This document shows positions 1-64,000 of a stretch of 64,000 nucleotides of DNA, one piece after another. The translations under genes and the position numbers were made by a program. Origin of the DNA: Proluteimonas flavola (GTDB lineage Bacteria > Pseudomonadota > Gammaproteobacteria > Xanthomonadales > Xanthomonadaceae). How positions within the stretch are numbered: position 1 is the stretch's first letter; every line of letters starts with the position of its first letter. The stretch covers positions 1-64,000 of the forward strand of contig NZ_JAIWPU010000017.1 of the NCBI RefSeq assembly GCF_021191705.1, written 5' to 3'. The notes beneath the pieces are model-generated. The model did no database searches. It was not told the origin of the DNA and saw only the letters and a list, made by a program, of their open reading frames with translations.

Positions 1-97
<97 letters not shown>

Positions 98-3000
98 GTG
101 ACCCGCTTCAATCTCTCCGAATGGGCGCTCGGCAACCGCACGCTGGTGCTCTACATGATGCTGGTCGTCGCGGTGGCCGGCATCTTCTCGTACGGCCGGC
201 TCGGCCAGTCCGAGGATCCGCCCTTCACCTTCAAGGCGATGGTGATCCAGACCCAGTGGCCGGGCGCGACCGCCGAGCAGGTGTCGCAGCAGGTCACCGA
301 GCGCATCGAGCGCAAGCTGATGGAGACCGGCGACTACGAGTTCGTGCGTTCGTATTCGCGGCCGGGCGAATCGCAGGTGATCTTCTTCGCCCGCGATTCG
401 ATGCGCTCCAGCGAAATTCCCGATCTCTGGTACCAGGTGCGCAAGAAGGTGGCCGACCTGCGGCCGTCGCTGCCGCAGGACATCGTCGGCCCGTTCTTCA
501 ACGACGAGTTCGGCGACACCTTCGGCAACATCTACGCGTTGACCGGCGAGGGCTTCGACTACGCGATCAAGAAGGACTATGCCGACCGCATCCAGCGCGA
601 GCTGCAGCGCGTCGACGATGTCGGCAAGGTCGAACTGGTCGGCCTGCAGGACGAGAAGGTCTGGATCGAGGTCAGCAATACGCGGCTGGCGACGCTCGGC
701 ATTCCGATGGCGGCCGTGCAGCAGGCGCTGTCGGAACAGAACGCGCTGGTGCCGACGGGCTTCTTCGAGACCGACGATGTCCGCGTGCAGCTGCGCGTCG
801 ACGGCGCGTTCGGATCGGTCGATGCGATCCGCGATTTCCCGATCCGCGCGGGCGACCGTACCGTGCGCCTGGGCGACATTGCGACCGTCGAACGCGGCTT
901 CGCCGATCCCGCTGCGCCGCGCATGCGTTTCATGGGCGAGGACGCGATCGGCATCGCGGTGGCGATGCACGACGGCGGCGACATCCTCAAGCTCGGCAAG
1001 CGACTGGAAACCGAGTCCGTGCGGCTGCAGGACACGTTGCCGGTCGGCATGGAGCTGCGCAAGGTCTCCGACCAGCCGCGCGCGGTACGCGATTCGGTCG
1101 GCGAGTTCGTCAAGGTGCTCGCCGAGGCGGTGATCATCGTGCTGCTGGTGAGCTTCGTCTCGCTGGGCTTCCGCACCGGCCTCGTGGTCGCGGTGTCGAT
1201 TCCGCTGGTGCTGGCGATGACCTTCATCGCGATGGACCAGTTCGACATCGGCCTGCACAAGATCTCGCTCGGCGCGCTGGTGCTCGCACTGGGGTTGATG
1301 GTCGACGACGCGATCATCGCGGTGGAGATGATGGCCATCCGCATGGAGCAGGGCGACAGCCGGCTCGCGGCGGCGAGTTATGCGTGGACGCACACCGCAT
1401 TCCCGATGCTGACCGGCACCCTGGTCACCGCGGCCGGCTTCCTGCCGATCGCGACCGCCGCATCGAGTACCGGCGAGTACACGCGCTCGCTGTTCGAAGT
1501 GGTGACGATCGCACTGGTGGTGTCGTGGATCGCCGCGGTGCTGTTCATTCCGCTGCTCGGCGAGAAGATGCTGCCCGATCTCGCCAATCCGCAGCCGCCG
1601 CGTCCAGGTTCTCTGGCGGCGCGTTGGCGCGACGCACGGACGCGCGCGGCCGACCGCTGGCCGACGTTCGCGTTCGCACTGGCGCCGAAGGCGCCGCAGG
1701 CCCACGACCACGATCCCTACCAGCGTCCCTTCTACCGCCGCTTCCGCGGCCTGCTGGACTGGTCGCTGACCCACCGCTGGATCGTCATCGGCGCGACGGT
1801 CGCGCTGTTCGTGGCGTCGCTGCTGCTGTTCCGCTTCGTGCCGCAGCAGTTCTTCCCCGATTCGACCCGACTGGAGCTGATGGTCGATGCCGAACTCGCC
1901 GAAGGCAGTTCGCTGCGCGCAACGGAAGCCGCTGCTGCGCGTCTCGATGCCCTGCTCGCGACACGCGAGGGCGTCGACAACCGCGTCGTCTACGTGGGCA
2001 CCGGCTCGCCACGCTTCTACCTGCCGCTCGACCAGCAGTTGCCGCAGGCCAACTTCGCCCAGTTCGTCGTGACCGCCACCGATGTCGAGGCGCGCGAACA
2101 GATCCGCGCCTGGCTGACCGACGAGGTCGCACCGGCCTTCCCCGAACTGCAGTTGCGCGTGACGCGGCTCGAGACCGGTCCGCCGGTCGGCTATCCGGTG
2201 CAGCTGCGTGTCTCCGGCGAACACGTCGAGCGCGTGCGCGGCATCGCCGATGCGATCGCCGAACGGGTGCGCGCGAATCCGAACGTCGCCAACGTCAATC
2301 TGGACTGGGACGAACCCAGCCGCATCGTGCGTCTGGTCGTCGACCAGGAACGCGCCCGCGTGCTGGGCGTGAGTTCGCAGAATCTCGCGCAGTTCCTGTC
2401 GGGTTCGCTGTCGGGCCTGCAGGTCAGCACCTACCGCGAAGGCAACGAACTGATCGGCATCGTCATGCGCGGGCCGGACGACGAACGCGGCCAGCTCGAG
2501 ATGCTCGAGAGCCTCGCCATTCCCACCTCGAACGGGCAATCGGTGCCGCTGGGGCAGGTCGCGCGGCTGGAATCGACGTTCGAGGACGGCATCATCTGGC
2601 ACCGCGACCTGCTGCCGACGATCACGGTGCGCGCCGACATCCGCGGTGATGTCACACCGCCGACCGTGGTCGCGCAGATCCTGCCGACGCTCGACGGCAT
2701 CCGCGAGTCGATGCCCGACGGTTACCGCCTGGAGACCGGCGGCACCGTCGAGGATTCGGGCAAGGGCCAGGATTCGATCAAGGCCGGCCTGCCGCTGTTC
2801 CTGTTGGTCGTGGTCAGCCTGCTGATGTTGCAGTTGCGCAGCTTCTCGCGCACCGCGCTGGTGCTGCTGACCGCGCCGCTGGGCATGATCGGCGTGACCC
2901 TGTTCCTGCTGGTGTTCCGGGTGCCGTTCGGCTTCGTCGCGATGCTCGGCACGATCGCACTGGCCGGCATGATCATGCGCAACTCGATCATCCTGGTGGA

Positions 3001-3277
3001 CCAGATCGAACAGGACATCGCCGCCGGCCACGCGCGCTGGGATGCGGTGATCGATGCGACGGTGCGCCGCTTCCGCCCGATCGTGCTGACCGCGCTCGCC
3101 GCGATCCTGGCGATGATCCCGCTGTCGCGCAGTGTGTTCTTCGGCCCGATGGCGGTCGCGATCATGGGCGGCCTCACCGTGGCGACGCTGCTGACGCTGA
3201 CGTTCCTGCCGGCCTTGTACGCCGCGTGGTTCAAGGTGCGGCGCGACGAGCCGCCACGCCCGCAGGCTCCGGCATAG
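98..3277 (+). CDS. RND-family efflux transporter permease subunit
   Basis: A 1059-residue inner-membrane proton-driven efflux pump of the AcrB/HAE-1 type, which normally works as a trimer with a membrane-fusion protein and an outer-membrane channel. An N-terminal transmembrane helix (about residues 15-33) precedes a large periplasmic loop, then a block of helices, a second large loop and a second block, the usual two-fold RND layout. The GLMVDDAI segment places the adjacent acidic pair at D403/D404, equivalent to the proton-relay aspartates of AcrB TM4. Full-length for the family. The GTG start is chosen because the conserved N-terminus begins there and an AGGGG stretch lies just upstream. 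The adaptor gene that should precede it is cut off by the window edge, so the substrate cannot be inferred. Confidence 0.93.
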   Translation: MTRFNLSEWALGNRTLVLYMMLVVAVAGIFSYGRLGQSEDPPFTFKAMVIQTQWPGATAEQVSQQVTERIERKLMETGDYEFVRSYSRPGESQVIFFARDSMRSSEIPDLWYQVRKKVADLRPSLPQDIVGPFFNDEFGDTFGNIYALTGEGFDYAIKKDYADRIQRELQRVDDVGKVELVGLQDEKVWIEVSNTRLATLGIPMAAVQQALSEQNALVPTGFFETDDVRVQLRVDGAFGSVDAIRDFPIRAGDRTVRLGDIATVERGFADPAAPRMRFMGEDAIGIAVAMHDGGDILKLGKRLETESVRLQDTLPVGMELRKVSDQPRAVRDSVGEFVKVLAEAVIIVLLVSFVSLGFRTGLVVAVSIPLVLAMTFIAMDQFDIGLHKISLGALVLALGLMVDDAIIAVEMMAIRMEQGDSRLAAASYAWTHTAFPMLTGTLVTAAGFLPIATAASSTGEYTRSLFEVVTIALVVSWIAAVLFIPLLGEKMLPDLANPQPPRPGSLAARWRDARTRAADRWPTFAFALAPKAPQAHDHDPYQRPFYRRFRGLLDWSLTHRWIVIGATVALFVASLLLFRFVPQQFFPDSTRLELMVDAELAEGSSLRATEAAAARLDALLATREGVDNRVVYVGTGSPRFYLPLDQQLPQANFAQFVVTATDVEAREQIRAWLTDEVAPAFPELQLRVTRLETGPPVGYPVQLRVSGEHVERVRGIADAIAERVRANPNVANVNLDWDEPSRIVRLVVDQERARVLGVSSQNLAQFLSGSLSGLQVSTYREGNELIGIVMRGPDDERGQLEMLESLAIPTSNGQSVPLGQVARLESTFEDGIIWHRDLLPTITVRADIRGDVTPPTVVAQILPTLDGIRESMPDGYRLETGGTVEDSGKGQDSIKAGLPLFLLVVVSLLMLQLRSFSRTALVLLTAPLGMIGVTLFLLVFRVPFGFVAMLGTIALAGMIMRNSIILVDQIEQDIAAGHARWDAVIDATVRRFRPIVLTALAAILAMIPLSRSVFFGPMAVAIMGGLTVATLLTLTFLPALYAAWFKVRRDEPPRPQAPA

Positions 3278-3292
3278 CAGGGCCGACGCATG

Positions 3293-3318
3293 CGGACGCC
3301 GGCTGCAGCCGGCGTCCG
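3293..3318. terminator. perfect GC-rich palindrome between convergent genes
   Basis: A 26-bp perfect palindrome with 13-bp arms and no loop sits between the 3' end of the RND gene and the 3' end of the convergent EF-hand gene. Its position suggests a bidirectional transcript end. There is no T-tract on either side, so it is not a canonical intrinsic terminator. Confidence 0.5.
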
Positions 3319-3327
3319 GGATCGGTC

Positions 3328-3612
3328 TCAGAGCATCTTCAGCAGGACGGCGAACTCGTCGCGGTCGAGGCGCTTGTCGCCATCACGGTCGGCCATGCTG
3401 AAATGCGCCAGCGCCGGATGGCCTGCCGGCAAGTCCGAGACCACGATGAAGCCGTCGCGATCGGTGTCGAGCCGGTCGAAGTCCAGCGCAGGCGCCGGCG
3501 TGGTGGCCGGCGCGTGCGCCGCATGGGCGGCGTGGCCCTTGCCGTGGTCATGGGCGGCGACGCTCGCCGGAATTGCGACCAGAACGGCGAGCAGCAGAGT
3601 ACGGATGGTCAT
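3328..3612 (-). CDS. small exported EF-hand protein at the end of the copper operon
   Basis: A 94-residue protein with a signal peptide (MTIRTLLLAVLVAIPASVAA), a histidine/alanine-rich linker (HDHGKGHAAHAAHA) and two EF-hand-like loops, DTDRDGFIVVSD and DRDGDKRLDRDE. It is therefore probably a periplasmic calcium- or metal-binding protein. The ATG at 3612 is preferred over the longer open frame because GAGGAG lies 8 bases upstream and it gives a clean signal peptide. It follows copB by 57 bp on the same strand, so it is probably the last gene of the copLAB transcript. The histidine-rich linker would suit copper binding, which is inference. Confidence 0.8.
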   Translation of the reverse strand: MTIRTLLLAVLVAIPASVAAHDHGKGHAAHAAHAPATTPAPALDFDRLDTDRDGFIVVSDLPAGHPALAHFSMADRDGDKRLDRDEFAVLLKML

Positions 3613-3669
3613 GCGATGTCTCCTCGGGAATGCGGATTCGGGAATGTGCAACCGGCAGCGGGCGCCGGA

Positions 3670-4641
3670 TCAGAACCAGATACGGATGCCGCCCACCACG
3701 CGGGTGTCGCGGACGTGGGCGCCGGCGTCGCGGGCGTAGTCGGCGGTCCGGCCGAATCCGCGCTCGTGGACCAGGCCGATGTACGGTGCGAAGCGACGGC
3801 TGATCTCGTAGCGCAGGCGCAGGCCGGCCTCCAGCTTGTTCAAGCCGCTGCCGATGCCTTCGGACGGTTCGTCCTCGAGCGCCGCGGTCACCTCCACCAG
3901 CGGCTGCAGCACCAGGCGGTTGGTGAAGCGCACGTCGTACTCGGCCTCGGCCTTGAGCAGGACCTGCCCGCCGCTGCCGACGTAGGCGGTGGCCGACACT
4001 TCGAACAGGTACGGCGCCAGGCCCTGGATGCCGAACGCGCCCCAGGTACGCGATGACGGACGGGTGTCCTGGCGCACGCCCGCCACGAGGTCCCACCATG
4101 GGCCGATACTGCGACCATACAGCGCCTCGATGTCCGCGCTGCCGGTCCGCCCGCCTGCGCGCTCGCCCTCGCTGCGCAGCCACAGGCGATCCAGGTCCGT
4201 CCCCAGCCACGCCTTGGCCTTCCACGACTGGCCGGTGCCGTGATCGGTGTCCCAGGCTTCGAGCCGCTCGAGATAGACCTGGTGGTGGATCGGCGAGGCG
4301 TGCTCCATCGAATGATGGTGCAGCGCGGGAAATGCCGCGGCGCGATCGGCGTCGGTCACTGCCGGAATCGGCGTCAGCGGTTCGGCCGGTGCGGCGGGGC
4401 GCAGCGTGCAGTGGCCCATCGCGGCGTGCTCGGGCGTGCAGTCGGTCGCGGCGCCGTGGTCGGCGTGCGGCGTGTCGGTGTCGGCGCGCGCGGGCAGCGT
4501 GCAGTGGCCCATTGCGGCGTGTTCGGGCGTGCAGGCAGCCGCTGCCGGCGATGCGGGCTGGGCATGTGCGCCGTGCTGGGCATGCGCCAGGGCGGGCGCT
4601 GCGAGGCCCAGTGCGGCAAGGAGGGCGATGCGCAGGTTCAT
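3670..4641 (-). CDS. copB: copper resistance outer-membrane protein CopB
   Basis: A 323-residue CopB. It has a signal peptide (MNLRIALLAALGLAAPALAHA), a metal-binding N-terminal half rich in His, Met and Cys, and a C-terminal beta-barrel-like domain ending in an aromatic residue (GGIRIWF), typical of outer-membrane proteins. The N-terminal part carries a tandem duplication: CTPEHAAMGHCTL occurs twice about 30 residues apart. CopB works with the periplasmic oxidase CopA to sequester or export copper. The start overlaps the copA stop by 4 bp (ATGA), so the two are translationally coupled. The upstream extension of the open frame is only a shadow of copA in another frame. Confidence 0.93.
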   Translation of the reverse strand: MNLRIALLAALGLAAPALAHAQHGAHAQPASPAAAACTPEHAAMGHCTLPARADTDTPHADHGAATDCTPEHAAMGHCTLRPAAPAEPLTPIPAVTDADRAAAFPALHHHSMEHASPIHHQVYLERLEAWDTDHGTGQSWKAKAWLGTDLDRLWLRSEGERAGGRTGSADIEALYGRSIGPWWDLVAGVRQDTRPSSRTWGAFGIQGLAPYLFEVSATAYVGSGGQVLLKAEAEYDVRFTNRLVLQPLVEVTAALEDEPSEGIGSGLNKLEAGLRLRYEISRRFAPYIGLVHERGFGRTADYARDAGAHVRDTRVVGGIRIWF

Positions 4642-6446
4642 GCCGAGGCCTCCTCGATGCGCACTTCCCGCATCATTCCCGCTTCCATGTGGTACAGCAG
4701 GTGGCAGTGGAACGCCCAGCGGCCGAGGGCGTCGGCGCGGACACGGAAGCTGCGCCTGCTGCCCGGCGGCATGTCGACGGTGTGCTTGCGCACCATGAAG
4801 TTGCCCTCGGCATCCTCGAGATCGCTCCACACGCCGTGCAGGTGGATGGGGTGGGTCATCATCGTGTCGTTGACCAGCACGATGCGCATGCGCTCGCCAT
4901 AGTTGAGCCGCAGCGGTTCGGCGCTGGCGAACGGGATGCCGTCGAACGACCAGGCGAACTTCTCCATGTGGCCGGTCAGGTGCAGTTCGACGTCGCGGCC
5001 GGGGTCGCGGCCATCCTCGTCGGGCGCGATGCTGGCGAGGTCGCCATAGGTCAGCACGCGCCGGCCGTTGTCGCGCAGGCCGATACCCGGATCGTCGAGA
5101 CGATGGGTGGGCGTCATGGTCTGCATGTCGACCAGTGGATTGCCCGATTCGCTGGCCGGATGCATCTGCATGCCGTCGCCGTGCGCGCCATGGCCCGCGT
5201 GCGGATCGGCCGCCGCCGGTGCACCGTGGCCTGCGTGCGGATCGCTGCCGGCGGCGGCGCCGTGCCCGCCGTGCGCACCGTGTCCGCCGTGGCCCATGTC
5301 GTCCATGGTCAGCAGCGGGCGCGGGTCCACCGACGGGATCGGCGCTTCCAGGCCCGGCTGCACCGCCAGCGTGCCGCGTGCGTAGCCGGTGCGGCCCATG
5401 TCCTGGGCGAAGATCGTGTAGGCGTCCTGTCCGGATGGCTCGACGATGACGTCGTAGGTTTCCGCTGCCGCGATGCGGAACTCGTCCACCGTCACCGGGT
5501 GCACCGGCAGTCCGTCGGCGGCGACCACGGTCATCTTCAGGCCGGGGATGCGCACGTCGAAGTAGGTCATCGCGCCGGCGTTGATGAAGCGCAGCAGCAC
5601 CTTCTCGCCGGAGCGGAACAGCCCGGTCCAGTTGGCCGCCGGCGTGGTGCCGTTCATCAGGTAGGTATAGGTGTGCGCGTTGATGTCGGAGATGTCGGTG
5701 GGGGTCATGCGCATCCGGCCCCAGGCGCGGCGGTCGGCCACGGTCGCCGCCCAGCCGTGCGCGCGCACGTCGCGGACGAAGTCGCCGACGGTCGGCTTGT
5801 AGTAGTTGTCGTACTCCGAGTACTGCTTCATCCGCCGGAACAGCCGGCCCGGGTCCAGGTCGCTCCAGTCCGACAGCAGCACCACGTGCTCGCGGTCGAA
5901 GCGGTAGGGCAGCGGTTCGATCGGGTCGATGATGATCGCGCCGTACAGCCCGGCCTGCTCCTGGAACAGCGAGTGGCTGTGGTACCAGTAGCTGCCCGAT
6001 TGCCCGAGGCGGAAGCGGTAGTGGTACTGCTCGCCGGGCGCGATCCCGTCGAAGCTCAGGCCCGGCACGCCATCCATGTTGGCCGGCAGGATGATGCCGT
6101 GCCAGTGGATCGAGGTCATCGCATCGGGCAACCGGTTGGCGACGTGCAGGTTGACGGTATCGCCCTGGCGCCAGCGCAGGATCGGTGCCGGCACGCTGCC
6201 GTTGACGGTGATCGCCGGTCGCGTGCGGCCGGTGAAGTTGACCGGCGTGGTGCCGATGGACAGATCGAAATCGGTGCCGGTGAGCACCTGCGGGCCGGTG
6301 CGGGCGTCTGCGCTGGCGGCCTGCGCCGGCAGGCGCCATGCGCCGGTGCCGATGGCGAGGCCGCCGAGGGCGAGCCCTTGGACGAAGCGGCGGCGCGACA
6401 GCGTCGACGCCCCGCCGGACGCGGGGTGGAAAGGATCGTGGTGCAT
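4638..6446 (-). CDS. copA: copper resistance multicopper oxidase CopA
   Basis: A 602-residue periplasmic multicopper oxidase. The Tat signal SRRRFVQGLALGG is at about residues 17-30. Copper ligands are visible as HWHG (114-117), WYHSHS (near 155), and the C-terminal HPIHLHG and HCHLLYHMEAGMM. A long Met/His/Gly-rich insert of DPHAGHGA-type repeats lies in the second half, as in plasmid and chromosomal CopA proteins. It oxidises and binds Cu(I) in the periplasm. The start at 6446 is supported by AGGAG nine bases upstream and by beginning shortly before the Tat motif. It sits between copL and copB. Confidence 0.95.
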   Translation of the reverse strand: MHHDPFHPASGGASTLSRRRFVQGLALGGLAIGTGAWRLPAQAASADARTGPQVLTGTDFDLSIGTTPVNFTGRTRPAITVNGSVPAPILRWRQGDTVNLHVANRLPDAMTSIHWHGIILPANMDGVPGLSFDGIAPGEQYHYRFRLGQSGSYWYHSHSLFQEQAGLYGAIIIDPIEPLPYRFDREHVVLLSDWSDLDPGRLFRRMKQYSEYDNYYKPTVGDFVRDVRAHGWAATVADRRAWGRMRMTPTDISDINAHTYTYLMNGTTPAANWTGLFRSGEKVLLRFINAGAMTYFDVRIPGLKMTVVAADGLPVHPVTVDEFRIAAAETYDVIVEPSGQDAYTIFAQDMGRTGYARGTLAVQPGLEAPIPSVDPRPLLTMDDMGHGGHGAHGGHGAAAGSDPHAGHGAPAAADPHAGHGAHGDGMQMHPASESGNPLVDMQTMTPTHRLDDPGIGLRDNGRRVLTYGDLASIAPDEDGRDPGRDVELHLTGHMEKFAWSFDGIPFASAEPLRLNYGERMRIVLVNDTMMTHPIHLHGVWSDLEDAEGNFMVRKHTVDMPPGSRRSFRVRADALGRWAFHCHLLYHMEAGMMREVRIEEASA

Positions 6447-6557
6447 CGTGGACTCCTGGCACATCCGCGCGCGTATCGGCGGATGTCGTGGACATCGGTG
6501 ACGCGTGCGCCGGATACGGAACACGCGCAGGCCTGCGGTCGCATGGCGACCGCGATG

Positions 6558-6974
6558 TCAGGCGGAGATCGGAGGCCGCAACAGCGGATGCGGGCGGACC
6601 GATGGCGGTCCGGCCGACAGCGGCGTCACCGGCGCGAGTTGCGCGGGCACCGGCGTTGCCGAGGCGAGCGCCATCGGCAGGACATGGCAGTGCTGCATGC
6701 AGATGCCCACGCAGAGCTTCATGCAGTCACTGTCGTCCGCATCGGGTGCGGCCGGATGCCGGTCGCCGTGCGTCGCGTCGGCGCGTGCCGCGCCCGCGTG
6801 CGGGCAATCCGCGACCGCGGGCTCGACGGACAGGGCAAGGACCGGCCCGGCTGACATCTCCATGATCGCCACGTGCACCGACGCCATGCCCGAGCCGATG
6901 CCGTTGAGCAGCAGCGTCACGCACAGCAGCAGACGGAACAGGAGTGGGCGCACGGCGGTTCGTGGAAGCGGCAT
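6558..6974 (-). CDS. copL: CopL-family metal-binding regulatory protein
   Basis: A protein of about 138 residues with a hydrophobic N-terminal segment (LLLCVTLLLNGIGSGMAS), a His/Asp-rich middle, the cysteine cluster CMKLCVGICMQHCH, and a C-terminus ending in PPISA. In xanthomonads a short ORF of this type upstream of copAB (copL) is required for copper induction of the operon. Position (111 bp upstream of copA, same strand) and composition fit that role. The start is uncertain: 6974 begins just before the hydrophobic segment and 7040 is an alternative, and neither has a strong ribosome-binding site. How it senses copper is not visible. Confidence 0.72.
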   Translation of the reverse strand: MPLPRTAVRPLLFRLLLCVTLLLNGIGSGMASVHVAIMEMSAGPVLALSVEPAVADCPHAGAARADATHGDRHPAAPDADDSDCMKLCVGICMQHCHVLPMALASATPVPAQLAPVTPLSAGPPSVRPHPLLRPPISA

Positions 6975-7069
6975 GAAGGCAGACGCCGCAGCATACCGCA
7001 GCGCCTGCGCCGTCCGTCCGGGCCGGGTTGCGATGTTCATGTACGAGCCGCCTACCGCGCCCATCCGGC

Positions 7070-8731
7070 CTAGACCATCGGCAGGTTCAAGCCCTGCGCC
7101 TTGGCGCAGTCCCTGGCGATGTCGTAGCCGGCATCGGCGTGCCGCATCACGCCGGTGGCCGGGTCGTTCCACAGCACCCGGGCGATGCGGGCGTCGGCTT
7201 CGGCGGTGCCGTCGCAGACGATGACCACGCCCGAGTGCTGCGAATAGCCCATGCCGACACCGCCGCCATGGTGCAGCGACACCCAGGTCGCGCCGCCGGC
7301 GACGTTGAGCATCGCATTGAGCAGCGGCCAGTCGCTGACCGCGTCGCTGCCATCGGCCATCGCCTCGGTCTCGCGATTCGGCGAGGCGACCGAGCCCGAA
7401 TCCAGATGGTCGCGGCCGATCACGATCGGTGCCTTGAGCTCACCGTTGCGCACCATCTCGTTGAATGCCAGGCCCAGCCTGTCGCGCACGCTCAGACCCA
7501 CCCAGCAGATCCGCGCCGGCAGGCCCTGGTAGGCGATGCGGGTCGCGGCCATGTCCAGCCAGCGGTGCAGGTGCGGATCGTCGGGAATCAGTGCCTTGAC
7601 CTTGGCGTCGGTCCTGGCGATGTCCTCCGGATCGCCGCTCAGCGCGACCCAGCGGAACGGGCCGATGCCGCGGCAGAACAGCGGCCGCACATAGGCGGGC
7701 ACGAAGCCCGGGAAATCGAAGGCGTTGGCGCAGCCTTCGTCCTTTGCCATCTGACGGATGTTGTTGCCGTAGTCGACGGTGGGAATGCCCTGCGCGTGGA
7801 AGGCCAGCATCGCCTCGACGTGTACGCGCATCGAGCGCTTCGCCGCATCGCGTACCGCGTCCGGATCGGTCGTCTGCGCATCCAGCCACTGCTCGACCGT
7901 CCAGCCGATCGGCAGGTAGCCGTGCACGGGATCGTGGGCGCTGGTCTGGTCGGTGACGCAGTCCGGGCGCACGCCGCGCCTGACGAGTTCGGGCAGCACC
8001 TCGGCCGCGTTGCCGAGCAGCGCGATGGATTTCGCCTCGCCGGCCTGCGTGTAACGCTCGATGCGCGCGAGCGCGTCGTCGAGATCGCTCGCCTGCTCGT
8101 CGACGTAGCGGGTCTTGAGCCGGAAATCGATGCGGCTCTGCTGGCATTCGATGGTCAGCGAACACGCCCCGGCCAGGCTCGCGGCCAGCGGCTGCGCGCC
8201 GCCCATGCCGCCCAGGCCCGCGGTGAGGATCCACCGGCCGGTCAGGTCGCCGCCGTAGTGCTGGCGGCCCATCTCGACGAAGGTCTCGTACGTGCCCTGC
8301 ACGATGCCCTGGCTACCGATGTAGATCCACGAACCCGCGGTCATCTGGCCGTACATCGCCAGGCCCTTGCGGTCGAGCTCGTGGAAGTGTTCCCACGTGG
8401 CCCAGTGCGGCACGAGGTTGGAATTGGCGATCAGCACGCGCGGCGCATCGCGGTGCGTGCGGAACACGCCGACCGGCTTGCCGGACTGCACCAGCAGGGT
8501 CTCGTCGTCGGCGAGGGTCTTCAGCGATTCGAGGATCGCGTCGTAGCAGGCCCAGTCGCGCGCCGCGCGGCCGATGCCGCCGTAGACGACGAGGTCCTCG
8601 GGGCGCTCGGCGACATCGGGATCGAGGTTGTTCTGCAGCATGCGGAACGGCGCTTCGGTGAGCCACGAGCGGCAGCTCAGTTCGTTGCCGCGCGGCGCGC
8701 GGATCGTGCGGGACGGGTCGTGGCGGTTCAT
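7070..8731 (-). CDS. hutU: urocanate hydratase
   Basis: A 553-residue HutU, which converts urocanate to 4-imidazolone-5-propionate using tightly bound NAD+. This is the second step of histidine degradation. Conserved segments include the N-terminal [13 protein letters not shown], the glycine-rich [13 protein letters not shown] nucleotide region and the C-terminal [22 protein letters not shown] lies 7-8 bases before the ATG. Length matches the family (about 555). It is downstream of hutH with a 61-bp gap and is probably co-transcribed from the hutH/hutC intergenic promoter. The hutI and hutG genes are not in the window. Confidence 0.96.
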
Positions 8732-8792
8732 CGCGAAGTCCTTGGATGCGGTGGCGCCGGTACCCGGCGGCGGGAATGGAAGACGAGGCCGG

Positions 8793-10328
8793 TCAGGACA
8801 CGATGCCGGGCAGGGCCAGGCCGCTGGCGGCGACCAGTGCGCCGCCGCGCACCAGTGAGGTGGCGGCCTGCAGGTCGGGATGGATGTAGCGGTCCTCGTC
8901 CATGGTCGGCACGTCCCGACGCAGGCGCGCGCGTACCGCTTCCAGGGCATCGCTCGAGCGCAGCGGCGCGTGGAAATCGCAGCCCTGGACGGCGGCCAGC
9001 AGTTCGATGCCGACCACGTGCGCGGCGTTCTCGGCCATGCGGTGCAGGCGGCGCGCGCCATGTGCGGCCATCGAGACGTGGTCTTCCTGGTTGGCCGAGG
9101 TCGGGATCGAATCCACGCTGGCCGGGTAGGCGCGCTGCTTGTTCTCCGACACCAGTGCCGCCGCGGTGACCTGCGGGATCATGAAGCCGGAATTGAGCCC
9201 GGGACGCGGCACCAGGAACGCCGGCAGGCCCGACAGCGCCGGGTCCACCAGCATCGCGGTCCGGCGCTCGGACAGCGCGCCGATCTCGCAGACCGCCATC
9301 GCCAGCATGTCGGCGGCGAAGGCCACCGGTTCTGCGTGGAAGTTGCCGCCCGAGAGCACTTCGCCGGTATCCGTGAACACCAGTGGATTGTCGGAGACGC
9401 CGTTGGCCTCGTCGTGCAGGGTGTGGGCGGCCTGGCGCATCAGGTCGAGCGCGGCGCCCATCACCTGCGGCTGGCAGCGCAGGCAGTACGGGTCCTGCAC
9501 GCGGTCGTCGTTCTCCAGGTGCGAGGCGCGGATCGACGAGCCCTGCAGCAGCGCCCGCAGGCCGGCGGCCACCTCGATCTGGCCGCGATGGCGGCGCAGC
9601 GCGTGGATGCGCGGATCGAACGGCGTATCCGAGCCGCGCGCCGCTTCGGTGGACAGCGCGCCGGTGACCAGCGCCGCCTGGAACACGTCCTCGATCGCGA
9701 ACAGGCCGGCCAGCGCGCAGGCGGTGGAGAACTGGGTGCCGTTGAGCAGCGCCAGACCTTCCTTGGCGCCCAGTTCCACCGGCGCCAGCCCGGCGTGCCG
9801 CAACGCATCGGTCGCGGGCATGCGCACGCCGGCGTGGAAGGCCTCGCCGACACCCAGCATCGCCGCGGCCATGTGCGACAGCGGCGCGAGATCGCCGGAT
9901 GCACCGACCGAGCCCTGCACCGGCACCACCGGCAGCACGTCGCGCTGGAGCATCGCTTCGAGCAGCGCCAGCGTCGCCGGCCGCACGCCCGACGCCCCCT
10001 GCGCCAGGCTCGCCAGCTTCAACGCCAGCATCAGGCGAACCACCGGCAGGGGGAGAGCCTCGCCGACACCGGCCGCATGCGACAGGACGATGTTGCGTTG
10101 GAGCGTGGAGAGGTCGCCGGCGTCGATGCGCACGCTGGCGAGCTTGCCGAAGCCGGTGTTGACGCCATAGACCGGCGTGCCGCGCGCGACGATCGCATCG
10201 ACCACCTCGGCACTGCGACGCACAGCGGCGGCGTGCGCCGGATCCAGCGCCGCCTGCGCGCCACCCAGCACGGCGCGCCAGGTGGACAGCGGGACTTCGC
10301 CCGGCTGGAGCGTGATCGGATCGGTCAA
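8793..10328 (-). CDS. hutH: histidine ammonia-lyase
   Basis: A 511-residue HutH that deaminates L-histidine to urocanate, the first step of histidine catabolism. The Ala-Ser-Gly triad that cyclises into the MIO electrophile is at residues 143-145 within [14 protein letters not shown]. Other family segments are [11 protein letters not shown] near residue 54 and the C-terminal [12 protein letters not shown]. Full-length. First gene leftward of the operator region at about 10352 and divergent from the hutC repressor, so likely HutC-controlled and induced by urocanate. Confidence 0.97.
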
Positions 10329-10351
10329 GGCAATCGCTCCGCGGATTTGAT

Positions 10352-10363
10352 ATGTCTATACAT
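10352..10363. promoter_or_regulatory. probable HutC operator
   Basis: The dodecamer ATGTCTATACAT is an imperfect dyad in the 100-bp gap between divergent hutH and hutC, in a locally AT-rich patch. GntR/HutC-type repressors bind short dyads of the form TGTATATACA, and HutC sites normally lie in front of the genes they control. Assignment is by position and resemblance. Confidence 0.6.
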
Positions 10364-10428
10364 TAGTGGCCGAATCGCGCATCGTCCAGACGGGCGACGC
10401 ATCGGCGCAGCGCAGGGATGGGACACAC

Positions 10429-11154
10429 ATGGAGACGACACGGGAGGCGCCGCTGAGCCAGCGGATCCGCGCCGACATCGAGCAGCGCATCCGCAGTGGG
10501 GCCTGGGCGCCCGGACACCGGGTGCCGCCCGAGCGGGAGCTGATGGTCGACTACGCATGCTCGCGGATGACGGTGAACCGCGCGCTCACCGCCCTGGCCG
10601 AAGCCGGACTCATCGTCCGCAGGCGCAAGTCCGGCAGCTTCGTGCGTGCGCCGGATCCGCAGATCGAATCGGTGGCGCTGCAGATCCCCGACATTCCGCT
10701 GGAGGTCGCGCAGCGCGGACATGCGTACCGGTTCCATCTGCTGTCGCGTCGGCAACGCGTCGCCCGCAGGCGTGCCGTCGAAGAGATGGCGCTGGCCGGC
10801 TCGGATGGCCGGCTGCTCGAGCTGCGCGGTGTGCATCTGGCCGACGGACAGCCGTTCGCGCTCGAAACGCGCCTGCTCAATGCCGAGGTCGCGCCTGCAG
10901 CGTTGACGACCGATTTCTCCGCGACCGCGCCCGGCAGCTGGCTGCTGCGGACGGTGCCGTGGACGCGTGCGGCGCATCGCATCGGCGCGGTGGCCGCCAG
11001 CGCCGAACAAGCCGTCCTGCTTGCCGTTGCCCCGGGCGCGCCGTGCCTGGCGATCACACGGCAGACCTGGCGTGGCGGAACCTGCGTGACGTTCGTACGG
11101 CAGTGGTTCGTCGGCGACCGCTACGAACTGGTGGCGGGCGACGACGCAGGCTGA
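10429..11154 (+). CDS. hutC: histidine utilisation repressor (GntR/HutC family)
   Basis: A 241-residue transcriptional repressor. The N-terminal GntR winged helix-turn-helix spans about residues 8-75 (LSQRIRADIEQRIRSGAW, then SRMTVNRALTALAEAGLIVR). The C-terminal UTRA effector domain (about 95-235) binds urocanate in known HutC proteins. It is transcribed divergently from hutH-hutU. The ATG at 10429 is chosen because it begins a few residues before the wHTH. The open frame extends to 10366, but that part overlaps the operator region. Confidence 0.88.
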   Translation: METTREAPLSQRIRADIEQRIRSGAWAPGHRVPPERELMVDYACSRMTVNRALTALAEAGLIVRRRKSGSFVRAPDPQIESVALQIPDIPLEVAQRGHAYRFHLLSRRQRVARRRAVEEMALAGSDGRLLELRGVHLADGQPFALETRLLNAEVAPAALTTDFSATAPGSWLLRTVPWTRAAHRIGAVAASAEQAVLLAVAPGAPCLAITRQTWRGGTCVTFVRQWFVGDRYELVAGDDAG

Positions 11155-11240
11155 GCGCAGGTGGCGGACGGCACCGGGAGACGCGGGTGTGAAGGCGGCG
11201 TTGACATCACCCGGAGCCGCATGGTACCCATGTTCATCCT

Positions 11241-11260
11241 TCGTATATACAAATACACGA
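11241..11260. promoter_or_regulatory. imperfect 20-bp dyad upstream of metal-locus genes
   Basis: TCGTATAT, a 4-bp spacer, then ATACACGA: arms match at 7 of 8 positions. It ends 15 bp before the start of the CopL-like gene, in an AT-rich patch that contrasts with the surrounding GC. It resembles an operator for a dimeric regulator. The nearest candidate is HutC (core TATATACA), but a metal-responsive factor is equally possible. Confidence 0.45.
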
Positions 11261-11275
11261 AACCGACACATCCCC

Positions 11276-11677
11276 ATGTCTGTCCGTCGATTCGTCCTCC
11301 GCCTCGTGCTCGCCATGCTGCTCTGCCTCAACGGCAGCGGTGCACTGTGGGCATCGACGGAAATGACGATAGCCGCGACCGGGACCGGCAGCGGCCCACT
11401 GCCTGCGCATGCCGAAGGGGCTGCACACGCGCATCATGCCGTGTCGGCCGACATGCAGGCCAGCGGGGACGGCCACGCGCACGCGGGTGAGGACTGCCAG
11501 TGCGGGATCGGCATGCGCGGCGGCTGCGGCTGCAGCTGTGCGTATCCCGCAGGCTGCATCACCGTCGGCGTGCCGTTCTCCGCCCACCACGTGCTGCCGG
11601 CGGCCGCGCCCGCCTACAGCGAAATCCGTGCGCCGCAGCAGCCCAGCGGCAAGATCTTCCGCCCTCCGATCAGCTGA
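11276..11677 (+). CDS. CopL/DUF2946-like exported metal-binding protein
   Basis: A 133-residue protein with a hydrophobic N-terminus (FVLRLVLAMLLCLNGSGALWA), a His-rich middle (HAEGAAHAHHA) and the cysteine cluster CQCGIGMRGGCGCSCAYPAGC. It ends in FRPPIS, similar to the PPIS ending of the copL product at 6558. It is a second CopL-like protein in the window, here heading a TonB-receptor/PepSY operon rather than copA. This suggests a copper- or other metal-linked function for the whole operon. Start chosen just before the hydrophobic segment. No clear Shine-Dalgarno. Confidence 0.65.
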   Translation: MSVRRFVLRLVLAMLLCLNGSGALWASTEMTIAATGTGSGPLPAHAEGAAHAHHAVSADMQASGDGHAHAGEDCQCGIGMRGGCGCSCAYPAGCITVGVPFSAHHVLPAAAPAYSEIRAPQQPSGKIFRPPIS

Positions 11678-11778
11678 TCCGCGTCGTTTCTCCGGCGCTC
11701 CCGCCGCGACATTGCGTCGCGCGCCGGGCCGTGCCGTCACGCCAGATCATGTCCAGCTGCCATCCGGAGAGCTTCCCC

Positions 11779-14478
11779 ATGCCGTTCTCACGCCACCAAC
11801 TCGCCTTGGCGGTCAGCGCACTGCTGGCCGCGGGCCCGCTTGCCGCCCAGTCCGATACCGCATCGCCCGATGCCACCACCCTCGACGCGGTCAGCGTCAC
11901 CGGTTCCCACATCAAGGGCGCCCAGCTGTCGGGCGTGGGTCCCGTCAGCATCGTCGATGCCGATACCATCGCCCGCTCCGGCGCCACGTCGGTGGAGACG
12001 CTGCTGCAGCGTCTGCCCGCCTCGGCCGGCTTCGCCGGCAACCAGACCAATGCCTACTGGACCGGTGGTGGTTACGGCACCACCCAGGTCAACCTGCGCG
12101 GTATCGGCGTGAACCGCACGCTGGTGCTGCTCAACGGCCGGCGCATCGTCAACGGCGGGACCGGCGCCAACAGTTCGGTCGATCTGAACGTGGTGCCCGT
12201 GGCGATCATCGACCGCATCGAGGTCCTCAAGGACGGCGCGTCGGCGATCTACGGCGCCGACGCGGTCGCCGGCGTGGTCAACATCATCACCAGGCGCGGC
12301 GTCGACGGGGCGCAACTGGGCCTGCGCTATGGCGAGACCTTCGAGGGCGACGGCGCCAACCAGGCCGCGGACCTCGTCTGGGGCGTGACCGGCGAGCGCG
12401 GCGCGCTGACCGCCTCGCTGAGCCACTCCGAAAGCAAGGCCGTCAACATGGCCAGCCGACAGCCCTGCGGCCTGGGCGAGGTGAACGGGCAACTGCAATG
12501 CGTGGGCAGCTCGGCGACGGTCGGCGGTCGCGCGCTGCTGGCCGACGGCAGCATGGTCAACTTCAACCAGGACCCGGACGGCGACGGCGATGCCTTCGCG
12601 CCGTACTCGGGCATCCACAACTACAACGCGTATCCCACGCTCAACGCCGTCAATCCGATCGAGCGCACCAGCCTGACGGTGTTCGGCGATCTGGCGCTCG
12701 GCGACACCGTGGATCTGTTCACCGAGTTGATGTTCACCAACCGGCGCTCCAACCAGCTCGCCTCGCCCGGGTCCATCGGCCAGTACCGGCCGGTTCGCAT
12801 TGCCGCCAGCCATCCGACCAACCCGACCGGCCAGGACCTGACCCTGGTGCGTCGCCGGCTGGAGGAGGCGGGCCCGCGCCAGTTCTACCAGGACGTCGAC
12901 ACCTGGCGCGTGGTGGCCGGCCTGGATGGCCATATCGGCGACAACTGGCACTGGAGCACCGCGTTCAACTACGGCCGCAGCACCGGCATCGACGGCTCGA
13001 GCAATGTCGCCGACCTCGACCGCGTGGACCGCACGCTCGACCGCGCGCTGTGCAGCACCGCCCCCGGCGCGGCGGTGCCCTGCGCGGACTATCTCGGTTA
13101 CGGCGACCTGTCGCCGGCGGTGATCGACTACATCATGTTCACCACCCGCGATACCGGCGGCAACGAACAGCGCAGCTTCACCGCCAACCTCGACGGCGAA
13201 CTGTTCGAACTGCCGGCCGGCTTCGTCGGCTTCGCCACCGGCGTGGAACTGCGCACCGACCGCGGCTGGCGCGATCCGGACATCCTCACCCAGCGCGGCA
13301 TCGCCAACAGCAATGCCGCCCAGCGCATCGACGGCGAGTACGAGGTGCGCGAGGTGTTCGCCGAGGTCTCGGTGCCGCTGCTCGCGGACCTGCCCGGTGC
13401 GCAACTGCTGACCTTCAACGGCGCGGTGCGCTATTCCGATTACGACCTGTTCGGCGGCGACACCAACTACAAGCTGGGGCTGGACTGGCAGGCGGCGGAT
13501 GCATTCAAGATGCGCGCGACCTATGCCACCGCGTTCCGGATTCCCAACATCCCCGAACTGTTCGGCGGCGTCAGCGAAGGCAACCTGACCACGACCGATC
13601 CGTGCAGCGGCTGGAGCAGCCTGGACCCGGCCTCGAACGTGTCCCGCAACTGCCAGGCCAGCGGCGTGCCGGTCGGCTACACGCAACTGGGCAACTCGGT
13701 GCTCACCCGGACCGGCGGCAATATCGACCTGCAGCCCGAGGACGCGAAGACCTTCACCGTCGGCGCGGTCTGGACACCGGGCTTCGCCGATGGCCTGACG
13801 GTCACCGCCGACTGGTTCGACATCCGCATCGAGAACGCGATCCAGAGCGTGGCCGGTTCGACCAAGCTCTCGCTCTGCTACAACAGCGAAGGCCTGTCGC
13901 ACCCGTTCTGCAGCGCGAGCAACTTCACGCGGCATCCGGTCACCGGCGAAATCGACTTCCTGTCCTCGCAGCCGGTCAACGCCGCCAATGAACGCATCTC
14001 CGGCATCGACCTGGGGCTGGTGTACGAGTTCGCCGCCGCCGGCCTGGACGTGACCGCAAGCCTGGACGTGTCCTATCTCGACCGCTACGACCTCACGCCG
14101 TTCCAGGGCGGCACCACGATCGCGTATGCCGGGCACATCACCGGCGGCCGCGGCAGCTATGCCAAGTGGCGCTCGTTCGGCTCGCTGGTGCTGGCGCGCG
14201 AGGCGTGGTCGGGCGCGTGGAGTGCGCAGTACATCGGCAGTGCCGACGACATCAACGCGTCCGCGGGTGACATCGGCGCGCGCGCCGGCAGCCTCGTCTA
14301 CCACAACCTGCAGTTGCAGTACGCCGCCACCCCGGCGCTGGACCTGGCGCTGGGCGTGGACAACCTGTTCGACAAGCAGGCGCCCTTCATCCAGAGCTAC
14401 ACCGACGCCAACACCGACACGATGACCTACGACCTGCTGGGCAGGCGCTGGAACGCCAAGCTGACCTGGCGCTGGTAA
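11779..14478 (+). CDS. TonB-dependent outer-membrane receptor (metal locus)
   Basis: An 899-residue TonB-dependent receptor. It has a signal peptide (SALLAAGPLAAQ), an N-terminal plug domain with TLDAVSVTGSHIKG and the LNGRRIVNGG / [20 protein letters not shown] segments, and then a 22-strand-type barrel ending in LTWRW, where the last residue is aromatic. It imports a large or chelated substrate using energy from TonB-ExbBD. GGAGAG lies 7 bp upstream of the ATG. Neighbours are a CopL-like protein upstream and two PepSY proteins plus a DUF411 protein downstream, so the cargo is probably a metal or metal chelate. The exact ligand cannot be read from sequence. Confidence 0.9.
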   Translation: MPFSRHQLALAVSALLAAGPLAAQSDTASPDATTLDAVSVTGSHIKGAQLSGVGPVSIVDADTIARSGATSVETLLQRLPASAGFAGNQTNAYWTGGGYGTTQVNLRGIGVNRTLVLLNGRRIVNGGTGANSSVDLNVVPVAIIDRIEVLKDGASAIYGADAVAGVVNIITRRGVDGAQLGLRYGETFEGDGANQAADLVWGVTGERGALTASLSHSESKAVNMASRQPCGLGEVNGQLQCVGSSATVGGRALLADGSMVNFNQDPDGDGDAFAPYSGIHNYNAYPTLNAVNPIERTSLTVFGDLALGDTVDLFTELMFTNRRSNQLASPGSIGQYRPVRIAASHPTNPTGQDLTLVRRRLEEAGPRQFYQDVDTWRVVAGLDGHIGDNWHWSTAFNYGRSTGIDGSSNVADLDRVDRTLDRALCSTAPGAAVPCADYLGYGDLSPAVIDYIMFTTRDTGGNEQRSFTANLDGELFELPAGFVGFATGVELRTDRGWRDPDILTQRGIANSNAAQRIDGEYEVREVFAEVSVPLLADLPGAQLLTFNGAVRYSDYDLFGGDTNYKLGLDWQAADAFKMRATYATAFRIPNIPELFGGVSEGNLTTTDPCSGWSSLDPASNVSRNCQASGVPVGYTQLGNSVLTRTGGNIDLQPEDAKTFTVGAVWTPGFADGLTVTADWFDIRIENAIQSVAGSTKLSLCYNSEGLSHPFCSASNFTRHPVTGEIDFLSSQPVNAANERISGIDLGLVYEFAAAGLDVTASLDVSYLDRYDLTPFQGGTTIAYAGHITGGRGSYAKWRSFGSLVLAREAWSGAWSAQYIGSADDINASAGDIGARAGSLVYHNLQLQYAATPALDLALGVDNLFDKQAPFIQSYTDANTDTMTYDLLGRRWNAKLTWRW

Positions 14479-14543
14479 CGGGTGCGGGGCCGGCCGTGCG
14501 CCGGCCCCGTCCATCGACACGCATCGTGAACGGGAAAACGGCA

Positions 14544-15236
14544 ATGAAACCTGCGTTCTGGGCGCGCCGCGCCCATAAATGGATCGGCCTGGTCATCGGC
14601 GTCCAGGCCCTGCTGTGGACGGTGAGTGGGGTCTACATGACGGTGATCTCGCTCGACATCATCCATGGCGACCACCTGGCCCACGCGCATCGCGAAGCGC
14701 TCGCGCACGAGGCGGCATACCTGCAGCAGTCGGCGCTGCTCGACCGCTATCCGGGCACGACGGCCATCGCGCTCAAGCGCCTGCTCGACCGGGACGTGTT
14801 CGAACTGCGTACCGGCGACGGCGTGCTGCTGGCCGATGCGCAGACCGGCGAGCGGCTGACGCCGCTGCCGGAGGACGCCGCCCTCGCCCTGGCCCGCGCG
14901 CTCTACCAGGGCGATGCGGACGTCTCGCGTACCGAGTGGATCACGGTCGCGCCGCAGGAGGTGCAGACGCGGCCGGTGCCGATGTGGGCGGTGCACTTCG
15001 CCGACCGCGGCGCCACCACCCTCTATCTCTCGCCCGATACAGGGGAACTGCTGGCGCGGCGCCACAGCCTGTGGCGCTGGTTCGACTTCCTCTGGATGTT
15101 GCACATCATGGATTACGACACCCGCAGCGACGTCAACAACACCCTGTTCCGGGTGGCGTCGATTGTCGGGTTGCTGTTCGCACTCAGCGGCGTCTGGCTG
15201 CTGTTCTACAGCTTTCGCCGGCGGGTGCCGGCATGA
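14544..15236 (+). CDS. PepSY-domain inner-membrane protein
   Basis: A 230-residue PepSY-associated transmembrane protein. One helix lies near the N-terminus (HKWIGLVIGVQALLWTVSGVYM, about 11-32), a periplasmic PepSY-type region follows (about 40-185), and a C-terminal helix ends it (VASIVGLLFALSGVWLLF). The motif WRWFDFLWMLHIMDYDTRSDVNN is shared almost exactly with the next gene. Family members act near siderophore or metal reduction at the inner membrane. The stop overlaps the next start (ATGA), so the pair is translationally coupled and may form one complex. Confidence 0.82.
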   Translation: MKPAFWARRAHKWIGLVIGVQALLWTVSGVYMTVISLDIIHGDHLAHAHREALAHEAAYLQQSALLDRYPGTTAIALKRLLDRDVFELRTGDGVLLADAQTGERLTPLPEDAALALARALYQGDADVSRTEWITVAPQEVQTRPVPMWAVHFADRGATTLYLSPDTGELLARRHSLWRWFDFLWMLHIMDYDTRSDVNNTLFRVASIVGLLFALSGVWLLFYSFRRRVPA

Positions 15237-17071
15237 CGCCGTGGCTGCGGCGGTTGCACAAGTGGATCGGCCTGCTGGTCGCGCTCCAGTTCGTGCTGTG
15301 GATGGTCAGCGGGCTGATGATGGGCTGGCTCGATCACGACCGGGTACAGGGCCACATCTGGCGGGCGCATGCCGGACCTGCGCCGGCGTGGCCGCGCGAT
15401 GCACTGCCGGCGGAGGCCGTGCTGGGCGCCGCCACCGCGGCGGGTGCCCACGTCGGCGGCGTGGCATCGGCCTGGCTCGACGGCACGCCGGTGTACCGGA
15501 TCCTCGACGGTGGCGTCACCCGCCTGGTCGATGCGCACACCGGACAGGCGCTGCGGATCGACGGGGCGTGGGCACGACGCCTGGCGCAGGCGTCCTATAC
15601 CGGCCCGGGCAACGCCGGCGTGGCGCGCAAGGTGGAGGCCACGCTCGAAGCGCGTGCCCACGTCGGGCCGTTCTGGCGCGTGGATTTCGACGACGACGAC
15701 GGCACCACGGTGTACCTGTCCGACCAGACCGGCGAGGTGCTGGCGCACCGCAACGACACCTGGCGGCTGTTCGACATCTTCTGGATGTTGCACATCATGG
15801 ATTACACCGGCCGCAGCGACTTCAACAATCCGCTGGTGGTGATGGCCGGCATCGGCGGGCTCTGGATGGCGCTGAGCGGCATCTGGCTGCTGGTGGCGAG
15901 TTTCCGGCTTGGCGAGTTCGTGCCCAGGCGATGGCGCCCGGCGCGTGCGTTGACGGTGTTCGCGCCCGGCGGGACGCGACTGCGGACCGTGCAGGCCAGC
16001 GCCGGTGACGATGCCTACGTGGCCCTGGCGCGCAACGGGCTGCAGTTGCCGTCCAACTGTGGAGGTGGTCAGAGCTGTGGCCTGTGCGAGGTGCGCGTGC
16101 GCGGGGCGGCGCCGCGGCCGACCGCGGCCGACCGCGCCCATCTGCCCGACACCCGCCTGCGCCAGGGACATCGACTGGCCTGCAACCTGCGCCTGCGTGC
16201 CGACACCGAGATCGAGGTGGCAGGCGGGGCGGCGCTGTGGACGCACGCGCACGCGACGGTCGAACACGTCGAGGCGGTCACGCCGTTCCTGCGCGAGATC
16301 GTGCTCAGGCCGGATGTGGCGCCAGGCGCCGAATACCAGCCCGGCGCCTATCTGCAGGTGCATGTGCCCGCCTACGAGCGTCCGCGCTCCGACATCGTGC
16401 AGCCGGACGCGCATCGCGCGGACTGGGACGCCCTGGCGCTGCCGCCGGCCCTGCACAACGCCGAACCGGTGCGCCGCGCCTACTCGCTGTCCTTGCCGCC
16501 TGCCGGCGACGACGGCCGCCTGCGCCTGCTGGTGCGCTTCAGTCCCGGCAGCCGCCCGGGCCGCCGGCAGCCGCCGGGCAGGGGATCGTCGTGGATGTAC
16601 ACCCTGCAGCCGGGCGATCGCCTGGACTACAGCGGTCCGTTCGGTGATTTCGCCCTCAGGCCCGGCGGCCGCGAAAAGGTCTTCATCGGCGGCGGTGCGG
16701 GCATGGCGCCCTTGCGGGCGATGATCCATGCGCTGCTCGATGCGGGTGCCGGCGAACGCATCCATTTCTGGTACGGCGCCCGCGATCTGCGCGAAGCCCC
16801 GTATGTGGACGAGATGCAGGCGCTGGCGCAGGACCACGCGAACTTCAGCTGGCACCTGGTGCTCTCGGATCCCGCACCGTGCACGGATGCGCTGTTGCGC
16901 GGTCTGGTGCACGAGGTCGCCGGGCAACGATTGCTCGCCAGCCATCCGGCACTGCACGATTGCGACTTCTACCTGTGCGGTCCCCCGGCGATGCTCGCCG
17001 CCACCCGCAGGCTGCTCAAGCGCCTGGGGGTCCCGGATGCGCAGGTGGCCTATGACGACTTCAAGATCTGA
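15233..17071 (+). CDS. PepSY / 2Fe-2S ferredoxin / FAD-NAD(P) reductase fusion
   Basis: A 612-residue three-part protein. Residues 1-230 are a PepSY membrane module with two helices, paralogous to the preceding gene. Residues about 240-330 are a plant-type 2Fe-2S ferredoxin (SNCGGGQSCGLCEV plus a later Cys near ACNLRL). Residues about 335-610 form an FAD- and NAD-binding reductase of the ferredoxin-NADP/NqrF type (RAYSLS for flavin, FIGGGAGMAPLRAM and FYLCGPPAML for nucleotide). It is therefore a self-contained electron path from NAD(P)H through FAD and FeS to a membrane/periplasmic PepSY domain, fitting a metal or siderophore reductase. The cofactor motifs are seen; the substrate is inferred from neighbours. 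Confidence 0.85.
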   Translation: MTPWLRRLHKWIGLLVALQFVLWMVSGLMMGWLDHDRVQGHIWRAHAGPAPAWPRDALPAEAVLGAATAAGAHVGGVASAWLDGTPVYRILDGGVTRLVDAHTGQALRIDGAWARRLAQASYTGPGNAGVARKVEATLEARAHVGPFWRVDFDDDDGTTVYLSDQTGEVLAHRNDTWRLFDIFWMLHIMDYTGRSDFNNPLVVMAGIGGLWMALSGIWLLVASFRLGEFVPRRWRPARALTVFAPGGTRLRTVQASAGDDAYVALARNGLQLPSNCGGGQSCGLCEVRVRGAAPRPTAADRAHLPDTRLRQGHRLACNLRLRADTEIEVAGGAALWTHAHATVEHVEAVTPFLREIVLRPDVAPGAEYQPGAYLQVHVPAYERPRSDIVQPDAHRADWDALALPPALHNAEPVRRAYSLSLPPAGDDGRLRLLVRFSPGSRPGRRQPPGRGSSWMYTLQPGDRLDYSGPFGDFALRPGGREKVFIGGGAGMAPLRAMIHALLDAGAGERIHFWYGARDLREAPYVDEMQALAQDHANFSWHLVLSDPAPCTDALLRGLVHEVAGQRLLASHPALHDCDFYLCGPPAMLAATRRLLKRLGVPDAQVAYDDFKI

Positions 17072-17096
17072 CCGGCGTCCGCGCCCAGGAGATTCC

Positions 17097-17639
17097 ATGT
17101 ACCGCCATGCCCCTGTGTTGCTGTCCATCGCGTTCTTCCTGCCACTGGCGGCCTGTGCCGGCCCGGCCGCGCCACCGGCCGCATCCGTGCAGGCGACGCA
17201 TGCGCCGGAACCGGCGGTCCAGCCGGGCGCGGCGCGGCCGACCATGGTGGTCCACAAGACGGCCACCTGCGGCTGCTGCAGCGTGTGGATCGATCACGTG
17301 CGCGAAGCGGGCTTCGGGGTGGAGGTGGTCGACGAGGCGGACCTGGGCGAGGTCAAGGCACGGCTGGGCGTGCCGTTCGCCAAGGGCTCGTGTCATACCG
17401 CCGAGATCGAAGGCTATCTCGTGGAGGGCCACGTGCCGGCCGAGGACATCCGCCGACTGCTTGCCGAGCGGCCGGATGCCCGCGGTCTCGTGTTGCCGGG
17501 CATGCCGCTGGGCTCGCCCGGCATGGAGATGCCGGATGGCCGCCGCCAGGCATTCACGGTGGAACTGGTCGACAGGGACGGCGTCACCCGGCCGTTCTCC
17601 CATCATCCCGGACACGCCGGTCAGGCTGGCGTGCCTTGA
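17097..17639 (+). CDS. DUF411 metal-binding lipoprotein
   Basis: A 180-residue protein. The lipobox LAAC near residue 20 predicts lipidation. The DUF411 domain begins with VVHKTATCGCCSVWIDHV, which carries the paired cysteines, and continues with the conserved KGSCHTAEI and GHVPAEDI segments and a GLVLPGMPLGSPGMEM loop. DUF411 proteins are recurrently found beside copper-handling genes. AGGAG lies six bases before the ATG. It follows the reductase by 25 bp and closes the metal operon. A copper chaperone or sensor role is inferred from family context. Confidence 0.85.
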   Translation: MYRHAPVLLSIAFFLPLAACAGPAAPPAASVQATHAPEPAVQPGAARPTMVVHKTATCGCCSVWIDHVREAGFGVEVVDEADLGEVKARLGVPFAKGSCHTAEIEGYLVEGHVPAEDIRRLLAERPDARGLVLPGMPLGSPGMEMPDGRRQAFTVELVDRDGVTRPFSHHPGHAGQAGVP

Positions 17640-17754
17640 GCTCCGCCGTGCGGGCGGCCGCGCGAGGGCAGCCGCGCGCCGGGCACGCCACGCGGCGTCA
17701 GCGCAAGGTCATGCGCCGGGAGAGGGGGCAGGTGCCGATGAACGCCTCCGCAAC

Positions 17755-18147
17755 TCACAGCGGTCGCGTGCGCTCGCGCAGCCATCGCGCGAGCGCGACT
17801 TCGTCCAGCTCGCCGGCCGCCAGCGCCATCCAGGTCAGGTAGCGATCCGCCTGCGACGCGTCGAGATCGAAACCGTTGAGGTGCAGGAACAACAGTGCGG
17901 CGACGAGCGATGTGCGTTTGTTGCCGTCGACGAAAGGATGCAGATGCGCGATGCCATGCGCATAGGCCGCCGCGAGTGCCTGGATGTCGGGCGGCGGATC
18001 ACCGTAACTCGCGAGCTGCCGGGGCTTTGCCAGCGCCGTTTCGAACAGCCCCCGGTCGCGAATGCCACTGGCGCCACCGTGTTCGGACAGCTGCGCAAGA
18101 TGGATGGCCTCGACGACCCGTGGCTGCAGCCAGACGACCGCGTTCAC
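17755..18147 (-). CDS. doc: Doc-family (Fic-fold) toxin
   Basis: A 130-residue death-on-curing toxin. The catalytic motif HPFVDGNKRT is at residues 70-79, matching the Doc variant of the Fic motif (H-x-F-x-D-x-N-K-R). Known Doc proteins inactivate EF-Tu by phosphorylation. It begins with GTG inside the antitoxin stop (GTGA, 4-bp overlap), so toxin synthesis is coupled to the antitoxin. Length equals the family norm (about 126). The longer open frame upstream is a shadow of the antitoxin. Confidence 0.9.
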   Translation of the reverse strand: MNAVVWLQPRVVEAIHLAQLSEHGGASGIRDRGLFETALAKPRQLASYGDPPPDIQALAAAYAHGIAHLHPFVDGNKRTSLVAALLFLHLNGFDLDASQADRYLTWMALAAGELDEVALARWLRERTRPL

Positions 18148-18368
18148 TTGGCGAGCTGGCGCAGCACGTCCCGGTTCTCGCGCATGAGCTTGCGCGCGAC
18201 TTCCATCTGCCGCTCGAACTCCGCGTCGTAGGCTGAGATGAGATAGCCGCCCGGTGCTTCGCTCAGGTGCAGCGAATCCCCCGCTTCCAGACGCAGGTTC
18301 GACAAGATTTCCTTCGGCAGCACGACGCCGACCGAATTGCCGATGCGGGTGAGCTTGAGGGCGGTCAT
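18144..18368 (-). CDS. AbrB/MazE-type antitoxin of the Doc pair
   Basis: A 74-residue protein. The N-terminal swapped-hairpin AbrB domain (LTRIGNSVGVVLPKEILSNLRLEAGD, about residues 5-30) binds DNA, and the C-terminal helix (EFERQMEVARKLMRENRDVLRQL) would neutralise the toxin. GGAG lies upstream of the ATG. It is encoded immediately before the Doc toxin. By analogy with known pairs it should repress its own promoter, where a palindrome is present. Confidence 0.88.
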   Translation of the reverse strand: MTALKLTRIGNSVGVVLPKEILSNLRLEAGDSLHLSEAPGGYLISAYDAEFERQMEVARKLMRENRDVLRQLAK

Positions 18369-18382
18369 GAAGCGGCTCCGGC

Positions 18383-18402
18383 GTTATTACGGATGTAATT
18401 AC
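18383..18402. promoter_or_regulatory. palindromic operator of the toxin-antitoxin operon
   Basis: GTTATTAC-GGAT-GTAATTAC is an inverted repeat with arms matching at 7 of 8 positions, centred 24 bp upstream of the antitoxin start in an AT-rich island. Its place fits autoregulation by the AbrB-type antitoxin. The next gene (ilvD) ends 43 bp further right. Confidence 0.65.
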
Positions 18403-18445
18403 GCGCCGACCGGGCAACCCTGTCAAGTCGGGCCGCCTACCCGGT

Positions 18446-20284
18446 TCAGTCGCCGAGCATCGCCAGGTTTCGCACCGCACCCTTGTCGGCGCTGGTCGCG
18501 AGCAGAGCATAGGCCTTCAGCGCGGCCGTGACCTTGCGCGGGCGCGCCTGCGCAGGCTTCCAGCCGATCGCGTCCTGCGCGCTGCGACGCGTCGCCAGTT
18601 CGGCGTCGTCGACCAGCAGTTCGATGCGTCGCTGCGGAATGTCGATCCGGATGCGGTCGCCGTCGCGCACGAGGCCGATCGCGCCGCCGGCTGCGGCTTC
18701 CGGCGATGCGTGGCCGATCGACAGGCCCGAGGTACCGCCGGAGAACCGCCCGTCGGTCAGCAGCGCGCACTGTTTGCCGAGGCCTTTCGACTTCAGGTAG
18801 CTCGTCGGATACAGCATTTCCTGCATGCCGGGCCCGCCTCTCGGGCCTTCGTAGCGGATCACCACCACGTCGCCCGCCCGCACTTCGTCGGCGAGGATGC
18901 CCTTCACTGCCGCGTCCTGGCTTTCGAACACGTTCGCGGTGCCTTCGAACACGTGGATCGACGCGTCGACGCCCGCGGTCTTCACCACGCAGCCATCGGG
19001 CGCGAGGTTGCCGCGCAGCACGGCGAGGCCGCCCTCCTGCGAATACGCGTGCGCGACATCGCGGATGCAGCCGCCGGCGCGGTCGTCGTCGAGCGTGTCC
19101 CAGCGCGTGGCCTGGCTGAAGGCGGTCTGGGTCGGAATGCCCGCGGGGCCGGCCCTGAAGAACGTGCGCACCGCATCGTCTTCGGTGACGGTGATGTCCC
19201 AGCGCGCAATCCCTTCGGCCAATGTGCGGCTGTGCACCGTCGGCTGGTCGACATGCAGCAGGCCGCCGCGCGCGAGTTCGCCGAGGATCGAGACGATGCC
19301 ACCGGCGCGGTGCACGTCTTCCATGTGGTAGGTCTGGATGTTCGGTGCGACCTTGCACAGCTGCGGCACGCGCCGCGACAGCCGGTCGATGTCGTGCAGG
19401 TCGAACGCGACTTCGGCTTCCTGCGCGGCGGCCAGCAGGTGCAGGATGGTGTTGGTCGAACCGCCCATCGCGATGTCGAGCGTCATCGCGTTCTCGAACG
19501 CCTCGAAGGTCGCGATGCCGCGCGGCAGGGCGGTCGGATCCTCGGCGCCGTACCAGCGATGGCACAGTTCGACGACGGTGCGCGCCGCCTCCAGGAACAG
19601 CCGCTCGCGATCGGCGTGCGTCGCCAGCATCGAGCCGTTGCCGGGCAGGGCGAGGCCGAGCGCTTCGGTCAGGCAGTTCATCGAGTTGGCGGTGAACATG
19701 CCGCTGCAGGAACCGCAGGTCGGACACGCGCTGCGCTCGTAGGCGGCGACCTTTTCGTCGGAGGCGTCCGGGTCGGCGGCGACGACCATCGCATCGACGA
19801 GATCGAGGCCGTGTTCCGACAGTTTCGTCTTGCCGGCCTCCATCGGCCCGCCGGACACGAACACCACCGGGATGTTCAGGCGCAGCGCGGCCATCAGCAT
19901 GCCGGGCGTGATCTTGTCGCAGTTGGAGATGCACACCAGCGCGTCGGCGCAATGCGCGTTGACCATGTACTCGACCGAGTCGGCGATGATCTCGCGGCTC
20001 GGCAGCGAATACAGCATGCCGTCGTGGCCCATCGCGATGCCGTCGTCGACGGCGATGGTATTGAACTCCTTGGCCACGCCGCCGACGCGTTCGATCTCGC
20101 GCGCGACCAGCTGGCCGATGTCCTTCAGATGCACATGGCCGGGCACGAACTGGGTGAACGAGTTCGCGACCGCGACGATCGGTTTGTGGAAATCGTCGTC
20201 CTGCATGCCGGTCGCGCGCCACAACGCGCGGGCACCGGCCATGTTGCGACCAAAGGTGGAGGTTCTGGAACGGTACTCGGGCAT
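18446..20284 (-). CDS. ilvD: dihydroxy-acid dehydratase
   Basis: A 612-residue IlvD, which dehydrates 2,3-dihydroxy-3-methylbutanoate and -pentanoate to the keto acids before valine and isoleucine. Iron-sulphur cysteines are visible in [12 protein letters not shown] and [17 protein letters not shown]. The N-terminus [19 protein letters not shown] is typical, so the ATG at 20284 is used although the frame is open further upstream. Length matches E. coli IlvD (616). It is the most distal gene of the branched-chain block, 100 bp after leuB, and may be read from the same transcript. Confidence 0.96.
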
Positions 20285-20384
20285 CGATGACTCGCAGGTG
20301 CGGCGGGCGCGGGGCTGGCGGCGTGTGTGTGGTTGTACGCGATCGAACGCGGCGGGGTGTTGCCCGCCGCGTCGATCCGGCGCG

Positions 20385-21464
20385 CTATCCGGCGATCTGT
20401 GCAGGCGTCGCGATGCGCGCGAGCACCGCCGCGGCGGCTTCGCGCGTCGATACCGCGGTGCCGTCGGATGCCAGATCCGCGGTGAACACACCGGCCTCCA
20501 GGGCCTCGTCGACCGCCTGCTCGATGCACGCGGCCTCCTGCGACAGGCCCAGCGAATAGCGCAGCAGCAGCGCGGCGCTGAGGATGGTGCCGTAGGGATT
20601 GGCGATGCCCTTGCCGGCGATGTCCGGCGCCGAGCCGTGGATCGGCTCGTACATGCCGACGCAGCCTTCGCCCAGCGACGCCGACGGCAGCAGCCCGAGC
20701 GAGCCGGCCAGCATCGAGGCCTCGTCGGTGAGGATGTCGCCGAACATGTTCTCGGTCACGATCACGTCGTAGGCGCGCGGCTTCGACAACAGGTGCATCG
20801 CCATCGAATCGACCAGCTGGTGCTCGATCGTGATGTCGGGAAATTCATCGCGCGCGATGCGGCTGGCGACGTCGCGCCACAGTCGGGAGGTCTCGAGCAC
20901 GTTGGCCTTGTCGACCGAGGTCACGTGGCCGCGGCGGCCGCGCGCGAGCAGGCAGGCGCGGCGCACGACGCGTTCGATCTCGCTCACGGTGTAGCGGCAC
21001 AGATCGCTGGCGCTGTCGGCGTCGCGGGTCTTGTCGCCGAAATAGATACCGCCGGTCAGTTCGCGTACCACCAGCAGGTCCACGCCGGCCAGCAGGTGTG
21101 GCTTGATCGGAGAAGCGCCCATTGCAGCCGGATGCGGCTTGGTGGGGCGCAGGTTCGCGTACAGGCCCAGCGCCTTGCGGATCGCCAGCAGGCCCTGTTC
21201 GGGGCGCACGCTCGCGTTGGGATCGGACCACTTCGGACCGCCGACCGCGCCCAGCAGCACCGCATCGGCATCGCGCGCGGCGGCCAGCGTGGCATCGGGC
21301 AGCGGCTTGCCGGTGGCGTCGATCGCGGCGCCGCCGATCAGATGCTCGTGCAGCGAGAAGCGATGGCCGAAGCGCTGCGCGACCGCCTGCAGCACCCCGA
21401 CCGCGGCCGCGGTCACTTCGGGGCCGATGCCGTCTCCGGGCAGAACGACGATGTCAGCGTGCAT
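20385..21464 (-). CDS. leuB: 3-isopropylmalate dehydrogenase
   Basis: A 359-residue LeuB that oxidises and decarboxylates 3-isopropylmalate to 2-oxoisocaproate with NAD+. It opens with [14 protein letters not shown] and carries the substrate-binding [22 protein letters not shown] region, the [12 protein letters not shown] metal/substrate segment and the [21 protein letters not shown] nucleotide loop. Length fits the family. Its start overlaps the end of leuD by 11 bp, indicating tight coupling. Confidence 0.97.
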
Positions 21465-22047
21465 GGTGCGTGTCCTCGTAGTTGCGGATGTCGGCGCCGC
21501 GCGCCAGCAGAAACCCCATTTCGTCGACGCCTTCGAGCAGGCAGGTGCGTGCGAACGCGTCGAGCGGGAAGGCGTGGACGGTGCCGTCCGGTGTGCGCAG
21601 TTCGCGGGCGACGATGTCGACCGTCAGCACGTCGTCGGGACGCGTCATCAGGTCCTGCACCACCGCCTCGGGCAGCACCACCGGCAACAGCCCGTTCTTC
21701 AATGCGTTGTTGCGGAAGATGTCGGCGATCTCGCTGCTGACCACGACCTGCAGGCCGAGATCGCGCAGCGCCCATGGCGCATGTTCGCGCGATGACCCGC
21801 AGCCGAAGTTGCGGCCCGCGAGCAGCACCGCGCGGCCGGCGTTGTGCGCCTGGTTGAAGGCGAAGTCCGGATTCGCGCTGCCGTCGCCCTGCCAGCGCCA
21901 GTCGTTGAACGCGTGCCGGCCCAGGCCCTTGCGCTCGGTCGTTGACAGGAAGCGCGCGGGAATGATCTGGTCGGTGTCGATATTGGTCTGGGTCAGCACC
22001 ACGCTGGCCGAGCGCAGCGGAAACCCGGGGATGTGATCGGCGGACAT
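21454..22047 (-). CDS. leuD: 3-isopropylmalate dehydratase small subunit
   Basis: A 197-residue LeuD, the swivel-domain subunit of isopropylmalate isomerase, paired with LeuC. Conserved segments are [14 protein letters not shown] near residue 20, [17 protein letters not shown] near 80 and [19 protein letters not shown] near 105. The ATG shares one base with the leuC stop (TGATG), so both subunits are probably made in step. Overlaps leuB downstream. Confidence 0.97.
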
Positions 22048-23474
22048 CAGGCCACCTCCCGGCGGTCGTCGAACAGTTCGCGTGGATCGGCCACGACCCC
22101 TCGCACCGCGGCCCACGCAGCGGTCGTCGGCGAGGCCAGCAGCGTGCGCGCCCCCGGGCCCTGGCGGCCTTCGAAATTGCGGTTGCTGGTGCTCACGGCC
22201 AGCTGGCCCGGCGCGACCAGATCCCCGTTCATCGCGATGCACATCGAGCAGCCCGGCTCGCGCCATTCGGCACCGGCGTCGCGGACGATTGCGTCGATGC
22301 CCTCGGCCTCGGCCTCGCGCTTGACGATCTCCGAGCCCGGCACGACCAGCATGCGCACGCCCGCCGACACGCGGCGGCCGCGCAGCACCTGCGCGACCTC
22401 GCGCATGTCGCGCAGGCGGCCGTTGGTGCACGAGCCGACGAACACCACGTCGACCGGCATGCCGGCCAGCGACTGTCCGGCGGCGACGCGCATGTAGTCC
22501 TGGCCCTTCTGCTCGGCCGCATCGGTCGCGGCCGGCACCGGCACGTCGACGCCGATCGCGGTGCCCGGATGCGTGCCCCAGGTCAGCGTCGGGCGGATGT
22601 CGGCCGCATCGATGTGCACCTCGACATCGAAGCGCGCGCCCTCGTCGCTGCGCAGTTCGCGCCAGCGGGCGACCGCAGCCTCGAAGTCGGCGCCCTTGGG
22701 ACCACGCGGCGTGCGCGCGATCCAGTCGAACGTGGTCTCGTCCGGCGCGACCATGCCGGCGCGCGCGCCGGCCTCGATGGACATGTTGCACAGGGTCATG
22801 CGCTGCTCCATGTCCATCGCCTCGATGGTGGAGCCGCGGTATTCGATGACGTGGCCGGTGCCGCCGTTGACGCCGATGACGCCGATCGCGTGCAGGGTCA
22901 CGTCCTTGGCGCCGACGCCGGGCGCGAGCGGGCCATCGACGGTGATCGACATCGTCTTCGGCCGCCGCTGCAGCAGGCACTGCGTCGCCAGCACGTTGCC
23001 GACCTCGCTGGTGCCGATGCCGAACGCCAGCGCGCCGAACGCGCCGTGCGTGGACGTGTGGCTGTCGCCGCAGACGATGGTCATGCCGGGCAGGGTGAAG
23101 CCCTGCTCGGGTGCGATCACGTGGACGATGCCGCGCTGGTCGGAGGCCATGTCGAACAGTTCGATGCCGAATTCGGCGCAGTTGCGCGCGAGCGTCTGCA
23201 CCTGCTTTTCCGACGCTTCGCTGGCGTAGGGCAGGCGGCCGTCGGGGCCGGCCGGCAGCGTCGGCGTGGAGTGGTCCATCGTCGCCTTGGTGCGGTCCGG
23301 GCGGCGCGGGATGAGACCACGCGCGCGCAGTTCGGTGAAGGCCTGCGGCGAGGTGACCTCGTGGATCAGGTGCAGGTCGATGTAGAGCACCGCGGGCGCG
23401 GCTTCGGACTCGGGGGTCACGATGTGCGCGTCCCACAGTTTGTCGAACAGGGTTTTCGGGGAACTGGCGGTCAT
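22047..23474 (-). CDS. leuC: 3-isopropylmalate dehydratase large subunit
   Basis: A 475-residue LeuC, the aconitase-type catalytic subunit that isomerises 2- to 3-isopropylmalate using a 4Fe-4S cluster. Visible family segments are LFDKLWDAH at the start, [23 protein letters not shown], and the cluster cysteines in VGSCTNGRL and [10 protein letters not shown]. Full-length. It is separated from leuA upstream by a 105-bp gap that contains the inverted repeat at 23494-23563. Confidence 0.97.
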
Positions 23475-23493
23475 TGCTGGCTCTGGATGCGTG

Positions 23494-23563
23494 TGTGGGA
23501 GCGCGCTTGCGCGCGATGGCGCTTTGCCGGTGAGATGTCTTCGCGCGCAAGCGCGCTCCCACA
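23494..23563. repeat. REPIN-like inverted repeat inside the leu gene block
   Basis: Two perfect 23-bp arms beginning TGTGGGAGCGCGCTTGCGCG face each other across a 24-bp spacer, 70 bp in total, in the leuA-leuC gap. The core resembles the REP sequences of pseudomonads and xanthomonads, and a related single copy lies at 42273. In RNA it would form a very stable hairpin between two genes of the operon, which could affect message stability or termination. Confidence 0.85.
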
Positions 23564-23579
23564 GGACATGGAGGATCGA

Positions 23580-25117
<1,538 letters not shown>

Positions 25118-25121
<4 letters not shown>

Positions 25122-26284
25122 GCGGGCAGTTCCTCGGTGATTCGGTGTGGCGTGCGTTCGGTGCGGGCAATGGGCGCGCGTCGAAGTCGCGGTTCGCCGC
25201 CCCCGGACGGCGCATGTGCAGCGAGGTCATTGCGACGACGTGGCGTGGCCACATGCGCAGTGGGTGCTGCCGTCGCAATGGCCGGCACCTCGGTCGCGGT
25301 TTCGCGTAACCGACGGCGCGGCTTGCGCGGCGGGCGCGGACGCACGTCCGACAGCAGCTGCGCCAGCACACCGGCGTCGACATTGCCGCCCGACACCACC
25401 GCCACCTTGCGCTTGCCGGCGACGCGGCGGCCGGCGGCCAGTGCCAGCGCGCCGGCCCCTTCGGCGATCACGTGTTCTTCCAGCGCCAGGCGCACCAGCG
25501 TCTCGCGCAGTTCGGCCTCGCGCACGATGACCACGTCGTCGAGCAGATCGGCCAGCAGCGCGCGCGTCAGCAGGCCGGGATCCTTGACCCGCACGCCGTC
25601 GGCCAGCGTCGCCACGGGCGAGAACGGCGAGTGGTCGCCGCGCAGCACGCGCGCCATCGCGTCCACCCCTTCGACCTGCGCGCCGACGATGCGCACGCCC
25701 TGCGATTTCAGCGCCAGCGCGACGCCCGAGGCCAGCCCGCCACCGCCGATCGGCACGATGACGACATCCGGCATCAGCACCGAGGCGATCTCCAGTCCGA
25801 CCGTGCCCTGACCTGCGATCACGTCGACATCGTCGAACGCCGACAGCAGGCGGAAGCCGTTCTGCGCGGCCAGTTCGGCGGCGAAGGCCTTGGCCTCGTC
25901 GTAGGTCTCGCCGTGCAGGCGCACGGTCGCGCCCCAGTGGGCGACGCCGGCGACCTTGGTCGCGGGCGCGTTCTTCGGCATCACGGTGATCGCCGGCACG
26001 CCCAGCCGGTACGCGGCCCAGGCCATGCCCTGCGCGTGGTTGCCGGCCGAGGCGGTGATCACCGTGCGGTCGTCGCCGCGCTCGCGCGCGGCCATCAATG
26101 CGTTCAATGCGCCGCGCACCTTGTAGGAGCCGGTGCGCTGCAGGTTCTCGAGCTTCAGCCAGCAGCCGAAGCGTTCGGCGTAATGCATCGGCGTCACGTC
26201 GAGATGCCGACGCAGCCGCGCCTGCGCCGCCAGCACATCACTGGCGGTCGCTCGCGGGACGCGGCCTACGTCGGGCTCGGACAT
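25118..26284 (-). CDS. ilvA: threonine dehydratase lacking ACT domains
   Basis: A 388-residue PLP enzyme converting threonine to 2-oxobutyrate for isoleucine. The PLP lysine is in [13 protein letters not shown], the phosphate loop is IGGGGLASG, and [12 protein letters not shown] binds substrate. The catalytic domain ends near residue 320. The C-terminal regulatory ACT-like repeats of biosynthetic IlvA (about 510 residues) are absent. They are replaced by a low-complexity Arg/Pro/Ala-rich tail of roughly 70 residues ([14 protein letters not shown] and onward). The tail stays in frame up to a 4-bp overlap with leuA. Position in the ilv operon argues for a biosynthetic role, perhaps without isoleucine feedback. 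Confidence 0.88.
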
Positions 26285-26286
26285 GC

Positions 26287-27216
26287 TCAGACCGCCGTCA
26301 GCCAGCCGCGCGCAGCCTCGGCTTCGCCGCGCACGACGCGCGCATACAGCGCGGCCAGTTCGCGGCTGACCGGGTTGTCGCCGTAGCTGCGGTCCTCGAC
26401 GCCATGCACCGGCGCTACTTCGGCCGCGGTGCCGCAGGCGAAGACTTCGTCGGCGTCGTACAGCTCCTCGACGGTGACGGCGCGCGACTCGGCACCGCTC
26501 AGCGTCACCAGCGTGTCGCGGGTGATGCCCGGCAGCGCGTCGCGATGCTGGACCGCGGTCACGCGTCCGCCTTTGACGATGAAGACGTTGGCGCCGGTGC
26601 ATTCGACGACGAAGCCATCGGCATCGGTGAACAGCGCCTCGTCGAAGCCGCGCGATTTGCTCTCGCGCTTGGCCAGGATGGAATTGACGTAGGCGCCGCA
26701 CAGCTTCAGCGGCGGCAGCGAATCGGCGGGATTGCGACGCCACTTGCTGATGCCCAGTCGCGCGCGGCTGCCGTTGAGATGCACCTGCGTCGCCGTCGTC
26801 GCGACCATCAGATGTTCGGTGTGGCCTTCGACGTCCAGCCCGAAACCGCCTTCGCCGAACCATGCAAGCGGGCGGATGTAGGCATCGCGATGGCCGTTCG
26901 CGCGCAACGTCGCCAGCACCGCCTCGGTGGCCTGCGCGGGATCGAAGTGCATGCCCAGCAGCGCCGCACCTTCGCGCATGCGCGCCATGTGCTCGGGCAG
27001 GCGGAACACCGCGGCGCCATCGGCGGTCGCGTAGCTGCGGATGCCTTCGAACACGCCGCTGCCGTAGTGCATCGCATGCGTGGTCAGTCCGGCCTGCAGC
27101 GCGTCGATGTCGCACAGCGCGCCGTCGAACCAGGCCTGCGGGCGCGCGGGCGCTGCGGTTTCCGCGATCGACGGCGCCTGCGCCGGTGTCGCCTCGGCGG
27201 TGACGTTCAACGACAC
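26287..27216 (-). CDS. ilvE: branched-chain amino acid aminotransferase
   Basis: A 309-residue class IV aminotransferase making the final transamination to Val, Ile and Leu. Signatures are GLTTHAMHYGSGVFEGIRSY near the N-terminus, the PLP-lysine region PLKLCGAYVNSILAK, and ECTGANVFIVKGG with PGITRDTLVTL. About 25 Ala/Pro-rich residues precede the fold. It overlaps ilvM by 10 bp upstream and lies 2 bp before ilvA, tightly packed in the operon. Confidence 0.94.
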   Translation of the reverse strand: MSLNVTAEATPAQAPSIAETAAPARPQAWFDGALCDIDALQAGLTTHAMHYGSGVFEGIRSYATADGAAVFRLPEHMARMREGAALLGMHFDPAQATEAVLATLRANGHRDAYIRPLAWFGEGGFGLDVEGHTEHLMVATTATQVHLNGSRARLGISKWRRNPADSLPPLKLCGAYVNSILAKRESKSRGFDEALFTDADGFVVECTGANVFIVKGGRVTAVQHRDALPGITRDTLVTLSGAESRAVTVEELYDADEVFACGTAAEVAPVHGVEDRSYGDNPVSRELAALYARVVRGEAEAARGWLTAV

Positions 27217-27443
27217 GGCGACACCTCCACCGACAGGCAGTCGTAGAGCTTGGCCAACTGGCCCTGCAAGGCGATCGCGGCGCGGTCGCCTTCGACGGTC
27301 ATGCGCAGGTTCCAGTGGTCGCTGTCCCCACGCGCGTCGCCCTCGAACGACACCGGGCGGAAGCCGCGGCGCTCCGTCGTGCCCAGCACGCGCACCAGCG
27401 CGCCTTCGGCGCGGCGCAGGGTCATCTCAAACTGGTAACGCAT
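27207..27443 (-). CDS. ilvM: acetolactate synthase small (regulatory) subunit, IlvM type
   Basis: A 78-residue ACT-domain protein (MRYQFEMTLRRAEGALVRVLGTTERRGF...) that fits the short IlvM class pairing with IlvG-type catalytic subunits. The ATG at 27443 lies inside the 3' end of ilvG (17-bp overlap), and its own end overlaps ilvE by 10 bp. The upstream extension of the open frame is a shadow of ilvG. It confers regulation and stability on acetolactate synthase. Confidence 0.88.
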   Translation of the reverse strand: MRYQFEMTLRRAEGALVRVLGTTERRGFRPVSFEGDARGDSDHWNLRMTVEGDRAAIALQGQLAKLYDCLSVEVSPCR

Positions 27444-29199
27444 GGCTCGATTCCTTGGAGGACGTGCCGACGACGGGTTCGGCGACAGGTGCGACGGAGG
27501 CGCCGATATCGAGCGAGGTGGCCTCGTCGGCATCGAGCATCTGCGCGTTGTTGTGATTCGGCGGCACCAGCGGCCAGACGTTGGCGGCGGTGTCGATGGC
27601 GACGTGCAGCAGCGCCGGACCGTCGGCGGCCAGCAGCGCGGCCAGCGCGGATTCGACATCGGCGGCCTTGTCGACCGACAGCGCCTGGATGCCGAATGCG
27701 CGCGCGACTTGCGCGAAGTCCGGGTTGTCGGACAGGTCGATCTCGGAATAACGGCGCTCGAAGAACAGTTCCTGCCACTGGCGCACCATGCCCAGCGCCT
27801 GGTTGTCGAGCAGGATGATCTTCACCGGCACGCGGTAGCGCTTCAGCGTCGCCAGCTCCTGCACGTTCATCAGGAACGAACCGTCGCCGCTGACGCAGAC
27901 CACGCGCCGCGACGGGTCTTCCATCTGCGCGCCGATCGCAGCCGGCAGGCCGAAGCCCATCGCACCCAGCGCGCCGCTGGTCAGATGCTTGCGCGGATGG
28001 TCGAAGCGCCAGTGCTGCGCGACCCACATCTGGTGCTGGCCGACATCGCAGGCGACGGTGGCATCGGGCGCCAGTTCGCTCATGCGCTTCAGCAGCGCGG
28101 GCGCGAAGACCTTGTCGCCGGGTGCGTCGTAGCGGGCGGCGAACCGCTCGCGGCGCAGCGCGCATAGATCACGCCACGCAGCGCGCGCGGCGGCGTGCCG
28201 GCCCTGCATCTGCGCCGCGCAAGGCGCACCCAGACGCGACAGGCTGGTGGCGACATCGCCGCACACCGACACATCGGCGGCGCGCAGCTTGCCGATCTCG
28301 CAGCTGTCGCCGTCCAGATGCACGATGCGCGCCAGTGGCGCGAACTCGGCCAGCTTGCCGGTCGCGCGGTCGTCGAAGCGCGCACCGACGACGATCAGCA
28401 GATCAGACTCCTGCACCGCCAGGTTCGCCGCGCGGCTGCCGTGCATGCCGATCATGCCGAGGTTGGCCGGATGGGTCGGCGGCAGCGCGCCCAGCGCACG
28501 CAGCGTCAGCACGGTCGGAATCTGCGTCAGATCGGCGAACTCCCGGAACGCCTCCAGCGCATCGCCCAGGATGATGCCGCCACCGCCGTAGACCACCGGG
28601 CGTTCGGCCTGCGAAATCAGTGCGGCCGCTTCGTGCAGCGCGTGGTCGGCGCAGGCCGGCATGGTGTCGGGTGTTGACGGAATGTATGCGCCCAGATGCG
28701 CGGCATCGCCGATCTGCACGTCCTTCGGCAGATCGATCAGCACCGGGCCGGGGCGGCCCGAGCGTGCGATGCGGAAGGCTTCGGCGACGACGTTCGGCAG
28801 TTCGTCGACGCTGCGCAGCAGGAAGCTGTGCTTGACGATCGGCAGGGTCATGCCGAACACGTCCAGTTCCTGGAACGCATCGGTGCCCATCAGCGGCGTC
28901 GCCACCTGGCCGGTGATGACGACCATCGGCACCGAATCCAGCATCGCGTCGGCAATGCCCGTCACCAGGTTCGAAGCGCCCGGGCCGGACGTGGCCACGC
29001 AGACACCGACGCGCCCGCTGGCCCGCGCGAACCCGTTCGCGGCGAACGCCGCGCCCTGTTCGTGGCGGACCAGCACGTGCTTCAACGACGCACCATGCAG
29101 CGCGTCGTAGAACGGCATGATCGCGCCGCCCGGATAGCCGAAGATCGTGTCGACGCCTTCGGCCTCCAGCGCCTGCACCAGCCAGCGGGCGCCGTTCAT
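27427..29199 (-). CDS. ilvG: acetolactate synthase large subunit
   Basis: A 590-residue thiamine diphosphate enzyme making acetolactate and acetohydroxybutyrate. The catalytic glutamate is in VRHEQGAAFAANGFAR, the central FAD/beta domain spans about 190-330, and the ThDP motif is GDGSFLMNVQELATLKRYRVPVK. Adjacent to the short IlvM subunit, hence the ilvG name rather than ilvB/ilvI. The ATG shares one base with the ilvC stop. Confidence 0.96.
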   Translation of the reverse strand: MNGARWLVQALEAEGVDTIFGYPGGAIMPFYDALHGASLKHVLVRHEQGAAFAANGFARASGRVGVCVATSGPGASNLVTGIADAMLDSVPMVVITGQVATPLMGTDAFQELDVFGMTLPIVKHSFLLRSVDELPNVVAEAFRIARSGRPGPVLIDLPKDVQIGDAAHLGAYIPSTPDTMPACADHALHEAAALISQAERPVVYGGGGIILGDALEAFREFADLTQIPTVLTLRALGALPPTHPANLGMIGMHGSRAANLAVQESDLLIVVGARFDDRATGKLAEFAPLARIVHLDGDSCEIGKLRAADVSVCGDVATSLSRLGAPCAAQMQGRHAAARAAWRDLCALRRERFAARYDAPGDKVFAPALLKRMSELAPDATVACDVGQHQMWVAQHWRFDHPRKHLTSGALGAMGFGLPAAIGAQMEDPSRRVVCVSGDGSFLMNVQELATLKRYRVPVKIILLDNQALGMVRQWQELFFERRYSEIDLSDNPDFAQVARAFGIQALSVDKAADVESALAALLAADGPALLHVAIDTAANVWPLVPPNHNNAQMLDADEATSLDIGASVAPVAEPVVGTSSKESSHALPV

Positions 29200-30194
29200 C
29201 AGGCGGCCTCGCTCTGCGCTGGTGCCGGCGCGCCGGTCTGCTCGCCCAGCCAGGTCATCTTGGCGCGCAGCTGCTTGCCGACCTGCTCGATCGGGTGGTC
29301 CTTGTCGGCCTGCTGGAACTTCCTGTAGTTCGGCAGGCCGGCGTCGTATTCGGCCTGCCAGTTGCGGGTGAAGGTGCCGTTCTGGATGTCGGTCAGCACA
29401 TCCTTCATGCGCGCCTTCACTGACGCGTCGATCACCCGCGGGCCGCTGACGAAGTCGCCGTACTGCGCGGTCTCGGAGATGAACTCCAGCATCCGGGTGA
29501 TGCCACCTTCGTAGAACAGGTCGACGATCAGCTTCAGCTCGTGCAGCACTTCGTAGTACGCGATCTCGGGCTGGTAACCGGCTTCGACCAGCGTCTCGAA
29601 ACCGGCCTGCACCAGCGACGACGCGCCACCGCACAGCACTGCCTGCTCGCCGAACAGATCGGTCTCGGTTTCTTCCTTGAAGGTGGTCTTGATGATGTTG
29701 GCGCGCGCGCCGCCCAGGCCCGCGGCGTAGGTCAGCGCCAGCTGCTCGGCCTTGCCGGTCGGGTCCTGGTGGACGGCGTAGATGCAGGGCACGCCGCGGC
29801 CGATTTCGTATTCGCGGCGCACCAGCGCGCCCGGGCCCTTGGGCGCGACCAGCACCACGTCCAGATCCGCGCGCGGCGCGATCATGTCGAAATGCACGTT
29901 GAGGCCGTGCGCGAACAGCAGGCAGGCGCCCTGCTTCATGTGCGGCGCCAGCACGTCGGCATACAGCTGCTTCTGCACCATATCGGGCGTCAGCACCGCC
30001 ACCAGGTCGGCATCGGCGACTGCCTCAGCAGGTGTCTTGACGGTGAAGCCGTCGGCCTTCGCTTGTCGCTCGGTCGGGCCGCCGGGACGCAGGCCGACGA
30101 CGACGTCGAAGCCGGAATCGCGCAGGTTCAGCGCGTGCGCGCGGCCCTGGCTGCCGTAGCCGACGATGGCGATGGAGGGATTGGCATTGCTCAT
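29199..30194 (-). CDS. ilvC: ketol-acid reductoisomerase
   Basis: A 331-residue class I (short) IlvC that isomerises and reduces acetolactate with NADPH. The Rossmann loop is [21 protein letters not shown] (residues about 8-28), and metal ligands are in [10 protein letters not shown] and [13 protein letters not shown] with [11 protein letters not shown]. First structural gene of the branched-chain operon, 340 bp downstream of the leader-peptide stop. Expression is therefore likely governed by the attenuator upstream. Confidence 0.96.
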
Positions 30195-30465
30195 GGGTGG
30201 TGGTGTCCGATCTGCGGGTGGAAAGGGGAGGGCGGGCGGCTCACGCGGCGATCCGTGAGGCCCGGATGTGGAAACGGCCGGCGGTCGAGGGCGTCGCCCC
30301 GTCCCGACCGGCCGTCCGATGCACCGCGCTGGCGGTGGAGGCGGCGGTGGCGCCGCATGCATGCGGACACGCTGCGCCTTGCGGCGTGGCGTGCTGTGTC
30401 GTGCGGGCGTTGGTGGGATGGCTGTGCATGGCGGGCTGGCTCTGGTGGTGAGAATTGCGAGGGGC
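30195..30465 (-). other. untranslated segment between the attenuator and ilvC
   Basis: About 270 bp of GC-rich DNA between the intrinsic terminator and ilvC. Short open frames occur on both strands but none has a credible start, ribosome-binding site or family match. It would form the 5' untranslated part of read-through ilvC mRNA. No further regulatory motif is recognised. Confidence 0.5.
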
Positions 30466-30466
30466 C

Positions 30467-30499
30467 AAACAAAAACCCCGCACCTTTCGGCGCGGGGTT
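30467..30499 (-). terminator. ilv attenuator (intrinsic terminator)
   Basis: Read leftward, AACCCCGCGCC-GAAA-GGTGCGGGGTT forms an 11-bp stem (one G-U pair) with a GNRA-type loop, followed by TTTGTTT. It lies 34 bp after the stop of the branched-chain leader peptide and well before ilvC. This is the layout of an operon attenuator: efficient translation of the leader would allow the hairpin and premature termination. Confidence 0.85.
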
Positions 30500-30532
30500 C
30501 AGGTTCTTTCGACCTTCTGGAGTTTCGTCTTG

Positions 30533-30685
30533 CTACACGAACCCCATCCCCGCGCCATTCCGGACGGTAATAAGGAGTACGAGTACAAGAAGAATGGCCG
30601 AGGTGAGCGCGACCGGCAGGCGCACGTCGCGCACGCGGAGGCGTGCGGCGATGGCGGTCTGGCGGTGGTTGTTGCGCTGCGTCAT
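30533..30685 (-). CDS. ilvL: ilv operon leader peptide
   Basis: A 50-codon open frame beginning [10 protein letters not shown] and containing the run [11 protein letters not shown] at residues 31-41, followed by RNGAGMGFV and a TAG stop. Eight of the eleven residues from Ile31 to Val41 are Leu or Val and two are Ile, the regulatory amino acids of the pathway. It precedes an intrinsic terminator and the ilvC-ilvD block, the classic attenuation layout. The ATG lies only 31 bp behind the -35 box and has no Shine-Dalgarno, so it may be translated from a leaderless transcript. Its first residues match the thr leader at 37238. Confidence 0.88.
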
Positions 30686-30689
30686 GTGG

Positions 30690-30722
30690 TCGAGAAAAAC
30701 ACGCCCGTGACCGCCGTGTCAA
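30690..30722 (-). promoter_or_regulatory. promoter of the ilv-leu operon
   Basis: TTGACA at 30722-30717 is a perfect -35 box. About 17 bp on, a TTTTTC/GTTTTT stretch can serve as -10 (weak match). Start of transcription would fall within a few bases of the leader ATG at 30685. The surrounding AACTGTTGACAC is repeated exactly at the thr promoter. The -35 box starts 3 bp after the topoisomerase stop codon, with no spacer. Confidence 0.7.
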
Positions 30723-30725
30723 CAG

Positions 30726-31820
30726 TTACTTCGAGAACGGTTTGCCCGCAGGGCGCTTGCGATGCCGCTGACGCAACAGCTTCAAGGCGGCCGCTTCCCA
30801 CTGGCGTTCGCCGCGTGCGGTGCCTGCGGCGCGCTGCAGTCCGCCATCACGCCAGGCCTCGTAGAGTACCGGGTCGATGTAGGCCTTCCTGCATACAGCG
30901 ACGGTGTTGCCGAGCGCATCCGCGACATCGGCGATGACGATCTTCTCCTGCGTCGCCAGTGCGCGTTCGCTGGGGTCGCCGCCCTTCAGGCCCTCGGGCA
31001 GGGGCATCGCCGCGAACCGCCGGAACGCCATCAGCGTGCCGCCCCAGGTGCGGAAGTCCTTGGCCGTGAACGCGCCACCCATCGCCTCGCGCAGGTAGTC
31101 GTTGACCATGCCGGAGTCGATGCCGTGGCGTTCGCCGGCGTCGTCGACGTACTGGAACAGCGCCTGTCCCGGCAACTGCTGCACCTTGCGTACCAGTGCG
31201 GTGAGTTTCGCGTCGTCGAGTTCGATCTCCTGCTCCTGTCCGCTCTTGCCGCGGAACTTCAGGCGTGCGCGACCGCCGCGCACCAGTTCGAAATGGCGGT
31301 TGCGCAAGGTCGTCAGTCCGAACGAGCCGTTGCTGCGTGTGTAGCTGTCGTTGCCGACGCGCACGAAGGTCTGCGCCATCAGCGACACGACGATCGCCAG
31401 CACCTTGTCGCGCTGCATGCCCGGCAACTTGAGATCGCGTCCCAGTGCGCGGCGCAGACGCGGCAGCGCGGTCGCGAACGCGACGATGCGATCGAACTTG
31501 CCGTGGCCGCGCACCTCGCTCCAGTCCGGGTGGTAGCGGTACTGCTTGCGTCCACGCGCATCGCGGCCGGTGGCCTGCAGATGTCCGTTCTCGAGCGCGC
31601 AGATCCACACGTTGCGATAGGCGGGAGGGATCGCCAGCATGCGCACGCGGTCGAGTGTCGCGCGGTCGCGCACGGTCTTGCCGTCGGGATCGCGGTAGCT
31701 GAATCCCTTGCCGGCGCGGCGCCGGCTCAGGCCGGGCAGGTCGTCGCTGACCCAGCGCAGGCCGGCCAGGCGCGCGGTGCGCACGTTGTCGTCGTCGTTC
31801 ACGGATCTGCCCAGCTTCAT
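30726..31820 (-). CDS. DNA topoisomerase IB (poxvirus/bacterial type)
   Basis: A 364-residue type IB topoisomerase that relaxes supercoils through a 3'-phosphotyrosyl intermediate. The N-terminal domain includes IPPAYRNVWICALENGHLQATGRDARGRKQYRYHP. The catalytic domain carries RVGNDSYTRSNGSFGLTTL and the C-terminal segment DALGNTVAVCRKAYIDPVLYEAW, with the active-site tyrosine presumably in KAYIDP. Length is typical of the bacterial family. Its stop codon abuts the ilv promoter, so read-through into the ilv leader is possible. Confidence 0.94.
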   Translation of the reverse strand: MKLGRSVNDDDNVRTARLAGLRWVSDDLPGLSRRRAGKGFSYRDPDGKTVRDRATLDRVRMLAIPPAYRNVWICALENGHLQATGRDARGRKQYRYHPDWSEVRGHGKFDRIVAFATALPRLRRALGRDLKLPGMQRDKVLAIVVSLMAQTFVRVGNDSYTRSNGSFGLTTLRNRHFELVRGGRARLKFRGKSGQEQEIELDDAKLTALVRKVQQLPGQALFQYVDDAGERHGIDSGMVNDYLREAMGGAFTAKDFRTWGGTLMAFRRFAAMPLPEGLKGGDPSERALATQEKIVIADVADALGNTVAVCRKAYIDPVLYEAWRDGGLQRAAGTARGERQWEAAALKLLRQRHRKRPAGKPFSK

Positions 31821-31934
31821 GAGCGGCTGATAACAAGCGCGGGATCAGCGGATGGTGAACAGGCTGCGCTTCACCCCTTCGGCACGCGGTGGTTCGCACA
31901 CTCGCCCCACACCACTTGCACGAGGAACACCACG

Positions 31935-32303
31935 ATGAAGACGATGCACAAGACCCTGATGGGTGCCGCGATCGCCGGCACGATGCTGATCGCCGGCACG
32001 GCCGTGGCGCAGGAAGCGCAGGAACGCGCCGACCGCACCGTCGCCGCGCAATCCGATTCCGATCAGCCGGTGTCCGATACCTGGATCACGACCAAGGTCA
32101 AGGCCGATCTGCTCGCCACGAGCGATGTGTCGGGCCTCGACATCAAGGTGGAAACCACCAATGGCACGGTAAGCCTGTCAGGCGATGTGGAGAGCCGGGC
32201 CCAGATCGAGCGCGCCGAAGCCGTGGCACGCGGGATCGAGGGCGTACAGCGCGTCGACGTGAGCCAGCTCAAGGTCGACACGCACGCCAACCACAAGAAC
32301 TGA
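31935..32303 (+). CDS. exported BON-domain protein
   Basis: A 122-residue OsmY-like protein. A signal peptide (MKTMHKTLMGAAIAGTMLIAGTAVAQ) precedes one BON domain (DTWITTKVKADLLATSDVSGLDIKVETTNGTVSLSGDV...), thought to bind phospholipid or interact with envelope components. GAGGAA lies upstream of the ATG at 31935. The much longer open frame upstream is a shadow of the opposite-strand topoisomerase. A good terminator follows immediately. Confidence 0.9.
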   Translation: MKTMHKTLMGAAIAGTMLIAGTAVAQEAQERADRTVAAQSDSDQPVSDTWITTKVKADLLATSDVSGLDIKVETTNGTVSLSGDVESRAQIERAEAVARGIEGVQRVDVSQLKVDTHANHKN

Positions 32304-32323
32304 AACGAGCGTCGTGTGAATCC

Positions 32324-32348
32324 GGGCCTCCCTTCGGGAGGCCTTTTT
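32324..32348 (+). terminator. intrinsic terminator after the BON gene
   Basis: GGGCCTCC-CTTC-GGGAGGCC followed by TTTTT. It lies 20 bp after the BON stop and touches the thrC stop codon on the other strand, so the hairpin may serve both convergent units, although the T-tract is only on the plus strand. Confidence 0.9.
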
Positions 32349-33661
32349 CATGCACGCGTCCATGCCGTCGAGGCGAGGCCCAGCAAGTGGCGTTGCAGGG
32401 CATCGGGCGTGCTGGAGAGCCGTTCCCCATGCGCCGGTCGCGCCAGCGAATGCGCCAGTGCGGGCGGCACGGGCACGACGTGGCCCACCAGCGGCTCGAC
32501 GACGGCATCGAACTTTGCCGGATGCGCGGTCGCCACGACGGCCCAGTCGCCGGTGTCGCCGTCCGCCCGCAGCGTTTCGAGCAGATGCAGACCTGTTGCC
32601 GTGTGCGGGCAGGGCACGATGCCGTGACGCGCGGGGGCGTCGCGGATCGTCGTGCGGATGGTCGCGTCGTCGACCGAGCGTGCCACGAACGCGGCGCGCA
32701 ACGCGTCGTCATCGGCATGCCAGTGACGCAAACGCTCGAAGTTGCTCGGCGCGCCGACGTCCATCGCATTGGCGAGCGTTGCGCGCGTGGGCTGCGCTTG
32801 GTAATCGGCGCCGTCGAAGAAGCGCGGCAGCGTGTCGTTCGCATTGCAGGCGAGGCGGATTTCGCCCAGCGATGCGCCCATTGCACGCGCCAGGAATGCC
32901 GCGGATGCATTGCCGAGATTTCCGGTCGGCACGATGAGATTGAGCCCATTGCCGGTCGCGGCATGGTGGTGAGCGGCGGCATGCGCATAGTAGGCCGCCT
33001 GCGGTAGCAGGCGGCCGAGGCTGATGCTGTTCGCGGTGCCCAGCGCGATGCGCGCGCGCAGGGCCGGATCCGACAGTGCCTGCTTCGCCAGCCGCTGGCA
33101 GTCGTCGAAACTGCCGTCGACGCGGTAGGCATGCACGTTGTCGCCCCAGCATTCCAGGCCATGCGCCTGTCGCGGCGACACGCGACCATCCGGATACAGG
33201 ATCACGACGGAGAAGCCGGCCCGGCGATGGAACGCCGATGCGACGGCCGCACCGGTATCGCCCGAGGTGGCGACGAGGATCGTCGTGTCCGGCGCTGCGG
33301 GATCGCGCAATGCGCCGAGCGCGCCGGCGAGGAACCGGGCCGCGTAGTCCTTGAACGCCGCGGTCGGGCCATGGAACAGTTCGAGCAGATGGTCGCCCGG
33401 GCCTGCCAGCGGGCGCAGCGGCGCATCGAACGCGAACGCCGCCGCGCAGAGATCGGCAAGCTGCGATTCGATGCGCGAGCCCACGAACCACGGTGCGAGC
33501 GTCGCGACGGCAGTATCGGCAAGCGTTGTGCGCGGCGTGACGAGATCGATCGCCGGGATCGACTCCGGCACGTAGAGGCCGCCATCCGGGGCGAGACCGG
33601 CGACGAGCGCATCGTCGATGCCGGCTGCGGGCGCGTTGCCGCGGGTGCTGACGAACTTCAT
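32348..33661 (-). CDS. thrC: threonine synthase
   Basis: A 437-residue PLP enzyme converting O-phosphohomoserine to threonine. N-terminal family segment [34 protein letters not shown] lysine in [30 protein letters not shown] binds phosphate. The ATG overlaps the thrB stop by 4 bp. Last gene of thrABC. Confidence 0.96.
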
Positions 33662-34623
33662 GCGGCGCCTCCCTCGATCAGTTCGGCGCGCGGACCCGCG
33701 ACCGGCGAGACATGGGCCTGCGCGTCGATGCCGGCATCGATGAAGCCTGCGCGCATCGCGGGCGCGGCACGTTCGGCCGCCTCGCGCGAATCGAACCACG
33801 CGAACACGCTGGGCCCGCCGCCGGAGATGCTCGCGCCCAGCGCCCCGTTCGCAAGCGCGGCGGCCTTGACCGCATCGAAGCCGGGAATCAGCGGCGCGCG
33901 TCGCGGTTCGACCAGCACGTCATGCAGGCCGGCACGGATCAGGTCGCGATCGCCACGTTGCAGGCCGGTCAGGAACAGGGCGAGATGGGTGCTGTGCGTC
34001 ACCACGTCGTGCAGCGCGTACGGGTCCGCCAGCACGGCGCGCGAGCGGCGCGTCTCCAGCACCTGGTCCGGATGCACGACGACCGCGTGCAGCCAGTCGG
34101 GCACTTCGAGCGCGATCAGTCGATCGGCGGTCGACAGGGTCACACCGCCCAGCAGCATCGGTGCGACGTTGTCGCCATGGCGCGCGCCGGACGCGACCGA
34201 CTCGCCGTCGAGTGCGAACGGATACAGATCCTCGCGCGACAGTGGCGCATCGAGCAGCGCGTTCGCCGCGACCAGAGCCGCGACGCAGGACGCCGCCGAA
34301 CCGCCGAGACCCGAGCCGAGCGGAATGCCTTTCTCCAGCGTCAGCGCGAAGCCGAACGGCAGCGACAACGCCGCGCGCAGCGACTGCAATGCGCGGCCGG
34401 CGGTGTTGTCGGCAGCGTTCAGCGGCAGGCGGTCGGCGCCTTCGACCGCGCCGCCGATGGACTCGATGCGCACCTCCGGCGTGTCGATGCGACGGACATG
34501 GGCGATGTCGCGCGGGCCTTCGATGACATGGCCGAGTACATCGAACCCCACGCCGATGTTGCCGACGCTCGCGGGTGCGAACGCGCGTGCGGCCATGCGT
34601 CTGGAATCGGGTGTCGGACTCAT
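33658..34623 (-). CDS. thrB: homoserine kinase
   Basis: A 321-residue GHMP-family kinase phosphorylating L-homoserine. N-terminal [18 protein letters not shown], the GHMP ATP loop [17 protein letters not shown] near residue 95, and C-terminal [13 protein letters not shown] are visible. The ATG at 34623 overlaps the thrA stop (ATGA). A second in-frame ATG 9 codons on would also precede the fold. Central gene of the threonine operon. Confidence 0.96.
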
Positions 34624-37148
34624 GCGTGACGCCAGCCGGTGCGCGCGCCGAGTGCGTGCGCGATCGCCAGCACGTCGCCGAACACGCCGGCGGCGGTGAC
34701 CTGCGGGCCGGCGCCGGGGCCCTGCACGACCAGGGGATTCTCGGCGTAGCGGGCCGTTGTGAACTGGACGAGGTTGTCGGTCAGGCGGGTATGCATGCAT
34801 GCATGATCGGCGGGAAGTGCGCGGACGCCAACACTCGCGTCGCCGCCGGCATCGAGCCGGGCGATGTGGCGCAAACCGCGGCCTGCGGCACGCGCGGCAT
34901 CCAGGCGCGCCTGCATCGGCGCGTCGAGTTCGGACAGGCGCTCGAGGAAGTCGTCGAGCGGCACGTCGCGCAGCGCTTCGGGGACCAGGCTTTCCACGTC
35001 GACATCGGTGAGCGACAGCGGCCGACCGGCCTCGCGCGCGAGGATCACCAGCTTGCGGGCGACGTCGAGACCGGACAGGTCGTCGCGCGGATCGGGCTCG
35101 GTGTAGCCGAGCGCGCGCGCTTCGCGGACCAGTTCGGAGAACGGGCGGCTGCCGTCGAAACTGTTGAACAGCCACGCCAGCGTGCCCGACAGCATGCCGT
35201 CGATCGTATGCAGCGTGTCGCCGGTATCGAGCAGGTTGCGCAGGGTCGCGACGACCGGCAGCCCGGCGCCGACGGTGGCCTCGTACAGGAAGCGGCTGTG
35301 ACCGGCGACGCGCGCTTCGGCGATCCGCGCATAGCGCTGCCAGTCGCCGCTGCCGGCGTGCTTGTTCGGGGTGACGACATGGATGCCGGCGGCGAGCCAG
35401 TCCGCGTACTTCGCGGCGACCGCATCGCTTGCGCTGCAGTCGACGATCATCGCGTGCGGCAGGTGGCCGGCGCGGACGTGTGCGGCGAAGGCATCGAGAT
35501 CGCAGGGCACGGCGTGGTCATCGAGCAGTGCGCCCGCTGCGCCCGGTTCGAGCGCGGCGTCGCTCAGATGCATGCGCCGGCTGCCGGCGATCGCTCGCAG
35601 GCGCAGGTCGACACCGGCACGCGCACGCAGCGCGGGAATCACCTCGGCCAACTGCGCCAGCAGGGCGCGGCCGACGTTGCCGGGCCCGATCACGCCCACC
35701 GACACCGTCTGCGGCGACAGCCAGAACGCAGCGTGCGCGGCGCGCAGGGCCCGTGTGGCGTCGTCCTGCGCGATCGCGACGGAGATGTTGCGTTCGCTCG
35801 CGCCCTGGGCGATGGCGCGGATGTTGACGCGGGCCTGCGCCAGCCCGTCGAACAGGCGCGCGGCGACGCCCTGGCTGCCGACCATGCCGTCGCCGACCGC
35901 CGCGAGCACGCACAGGTCCGTCGTCACCGCGACGCCCTGCGCCTGGCCTTCGGCGATCGCGTCGGCGAAGGCTTCGACAATCGCGTCATGGCCGCGCGTC
36001 GCCTGTTCGGCGCGCACCACGCAGCAGATCGAGTGTTCGGACGAACCCTGCGAGATCATCGTCACCGACACGCCGGCGCCGTGCAGCGCGGCGAACATGC
36101 GCTCGGCCATGCCGGGCACGCCGACCAGGCCGTTGCCGACGAGTTCGAGCACGGCCACATCGCGCACCAGGCTCAGGCCCTTGACCGGCGACACCGCGGG
36201 CGCTGCTTCCAGCGCGATCAATGTGCCGGGCGCGGCCGGATTGCGGCTGTTGCGGATGCGCACCGGCGTGCCGCGCGACTGCACCGGTGCCAGCGTCTGC
36301 GGGTGCAGCACCTTGGCGCCGAAGTAGGCGAGCTCGCAGGCCTCCGCATAGGACATCGCGTCGAGGCATACCGCATCCGGTACGAGGCGGGGATCGGCGG
36401 ACAGCACGCCGTCGACATCGGTCCAGATCGTCAGCGCGTCGGCATCGAAGAGGTTGGCGAAGATCGCCGCGGAATAGTCGCTGCCGTTGCGGCCCAGCGT
36501 GGTGTCGCGCCCATCGGCATCGCGCGCGACGAAGCCGGTGATGACGACGTCGCGTGCGCCGTGGGCGAGACGCCAGGTGGCGAGCCGCGCACGGCTGGCG
36601 TCCCAGTCGACGACGGCGCCCATTTCGGCGGCGTGGACGACCAGCACCTCGCGCGCGTCGAGGCGGTGCCAGTCCGGACCGAGCGCAGCCTGGGCGAGCC
36701 GCGAGGAGAGCTGTTCGCCGCAGCCGTGGATGCGCGCGAGGCGCGCGTCCCGCGATTGCGGATCGACACCGGATTCGTGGTGTTGCAGATCGCGCGCCAG
36801 CGCGGCGAACTCCACTTCGAGCGCGACGTGCAACGGCCCGCCCGCATCGGATTCGAATGCATCCGCTGTCTCGAGGTGGCGCTGGCGCAGCGCCTCCCAG
36901 CCCGGCTTCCAGTCCTCACCCGCAGCCGCGGCGTCGCCGAGTGCGACCAGCGCATTCGTGGTGCCGGCCATCGCCGAAACCACCACCGGACGCAGTCGCG
37001 CGTCGGCAGGCACGAGTGCGGCGAGCCTGCCGATGTGCGAGGCATCGGCCAGGCTGCTGCCGCCGAACTTGTGGACATGGCAGGCCAGCGCCGGCGCCCG
37101 TGAGGGGGCCGCGTGGGAAGGCATTTCGGACAGGGCGGCGAACGACAT
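34620..37148 (-). CDS. thrA: bifunctional aspartokinase I / homoserine dehydrogenase I
   Basis: An 842-residue fusion catalysing the first and third steps from aspartate toward threonine. The aspartokinase opens with [21 protein letters not shown] (residues about 23-43) and ends in the ACT-type regulatory region. The homoserine dehydrogenase begins around residue 480 with [19 protein letters not shown]. Threonine feedback is usual for this fusion. GGAG sits 7 bp upstream of the ATG. Expression is likely controlled by the Thr-rich leader upstream. E. coli ThrA is 820 residues. Confidence 0.96.
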
Positions 37149-37198
37149 CTTGGAGCTCCGGTTGGGCTCTGCGTCTTCGCTCGGGAGGGATCGCGGAT

Positions 37199-37221
37199 CC
37201 GCATCCCGGGCGGGGATGCGG
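37199..37221 (-). terminator. possible thr attenuator hairpin (no U-tract)
   Basis: CCGCATCC, a short GC loop, then GGATGCGG form an 8-bp stem 17 bp downstream of the thr leader stop and 50 bp before thrA. It is where the attenuator should be, but on the minus strand no run of T follows, unlike the ilv counterpart. Termination here would need Rho or a different mechanism, so the call is tentative. Confidence 0.45.
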
Positions 37222-37237
37222 AGCGGGCGAGGTCAGA

Positions 37238-37402
37238 TCAACTGGCGGCGCACGTCCACATCCCGGGGCCGGTGGTACCGGTGCCGGTGCGGGTGGTCGT
37301 GGTAATGGCCATCGTCACGGGACGGACAAGCGACGGGCACGCCGGCGCACCGGCGCGACCGGTGGCGAAGCTGCGGGGCGAGTGTGTTGTGCGCTGCGTC
37401 AT
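37238..37402 (-). CDS. thrL: thr operon leader peptide
   Basis: A 54-codon frame beginning MTQRTTHSPR and ending with the core MAITTTTRTGTGTTGPGM plus WTCAAS. Nine threonines and one isoleucine lie in the last 24 residues, as in enterobacterial thr leaders whose Thr/Ile codons gate thrABC. A shorter start at 37312 would give only the Thr-rich core. The longer start is preferred because MTQR and the bases around it match the ilv leader, and because it sits 30 bp behind the -35 box. No Shine-Dalgarno precedes it. Confidence 0.85.
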   Translation of the reverse strand: MTQRTTHSPRSFATGRAGAPACPSLVRPVTMAITTTTRTGTGTTGPGMWTCAAS

Positions 37403-37404
37403 GG

Positions 37405-37438
37405 CCGCAGGACAGCATGGCGCTTCGTGCGGTGTCAA
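37405..37438 (-). promoter_or_regulatory. promoter of the thr operon
   Basis: TTGACA at 37438-37433 within AACTGTTGACAC, identical over 12 bp to the ilv promoter. A -10 element is weak in this GC-rich spacer. Spacing of 30 bp from the -35 box to the leader ATG places the expected transcription start at or next to the AUG. Confidence 0.65.
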
Positions 37439-37551
37439 CAGTTCGATCTGAAACCGACGGCCGGCGCGTGTGTGCGGCGCATCGCCGCGACTCAATTCGG
37501 CCGGTCCGCCGCCGCTAAGGAAACGGGGCGGAAGCGCAGCGGAAGATGATC

Positions 37552-39351
37552 ATGTCGGAGTGCGGGAACGTCGCGAGTGCTCGCGCGATCGACGGTTTGC
37601 CGGATGCGCCCGTGGGTCTGCTGCGCCTGTCCGGCGACGGCCGCATCGTCGCGGCGAATGCCGCCGCGCGCGATCTGCTCGGCCTGGACACCCGACCGGA
37701 TGCCGGTTGGCCGGCGCCCTGGGGAATTCCGCTCGATGCCCTGCAGGGGGCGGACGGCGTCTGGATCGCGCCCGGCGACGATCCCGCGCGCCGGCTGCGC
37801 TACCGGCGCGACAACGGAGGCTGGTGGGTGTCGCTGCCGCACGCCGAAACGGCCGCGTTGCTGCGCGACCACGCACGTCGGGCTTCAGGCGCGCCCGCGC
37901 GGTCGATGCCGGTCGCCGACACCGCCCCGGCGGACGACGCGCGCAGGCTGCTGGCCCGGATCGGCGCCGGCCTGGCCGCCTGCGATCTGGACCTGGATCT
38001 GGACGCCGCTGGCGCGTTGGCCACCGGGTGCCGCCTGTCCGCGGGCTTCGGCAATCTGACCGAGGCGATCCGGCAAGCGGTGTCGTTGTCGGTCGAGATC
38101 GCCGGCGCCGTGCCGCAGGTGGTCGAAGACAACGATCGGCTGGTGCAGCAGTCGCAGGTGCAGGTCGATGCCCTGGTCGACGTGATGGCCGCGAGCCGCC
38201 GGCTGCTGGAAGGCGTGCAGGCGGCCGCCAACGAACTGACGGCCGTCCGCGCCGAGGCCGCGCGCGCCGATGCCAGCGTGCGCGCCGGTCGCGAGGCGGC
38301 GACGGGCCTGGCGGAGGCAATCCGCGAGGTGGAACGCCGGGTCACGCGGGCGACCGAAGTGATCGAAGTGATCGACGCGGTGTCGATGCAGACCAACCTG
38401 CTGTCGGTCAACGCCGGCATCCAGGCCGCGCACGCCGGTCCGGCGGGGCGCGGCTTCGCGGTCGTGGCCACCGAGATCCGGCTGCTCGCCGAGCGCGCGG
38501 CCAAAGCGTCGCGGGAAGTGCGCAGCATCGTCGAGGACACGGTCGCCGCGCTCGGCGACGGCACTGCATCCGCCCGGCAGACCGGGCACGTGCTGGCGGA
38601 GGTCGGCGGCCTGCTGGCGCGCGTGGGCGGGGCGATGGCGTCGGTCGCGACCCGGATCGGCGCGCAGGATGCCGAGATCCTCGCGATCGACCAGGCGGTC
38701 GAACATGCCACCGGCCTCGGCCGGAGCAACCTGGAGCGCGCCGCGCGCGTGGCCGAGCGCAGCGAAGCCCTGGGCCGCAGCGTCGCCGAACTGCAGGACT
38801 GCGTGGGCCTGTTCAAGCTGCCGGACGATCCGATGCGCGTGGCGCGGCATGCGCAGGTGCGTGACCTGGCGCGCGTCACGGCGGCGGAGATCGGCTGCGC
38901 CCTGGACGCGGCGGTCGCCCGCGGCGACATCGGCGTCGACGCGTTGTTCGATCGCAGTTACACGCCTGTGCCGGGCATCGAGCCGCCGCGGTTCCGCACG
39001 GCGTTCGATGCCGTATGCGACCGGCTGTTGCCGGCGTTGCAGGAACCCGTGCTCGACGCGCATCCATGGGTCGCCTTCGCGATCTGCGCCAACCCCGACG
39101 GCTATGTGCCGACGCACAATCAGCGCTTCTCCAGGCCGCTGACCGGTCGCCGCGAACTCGACCTCGTCGGCAACCGCACCAAGCGCATCTTCGGCGACCG
39201 CGTCGGCCGCAGCGTCGGCGCGCACACCGATCCGTGGCGGCTGCAGGTCTACCGGCGCGACACCGGCGAGATCATGTTCGACCTGTCGGCGCCGGTCTTC
39301 GTGCAGGGCCGGCACTGGGGCGGCTTCCGCCTGGGCTACGCGCTGGACTGA
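37552..39351 (+). CDS. soluble methyl-accepting-chemotaxis-type protein with C-terminal sensor
   Basis: A 599-residue cytoplasmic protein without transmembrane segments. A PAS-like domain lies at about residues 12-90 (GRIVAANAAARDLLGLD). The MCP signalling hairpin spans about 160-420 and its tip is MQTNLLSVNAGIQAAHAGPAGRGFAVVATEIRLLAERA, close to but divergent from the canonical tip (NAAIEAARAGE). A C-terminal domain of about 150 residues contains GYVPTHNQRFS, DLVGNRTKRIF and GEIMFDLSAP-(V)-FVQGRHWGGFR, a segment recurrent at the C-terminus of some chemoreceptors. GGAAG six bases upstream supports the second ATG. Could be a chemoreceptor or a regulator of another output. Confidence 0.78.
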   Translation: MSECGNVASARAIDGLPDAPVGLLRLSGDGRIVAANAAARDLLGLDTRPDAGWPAPWGIPLDALQGADGVWIAPGDDPARRLRYRRDNGGWWVSLPHAETAALLRDHARRASGAPARSMPVADTAPADDARRLLARIGAGLAACDLDLDLDAAGALATGCRLSAGFGNLTEAIRQAVSLSVEIAGAVPQVVEDNDRLVQQSQVQVDALVDVMAASRRLLEGVQAAANELTAVRAEAARADASVRAGREAATGLAEAIREVERRVTRATEVIEVIDAVSMQTNLLSVNAGIQAAHAGPAGRGFAVVATEIRLLAERAAKASREVRSIVEDTVAALGDGTASARQTGHVLAEVGGLLARVGGAMASVATRIGAQDAEILAIDQAVEHATGLGRSNLERAARVAERSEALGRSVAELQDCVGLFKLPDDPMRVARHAQVRDLARVTAAEIGCALDAAVARGDIGVDALFDRSYTPVPGIEPPRFRTAFDAVCDRLLPALQEPVLDAHPWVAFAICANPDGYVPTHNQRFSRPLTGRRELDLVGNRTKRIFGDRVGRSVGAHTDPWRLQVYRRDTGEIMFDLSAPVFVQGRHWGGFRLGYALD

Positions 39352-39407
39352 CACCGCGCGTGGAATCGCGCGCTGGTGCGACCTCCGCTTTCGCGGTCTA
39401 ATGCGGG

Positions 39408-41496
<2,089 letters not shown>

Positions 41497-41618
41497 GTCG
41501 CCGACGGCCGGCTGAACGACCGGTCGGCCGTCGCATCCGTTCGACCCGGGTCCGCGTATGTTCAGGACCGGTATCGAGGCCGCACGTCACGATCCGCCAG
41601 TCAACAGGGAGATCCGAA

Positions 41619-42212
41619 ATGAATAGCTCCAAACGCGTCGCCGCCTGGCTCGTCGCGTTGTGCGGACTCGTGCTGCTCGCGGGTTGCGCAACCGGGCCCC
41701 GCATCACCACCGAAGCCGATCCGCGGGCCGACTTCTCGGCCTATCGCACCTGGTCGTTCTATTCGCCGCTGGCGATCGAGAGCGGCGGTTATGAGACCCA
41801 GACCAGCGCACTCGCCAAGGCCGCCGTGCGCGACGAGATGGAACGCCGCGGCTACACCTACAGTGAGGCGAATCCCGATCTGTGGGTCAACATCAACGCC
41901 TATCTCGAGCGCCGGACCGACGTCAGCAGCGTTCCGACCGTGGACTACGCCTACTACTACAGCTATCGCCACCGCGGTTATTTCGCGGTGCCGTACTGGA
42001 ACGAGCGCACCCAGGTCTATCGCTACACCGAGGGCACGATGAACGTCGACCTGGTCGATGCGCGCGAGAAGCGTCTGGTGTGGGAAGGCATCGCGGTGGG
42101 CCGTGTCGCGAACATGCGTGCCGACCAGCGCGCGCAGCGGGTGAACTCGACGATCGCCGAGATCTTCGCGAACTATCCGCACCGGGCAGGCGCACGCGGC
42201 CAGGCGATGTAA
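41619..42212 (+). CDS. DUF4136-type lipoprotein
   Basis: A 197-residue envelope protein. The signal ends in a lipobox (LVLLAGC, Cys near residue 23). The DUF4136 fold begins at DPRADFSAYRTWSFY and continues to RLVWEGIAVGRVANM and a conserved NSTIAEIFANYP helix. Function unknown in the family. AGGGAGAT lies upstream of the ATG. A strong terminator follows at 42235, so it forms its own unit or ends the thiC transcript. Confidence 0.88.
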   Translation: MNSSKRVAAWLVALCGLVLLAGCATGPRITTEADPRADFSAYRTWSFYSPLAIESGGYETQTSALAKAAVRDEMERRGYTYSEANPDLWVNINAYLERRTDVSSVPTVDYAYYYSYRHRGYFAVPYWNERTQVYRYTEGTMNVDLVDAREKRLVWEGIAVGRVANMRADQRAQRVNSTIAEIFANYPHRAGARGQAM

Positions 42213-42234
42213 GCCGCGCACTGGATGCAGCAAC

Positions 42235-42266
42235 GAAAAAGCGGACCGTTCGGTCCGCTTTTTTCA
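42235..42266. terminator. bidirectional intrinsic terminator
   Basis: AAAAAGCGGACC-GTTC-GGTCCGCTTTTTT: an 8-bp GC stem with A-run and T-run on either side, so it works on both strands. It lies 22 bp after the lipoprotein stop and also downstream of the leftward toxin-immunity pair. Confidence 0.92.
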
Positions 42267-42272
42267 TGCCGC

Positions 42273-42314
42273 TGTGGGAGCGCGCTCGCGCGCGATGAAG
42301 CGTTCCCGGTGAAG
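42273..42314 (+). repeat. single REP-like copy
   Basis: TGTGGGAGCGCGCTCGCGCG differs at one position from the arm of the inverted repeat at 23494, and the next bases (GATGAAG...CCGGTGA) also resemble the spacer of that element. Only one orientation is present here, between a terminator and the immunity gene, suggesting a half-element of the same repeat family. Confidence 0.75.
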
Positions 42315-42353
42315 CCGTCGTGGCCATGGGCCGCTCTCCTGCACGCCGGTGGA

Positions 42354-42656
42354 TCAATCGGCGCTGCGGCCTTCGCCCAGATCCTGCGCCAGCCGCTGCA
42401 GCCAGCCACGCCAGGTGGCGCCATCGCGCGTCGGGTCGTACTCGCTGCCCAGCGCGGCGATCCGCTCGCCCAGCGCGTCCTCGTCGAGTCCCTCGCCGAG
42501 CAGCGCCTCGGCCTCGGCGCGCGCGCGCGACACCTGTTCCGGCGATTCGCCGTCACGGTAACAGGCGACCACCGCGTCGGGCGTGTCGTGCTCCATCGCC
42601 CAGTCCTGGTGGAAGTAGGCGGCGAAGAAGTTTTCCAGCGTCGGATATGCGTGCAT
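42354..42656 (-). CDS. contact-dependent-inhibition immunity protein (CdiI_2-like)
   Basis: A 100-residue acidic protein (about 24 Asp/Glu). The start MHAYPTLENFFAAYFHQDWAME and the later TWRGWLQRLAQDLG resemble CdiI-type immunity proteins of contact-dependent inhibition systems. It follows the toxin gene by 16 bp on the same strand, the expected toxin-then-immunity order. A high net negative charge suits binding an RNA-cleaving toxin. Family recognition is from the N-terminal motif, without a search. Confidence 0.8.
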   Translation of the reverse strand: MHAYPTLENFFAAYFHQDWAMEHDTPDAVVACYRDGESPEQVSRARAEAEALLGEGLDEDALGERIAALGSEYDPTRDGATWRGWLQRLAQDLGEGRSAD

Positions 42657-42672
42657 CAGGCCAGAAACTCGG

Positions 42673-43437
42673 TCAGGGCTTGTTGGGATAGCCGGTCACG
42701 ATTCTATAGCCGATGTCGAGCTGGTTCGAACGCTCCAGCACCAGCCGGACCGAGAACACGTCGATTGCGCTGGTGTCGCCGCGAGCGACCGAAATGCCGG
42801 TGCTGGCGTCGAAGGTGGTGTCGATGACCAGACGGTTGCCGCCGCTGCCAGCGGCCCAGGCGTCCACCCGCGACTGGTGGTCGGCAATGGTCGCGGAGAC
42901 GAAGTGCTCGGCTTCCGGCAGGTCGCGGAAGCTGGACGCGGCGCTGATGTTGTCGCGGCTCACGCGGTCGAGCAGCCATTGCTCGCTCTTGCCGACATGT
43001 CGTTCGATCAGGTGGCCGCCGACGTCCTCGTGGGCCTCGAGCCCGCCGCCGGGCACTTCGGCTGCGCCGTCGGGACCGCCCGGCGTCTCGACGCTGTCGA
43101 GATAGGTGTCGATCCGCCCGATGGACGCTTCCAACGCATCGCGTTCGACCCGTGAGAGGGCGTGCGACGGCAGCGCCGACAGCGCGTCGCGGATGTCCCC
43201 GAGCAATGGCGCGAATTCGTCTGCGAACACCGGGCTGCGCTCTGCCTGCGTGACGGCATCACCGGTTTCGGACAGGAAACCGGTCAGTTCGCCGGCATCG
43301 AGTCTGGTTTCGATGTGGCTGTCGATGGCATCGCGGCATATCGCGCCATCGGTTGCACTGTTCCAGGCCTGCGCGCCCGCGCCTGCCCATGTGCTCGGCG
43401 GCTGGTCGGGCTGTGTGGCGGTCACGTCCATCGGCAT
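42673..43437 (-). CDS. RNase A-like toxin (CDI-type), stand-alone
   Basis: A 254-residue protein. Residues about 1-125 are a polar helical region without signal peptide or known domain. Residues about 135-254 match the bacterial RNase A-like CdiA C-terminal domain: GGHLIERHVGKSEQWLLDRV, then ISAASSFRD, and the end GYRIVTGYPNKP. H147, R158, T248 and Y250 have spacings +11, +101 and +103, identical to the catalytic set I recall for the Yersinia CDI toxin (H175, R186, T276, Y278). AGGA lies five bases before the ATG at 43437. It lacks the huge haemagglutinin carrier, so delivery must differ from a normal CdiA. Confidence 0.85.
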   Translation of the reverse strand: MPMDVTATQPDQPPSTWAGAGAQAWNSATDGAICRDAIDSHIETRLDAGELTGFLSETGDAVTQAERSPVFADEFAPLLGDIRDALSALPSHALSRVERDALEASIGRIDTYLDSVETPGGPDGAAEVPGGGLEAHEDVGGHLIERHVGKSEQWLLDRVSRDNISAASSFRDLPEAEHFVSATIADHQSRVDAWAAGSGGNRLVIDTTFDASTGISVARGDTSAIDVFSVRLVLERSNQLDIGYRIVTGYPNKP

Positions 43438-43445
43438 TGAAGTCC

Positions 43446-43465
43446 TGTCATGGAAACACATGACA
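43446..43465. promoter_or_regulatory. perfect dyad upstream of the toxin gene
   Basis: TGTCATG-GAAACA-CATGACA, perfect 7-bp arms, 8 bp from the toxin start and within the region where its Shine-Dalgarno and upstream promoter lie. A dimeric regulator could bind here. The divergently encoded wHTH protein is one candidate. Confidence 0.55.
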
Positions 43466-43620
43466 CTAAGGCGCCGCGGGCCTGCCGGCAGCCTGGGGCA
43501 GACCCGGGGCGGTGCCCGAACCATGACCTGCGGCCCGCGCGCCATGCGGAATCTGGCGTCAGGCTGCACGTCATTCAGCCTGCCTTGGCTACCCTCCCTC
43601 GCCTGCCTGCTGGTGTTCCG

Positions 43621-45948
43621 ATGTCCGATCCGATGTCTACCGACGTGCTGGCGCCCCTGCGTCTTCGCGTGGGCGACGGCGTCGTCGATCTTGCGACGCG
43701 CGAGATCCTCATGCCCGATGCGCGCGGATCCCGTCGCGTCACGCCGAAGGCGATCGGCGTGCTGCGGATGCTGGCGCGCGTGCCCGGCGCGGTGGTCGGA
43801 CGCAACGAACTGTTGGCCGAAGTCTGGCCCGATACGCTGCCGACCGACGATGTCCTCACCCAGGCGATCACCCAGTTGCGCAAGGCGTTCGGCGCCGGCG
43901 TCGGCGGTGCGGAGGCCGGCAAGCGATACATCGAGACGATCGCGAAAGGCGGCTATCGCCTGACCGTGCCCGTCGAGGTACTGGCGTCCGACCCTGCGCC
44001 GGGCATGGGCGTTGCCACAGCGAGAACGACCGATCCCGCACTCGATGCTGCTGCGTTGCAGGAACTCGTGGCAGCGGCGCCGGCGGCCGGGCCGCGGCAT
44101 TTCACGTTGCGGCGCGGAGTCTGGCTGCTCGCCCTCGCCGTGCTGGCGCTGGTCGCGCTGGTCGCAGGCGGGCTCTGGGTGACCATCGAGTCGGCGCGTC
44201 TCTCGGGTGATGCGGTTGTGGCTGCCCCGGGGCCTGCGCCGGTCAGCCGGCCCTATCGCCTCATCACCGGCGCGACCGGCTTCGCATTGTCGCCTTCGCT
44301 GTCGCCCGATGCATCGATGGTGGCCTACTCCGCATCGGGCACAGGCGAGGCCACGCAGCAGTCGGCGATCCTCGTGCAGACGACCTCGAGCGCGGCGCCG
44401 CGCGCGCTGTCGCATCCCCCATCGGGCGCACGCGATGATCTGCCGGCCTGGTCGCCCGATGGTCGCGAGATCGCGTTCGCGCGATGGGAGGTCGACGGCG
44501 CGTGTCGCATGCTGCTGGTATCCGCCAATGGTGTGGGCGACGAACGGGAAATCGCGCGCTGCGACGGCAGCGACCTGTTGAGCTTCGACTGGCTGCCTGA
44601 CGGCACCGGCCTGCTGTTCGGCACGATGACAGGCGCAGGGGACGCGGGGCGTCTTCGCATTCTCGATCCGGTGGCCGGACGGTGGCGCAAACTCGACTAC
44701 GCGGGCGCGCCGGGCGATATCGATTTCGCGCCACGGGTATCGCCCGATGGCCGGTGGATCGGATTCATCCGCAACCCGCAGATGGGCGACTTGTGGCGGG
44801 TGCCGGTCGAGGGCGGCGCGCCGCAGCAGGTGACCCGCCTGGGCGCCGAGCTCCGCGGTTGGACCTGGGCGCCGGATGGCCAGGCGATGGTGTTCGGCCT
44901 GCGTGTCGACAGCGAGGCGCGCCTCTATCGCGCCGATGTCGACAGTGGCGCCATCGTCGATCTCGGCATCGACGATGCACAGATGCCTTCGATCTCGGCG
45001 AGCACCGGCATGATGGCCTTCGTGCATCGGCAGCCCCAGTTCGGCATCTACCGCGTGGACACGGCGAGTGGCGAGTGGCATCAGCTGTTCACCTCGTCCG
45101 GTCGCGACGCCCAGCCGACGCTCGCGCCGGACGGGGAGCAGATGGTGTTCACGTCCGATCGGGCCGGACGCTTCGAACTGTGGTGGGCGCGGCTCGGTGC
45201 GCCCGAATCGTTGCGGCCCATCGAGGGGGTCCGGCCGGACACGCGGCAGGCACCGGCCTGGTCGGCAGATTCGAGCCGCTTCCTGGTGACCGCGCTCGAT
45301 GCCGCCAATTCGCCGGTGATTCTCGAGGTCCAGCCCACGAGCGGACGTATCGCGCGGCTCGATGTGCCGGGCGATCGCCCGGCGCAAGCGGTGTATGGCC
45401 CCGGCAACACGGTGTTCGTCCTCGAAGAAGGCGGTGCGGACGGCGGCACCTCGCTGGTCGCCTATGACCGCGCGACATGGCAGCCCCAGGGGCATATCGA
45501 TGGCGTGTCACAGGTCCGGTTCGACGCGGCGCGCGGCCGGGTGCTCTACACCCGGCTCGATGCCAATGGACTATGGGCGGCGGCGCCATCGCTGGACGCA
45601 GGCGGGATCATCCGCCTGAGCGAGACCATGCCGTCGCGCTGGCGTTATCGAAGCTGGTCGCTGGCGGGGGATGGACGCCTTGCCTACCTCGACGCGACGC
45701 CGGCCTGCTGGGCGCGGTTGTCCAGATACCGGATCGAAACCCACGGTCTGGCCGCCGATGGCGACGAATGCATCGACCCCGTCACGCGGAGTGCGACCAA
45801 CGGATTCTCGTTCGATGGCAGTGCCTCCTATGTCTCTCTGGCCTCCGAAGACGGGAGCGACATCGGCTTCATGCCGGTGCCCCAAGCACGTCACGCGCCG
45901 ACCGGAATATTCAAGTGGCTGATATCGTTGAGGAAAATGATTTCGTAA
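43621..45948 (+). CDS. CadC-like membrane regulator with WD40/PD40-type propeller
   Basis: A 775-residue one-component regulator. Residues 1-118 are an OmpR-type winged helix (TPKAIGVLRMLARVPGAVVGRNELLAEVWPD, then KRYIETIAKGGYRL). One transmembrane helix spans about 166-188. The remaining ~580 residues are a periplasmic TolB/WD40-like propeller with repeats of the type PAWSPDGREIAFAR, FAPRVSPDGRWIGF, WTWAPDGQAMVFG and LAPDGEQMVFTSD. The DNA-binding domain is cytoplasmic and the propeller would sense an envelope signal. It is divergent from the toxin gene and upstream of an AraC regulator and a TonB receptor. Targets are unknown. No strong ribosome-binding site at the chosen ATG. Confidence 0.85.
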   Translation: MSDPMSTDVLAPLRLRVGDGVVDLATREILMPDARGSRRVTPKAIGVLRMLARVPGAVVGRNELLAEVWPDTLPTDDVLTQAITQLRKAFGAGVGGAEAGKRYIETIAKGGYRLTVPVEVLASDPAPGMGVATARTTDPALDAAALQELVAAAPAAGPRHFTLRRGVWLLALAVLALVALVAGGLWVTIESARLSGDAVVAAPGPAPVSRPYRLITGATGFALSPSLSPDASMVAYSASGTGEATQQSAILVQTTSSAAPRALSHPPSGARDDLPAWSPDGREIAFARWEVDGACRMLLVSANGVGDEREIARCDGSDLLSFDWLPDGTGLLFGTMTGAGDAGRLRILDPVAGRWRKLDYAGAPGDIDFAPRVSPDGRWIGFIRNPQMGDLWRVPVEGGAPQQVTRLGAELRGWTWAPDGQAMVFGLRVDSEARLYRADVDSGAIVDLGIDDAQMPSISASTGMMAFVHRQPQFGIYRVDTASGEWHQLFTSSGRDAQPTLAPDGEQMVFTSDRAGRFELWWARLGAPESLRPIEGVRPDTRQAPAWSADSSRFLVTALDAANSPVILEVQPTSGRIARLDVPGDRPAQAVYGPGNTVFVLEEGGADGGTSLVAYDRATWQPQGHIDGVSQVRFDAARGRVLYTRLDANGLWAAAPSLDAGGIIRLSETMPSRWRYRSWSLAGDGRLAYLDATPACWARLSRYRIETHGLAADGDECIDPVTRSATNGFSFDGSASYVSLASEDGSDIGFMPVPQARHAPTGIFKWLISLRKMIS

Positions 45949-46059
45949 GTCTTTCGGAACCGTCTTCGCCTCGATTTCGGCAAACTCTAGTGCCCATTTC
46001 GGGCAATGCATGCGCAGACCCGGCAAAACGGTCGCCTTCAAAGCGAACAGGGTGCCGGG

Positions 46060-46929
46060 ATGTCGAATTGTCTATGGGCCGTGCGTGGCCAGATGCTTGG
46101 GTTCGAGACGCTCGAGCGCGCCGCACAATGCATCGGTACGGCACGCCTCGGTAACGTGCAGGTTTCGGCACCGGCCTTCAATCTCTGGATCCAGGTGCGC
46201 GGCGACGGCTGGATCGAATCACGCGAAGGCCGTTTCCGCATGCGTCGCGGCGACTGGATGGCATTCGAGAAGGAGTCGACGCCGCTGGTGCAGAGCGGAC
46301 CGCATGGTCTCTGCGTCGGCATCGCGCTGGACGCGCGTGCGCTCGAATCCCTGCAGGCGCTGAACGACGGCAGCCTCTACGCGGGCCGCGGCCGCCTGCC
46401 GAGCCGCGAACTGCGCACGCTGCTGCGCCTTTGGCGCGAGGCGGCGCATACGGCAGGCGACGCGTTGTCGGTACGCCCCTTGCTGCTGCAGCTCGCGCAT
46501 GTGCAACGCGATCTCGCCGCGCGCGTGCGCCGGTGTCCGGGCCGCTCGCGCAGCCGCAAGCGGCAGGTCTTCGGTCGCATGCAACGCGCACGCCTGTATC
46601 TGGAGGGCAACGCGGACCGTGTGGTGCGGATCAGCGAACTCGCCGACCTCACCAGCTTCTCCAGCTGGTACTTCTCCAAGGCCTTCCATGCCCTGTACGA
46701 CGAGAGCCCGCAGGCGCTTTCGGTTCGTCTTCGACTGGAGAGGGCGGCGCAGTTGCTGGACACCACTTCGATGATGGTGGGCGAAGTGGCGGCCGCGAGC
46801 GGTTTCGACAACTGTTGCAGCTTCGCGCGCGCGTTCAAGAATCATCACGGCGTGCCGGCGAGTCGCTATCGCAGCAGTGTGCGCCGCGCGCAGGCCGACA
46901 AAGCCAACGAAATGCACGCATCCGCTTAA
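46060..46929 (+). CDS. AraC-family transcriptional regulator
   Basis: A 289-residue regulator. An N-terminal cupin-like half (residues about 20-110) precedes two helix-turn-helix units near residues 195-285: VVRISELADLTSFSSWYFSKAFHALYDESPQ and MVGEVAAASGFDNCCSFARAFKNHHGVPASRYR. The frame is open to 46006, but the second Met gives a normal AraC length. It lies 164 bp upstream of the TonB receptor in the same orientation and probably controls it. The ligand is unknown. Confidence 0.88.
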   Translation: MSNCLWAVRGQMLGFETLERAAQCIGTARLGNVQVSAPAFNLWIQVRGDGWIESREGRFRMRRGDWMAFEKESTPLVQSGPHGLCVGIALDARALESLQALNDGSLYAGRGRLPSRELRTLLRLWREAAHTAGDALSVRPLLLQLAHVQRDLAARVRRCPGRSRSRKRQVFGRMQRARLYLEGNADRVVRISELADLTSFSSWYFSKAFHALYDESPQALSVRLRLERAAQLLDTTSMMVGEVAAASGFDNCCSFARAFKNHHGVPASRYRSSVRRAQADKANEMHASA

Positions 46930-46961
46930 CATGACGATGTGACGGATGTCGCGGCAGCGCG

Positions 46962-46984
46962 GCGCGCCTCACCGAGGCGCCTGA
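46962..46984 (+). terminator. weak hairpin after the AraC gene
   Basis: GGCGCGCCTC, a 3-base loop, then GAGGCGCC forms a partly paired stem about 35 bp after the AraC stop. No T-tract. It could mark the AraC transcript end before the receptor promoter. Confidence 0.35.
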
Positions 46985-47093
46985 TTCGGCAAAGACAGCG
47001 ACTGGTACCGGCAAGGCGGTGTGGGTCGTTCCAGACGTAACGTGCAATGGCGTCTTAACGCGTCAGTAACGCACACACTCTGGAGAGAGAATT

Positions 47094-50024
47094 TTGAAGA
47101 ACCTTCGCACTCCCGCACTGCGGAAGGGCCTGCTGCCGGCCGCGATCCTCGCCGCCTTCGCTCCGGCGGTCACGTTCGCGCAGGAGCAGTCCGCGAGCGG
47201 TACCACCGAACTCGACCGTATCCAGGTCACGGGCTCGCGCATCCGTTCGGTCGAGACCGAAACGGCGCAGCCTGTTTTCATCATGAACCGCGCGCAGATC
47301 GAAGAGCAGGGCTTCCAGTCCGTCGCCGACATCCTGCAGAACATCTCCGCAGCCGGCAGCCCGTCGTTCAGCCGCTCCTCCGTGCTTGCATCGAACGAGA
47401 GCGCCGGTGGTTCCTACATCGATCTGCGCAACCTCGGTCCGAGCCGCACGCTGATCCTGCTCGACGGCAAGCGTCTGGGCGTGAACGCCGAGGGTCTGCA
47501 GGACGTCGCATCGATCCCGTCCTCGATCGTCGAGCGCCTCGAGATCCTCAAGGACGGTGCATCCACGATCTACGGTTCGGACGCCGTTGCCGGCGTGGTC
47601 AACATCATCACGCGCAAGAACTTCGACGGCGCCGAAGCCAACGGCTACTTCGGCCAGAACACGCAGGGCGATGGCGCGATCACCACGGGTGACTTCACCA
47701 TCGGCTCGACCGGCGAGCGCAGTTCGTTGCTGTTCAGCGCACAGTACTCGAAGGAAGATCCGGTCTGGGCGAAGGATCGTGAGTACAGCCGTTACGGCAA
47801 CGGCCCCTATCATCCGCTGGCCGGTCGCAGCGTGGTGAGTCAGTGGGGCACGATCAGCAATGGTCCCGCCTATCAGATCGGCACGAATGCCGATGGCACG
47901 CCGATCCTCTCGCGCAACTACACACTCGATCGCGGCGGCAACCCGCTGGATTTCGGCGACTACCACCGAACGGTCAATCCGGATGATTACGCCAACTCCA
48001 ACGAGCAGATGATGCTCAAGAGCGGTATGGAGCGTCGCTCGGTCTATGTGCAGGGTAGATTCGACGTCACCGACAATGTGTCGTTCGTTTCCGACGCGCT
48101 GTACAACAACCGCGAAACCGAAGTGCAGGTCGCGGGCTATCCGTTCCAGAGTGCTGCCTGGGGCACTCCGCTCAGCGTCGACAGCTACTTCAACCCGCTG
48201 GGCAACCAGCACGGGTATGCGACGCCCCAGACGACCCAGTTCTTCCGTCGTGGCTGGGAAGTGCCGCGCGTCACCACCAACAGTCTGACGACCTATCGCT
48301 TCTCGGCTGCGTTCGAGGGCGCATTCGAAGTGGGCGAGCGCTTCTTCGACTGGAACGTGGGCTACATGTACAACAAGAATGAGGGCTCGAAGGTCGGCTA
48401 CGGCGACTTCAACCTCATCAATACCGAGCAGGCGCTGGGCCCCTCGTTCCTCAACGCCGATGGTGTAGTGCAATGCGGCACGGCTGCGAACCCGATCGCG
48501 CTGGGCACCAGTCCCGGCCAGTGCACGCCGTGGAATCCGCTGGCGAACTTCGGCGCCGGTGATGCGAACGGCCTGTCCGCCCAAGATGTCCAGAGCTACC
48601 TGTTCGCGCGCAACCAGTCGCTTTCGGAGTCGGAGACGCAAGTGTTCTCGGCTGATATCTCCGGTTCGATCGTGGAGCTGCCGGCCGGCCCCCTGGGCTT
48701 CGCCGCTGGCGTCGAACATCGCAAGGAGTCGGCGCTGTATTCGCCGGACGCCATGATGCAGAACGGCACCACGACCTCGAACGCAGCCGGTCTGACCCAG
48801 GGCCAGTACAGCCTGGACGAGGTCTATGCCGAGTTCAATGTGCCGCTGCTGCGGGATCTGCCGGGTGCGCAGGAACTGACGATCAATGTCGCGGGCCGCT
48901 ATTCGGATTACGACACCTTCGGTGACACGACCAACCTCAAGGGCGGCTTCACCTGGAGGCCGATCGAGCAACTGCTGGTCCGTGGTAACTACGGTGAAGG
49001 CTTCCGCGCGCCGGTGATCGGCGATCTGTACGGTGGCCTGGCAGGCACCTACACCTACTACACCGATCCCTGCGACACGCTGTTCGGCAACCGTCTCAGC
49101 AATGCCGGTACGGCTGCGCGCTGCGATGCCGATCTGGCGAATGCGGCGACGTACCGCCAGGTCCGCCAGGGCGGCGGCCTCGCGGAGACGCCGAATTCGC
49201 AGTCCAACGCGATGTTCATGACGGGCGCGAATCCCGATCTGTTGCCGGAAACCACGGTCACCAAGACCCTGGGTCTGGTGTACAGCCCGAACTTCGTCGA
49301 CGGCCTGGACATCTCGCTCGACTGGTGGAATATCCGCATCGAAAACTCGATCCGGAACGATGCGCTCACGCTGATCCTCGACGACTGCTACCAGCGCGGC
49401 ATCGCGTCGCGTTGCGATTTCTTCACCCGCGATGCGACCACCGGTGAAATCGTCGATGCGCAGTGGGGCATGCTCAACTCCGGCTGGCTGGAGACCGAGG
49501 GTTACGACCTGGCCGTCAACTACCGGCTGCGCGAAACCGCATACGGCGATTTCGGCGTGAACTGGCAGACCACCTACACCTCGTTCCTCAACGAGCAGGT
49601 CGACGACACCGGCGAGAACCCGACACAGGTGTACACCGGCTTCGGCGGCAACTTCCGCATCCGCTCGAACCTGCAGCTGACGTGGGACTACGGCGATTTC
49701 GGTGCGACCTGGGGCATGCGCTACTTCTCCAGCATCAAGGAGAACTGCGCGTACGACCAGACAGGTGGTCCCGAGTGCAGCCTGCCGAACCACATCGCCC
49801 CCGACACCGGTGCGCAGCCTCTCAACCAGACGGGATCGAACACGTTCAACGACGTGCAGGTCCGCTACCGGGCGCCATGGAATGCAACCATCTCGCTGGG
49901 TGCCAACAACGTGTTCGACCGCCAGGGGCAGGTGCTGTACTCGCAGCCGAACAGCCAGTACTCGTACTACGGCGGTTTCGACATCGGCCGCATGGTCTAC
50001 ATGAAGTACCAGCAGCGCTTCTGA
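47094..50024 (+). CDS. TonB-dependent outer-membrane receptor with TTG start
   Basis: A 976-residue TonB-dependent receptor. Signal peptide [18 protein letters not shown]; plug segment [23 protein letters not shown]; conserved [13 protein letters not shown] and [24 protein letters not shown]; barrel ending in YMKYQQRF, with a terminal Phe. This long type in the family often takes up plant- or polymer-derived oligomers, but the ligand is not shown here. The start codon is TTG, preceded by GGAGAG eight bases upstream. No ATG or GTG in this frame comes earlier than the signal peptide. Likely controlled by the AraC protein upstream. Confidence 0.9.
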
Positions 50025-50048
50025 TCCATCGAAGTCCTGTGTGATCCG

Positions 50049-50076
50049 CTACGGCCCCGAAAGGGGCCGTAGTTTT
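50049..50076 (+). terminator. intrinsic terminator of the TonB receptor
   Basis: CTACGGCCCC-GAAA-GGGGCCGTAG followed by TTTTG. A 10-bp stem with GNRA loop 25 bp after the receptor stop. Confidence 0.9.
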
Positions 50077-50116
50077 GTGTGGCCGGCTACGTTCTGCAGG
50101 CCACGCGCTTCGCCAC

Positions 50117-50143
50117 AAAAAGGCCGCCCGGGGGCGGCCTTTC
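50117..50143. terminator. second bidirectional terminator-like hairpin
   Basis: AAAGGCCGCCC-GG-GGGCGGCCTTT with an A-run before it and TTT after it, 40 bp beyond the previous terminator. It would serve the leftward strand (end of the pyrophosphatase remnant) as well as the rightward one. Confidence 0.8.
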
Positions 50144-50174
50144 GCATGTCCACGTGGCACAGGCCACGCGACAA

Positions 50175-50325
50175 TCAAGCTTCGTTCTTGTAGCGCGCCA
50201 TCGACTCGACGAGCGCGGCCTTCGCCGATGCGGCGTCCTCCAAGCCGTCAATCTTGATCCACTCCCTCTTCTCGGGATCCTTGTCGTGCTCGAAGAAGTG
50301 GCCGATGCGCTCGCGCCAGTGCGTC
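50175..50325 (-). pseudogene. 3' remnant of an inorganic pyrophosphatase gene
   Basis: Translation gives [18 protein letters not shown], then REWIKIDGLEDAASAKAALVESMARYKNEA and a stop. This matches the C-terminal ~45 residues of the intact ppa at 51736 ([18 protein letters not shown] and onward) with many substitutions. The frame stays open upstream to about 50395 but has no ATG/GTG start and none of the catalytic N-terminal part. It is a decayed copy or the residue of a divergent paralogue about 1.4 kb from the intact gene. Confidence 0.75.
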
Positions 50326-50498
50326 GGGCGAATGGGCTGCGGGCGCCGATCGCTGCTCGTGTGGCTGAATGCAATCGTTGCTCCAAAAAGGTGTTACCGG
50401 CCCGGTCCGGCGCAGTACTCGACACGGGACGCGTCAGCGGCTGCGGGCGCGCGTTGCTTCCCGCGCCGGGAAGCAACGTGCGTGTTGTTGCCCCGCCG

Positions 50499-51608
50499 TC
50501 ACGCGGGCTGCGCTTCCTCCAGGCCCCGCAGGCGCTCGGCATGCGCACGCCAGCCCTCGAGCCTGTCGAGGACGCCGGTGCGCTGGAGATAGTCCTCGCG
50601 CACGGGTTCGGCGGCCGCCAGTGCGGTCGCGACGTGGACCGCGCCGGTGATCCAGAAGCTGCGTGTGCCGGCGCGGCCCGGATCGCGCTGGAACGCGACA
50701 GCCTCGATGATCGGCATCGGGAGGCCCCACAAACCGAGCAGATACGCACCGGCTTCGGTATGGCCCGGTGCATCGGCAGGCTGGGTGTCGGCCGGCGCGC
50801 GTTCGTCGCGGATGCCCGGTAGCAGCAGGCCGATGTCGGCCAGCAGCGCGGCAGTGGCGCCGAGTTCGGCGCTGGATTCGGGCAGGATTCGGCGGGCGAG
50901 CTGTGACGCCACCAGTGCGCGCCGCTGCATCGCGGGACGGTCGAGATCGCTGCGCGCCGCGTGCGCAAAGACCTCGCTGGCCAGCACCAGGTCACGCATC
51001 GTCGCCATGCCCAGCCGGGTCACCGCCGAACGCAGGTCGGTGATGGTGCGGCCGGCAGAGAAGTAAGCAGAGTTGCACAACTGCAGCACCTTGGCCGCGA
51101 TCGCGGGATCTCGGGAAATCAACTGCGCGATGTCGTTGGCACTGCTGTCGTCATCGGCTTCAAGCGCGTGCGCGAGTGCCAGATAGGTCTGCGGCGGAGA
51201 CGGCAGCTTCTCGATCTGGCCGATCCGCTCGCGCAGCGTCGGATCGGCCAGCAGTTCGCGCAGTTCCTCGAGGCTGCCGATCGCTTCGAGCAACTGGGCC
51301 TCGTCGACCGGCATCGGCAGGAACCGGTGCGCCAGCGAGAGCACGCGCACCGGAGGCTGGCCACCGATCACTGCGATGCGCGAGGTTTCGGGGCGGAGGG
51401 TGCGGACCTGGCCGAACAGCGTGGCGACCGGCATGTCCGGCAGTGTCGGCGCGACCACGACGACATCTTGTGGCGCATCGGCAATCAGTGACGTGGCGGT
51501 GGCGCCGTCTGCCGCACGCTGGACCCGCCAACTGCCGTCCATGTCGGACACGAGGTCGATGAGATCGGACGGCAGGCTGTCTTCGCCGCCTACGAACAGA
51601 ATACGCAC
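50499..51608 (-). CDS. HDOD-domain signalling protein with receiver-like N-terminus
   Basis: A 369-residue protein. Residues 1-120 look like a response-regulator receiver (VRILFVGGEDSLPSDLIDLVSDMDG..., DVVVVAPTLPDMPVATLF) but the phosphoacceptor Asp is not evident. Residues about 140-330 form an HDOD domain (EKLPSPPQTYLALAHALE, ISRDPAIAAKVLQLCNSAYFSAGRTITDLRSAVTRLG). HDOD proteins link signalling to RNA turnover, motility or competence. GTG start at 51608, preceded by AGGGGA at 8 bp. The long open frame upstream is not coding. Confidence 0.85.
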   Translation of the reverse strand: MRILFVGGEDSLPSDLIDLVSDMDGSWRVQRAADGATATSLIADAPQDVVVVAPTLPDMPVATLFGQVRTLRPETSRIAVIGGQPPVRVLSLAHRFLPMPVDEAQLLEAIGSLEELRELLADPTLRERIGQIEKLPSPPQTYLALAHALEADDDSSANDIAQLISRDPAIAAKVLQLCNSAYFSAGRTITDLRSAVTRLGMATMRDLVLASEVFAHAARSDLDRPAMQRRALVASQLARRILPESSAELGATAALLADIGLLLPGIRDERAPADTQPADAPGHTEAGAYLLGLWGLPMPIIEAVAFQRDPGRAGTRSFWITGAVHVATALAAAEPVREDYLQRTGVLDRLEGWRAHAERLRGLEEAQPA

Positions 51609-51735
51609 GATGAAGATCCCCTGATCGCCGCGGCACACACACGGTGGTGTCGACTCGCGAAGATGGTAGCAACCACGCCGCTCCGGTATGGGCGGCGTGT
51701 CGCAAACTGTGACGGCGGAGACGCCGTCGCGATGC

Positions 51736-52266
51736 TTACCCGGCCGCGTAGGCGGCGATTGCATCGTTGAGCAGCGCCTTGGCTTCCGCCGCGTTGCCCC
51801 AGCCGCTGATCTTCACCCATTTGCCCTTCTCGAGATCCTTGTAGTGCTCGAAGAAGTGGCCGATGCGCTCGAGCCAGTGCGACGAGACCTGCTCGATGTC
51901 GCTGATGTGCGCATAGCCGCCGAACACCTTCTCCACCGGTACGGCGAGAATCTTCTCGTCGCTGCCGGCCTCGTCGGTCATCTTCAGCACGCCGACCGGA
52001 CGGCAGCGGATCACCGAGCCGGGAATCAGCGGCAGCGGCAGGACCACCAGCACGTCGGCCGGGTCGCCATCGCCGCAGACGGTGTTGGGGACGTAACCGT
52101 AGTTGCAGGGGTAGCGCATCGGCGTGGACAGGATGCGGTCGACGAAGATCGCGCCGCTTTCCTTGTCCACCTCGTACTTGACCGGCTCGGCGTCCTTCGG
52201 AATTTCGATGATGACGTTGATTTCGTCCGGCGGGTTCTTGCCGGTGGGGACGGAGTCCAGGCCCAT
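51736..52266 (-). CDS. ppa: inorganic pyrophosphatase (soluble)
   Basis: A 176-residue family I pyrophosphatase hydrolysing PPi to phosphate. Key segments are [34 protein letters not shown] and the metal-binding [11 protein letters not shown], with [12 protein letters not shown]. Length equals E. coli Ppa (175). Its C-terminus is the parent-like match of the remnant at 50175. A membrane pyrophosphatase is also present at 56917. Confidence 0.97.
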
Positions 52267-52475
52267 GTGTCTGCGTTTCCATTGGCGAAAAGGAGGCCTG
52301 CAAGTTTACGCGCAACGATGCTGCGACGCAGCGCGCAGCCCGGCTGCGGGGGGATTGGTTGCCCTGGAAACCGCCGGCGCGTCGGCGGGCCTCGGGTACG
52401 CCCTAGTTGGTCAGTTCCCATACGGATGCGTACATATGGATCCGACTTTCCTTGTCCGATACAGGTGTCCCGCCG

Positions 52476-54059
52476 ATGACCACCCTCGACAGCTTGAATC
52501 CAGCCGCCCTGCCGTCCCATGCCTCGACCCAGGGCTACTGGGAGAATCCGCTGGCCCCGGACAGCCACCTGCAGGGCCCCGGCGGCGAGCCCACACAAGG
52601 CCCGGGCGGGCCGGGGCACGACGCCGACATCAAGGACACGGCCGATGGCCCCGGGGTATCCAGCCGGGACACGCCGCAGCGCACCCCGCTGGGCGCGATC
52701 GAGATCGACGGCGGCGGCACCAACCCGGGCGAGCGCACCACCGGCAGCACGCCGGACGGCAAGCCGGTCCAGGTCGATCCGCTGCACAAGGACGACCAGG
52801 TCTCGATCGCGCGTGAGCGGACCGACGCAGGCGGCTACATCAGCCGCGACCAGGTGGTCTTCACCACCGGCAGCGGCAACGACGACGTCGGCGTGACCCA
52901 GCGCGACGACGGCACCCTCGACGTCACCGTCAACGGCGAGAGCTACGAGGTGTCGCTGGCCCAGGGCCAGGAGCTGACCCTGCGCACCGGCGCCGGCAAC
53001 GACACGATCAAGGTCGCGCCCAACGTCGACGTCAACATCGTGGTCGACGCCGGCGACGGCGACAACGACATCCTGGTCGAGGGCAACGGCGACAACCGCA
53101 TCGCCAGCGGCAACGGCGACGACGTCATCAAGCTGACCGGCAGCGGCCGCAATGACATCCACACCACCGGCGGCACCAACGAGATCCACGGCGGCAGCGG
53201 CGAGAACGTGATCTACGGCGGCGACGGCAGCGACACCATCTACGCCGGCTCGGGCACCAACTACATCGAGGGCGGCCGCGGCGACGACGTGATCCACGGC
53301 GGCGGCGAGTTCGACATCATCTCCGCCGGGCTGGGCGATGACCTCGTCAACGTCGGCGAGGGCCGCTCCACGGTCTACGCCGGCGGCGGCGCCGACACCG
53401 TGGAAGGTGCGCATGCCGAGACCAACGTGTACGCCGAGGTCGGCGACCTCATCAATGCCGCGACCGGCACCAGGCCGACCGTGGTCAACGTCGAGATCGA
53501 CAACAGCGTCGGCGACCGCGGCATCAGCGTGAAGGGCTCGGACGCTTTCGTCCAGCGCATGCAGTCGGAGCTGGATTTCCTGCGCGCCTCGCCCAATGGA
53601 CAGCAGATGCTGGCCGAGTTCGACAAGGCCGCCGAGGCCAAGGGCAATGTGGTGACGATCCAGGAACTGTCGAACGAGGACAACGGCTACGCCCAGACCT
53701 TCAGCAATGACGCCGACATCGTCAACGGCCGTCCGGGCGCCGGGGGCGACGTGACCATCAGCTACAACCCGTCCTTCCACATGGATGCGTTCCCGGCGCC
53801 GTCGGTGGTGCTGTTCCATGAGATGTCGCACGCCTACAACGGCGTCAACGGCACCTTCCTGCAGGGCACGTACCGTGGTGAAGGGCCCGACAGCGGTCGC
53901 GTGCCCAATGCCGAACGACAGGCCGTGGGCCTGGAGACCAGCGCCACGCCCTACGACTTCGACGGCTCTGGCGCGATCACCCACAATCCGATCCACCTGA
54001 CCGAGAACGGTCTCCGCCGCGAACTGGGCATGCCGGACCGCCCGAGCTACGCACTCTGA
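52476..54059 (+). CDS. M91-family metalloprotease with RTX-type repeats
   Basis: A 527-residue protein without signal peptide. The N-terminal ~110 residues are Pro/Gly-rich and disordered-looking. Residues about 130-300 are Gly-Asp repeats of the RTX/haemolysin kind (TGSGNDDV, TGAGNDTI, SGNGDDVI, GGDGSDTI, GGRGDDVI, AGLGDDLV), which bind calcium. The C-terminal domain has VVLFHEMSHAYNG, with zinc motif H448-E-x-x-H452, matching the M91 (NleD-like) effector proteases. The combination suggests a secreted or injected effector that folds with Ca2+ outside the cell. Start chosen at ATG 52476. The transport route is not visible. Confidence 0.82.
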   Translation: MTTLDSLNPAALPSHASTQGYWENPLAPDSHLQGPGGEPTQGPGGPGHDADIKDTADGPGVSSRDTPQRTPLGAIEIDGGGTNPGERTTGSTPDGKPVQVDPLHKDDQVSIARERTDAGGYISRDQVVFTTGSGNDDVGVTQRDDGTLDVTVNGESYEVSLAQGQELTLRTGAGNDTIKVAPNVDVNIVVDAGDGDNDILVEGNGDNRIASGNGDDVIKLTGSGRNDIHTTGGTNEIHGGSGENVIYGGDGSDTIYAGSGTNYIEGGRGDDVIHGGGEFDIISAGLGDDLVNVGEGRSTVYAGGGADTVEGAHAETNVYAEVGDLINAATGTRPTVVNVEIDNSVGDRGISVKGSDAFVQRMQSELDFLRASPNGQQMLAEFDKAAEAKGNVVTIQELSNEDNGYAQTFSNDADIVNGRPGAGGDVTISYNPSFHMDAFPAPSVVLFHEMSHAYNGVNGTFLQGTYRGEGPDSGRVPNAERQAVGLETSATPYDFDGSGAITHNPIHLTENGLRRELGMPDRPSYAL

Positions 54060-54135
54060 TACCCGTGCAACCGCGGAAACCGGCGGGGTGGCGTGCCCAG
54101 GCGCGCCACCCCGTCTCGCTGGGAGACCACAACCG

Positions 54136-54825
54136 ATGAATGCCACAATCGGCGGCGGATCGGATGATCGCCACGCGCTGCGTGCAGCCCGTTCCCATGC
54201 CCGGGGACCAGCTGCTTGGCTGGCGCCGCTGTTGTTCTGCGCCCCGCTGCTGCATGCGGCGACCGACGAAGCGAGACCCACGATGACGTCAGACGACAAT
54301 GCCCGTACCGGTGTCAGCGCCGCAGGCGTCGAACTCCAGGCCACGTTCGAGCCGCGCGACGACGGTGCGTTGCATGTGCGCTACCGGCTGCACAACGCCG
54401 GCGATGTCGCGCTGGCCGTGTTCGACCGTGGCGACCGCCACGCCGTGCTGACCAAGCGTCAGACGCCCGGCGCGATCGGCGTGCCGGTCGCACGCGACGA
54501 CGCACCAGGGCGCGTGACCCTGCTGCATGGCGCCCGCGCGTTGCCGCAGCCGTCGCCGACCGTGCCGCCGACGCCACTGGCGCGCCGGCTCGATCCCGGC
54601 GCCAGCGACGAGGCCGGGTTCACGTTCTCGCAGTGGTCGGGCGATCCGCCGCTGCAGCTGCGCTGGTGTCTGGGCGTGGCACCGTTCGACGAGGCGCGCA
54701 TGTTCCAGCCGGAGACGGTGGATGGCCGCGTGACCTGGCAGGCCGATTTCGCGTATGCCGATGACCAGCAGTTGCTGTGCACGCCGTGGTTCGACGTGGC
54801 CGCAAGGCGCTTCATCGAAGGCTAG
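54136..54825 (+). CDS. exported protein of unknown function beside the M91 protease
   Basis: A 229-residue protein. A signal-like stretch (AAWLAPLLFCAPLLHA) lies around residues 26-41, then a beta-rich domain with LHVRYRLHNAGDVALAVFDRGDRHAV. The phrase is reminiscent of BsuPI-type proteinase-inhibitor folds, but the match is loose. GGGAGA lies upstream of the ATG, 77 bp after the protease stop. A periplasmic immunity or inhibitor role for the preceding protease is possible but unproven. Its end overlaps the convergent L,D-transpeptidase gene by 14 bp. Confidence 0.6.
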   Translation: MNATIGGGSDDRHALRAARSHARGPAAWLAPLLFCAPLLHAATDEARPTMTSDDNARTGVSAAGVELQATFEPRDDGALHVRYRLHNAGDVALAVFDRGDRHAVLTKRQTPGAIGVPVARDDAPGRVTLLHGARALPQPSPTVPPTPLARRLDPGASDEAGFTFSQWSGDPPLQLRWCLGVAPFDEARMFQPETVDGRVTWQADFAYADDQQLLCTPWFDVAARRFIEG

Positions 54826-55582
54826 GCGCGTGGGCGTGCGCGGGCTGCACATCGGCCTGCGTATGGTGGGTGCCGCCGCAACCGGCGTCGAGCAGCTGCG
54901 ACTGCCGCAGCCAGTCCGCATCCGGGTAATAGGCGAACACCAGCGATCCGTCGCGGATCGTGTCGATGAGCTGGCGCGCGATCGCCGGACGCACCGCCGG
55001 ACAGCCGAGACTGCGGCCGAGCCGGCCCTGTCCGGTCGCGGCCAGCGGGTTCACGTAGGGCGCCCCGTGGATCACGATCGCGCGTTCGCGGGCCCGGTCG
55101 TTGAAGCCGGGTTCCAGCCCCTGCAGGCGCAGCGAGTACCCGTTCTGGCCGTGGTAGGTCTCCTGGGTCAGGAACACACCCAGACTCGACATGAAACTGC
55201 CTTCGCGGTTCGAGAACCGGGTGGCGAGGTTCTCGCCGGTATTGCGCCCGTGTGCGACCCATTCCTCGAACAGCAGCGTGTTGCGGGCCAGATCGAATAC
55301 CCACAGCCGCGGTTGCGTGGACGGCAGCGAGTAGTCGATGACGCTGAGCGTCGCCGGCCGCGCATGCGGCTGGCGCATCGCGCAGGCCAGCGCGCGGGTG
55401 GCGAGCTGCAGCACCTTGCGGTCGAGCCTGGGCGCGCTGCGCGCCAGGGTGTCGAGCAGGGGATCGCTGGCCGGCACGGCGGACGGCGTGGCGATGGCGA
55501 CACGGTCGGCGGCCGACGTGCGGTCGGCGAAGCCGGCCGTGGCCAGTGCGGCGACGGCGGAAGCGAGAAGAAGCGGGCGCAT
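54812..55582 (-). CDS. murein L,D-transpeptidase catalytic-domain protein (YkuD_2 type)
   Basis: A 256-residue exported protein. Signal peptide MRPLLLASAVAALATAGFA. The catalytic region contains VIHGAPYVNPL (H172) and GRLGRSLGCPAVRP (Cys194), the His-Cys arrangement of the YkuD_2 family. Acts on peptidoglycan peptides in the periplasm, forming or exchanging 3-3 crosslinks. Next to a second transpeptidase on the same strand. Confidence 0.9.
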   Translation of the reverse strand: MRPLLLASAVAALATAGFADRTSAADRVAIATPSAVPASDPLLDTLARSAPRLDRKVLQLATRALACAMRQPHARPATLSVIDYSLPSTQPRLWVFDLARNTLLFEEWVAHGRNTGENLATRFSNREGSFMSSLGVFLTQETYHGQNGYSLRLQGLEPGFNDRARERAIVIHGAPYVNPLAATGQGRLGRSLGCPAVRPAIARQLIDTIRDGSLVFAYYPDADWLRQSQLLDAGCGGTHHTQADVQPAHAHAPSLR

Positions 55583-55656
55583 GGGCTGAGGATATCAACC
55601 AGGGGCCGCCCGGACGGTACGTGTCGGGCGGTCCGGATGTGCTGCGCTCGGGCCGT

Positions 55657-56739
55657 TCAGCCGCCGGGCGACGTTGGGGGCGTGTCTGCAGGCGGATCGG
55701 ATTCCAGCACCGGCGCCCAGGACTGCCCGGCCGGGGTGGCGCGGACCGCCGGCAGGTCGGTCAGCAGCAGGGTCGAACCGGGCGCCAGGATATCCTGCAC
55801 GGCTGCGGCGAACGCGGGGTCGACCTGCAGCGGACGCTGCATCAGCCGCAGCTGCAGTGCGGCCAGCGAGTCGGCATCGACGCCGAGCACCGGATAGGCC
55901 GCCCAGTGGCGGCTGGGCTGGGTGCCCCCCGTTGCGTCCGGCTTCGGCATCTGCGCATCGCCGGCGACCATCAGGACCGACCCGTGCACCGCGAACCCGG
56001 GCTCGACCTGCAGCGGCGCTTCGCCGATCGCCACGCCGTTGCGCAGCACGAACACGCGATGATCGGCGAGGCTGACCAGCACGCTGACCGGCCCATCCGG
56101 ACTGGCCTCCGGGGTCCAGACCACGCCCTTGCCTGCGGCCGCGGCAGGCTGCCCGCCGCTGGCGACCGGCGCGAGCACGGCCGGATGCACCAGCCCGGCC
56201 GCGGACGCCCTGGCGTCGGCGACGATCACCGTATCGCCGTTGCGGGTGACGCCGAACAGCAGTTCCGCGAACTGCTGCGGCAGGCGGACGCAGCCGTGCG
56301 AGGCCGGATGCCCGGGCAGGCTGCCGCCGTGCAGGGCGATGCCGTCCCAGGTCAGCCGCTGCATGAACGGCATCGGCGCGTTGTTGTAGAGGTTGGAGTG
56401 GTGGACGCGGTTTTTCTGCAGGATCGTGAACACGCCGGTCGGGGTCTCGTGGCCGGTCTTGCCCGAACTGATCGTCGACACGCCGATCGCGATGCCGTTG
56501 CGGTAGACGTAGGCGCGCTGCTCGTCGAGGCTGACCACCAGCACGACCGGGCCGTCGGGTGCGATCTCCGGATGCCACAGGTACTCGCCGGGCTTGAGGT
56601 CGGCGGGCGTGGGCACGCGCGCGGCGGATGCTTCGGCGGCGGTCCCTGCCGCCATCGCGGTTGGTGGCGGCAGGCACAGCGCGAGGGCGAGCGCGAGCGC
56701 GCGCAGGGCGGCCGGGGCTGGCGATCGGTGGGGGCGCAT
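55657..56739 (-). CDS. L,D-transpeptidase (YkuD family) with duplicated N-lobe
   Basis: A 360-residue exported enzyme. Signal peptide ALALALALCLPPPTAMA. The YkuD domain lies at about residues 60-185 with catalytic HPASHGCVRLP (H148, C150). A second copy of the first strands follows at about 225-270: SPDGPVSVLVSLADHRVFVLRNGVAIG parallels APDGPVVLVVSLDEQRAYVYRNGIAIG, but without a second catalytic Cys. The start at 56739 is favoured by GGAG 11 bp upstream. Adds 3-3 crosslinks or anchors envelope proteins to murein. Confidence 0.88.
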   Translation of the reverse strand: MRPHRSPAPAALRALALALALCLPPPTAMAAGTAAEASAARVPTPADLKPGEYLWHPEIAPDGPVVLVVSLDEQRAYVYRNGIAIGVSTISSGKTGHETPTGVFTILQKNRVHHSNLYNNAPMPFMQRLTWDGIALHGGSLPGHPASHGCVRLPQQFAELLFGVTRNGDTVIVADARASAAGLVHPAVLAPVASGGQPAAAAGKGVVWTPEASPDGPVSVLVSLADHRVFVLRNGVAIGEAPLQVEPGFAVHGSVLMVAGDAQMPKPDATGGTQPSRHWAAYPVLGVDADSLAALQLRLMQRPLQVDPAFAAAVQDILAPGSTLLLTDLPAVRATPAGQSWAPVLESDPPADTPPTSPGG

Positions 56740-56916
56740 GCACAGGCTCCGGCGGTGACTGCGGCCATTGTGGCCGAATCGGGGGGCGGGTGAGTCGGCC
56801 TCGCCCGGCGCCGCCGATGCGTCGTATCGATGATCCTGATCAGCGCCCGCGGCGCCCCCATCCCATCTCCCCCGCATACGGAGGAAGGGCGAAGGTGTCG
56901 TGCGGGATCGGGCCGG

Positions 56917-58983
<2,067 letters not shown>

Positions 58984-59154
58984 GGAAACCCCTCCCAGAG
59001 TCGGTATGCCAAGACGGACAGCGGTGCAGCGGTGATGCGCGCCGACTATCGCACAGCGCGAGCCGGCAGGCGCGCTGGCATGAGGCGGGGTCCTGCGGAC
59101 GGATCGACACGCGCGAGGGCGCGCCGACAGGCGTCGGGGCCCGAGACGCCCAGT

Positions 59155-59310
59155 GTCGCGTTACGCATCAGATGCCGGTCTGCACTTGCTCTCGGCGCGC
59201 ATCGTCGCGTTGCTTGGCTTGCCAGGACGGTCGGTATTGGCTGCGCCAGGCGCCTTGCGCTGCACGCCGATTGCGGCGCGCAGCCTGCGACATCTGATGC
59301 GTAACGCGAC
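59155..59310. repeat. 156-bp element with perfect 20-bp terminal inverted repeats
   Basis: The sequence GTCGCGTTACGCATCAGATG at 59155-59174 is repeated exactly in inverse at 59291-59310, enclosing 116 bp of non-coding DNA. The right end abuts the TAG stop of the ABC gene. It could be a miniature inverted-repeat element or a large transcriptional hairpin between convergent-facing ends of two leftward genes. No flanking direct repeats are obvious. Confidence 0.75.
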
Positions 59311-59311
59311 G

Positions 59312-60118
59312 CTAGCCGGCCATCGTCAGTGCGAGCGTGCCGTCGGCATCCTGGCGCACGCGCACCGGTGCGTCGAAGGCCTGCGACAGCAATGCGTCGG
59401 TCAGCACGGCCTCGCGCGGTCCGTCTGCGAGCACGCGCCCTGCGCGCAGCAGCACCACATGGCCGATCTCCGGGATCAGCTCTTCGAGGTGGTGGGTGAC
59501 CAGCACCAGCGTGGTGCCGGCGCGAGCGATGCCGCCGACCTGCGCCATCAGGCGGGCGCGGGCGACGACATCGAGTCCGTTCGACGGTTCGTCGAGCAGC
59601 AGCGCGGCCGGTGCGTGGAACAGGGCGCGCGCCAGCAGCACGCGCCGTGCTTCGCCCGCCGACAACGTGGCGTAGCGACGCTCTGCGAGATGCCCCGCCT
59701 GCATGCGCTGCAGCGCCGCGCATGCCCGCGCATGCAACGTCGGATCCGCCGCGCTGCTGTCGGCAATCGTGCCAAGGGTCGCGCCGGCGACGACGGCGCC
59801 CGCGGTCAGCGACGGCAGCGTGCGCAGGTCCTCGTGCAAGCGCTGCGTCACGATGCCGAGCCGTCCACGCAAGCTGCGGACGTCCCACAGATGCGCGCCC
59901 AGCACGCGCACCGGCGCGCGGCCATCGTCATGGGCCAGTGGATGCAGCTCGCGGGTCAGCAGCTGGATCAGCGTGGACTTGCCGCTGCCGTTCGCGCCGA
60001 GGATCGCAGTGTGCCGACCGAGCGGAATCGTCAGATCGAGCGCATCCAGGGCCACATGGGGGCCGCGGCGCACCGTGGCGCGATCCAGTTCCAGAAGGTG
60101 CGTGGCGCTCCGGTTCAT
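59312..60118 (-). CDS. orphan ABC-type ATP-binding protein
   Basis: A 268-residue ABC ATPase. Walker A GANGSGKST at residues 41-49, signature-like LSAGEARRVLLARAL, Walker B ALLLDEPSNGLD, and the switch histidine in LVTHHLEEL. No membrane or binding-protein partner is adjacent, as with stand-alone ModF/YlmA-like ATPases. Substrate unknown. The start at 60118 gives a normal N-terminus. Confidence 0.9.
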   Translation of the reverse strand: MNRSATHLLELDRATVRRGPHVALDALDLTIPLGRHTAILGANGSGKSTLIQLLTRELHPLAHDDGRAPVRVLGAHLWDVRSLRGRLGIVTQRLHEDLRTLPSLTAGAVVAGATLGTIADSSAADPTLHARACAALQRMQAGHLAERRYATLSAGEARRVLLARALFHAPAALLLDEPSNGLDVVARARLMAQVGGIARAGTTLVLVTHHLEELIPEIGHVVLLRAGRVLADGPREAVLTDALLSQAFDAPVRVRQDADGTLALTMAG

Positions 60119-60259
60119 GGGGATGCGCGCCGCGCCGTCGCATGAATGCGACGCAGGTGGCGAGTCTGAATCGCGAGGTCGTCCATACGTGGCCGGAGGG
60201 ATGGAAAGGGGGCAGGGATGCCGCCATGATGCATGGGTTCACGCCTTTCCGACGCGCCC

Positions 60260-61468
60260 ATGTCCTCTACGATTCTCGAGTTCCTGTCCGGTGGCCTGTT
60301 GCAGTTCGGCTGGGGGGCGATGCTCGTCTACCTGCTGGTGGTGACGCAGCTGACGATCCTCGCGGTGACCCTGTACCTGCATCGCAGCCAGGCGCATCGC
60401 GGTGTCGATTTCCATCCGGTGATCGCGCATTTCTTCCGCTACTGGACGTGGCTCACCACGTCGATGATCACGCGCGAGTGGGTGGCGATCCATCGCAAGC
60501 ACCACGCGAAGTGCGAGACCGAGGACGACCCGCACAGCCCACGCTTCAAGGGCATCAAGACCGTGTTCTGGCAGGGCGTGGAGCTGTACCGCGAAGCGCG
60601 CGCGCAGCGCGCCGACATCGAGCAGTACGGCAAGGGCGCGCCCAGCGACTGGATCGAGCGCAAGCTCTACACGCCGCACGCCAATCTCGGCCCGACCTTC
60701 CTGCTGCTGCTGAGCTTCGTGCTGTTCGGCTTCAAGGGCGTCGCGGTGTGGGCGATCCAGATGGCGTGGATTCCGTTCTGGGCCGCGGGCGTCGTCAACG
60801 GCCTCGGCCACTGGTGGGGTTACCGCAATTTCGAGACCACCGACACCGCGACCAATCTGACGCCGTGGGGCGTGTGGATCGGCGGCGAGGAGCTGCACAA
60901 CAACCATCATGCGTTCCCCAGCTCGGCGAAGTTCGCGCTGCGCAAGTGGGAATTCGACATCGGCTGGGCGGTCATCAAGGGGTTGGAATCGGTGCGCCTG
61001 GCGAAGGTGCTGCGCGTCGCGCCGTCGCTCGACATCCGCCCCAATATCCACGTGCCGGATACCGACACCATGCGCGCCCTGCTCGCGCACCGTTTCCAGG
61101 CGATGACCGATTTCCAGCGCAACGTGCTGAAACCTGCATTGCGCGAAGAGGCGCAGGCCGCCGGTGCGCGTCTGCGCGCACTGTTGCCGCGCAAGCTGCG
61201 CAAGGGTCTGGTCGACGACGGCCGCTGGCTGCAGCCCGACGCACGCCAGCAGTTGCAGCAGTGGGTCGAACAGCGCCCGCGCATTCGCACGCTGGTCGAA
61301 CACCGCGCGCGTCTGACCGCCCTGCTCGAAGCGCGTTCGCAGAACGCCAGCGAAGCGCTGCACAGCCTGCAGGCCTGGTGCCGCGAGGCCGAGGCCAGCG
61401 GCATCCGCGCGCTGCAGGAGTACTCGGCCCGGCTCAAGGGCTACTCGCTGCAGAGCGCGCACGCCTGA
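60260..61468 (+). CDS. fatty-acid (acyl) desaturase
   Basis: A 402-residue membrane di-iron desaturase. Histidine boxes are HRSQAH (41-46), HRKHH (78-82) and HNNHH (213-217). Two hydrophobic hairpins (about 12-40 and 153-175) place it in the membrane. It would introduce a cis double bond in membrane acyl chains. After about residue 245 a helical, Gln/Arg-rich tail of ~150 residues follows (LEHRARLTALLEARSQNASEALHSLQ), longer than the catalytic core needs. An alternative start at 60233 adds nine residues. Confidence 0.92.
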   Translation: MSSTILEFLSGGLLQFGWGAMLVYLLVVTQLTILAVTLYLHRSQAHRGVDFHPVIAHFFRYWTWLTTSMITREWVAIHRKHHAKCETEDDPHSPRFKGIKTVFWQGVELYREARAQRADIEQYGKGAPSDWIERKLYTPHANLGPTFLLLLSFVLFGFKGVAVWAIQMAWIPFWAAGVVNGLGHWWGYRNFETTDTATNLTPWGVWIGGEELHNNHHAFPSSAKFALRKWEFDIGWAVIKGLESVRLAKVLRVAPSLDIRPNIHVPDTDTMRALLAHRFQAMTDFQRNVLKPALREEAQAAGARLRALLPRKLRKGLVDDGRWLQPDARQQLQQWVEQRPRIRTLVEHRARLTALLEARSQNASEALHSLQAWCREAEASGIRALQEYSARLKGYSLQSAHA

Positions 61469-61479
61469 AACCGCGCGCC

Positions 61480-61818
61480 ATGACCGCGACACTAGTGTGT
61501 GCGGTGTGCGCGCTCGTCGTGGTCACCGCCGCCGCTGCGCAGGTCACGCGCACGTCCGACTATCTCGAGCACATGGATGCCGATGGCGACGGCCGCGTCT
61601 CGCTCGCCGAGTACCAGGCGTGGATGCGTTACGGCTTCGACCGGATGGATCGCAACGGCGATGGCGTGCTCACGGCCGATGAGCTGCCGGGCGGCAAGGG
61701 CCGGCCGGTGACGCTGGCGCAACACATGGCCAGGCTCGCGGCGACGTTCAACCGTCAGGACACCAATCGCGACGGCTCTCTCGACGCGCGCGAACTGGCG
61801 GCACCGCCGCAGAAGTAA
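61480..61818 (+). CDS. exported three-EF-hand calcium-binding protein
   Basis: A 112-residue protein with a short signal peptide (LVCAVCALVVVTAAAAQ) and three EF-hand loops: DADGDGRVSLAE, DRNGDGVLTADE and DTNRDGSLDARE. It starts 9 bp after the desaturase stop, so is probably co-transcribed. Periplasmic Ca2+ binding is expected. A direct link to desaturation is not evident. Confidence 0.85.
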   Translation: MTATLVCAVCALVVVTAAAAQVTRTSDYLEHMDADGDGRVSLAEYQAWMRYGFDRMDRNGDGVLTADELPGGKGRPVTLAQHMARLAATFNRQDTNRDGSLDARELAAPPQK

Positions 61819-61968
61819 TTGCGCGTTCTCCCGCGCATGCACGCGGACGGATTCGAACAGCGTCCGCAGGACGAAGACGTGCGCGATGTCCGCGCGGCGT
61901 CCACGTGGCCGGAATCTGCATTGGTATCCTCGGGCGGTGATCGATCGGATCCGCTTCAGGAGGAAGAC

Positions 61969-62424
61969 ATGACGCATCTCGTGCATCTGCGCCGCGCCGT
62001 CGGCTGGTTGCTGGTCGCGCTGCTCGCCACCGTGGCGCTGGTGAACCTGATCGGATTCCTCAGTCCGTTCTGGGGCCACTGGCGACATCCCGGCGACGCT
62101 TCGCAGTCGCGTGCGTTGCTGGATGCGGTGGCGCCGTGGACGGCCGTGCTGTCGCTGCTGTTCCTGTTGCCGGCCTGGCATCTGTCGCGCACGCTCGCAT
62201 CGCCGCTCGCGCGCGGCGCGGTGCTGGCGATGGGCGCACTCGTCGTCGTCGCGGATGTGATGGTGCTGCGGGTTGCGCAGGCGAGCGGCGATCCTGTCGT
62301 TGCGCAGCTGGTGTCGAGCCTGGCGGCGGCGTATCCGTTCGTCGCCTTCCTCGTCTTCATCTGGCTGGTCTGGCGCGCGCTGCGCATCGAAGCAACGCAG
62401 CGGATCGTGCCGGACGCGCTCTGA
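61969..62424 (+). CDS. small multi-pass membrane protein of unknown function
   Basis: A 151-residue protein with four predicted helices (VGWLLVALLATVALVNLIGFL, VAPWTAVLSLLFLLPAWHL, AVLAMGALVVVADVMVL, AYPFVAFLVFIWLVW). A very good AGGAGGAAG ribosome-binding site precedes the ATG at 61969. I do not recognise a family. It lies alone between the EF-hand gene and a broken frame on the other strand. Confidence 0.75.
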   Translation: MTHLVHLRRAVGWLLVALLATVALVNLIGFLSPFWGHWRHPGDASQSRALLDAVAPWTAVLSLLFLLPAWHLSRTLASPLARGAVLAMGALVVVADVMVLRVAQASGDPVVAQLVSSLAAAYPFVAFLVFIWLVWRALRIEATQRIVPDAL

Positions 62425-62445
62425 TCGCGCCCGGCCGCGTCATCT

Positions 62446-62713
62446 TCAATCCAGCGGCATTCCGGTTTCGATCCGGCGCGTGACCGACATCTTGGCGCGG
62501 TGCCTGGCCGAGTTGGCGGCGCGCGCGCTTGCCGGGGGCGCGGCGGTTGGAGCCGGACGAATAGCGCGCGTGGCTCTCGCCCCAGACCTTCGCGGCTTCG
62601 GCGACCGTCCAGGATTCGACCGGGCGGAGGCCCAGACGCATCGCAATCGCCGCGCCCCCGCAATCCGCGCGTGTCGTCGCGGATCCGCGCGTTCGTCGAT
62701 CATCCGGCCGCAT
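62446..62713 (-). pseudogene. frameshifted small basic gene (tentative)
   Basis: On the minus strand one frame has strong coding-type third-position GC through ADCGGAAIAMRLGLRPVESW and AEAAKVWGESHARYSSGSNR. The signal then passes to another frame (SARHRAKMSVTRRIETGMPLD, stop at 62446) across the tandem run AAGCGCGCGCGCC. A one-base change there would join them into one basic protein of roughly 75-90 residues. It may be a decayed gene or a sequencing error in a GC repeat. No family recognised. Confidence 0.4.
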
Positions 62714-62756
62714 CGCGGGCCGGCGACACGCAGATGTCGAATCCCTGAAACGAAGA

Positions 62757-62780
62757 ACGCCGGCCCTTTCGGGCCGGCGT
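62757..62780 (-). terminator. GC hairpin downstream of the MHS transporter
   Basis: ACGCCGGCCC-TTTC/GAAA-GGGCCGGCGT, 10-bp arms, 46 bp after the stop of the leftward transporter gene, followed on that strand by TTCTTCG rather than a pure T-tract. A plausible terminator. Confidence 0.65.
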
Positions 62781-62825
62781 CGGGATGAATCGCGCGGGAG
62801 ACGTGGTCCCGCGCGCGTGGCGCGC

Positions 62826-64000
62826 CTACTTGGTGATGTCGATGTCCTTGGTTTCGCGCAGGAACAGCGTACCGATCACCAGCGACATGATCGCGATGCC
62901 GATCGGATACCACAGGCCGTAGTAGATGTTGCCGGTGGCCGCGACCAGCGCGAACGAGATCGCCGGCAGGAAGCCGCCGAACCAGCCGTTGCCGATGTGG
63001 TAGGGCAGCGACATCGAGGTGTAGCGGATCCGGGTCGGGAACAGTTCGACCAGGTACGCCGCGATCGGCCCGTAGACCATCGTCACGAAGATCACCAGCA
63101 GCCACAGCATCAGGATCGTCATCGGGATATTGATCCGGGCGGTGTCCGCCTTCTCCGGATAGCCGGCAGCGTTGAGCGCACTGCGCAGTTCGGTGCCGAA
63201 GCTGCCCTGCTGGGTCTTCAGGGCGTCGCCTGCCAGGCCCTCGGCCTCGTACGACTGCACGCTGTTGGCGCCGACGTTGACCGTCGCCAGGCTGCCGACC
63301 GGCGCCGGCTGGACGGTGTAGGGCACACCGGCGCGTGCGAGCGCCGCGGTCGCCACATCGCAGGAACTGGTGAACTTGCGGATGTTGACCGGATCGAACT
63401 GGAAGCTGCAGGTGGCGGGATCGGCCACGACCACCGCCGGCGAATTGGCGTTGGCCTCTTCGATCGCCGGGTTGGCGAAGTGGGTGATGCCCTTGAAGAT
63501 CGGGAAATAGGACACCGCCGCGATCAGGCAGCCGGCCATGATGATCTTCTTGCGGCCGATCTTGTCCGACAGCCAGCCGAAGAACAGGAAGAACGGCGTG
63601 CCCAGCAGCAGGGCGGCGGCGATCAGCAGGTAGGACACCGTCAGATCGACCTTGAGCATGCTCTGCAGGAAGAACAGCGCGTAGAACTGGCCGGCATACC
63701 AGACCACCGCCTGGCCGGCCGTGGCACCGATCAGCACCAGCAGCATCAGCTTCAGGTTGCCGCCCTTCATCGAATCGCGGAACGGCTGCTTGGAGCCCTT
63801 GCCCTGCGCCTTCATTTCCTGGAACAGCGGCGATTCGCTCAGCTGCAGGCGGATCCACACCGAAACGCCCAGCAGCACGATCGAACCCAGGAACGGGATG
63901 CGCCAGCCCCAGGCTTCGAACGCCTCGACGCCCAGCAGCCAGCGGCACAGCAGGATCACCGCCAGCGACAGGAACAGGCCCAGCGTCGCCGTGGTCTGGA
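62826..64000 (-). CDS. MHS/MFS-family transporter (5' end beyond window)
   Basis: At least 391 residues of a 12-helix major facilitator of the metabolite:H+ symporter group (ProP/ShiA-like). Visible motifs are WRIPFLGSIVLLGVSVWIRL, FGWLSDKIGRKKIIM between helices, and GPIAAYLVELFPTRIRYTSMSLPYHIGNGWFGG. A ~100-residue hydrophilic insert rich in Ala/Val/Ser (residues from ITHFANPAIEEAN to PEKADTARIN) is unusual for the family and carries two Cys. The coding frame continues past base 64000, so the start is not seen. Substrate is probably a small organic acid or osmolyte, unresolved. Confidence 0.88.
   Translation of the reverse strand, partial: QTTATLGLFLSLAVILLCRWLLGVEAFEAWGWRIPFLGSIVLLGVSVWIRLQLSESPLFQEMKAQGKGSKQPFRDSMKGGNLKLMLLVLIGATAGQAVVWYAGQFYALFFLQSMLKVDLTVSYLLIAAALLLGTPFFLFFGWLSDKIGRKKIIMAGCLIAAVSYFPIFKGITHFANPAIEEANANSPAVVVADPATCSFQFDPVNIRKFTSSCDVATAALARAGVPYTVQPAPVGSLATVNVGANSVQSYEAEGLAGDALKTQQGSFGTELRSALNAAGYPEKADTARINIPMTILMLWLLVIFVTMVYGPIAAYLVELFPTRIRYTSMSLPYHIGNGWFGGFLPAISFALVAATGNIYYGLWYPIGIAIMSLVIGTLFLRETKDIDITK

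Follow-up and report, generated by a model that had tools for sequence, protein, structure and literature searches.

Two amino acid operons of Proluteimonas flavola, ilv and thr, are each preceded by a leader peptide that begins MTQR. The pair raises the questions of where the leader RNAs begin, whether at the AUG of the peptide or upstream of it, and how two operons come to have the same start. Judging from comparisons of sequence, I consider it quite likely that these are two ribosome-mediated attenuators, whose leader RNAs would start at the leader AUG or within about 2 nt of it.

The DNA considered in this study (the window) is a stretch of 64,000 nt from contig NZ_JAIWPU010000017.1 of assembly GCF_021191705.1, a genome of 4.22 Mb. 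Features of the two loci are collected in Table 1. The ilv leader contains a run of cognate codons (ILLVLVLLI). No Rfam family of amino-acid leaders was matched in the window at the gathering score, the sole Rfam match being a TPP riboswitch. A gene resembling topoisomerase IB lies upstream of the ilv leader and is co-directional with it; the TAA stop of this gene overlaps the 12-mer shared by the two operons, and the ilv -35 starts 3 nt past its end.

Table 1. Positions of observed and predicted features of the ilv and thr loci, numbered within the window.
Feature	Position	Strand	Remarks
Topoisomerase IB-like gene	30726-31820	-	Pfam
Shared 12-mer AACTGTTGACAC, ilv	30716-30727	-	holds -35 TTGACA (30722-30717)
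ilv TG-extended -10-like element TGTTTTTCT	30693-30701	-	TTTTCT at 30698-30693; 18-nt spacer; ends 7 nt before ATG; weak match to TATAAT
ilv leader peptide, 50 codons	30533-30685	-	ATG 30685-30683; stop 30535-30533; predicted RNA start 30685
ilv candidate antiterminator arm GGCGCGGGG	30548-30556	-	inside leader, just past Ile/Leu/Val run; complementary to terminator 5' arm
ilv predicted intrinsic terminator, U-rich tail	30473-30500	-	5' arm holds CCCCGCGCC, complementary to GGCGCGGGG
ilvC	29199-30194	-	first structural gene, before ilvG and other ilv genes; NCBIfam ketol-acid reductoisomerase
Shared 12-mer AACTGTTGACAC, thr	37432-37443	-	holds -35 TTGACA (37438-37433)
thr TG-extended -10-like element TGCTGTCCT	37409-37417	-	TGTCCT at 37414-37409; 18-nt spacer; ends 6 nt before ATG; weak match
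thr leader peptide MTQRTTHSPRSFATGRAGAPACPSLVRPVTMAITTTTRTGTGTTGPGMWTCAAS, 54 codons	37238-37402	-	ATG 37402-37400; stop 37240-37238; predicted RNA start 37402
thr segment A GGGATGTGGA	37255-37264	-	last leader codons
thr segment B TCCGCATCCC	37213-37222	-	pairs with A or C (predicted)
thr segment C GGGATGCGGA	37198-37207	-	predicted hairpin B:C, without U-tract
thr D1/D2 predicted hairpin	37153-37169	-	includes thrA SD GGAG (37159-37156); from fold; D1:D2 complementarity weak in set
thrA, aspartate kinase/homoserine dehydrogenase	34620-37148	-	thrB and thrC next; NCBIfam
TPP riboswitch	39405-39500	+	upstream of thiC

Direct reading of the sequence confirms what the first-pass annotation had claimed of the two start regions: both leaders begin ATGACGCAGCGCA behind an identical 12-mer, the distance from TTGACA to the ATG is 31 nt in ilv and 30 nt in thr, and no Shine-Dalgarno (SD) tetramer precedes either leader ATG. 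Both -35 elements equal the consensus and both -10 elements are poor, each -10 hexamer standing one base past a TG; a scan for sigma-70 consensus promoters between 28000 and 40000 found none (0.7 in shuffled sequence). The pattern TTGACR-N28-34-ATGACNCAGCGC occurs just twice in the whole genome, at the ilv and thr leaders, and the reversed pattern does not occur. The spacing by itself is found at chance level, exact TTGACA-N30-33-ATG having 13 sites in this genome as against 11 for its reverse. None of the 11 further sites encodes an amino-acid run, and three of them, which head open reading frames of 138-205 codons, may belong to ordinary genes. In relatives, leuA is a further gene with this start ahead of it.

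A chance likeness between two unrelated start regions, which the number of sites with the bare spacing would permit, has next to no probability, being contradicted by conservation: TTGACA-N28-34-ATGACNCARCGC matched 80 of the 395 genomes of the family (2 of 395 for the reversed control), and among the 80 matches listed from a scan across species, described below, 69 precede a peptide rich in Ile, Leu and Val.

Leaders in relatives were picked by peptide composition alone, to avoid choosing them by the pattern. DNA upstream of ilvC was taken from 41 of the 83 genomes with an ilvC match and DNA upstream of thrA from 70 genomes (109 of 119 genomes had some thrA match), in both cases spread over genera by hand. 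A leader was found at 40 of the 41 ilv loci, the remaining contig being cut short, and at 61 of the 70 thr loci, the other nine having none. All 40 ilv leaders and 59 of the 61 thr leaders have an in-frame ATG 27-35 nt downstream of a TTGACA that is exact or has a single mismatch; seven other 9-nt windows gave 0-6/40 and 2-8/61. These counts come from kindred genomes and so are not independent trials. In all 99 leaders that have it, the spacing is 30, 31, 32 or 33 nt (ilv 15, 21, 3 and 1; thr 31, 15, 10 and 3, respectively), and the DNA between the two fixed points, promoter and ATG, has diverged. Exact TTGACA at 30-33 nt precedes 38 of the 40 ilv leaders and 44 of the 59 thr leaders but, among 3675 other ATGs of these upstream regions, only one. 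The two composition-picked thr leaders without the spacing come from genomes (G018 and G035) that keep it at ilv.

Outside the family, nine of 19 ilv loci have a leader at the spacing (6/6 in family f3, 1/1 in f5, 1/1 in f7, 1/2 in f11, and, upstream of ilvC in f12, 0/9), four of the nine passing on composition alone (8 of 10 residues Ile, Leu or Val) and five having been accepted partly on the spacing. The corresponding thr sample was 13 loci, one of which, without the motif used for placing thrA, was dropped; four of the remaining 12 gave a leader, all four at the spacing (30, 30, 30 and 29 nt).

SD tetramers precede none of the 99 leaders, whereas they precede 57 of the 59 thrA starts, so that SD use is normal within the same operons. 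The base at -1 is C in 93 of the 99 leaders (ilv 37/40, thr 56/59), as compared to 36/59 thrA starts and 35.7% of other ATGs. Transcription initiators usually have a pyrimidine at -1 and a purine at +1, and C before the ATG conforms to this pattern when the A of AUG is taken as +1. The sequence TGNNNNNCT ends 6-8 nt before the ATG in 29 of 40 ilv leaders and stands 6-9 nt before it in only 17 of 59 thr leaders; overall, the -10 elements of the leaders match TATAAT at two to five positions, a TG bonus being counted. In P. flavola itself, the spacers and the distances of the -10-like elements from the ATG point to a start on the A of the ATG or adjoining it. The fixed spacing, the lack of an SD and the C at -1 all argue for a start on the A of AUG, and transcription of the ilv and thr leaders probably begins there. 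TTGACA and a weak TG-extended -10 would be placed so as to make the A of AUG the first base of the RNA, and the leader RNA would take on ribosomes without SD pairing. The leaderless geometry first read from two loci thus gains strong support from the comparison of relatives, but with a poor -10 and no consensus promoter.

Those same two weaknesses would suit an RNA that starts farther upstream and has a 5' UTR without a recognisable SD, TTGACA being then some other type of site or belonging, as its -35, to a promoter with another spacing; in the case of ilv, transcripts of the topoisomerase IB-like gene, which ends before the -35, could read through. Such a start is nonetheless improbable, given the C at -1 and a distance of 30-33 nt to the AUG that persists through 99 leaders from both operons.

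With a start at the AUG, the remainder of the ilv leader has the look of a conventional attenuator of the terminator type. Stalling of a ribosome in the Ile/Leu/Val run would free GGCGCGGGG for pairing with the 5' arm of the terminator and the operon would be on; a ribosome that had reached the stop codon would cover GGCGCGGGG, the terminator would form, and the operon would be off. By a simple scan, an antiterminator arm and a U-tailed terminator were found in 20 of the 40 ilv leaders, and no hairpin in 11 of the 40. Across the 12 kb scanned, terminator-like sites are no more numerous than by chance (4 against 4.1), and the argument for ilv consequently rests on position and complementarity.

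No U-tailed terminator was found after the stop of the thr leader: in none of 59 sequences were there five or more T in the 9 nt past the best hairpin, and in nine there was no hairpin. Present instead is an ordered set of segments, A within the leader codons and then, after the stop, B, C, D1 and D2, the last being the thrA SD. Their complementarity was assessed in 58 of the 59 sequences, one being dropped in which B was not located. The mean complementarity within a genome (with the value for shuffled sequences in parentheses) is 21.1 (14.9) for A:B, 21.6 (14.2) for B:C and 18.6 (13.3) for B:D1, while that of D1:D2, 14.3 (12.7), is barely over the shuffles. Pairs not expected to be partners are at shuffle level, i.e., A:C 13.8 (13.6), A:D1 14.4 (15.0) and C:D1 14.1 (15.2), except that B:D2 is somewhat raised, 11.7 (9.9). 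A genome's own segments pair better than those from another genus in 49 of 58 cases for A:B, 33 for B:C, 41 for B:D1 and 43 for D1:D2. B:D1 is weak in P. flavola itself. RNAalifold gave essentially no common fold for the thr leaders, which is expected of competing folds but also of an unreliable alignment.

The lack of a U-tract, together with pairing segments that end at the thrA SD, suggests that thr is subject to translational attenuation at that SD, a reading that I infer with less assurance than the one for ilv. A, B, D1 and D2 would correspond to segments 1 to 4 of the classical scheme, the thrA SD replacing the terminator, and a stalled ribosome would mask A, leaving B to pair with D1 and the thrA SD free. 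Alternatively, control of thr might act through termination of transcription, with Rho as one candidate, and not at the thrA SD. The weakness of D1:D2 in the set and the standing of B:C as the strongest hairpin speak for termination, but none of the hairpins found is followed by a U-tract and the B:D1 complementarity adjoins the thrA SD, and I think this alternative possible but rather unlikely. Attenuation at the thrA SD is the reading retained below.

There remains the start that the two operons share. Among the leaders of the family, MTQR begins 17 of 40 in ilv and 3 of 59 in thr, that of the present genome being one of the three, and on these counts MTQR was rejected as a universal mark of such leaders. 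Sixteen of the 17 MTQR starts in ilv read ATGACGCAGCGC. Twelve of the 59 thr leaders start ATGACGCA, three of these being the MTQR leaders, and the majority of thr leaders have a different start at the conserved spacing. The common leader cassette proposed in the first-pass annotation accordingly holds in this genome and, as ATGACGCA, in a minority of thr leaders, but the others keep the spacing without it.

A wider view of the start came from a scan for TTGACA-N30-32-ATGACGCAGCGCA in one genome per species (84,980 species), which matched 97 stretches, 80 of them listed. Among the 80 matches listed, the 69 noted above start a peptide of fewer than 70 codons with at least six Ile, Leu or Val in 10; one (L281) stands before ilvD with a weaker run; and 10 are unrelated, four of them from Salipiger. 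Within 1.5 kb downstream of the listed matches, the ilvD motif was found in 38 cases, the ilvC motif in 7 and the leuA motif in 20, and NCBIfam confirmed two ilvD and two leuA. The MTQR start occurs on ilv or leu leaders in records named Lysobacter, Luteimonas, Luteibacter, Dyella and Tahibacter, and in the named Luteibacter and Dyella records it stands before leuA instead of ilvC. Both spacing and MTQR precede leuA in L252, L254 and 18 more named records (Luteibacter, Dyella, Tahibacter and similar), where the leader ends in an Ile/Leu/Val run and GGAG. In the four Salipiger matches and one other (L278), TTGACA-N30-ATGACGCAGCGC precedes a gene beginning MRYQITGKQIDIGEALQTHV, which looks to encode a ribosome hibernation factor, and the short open reading frame has no Ile/Leu/Val run. 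As for histidine, 30 hisG loci yielded one His-rich open reading frame, without the spacing, and none upstream of hisG in this genome.

When compared with ATGACGCA-type ilv leaders from genomes other than their own, the 12 ATGACGCA-type thr leaders have an identity of 0.82 in the -35 block and 0.61 in codons 2-12, as against 0.61 and 0.32 for the other 47 thr leaders; in the 20 nt before the ATG they are no closer (0.41 vs. 0.37). The ATGACGCA-type class is clustered on a tree of 30 ThrA proteins, 3 of 500 shuffles being as low. A single origin of the class was rejected, since the same tree needs five label changes, of which at least four are forced by well supported branches. MTQR would be an old feature of many ilv and leu leaders, its bases shared by a minority of thr leaders, and thr would most simply have got the shared start through copying of a piece containing promoter and start. 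The ATGACGCAGCGC start might also reflect convergence, with no copying of a cassette, on a start that favors initiation on leaderless RNAs. Convergence would be in keeping with the retention of third bases as well in nearly all the MTQR starts of ilv, and with promoter spacers that are no more alike; yet the likeness spans the -35 block and codons 2-12, and the majority of thr leaders manage with a different start. I regard convergence as doubtful, and copying of the promoter-plus-start piece fits best.

The -35 region of nine further thr leaders, TTGACGC..CGCAC, has 11-13 of 14 bases in common with the leader start ATGACGCAGCGCACA; what was once a start codon may there serve as the -35 of the next promoter unit downstream. 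In 9 of 10 cases no remnant of an earlier -35 was seen upstream (G062 has five of six bases at 28 nt), for which reason such sliding of the promoter stays a lead. A more comprehensive proposal, which I put forward tentatively and would not expect to hold in full, is that Lysobacterales would as a rule attenuate ilv, thr and leu on leaderless mRNAs, with promoter and start codon as one conserved unit. The thr version would be driven by leaderless translation and would hide the thrA SD, and in some lineages the unit would have slid by one register, a change of ATG to TTG having converted the old ATGACGCAGCGCAC start to the -35 element of a leaderless promoter that arose 36-39 bp downstream.

Set beside known systems, the loci share with enterobacterial thrL and ilvL the logic of stalling and folding and the runs of cognate codons, and differ from them in that the enterobacterial leaders have a 5' UTR with an SD and, in thr too, a U-tailed terminator. 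The mechanism had at first been proposed to be distinct from this paradigm, a claim that shrinks, as leaderless attenuators have been published elsewhere and the ilv logic is classical; it stands at most for how translation starts. In Sinorhizobium meliloti, the attenuator RNA rnTrpL has its 5' end at the ATG of trpL (PMC7298713), so its RNA likewise begins at the leader-peptide ATG, but this is a single trp leader in an alphaproteobacterium, and the passages on it describe no start shared between operons. In Streptomyces lividans, RNA-seq gave leaderless ilvL, leuL, trpL, thrL (before thrS) and metL (PMC8079986), again leaderless leader peptides ahead of amino-acid genes; the differences are that the organism is an actinobacterium, the peptides are short, thrL precedes thrS rather than thrA, and the account of these leaders gives no common start. 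The ilvBNC leader of Corynebacterium glutamicum is discussed as leaderless (PMC11857589) and, by the title of Morbach 2000 (via PMC4046766), lacks a ribosome-binding site; it too is an Ile/Val leader, but from an actinobacterium, with the gene order ilvBNC and a three-hairpin model. Leaderless polycysteine open reading frames act as attenuators in mycobacteria, according to the title of Canestrari 2020 (via PMC13236596). They resemble the present leaders as short leaderless attenuator frames and differ in responding to cysteine, and the passage citing them speaks of translation attenuation. Among gammaproteobacteria, leaderless genes are said to be found mostly in Xanthomonadales and Legionellales (PMC3160421), the former being the order considered here, in a paper whose main text has no occurrence of the terms leader peptide or amino acid biosynthesis. 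In the literature searched, of partial coverage, leaderless leaders of amino-acid operons were not found described for Xanthomonadales/Lysobacterales, and absence from print is not claimed. New here would be a gammaproteobacterial order with leaderless ilv, thr and leu attenuators, an unusually rigid register from promoter to AUG, and a start shared between operons.

Attenuation requires well-timed loading of a ribosome on every nascent RNA. Conserved attenuators that seemingly do without an SD would provide a natural test, in gammaproteobacteria that can be grown, of leaderless initiation keeping pace with RNA polymerase. They would also supply a start-site rule for annotating such leaders (TTGACA, 30-33 nt, usually C, then ATG) and a case of one start sequence serving several amino acid operons.
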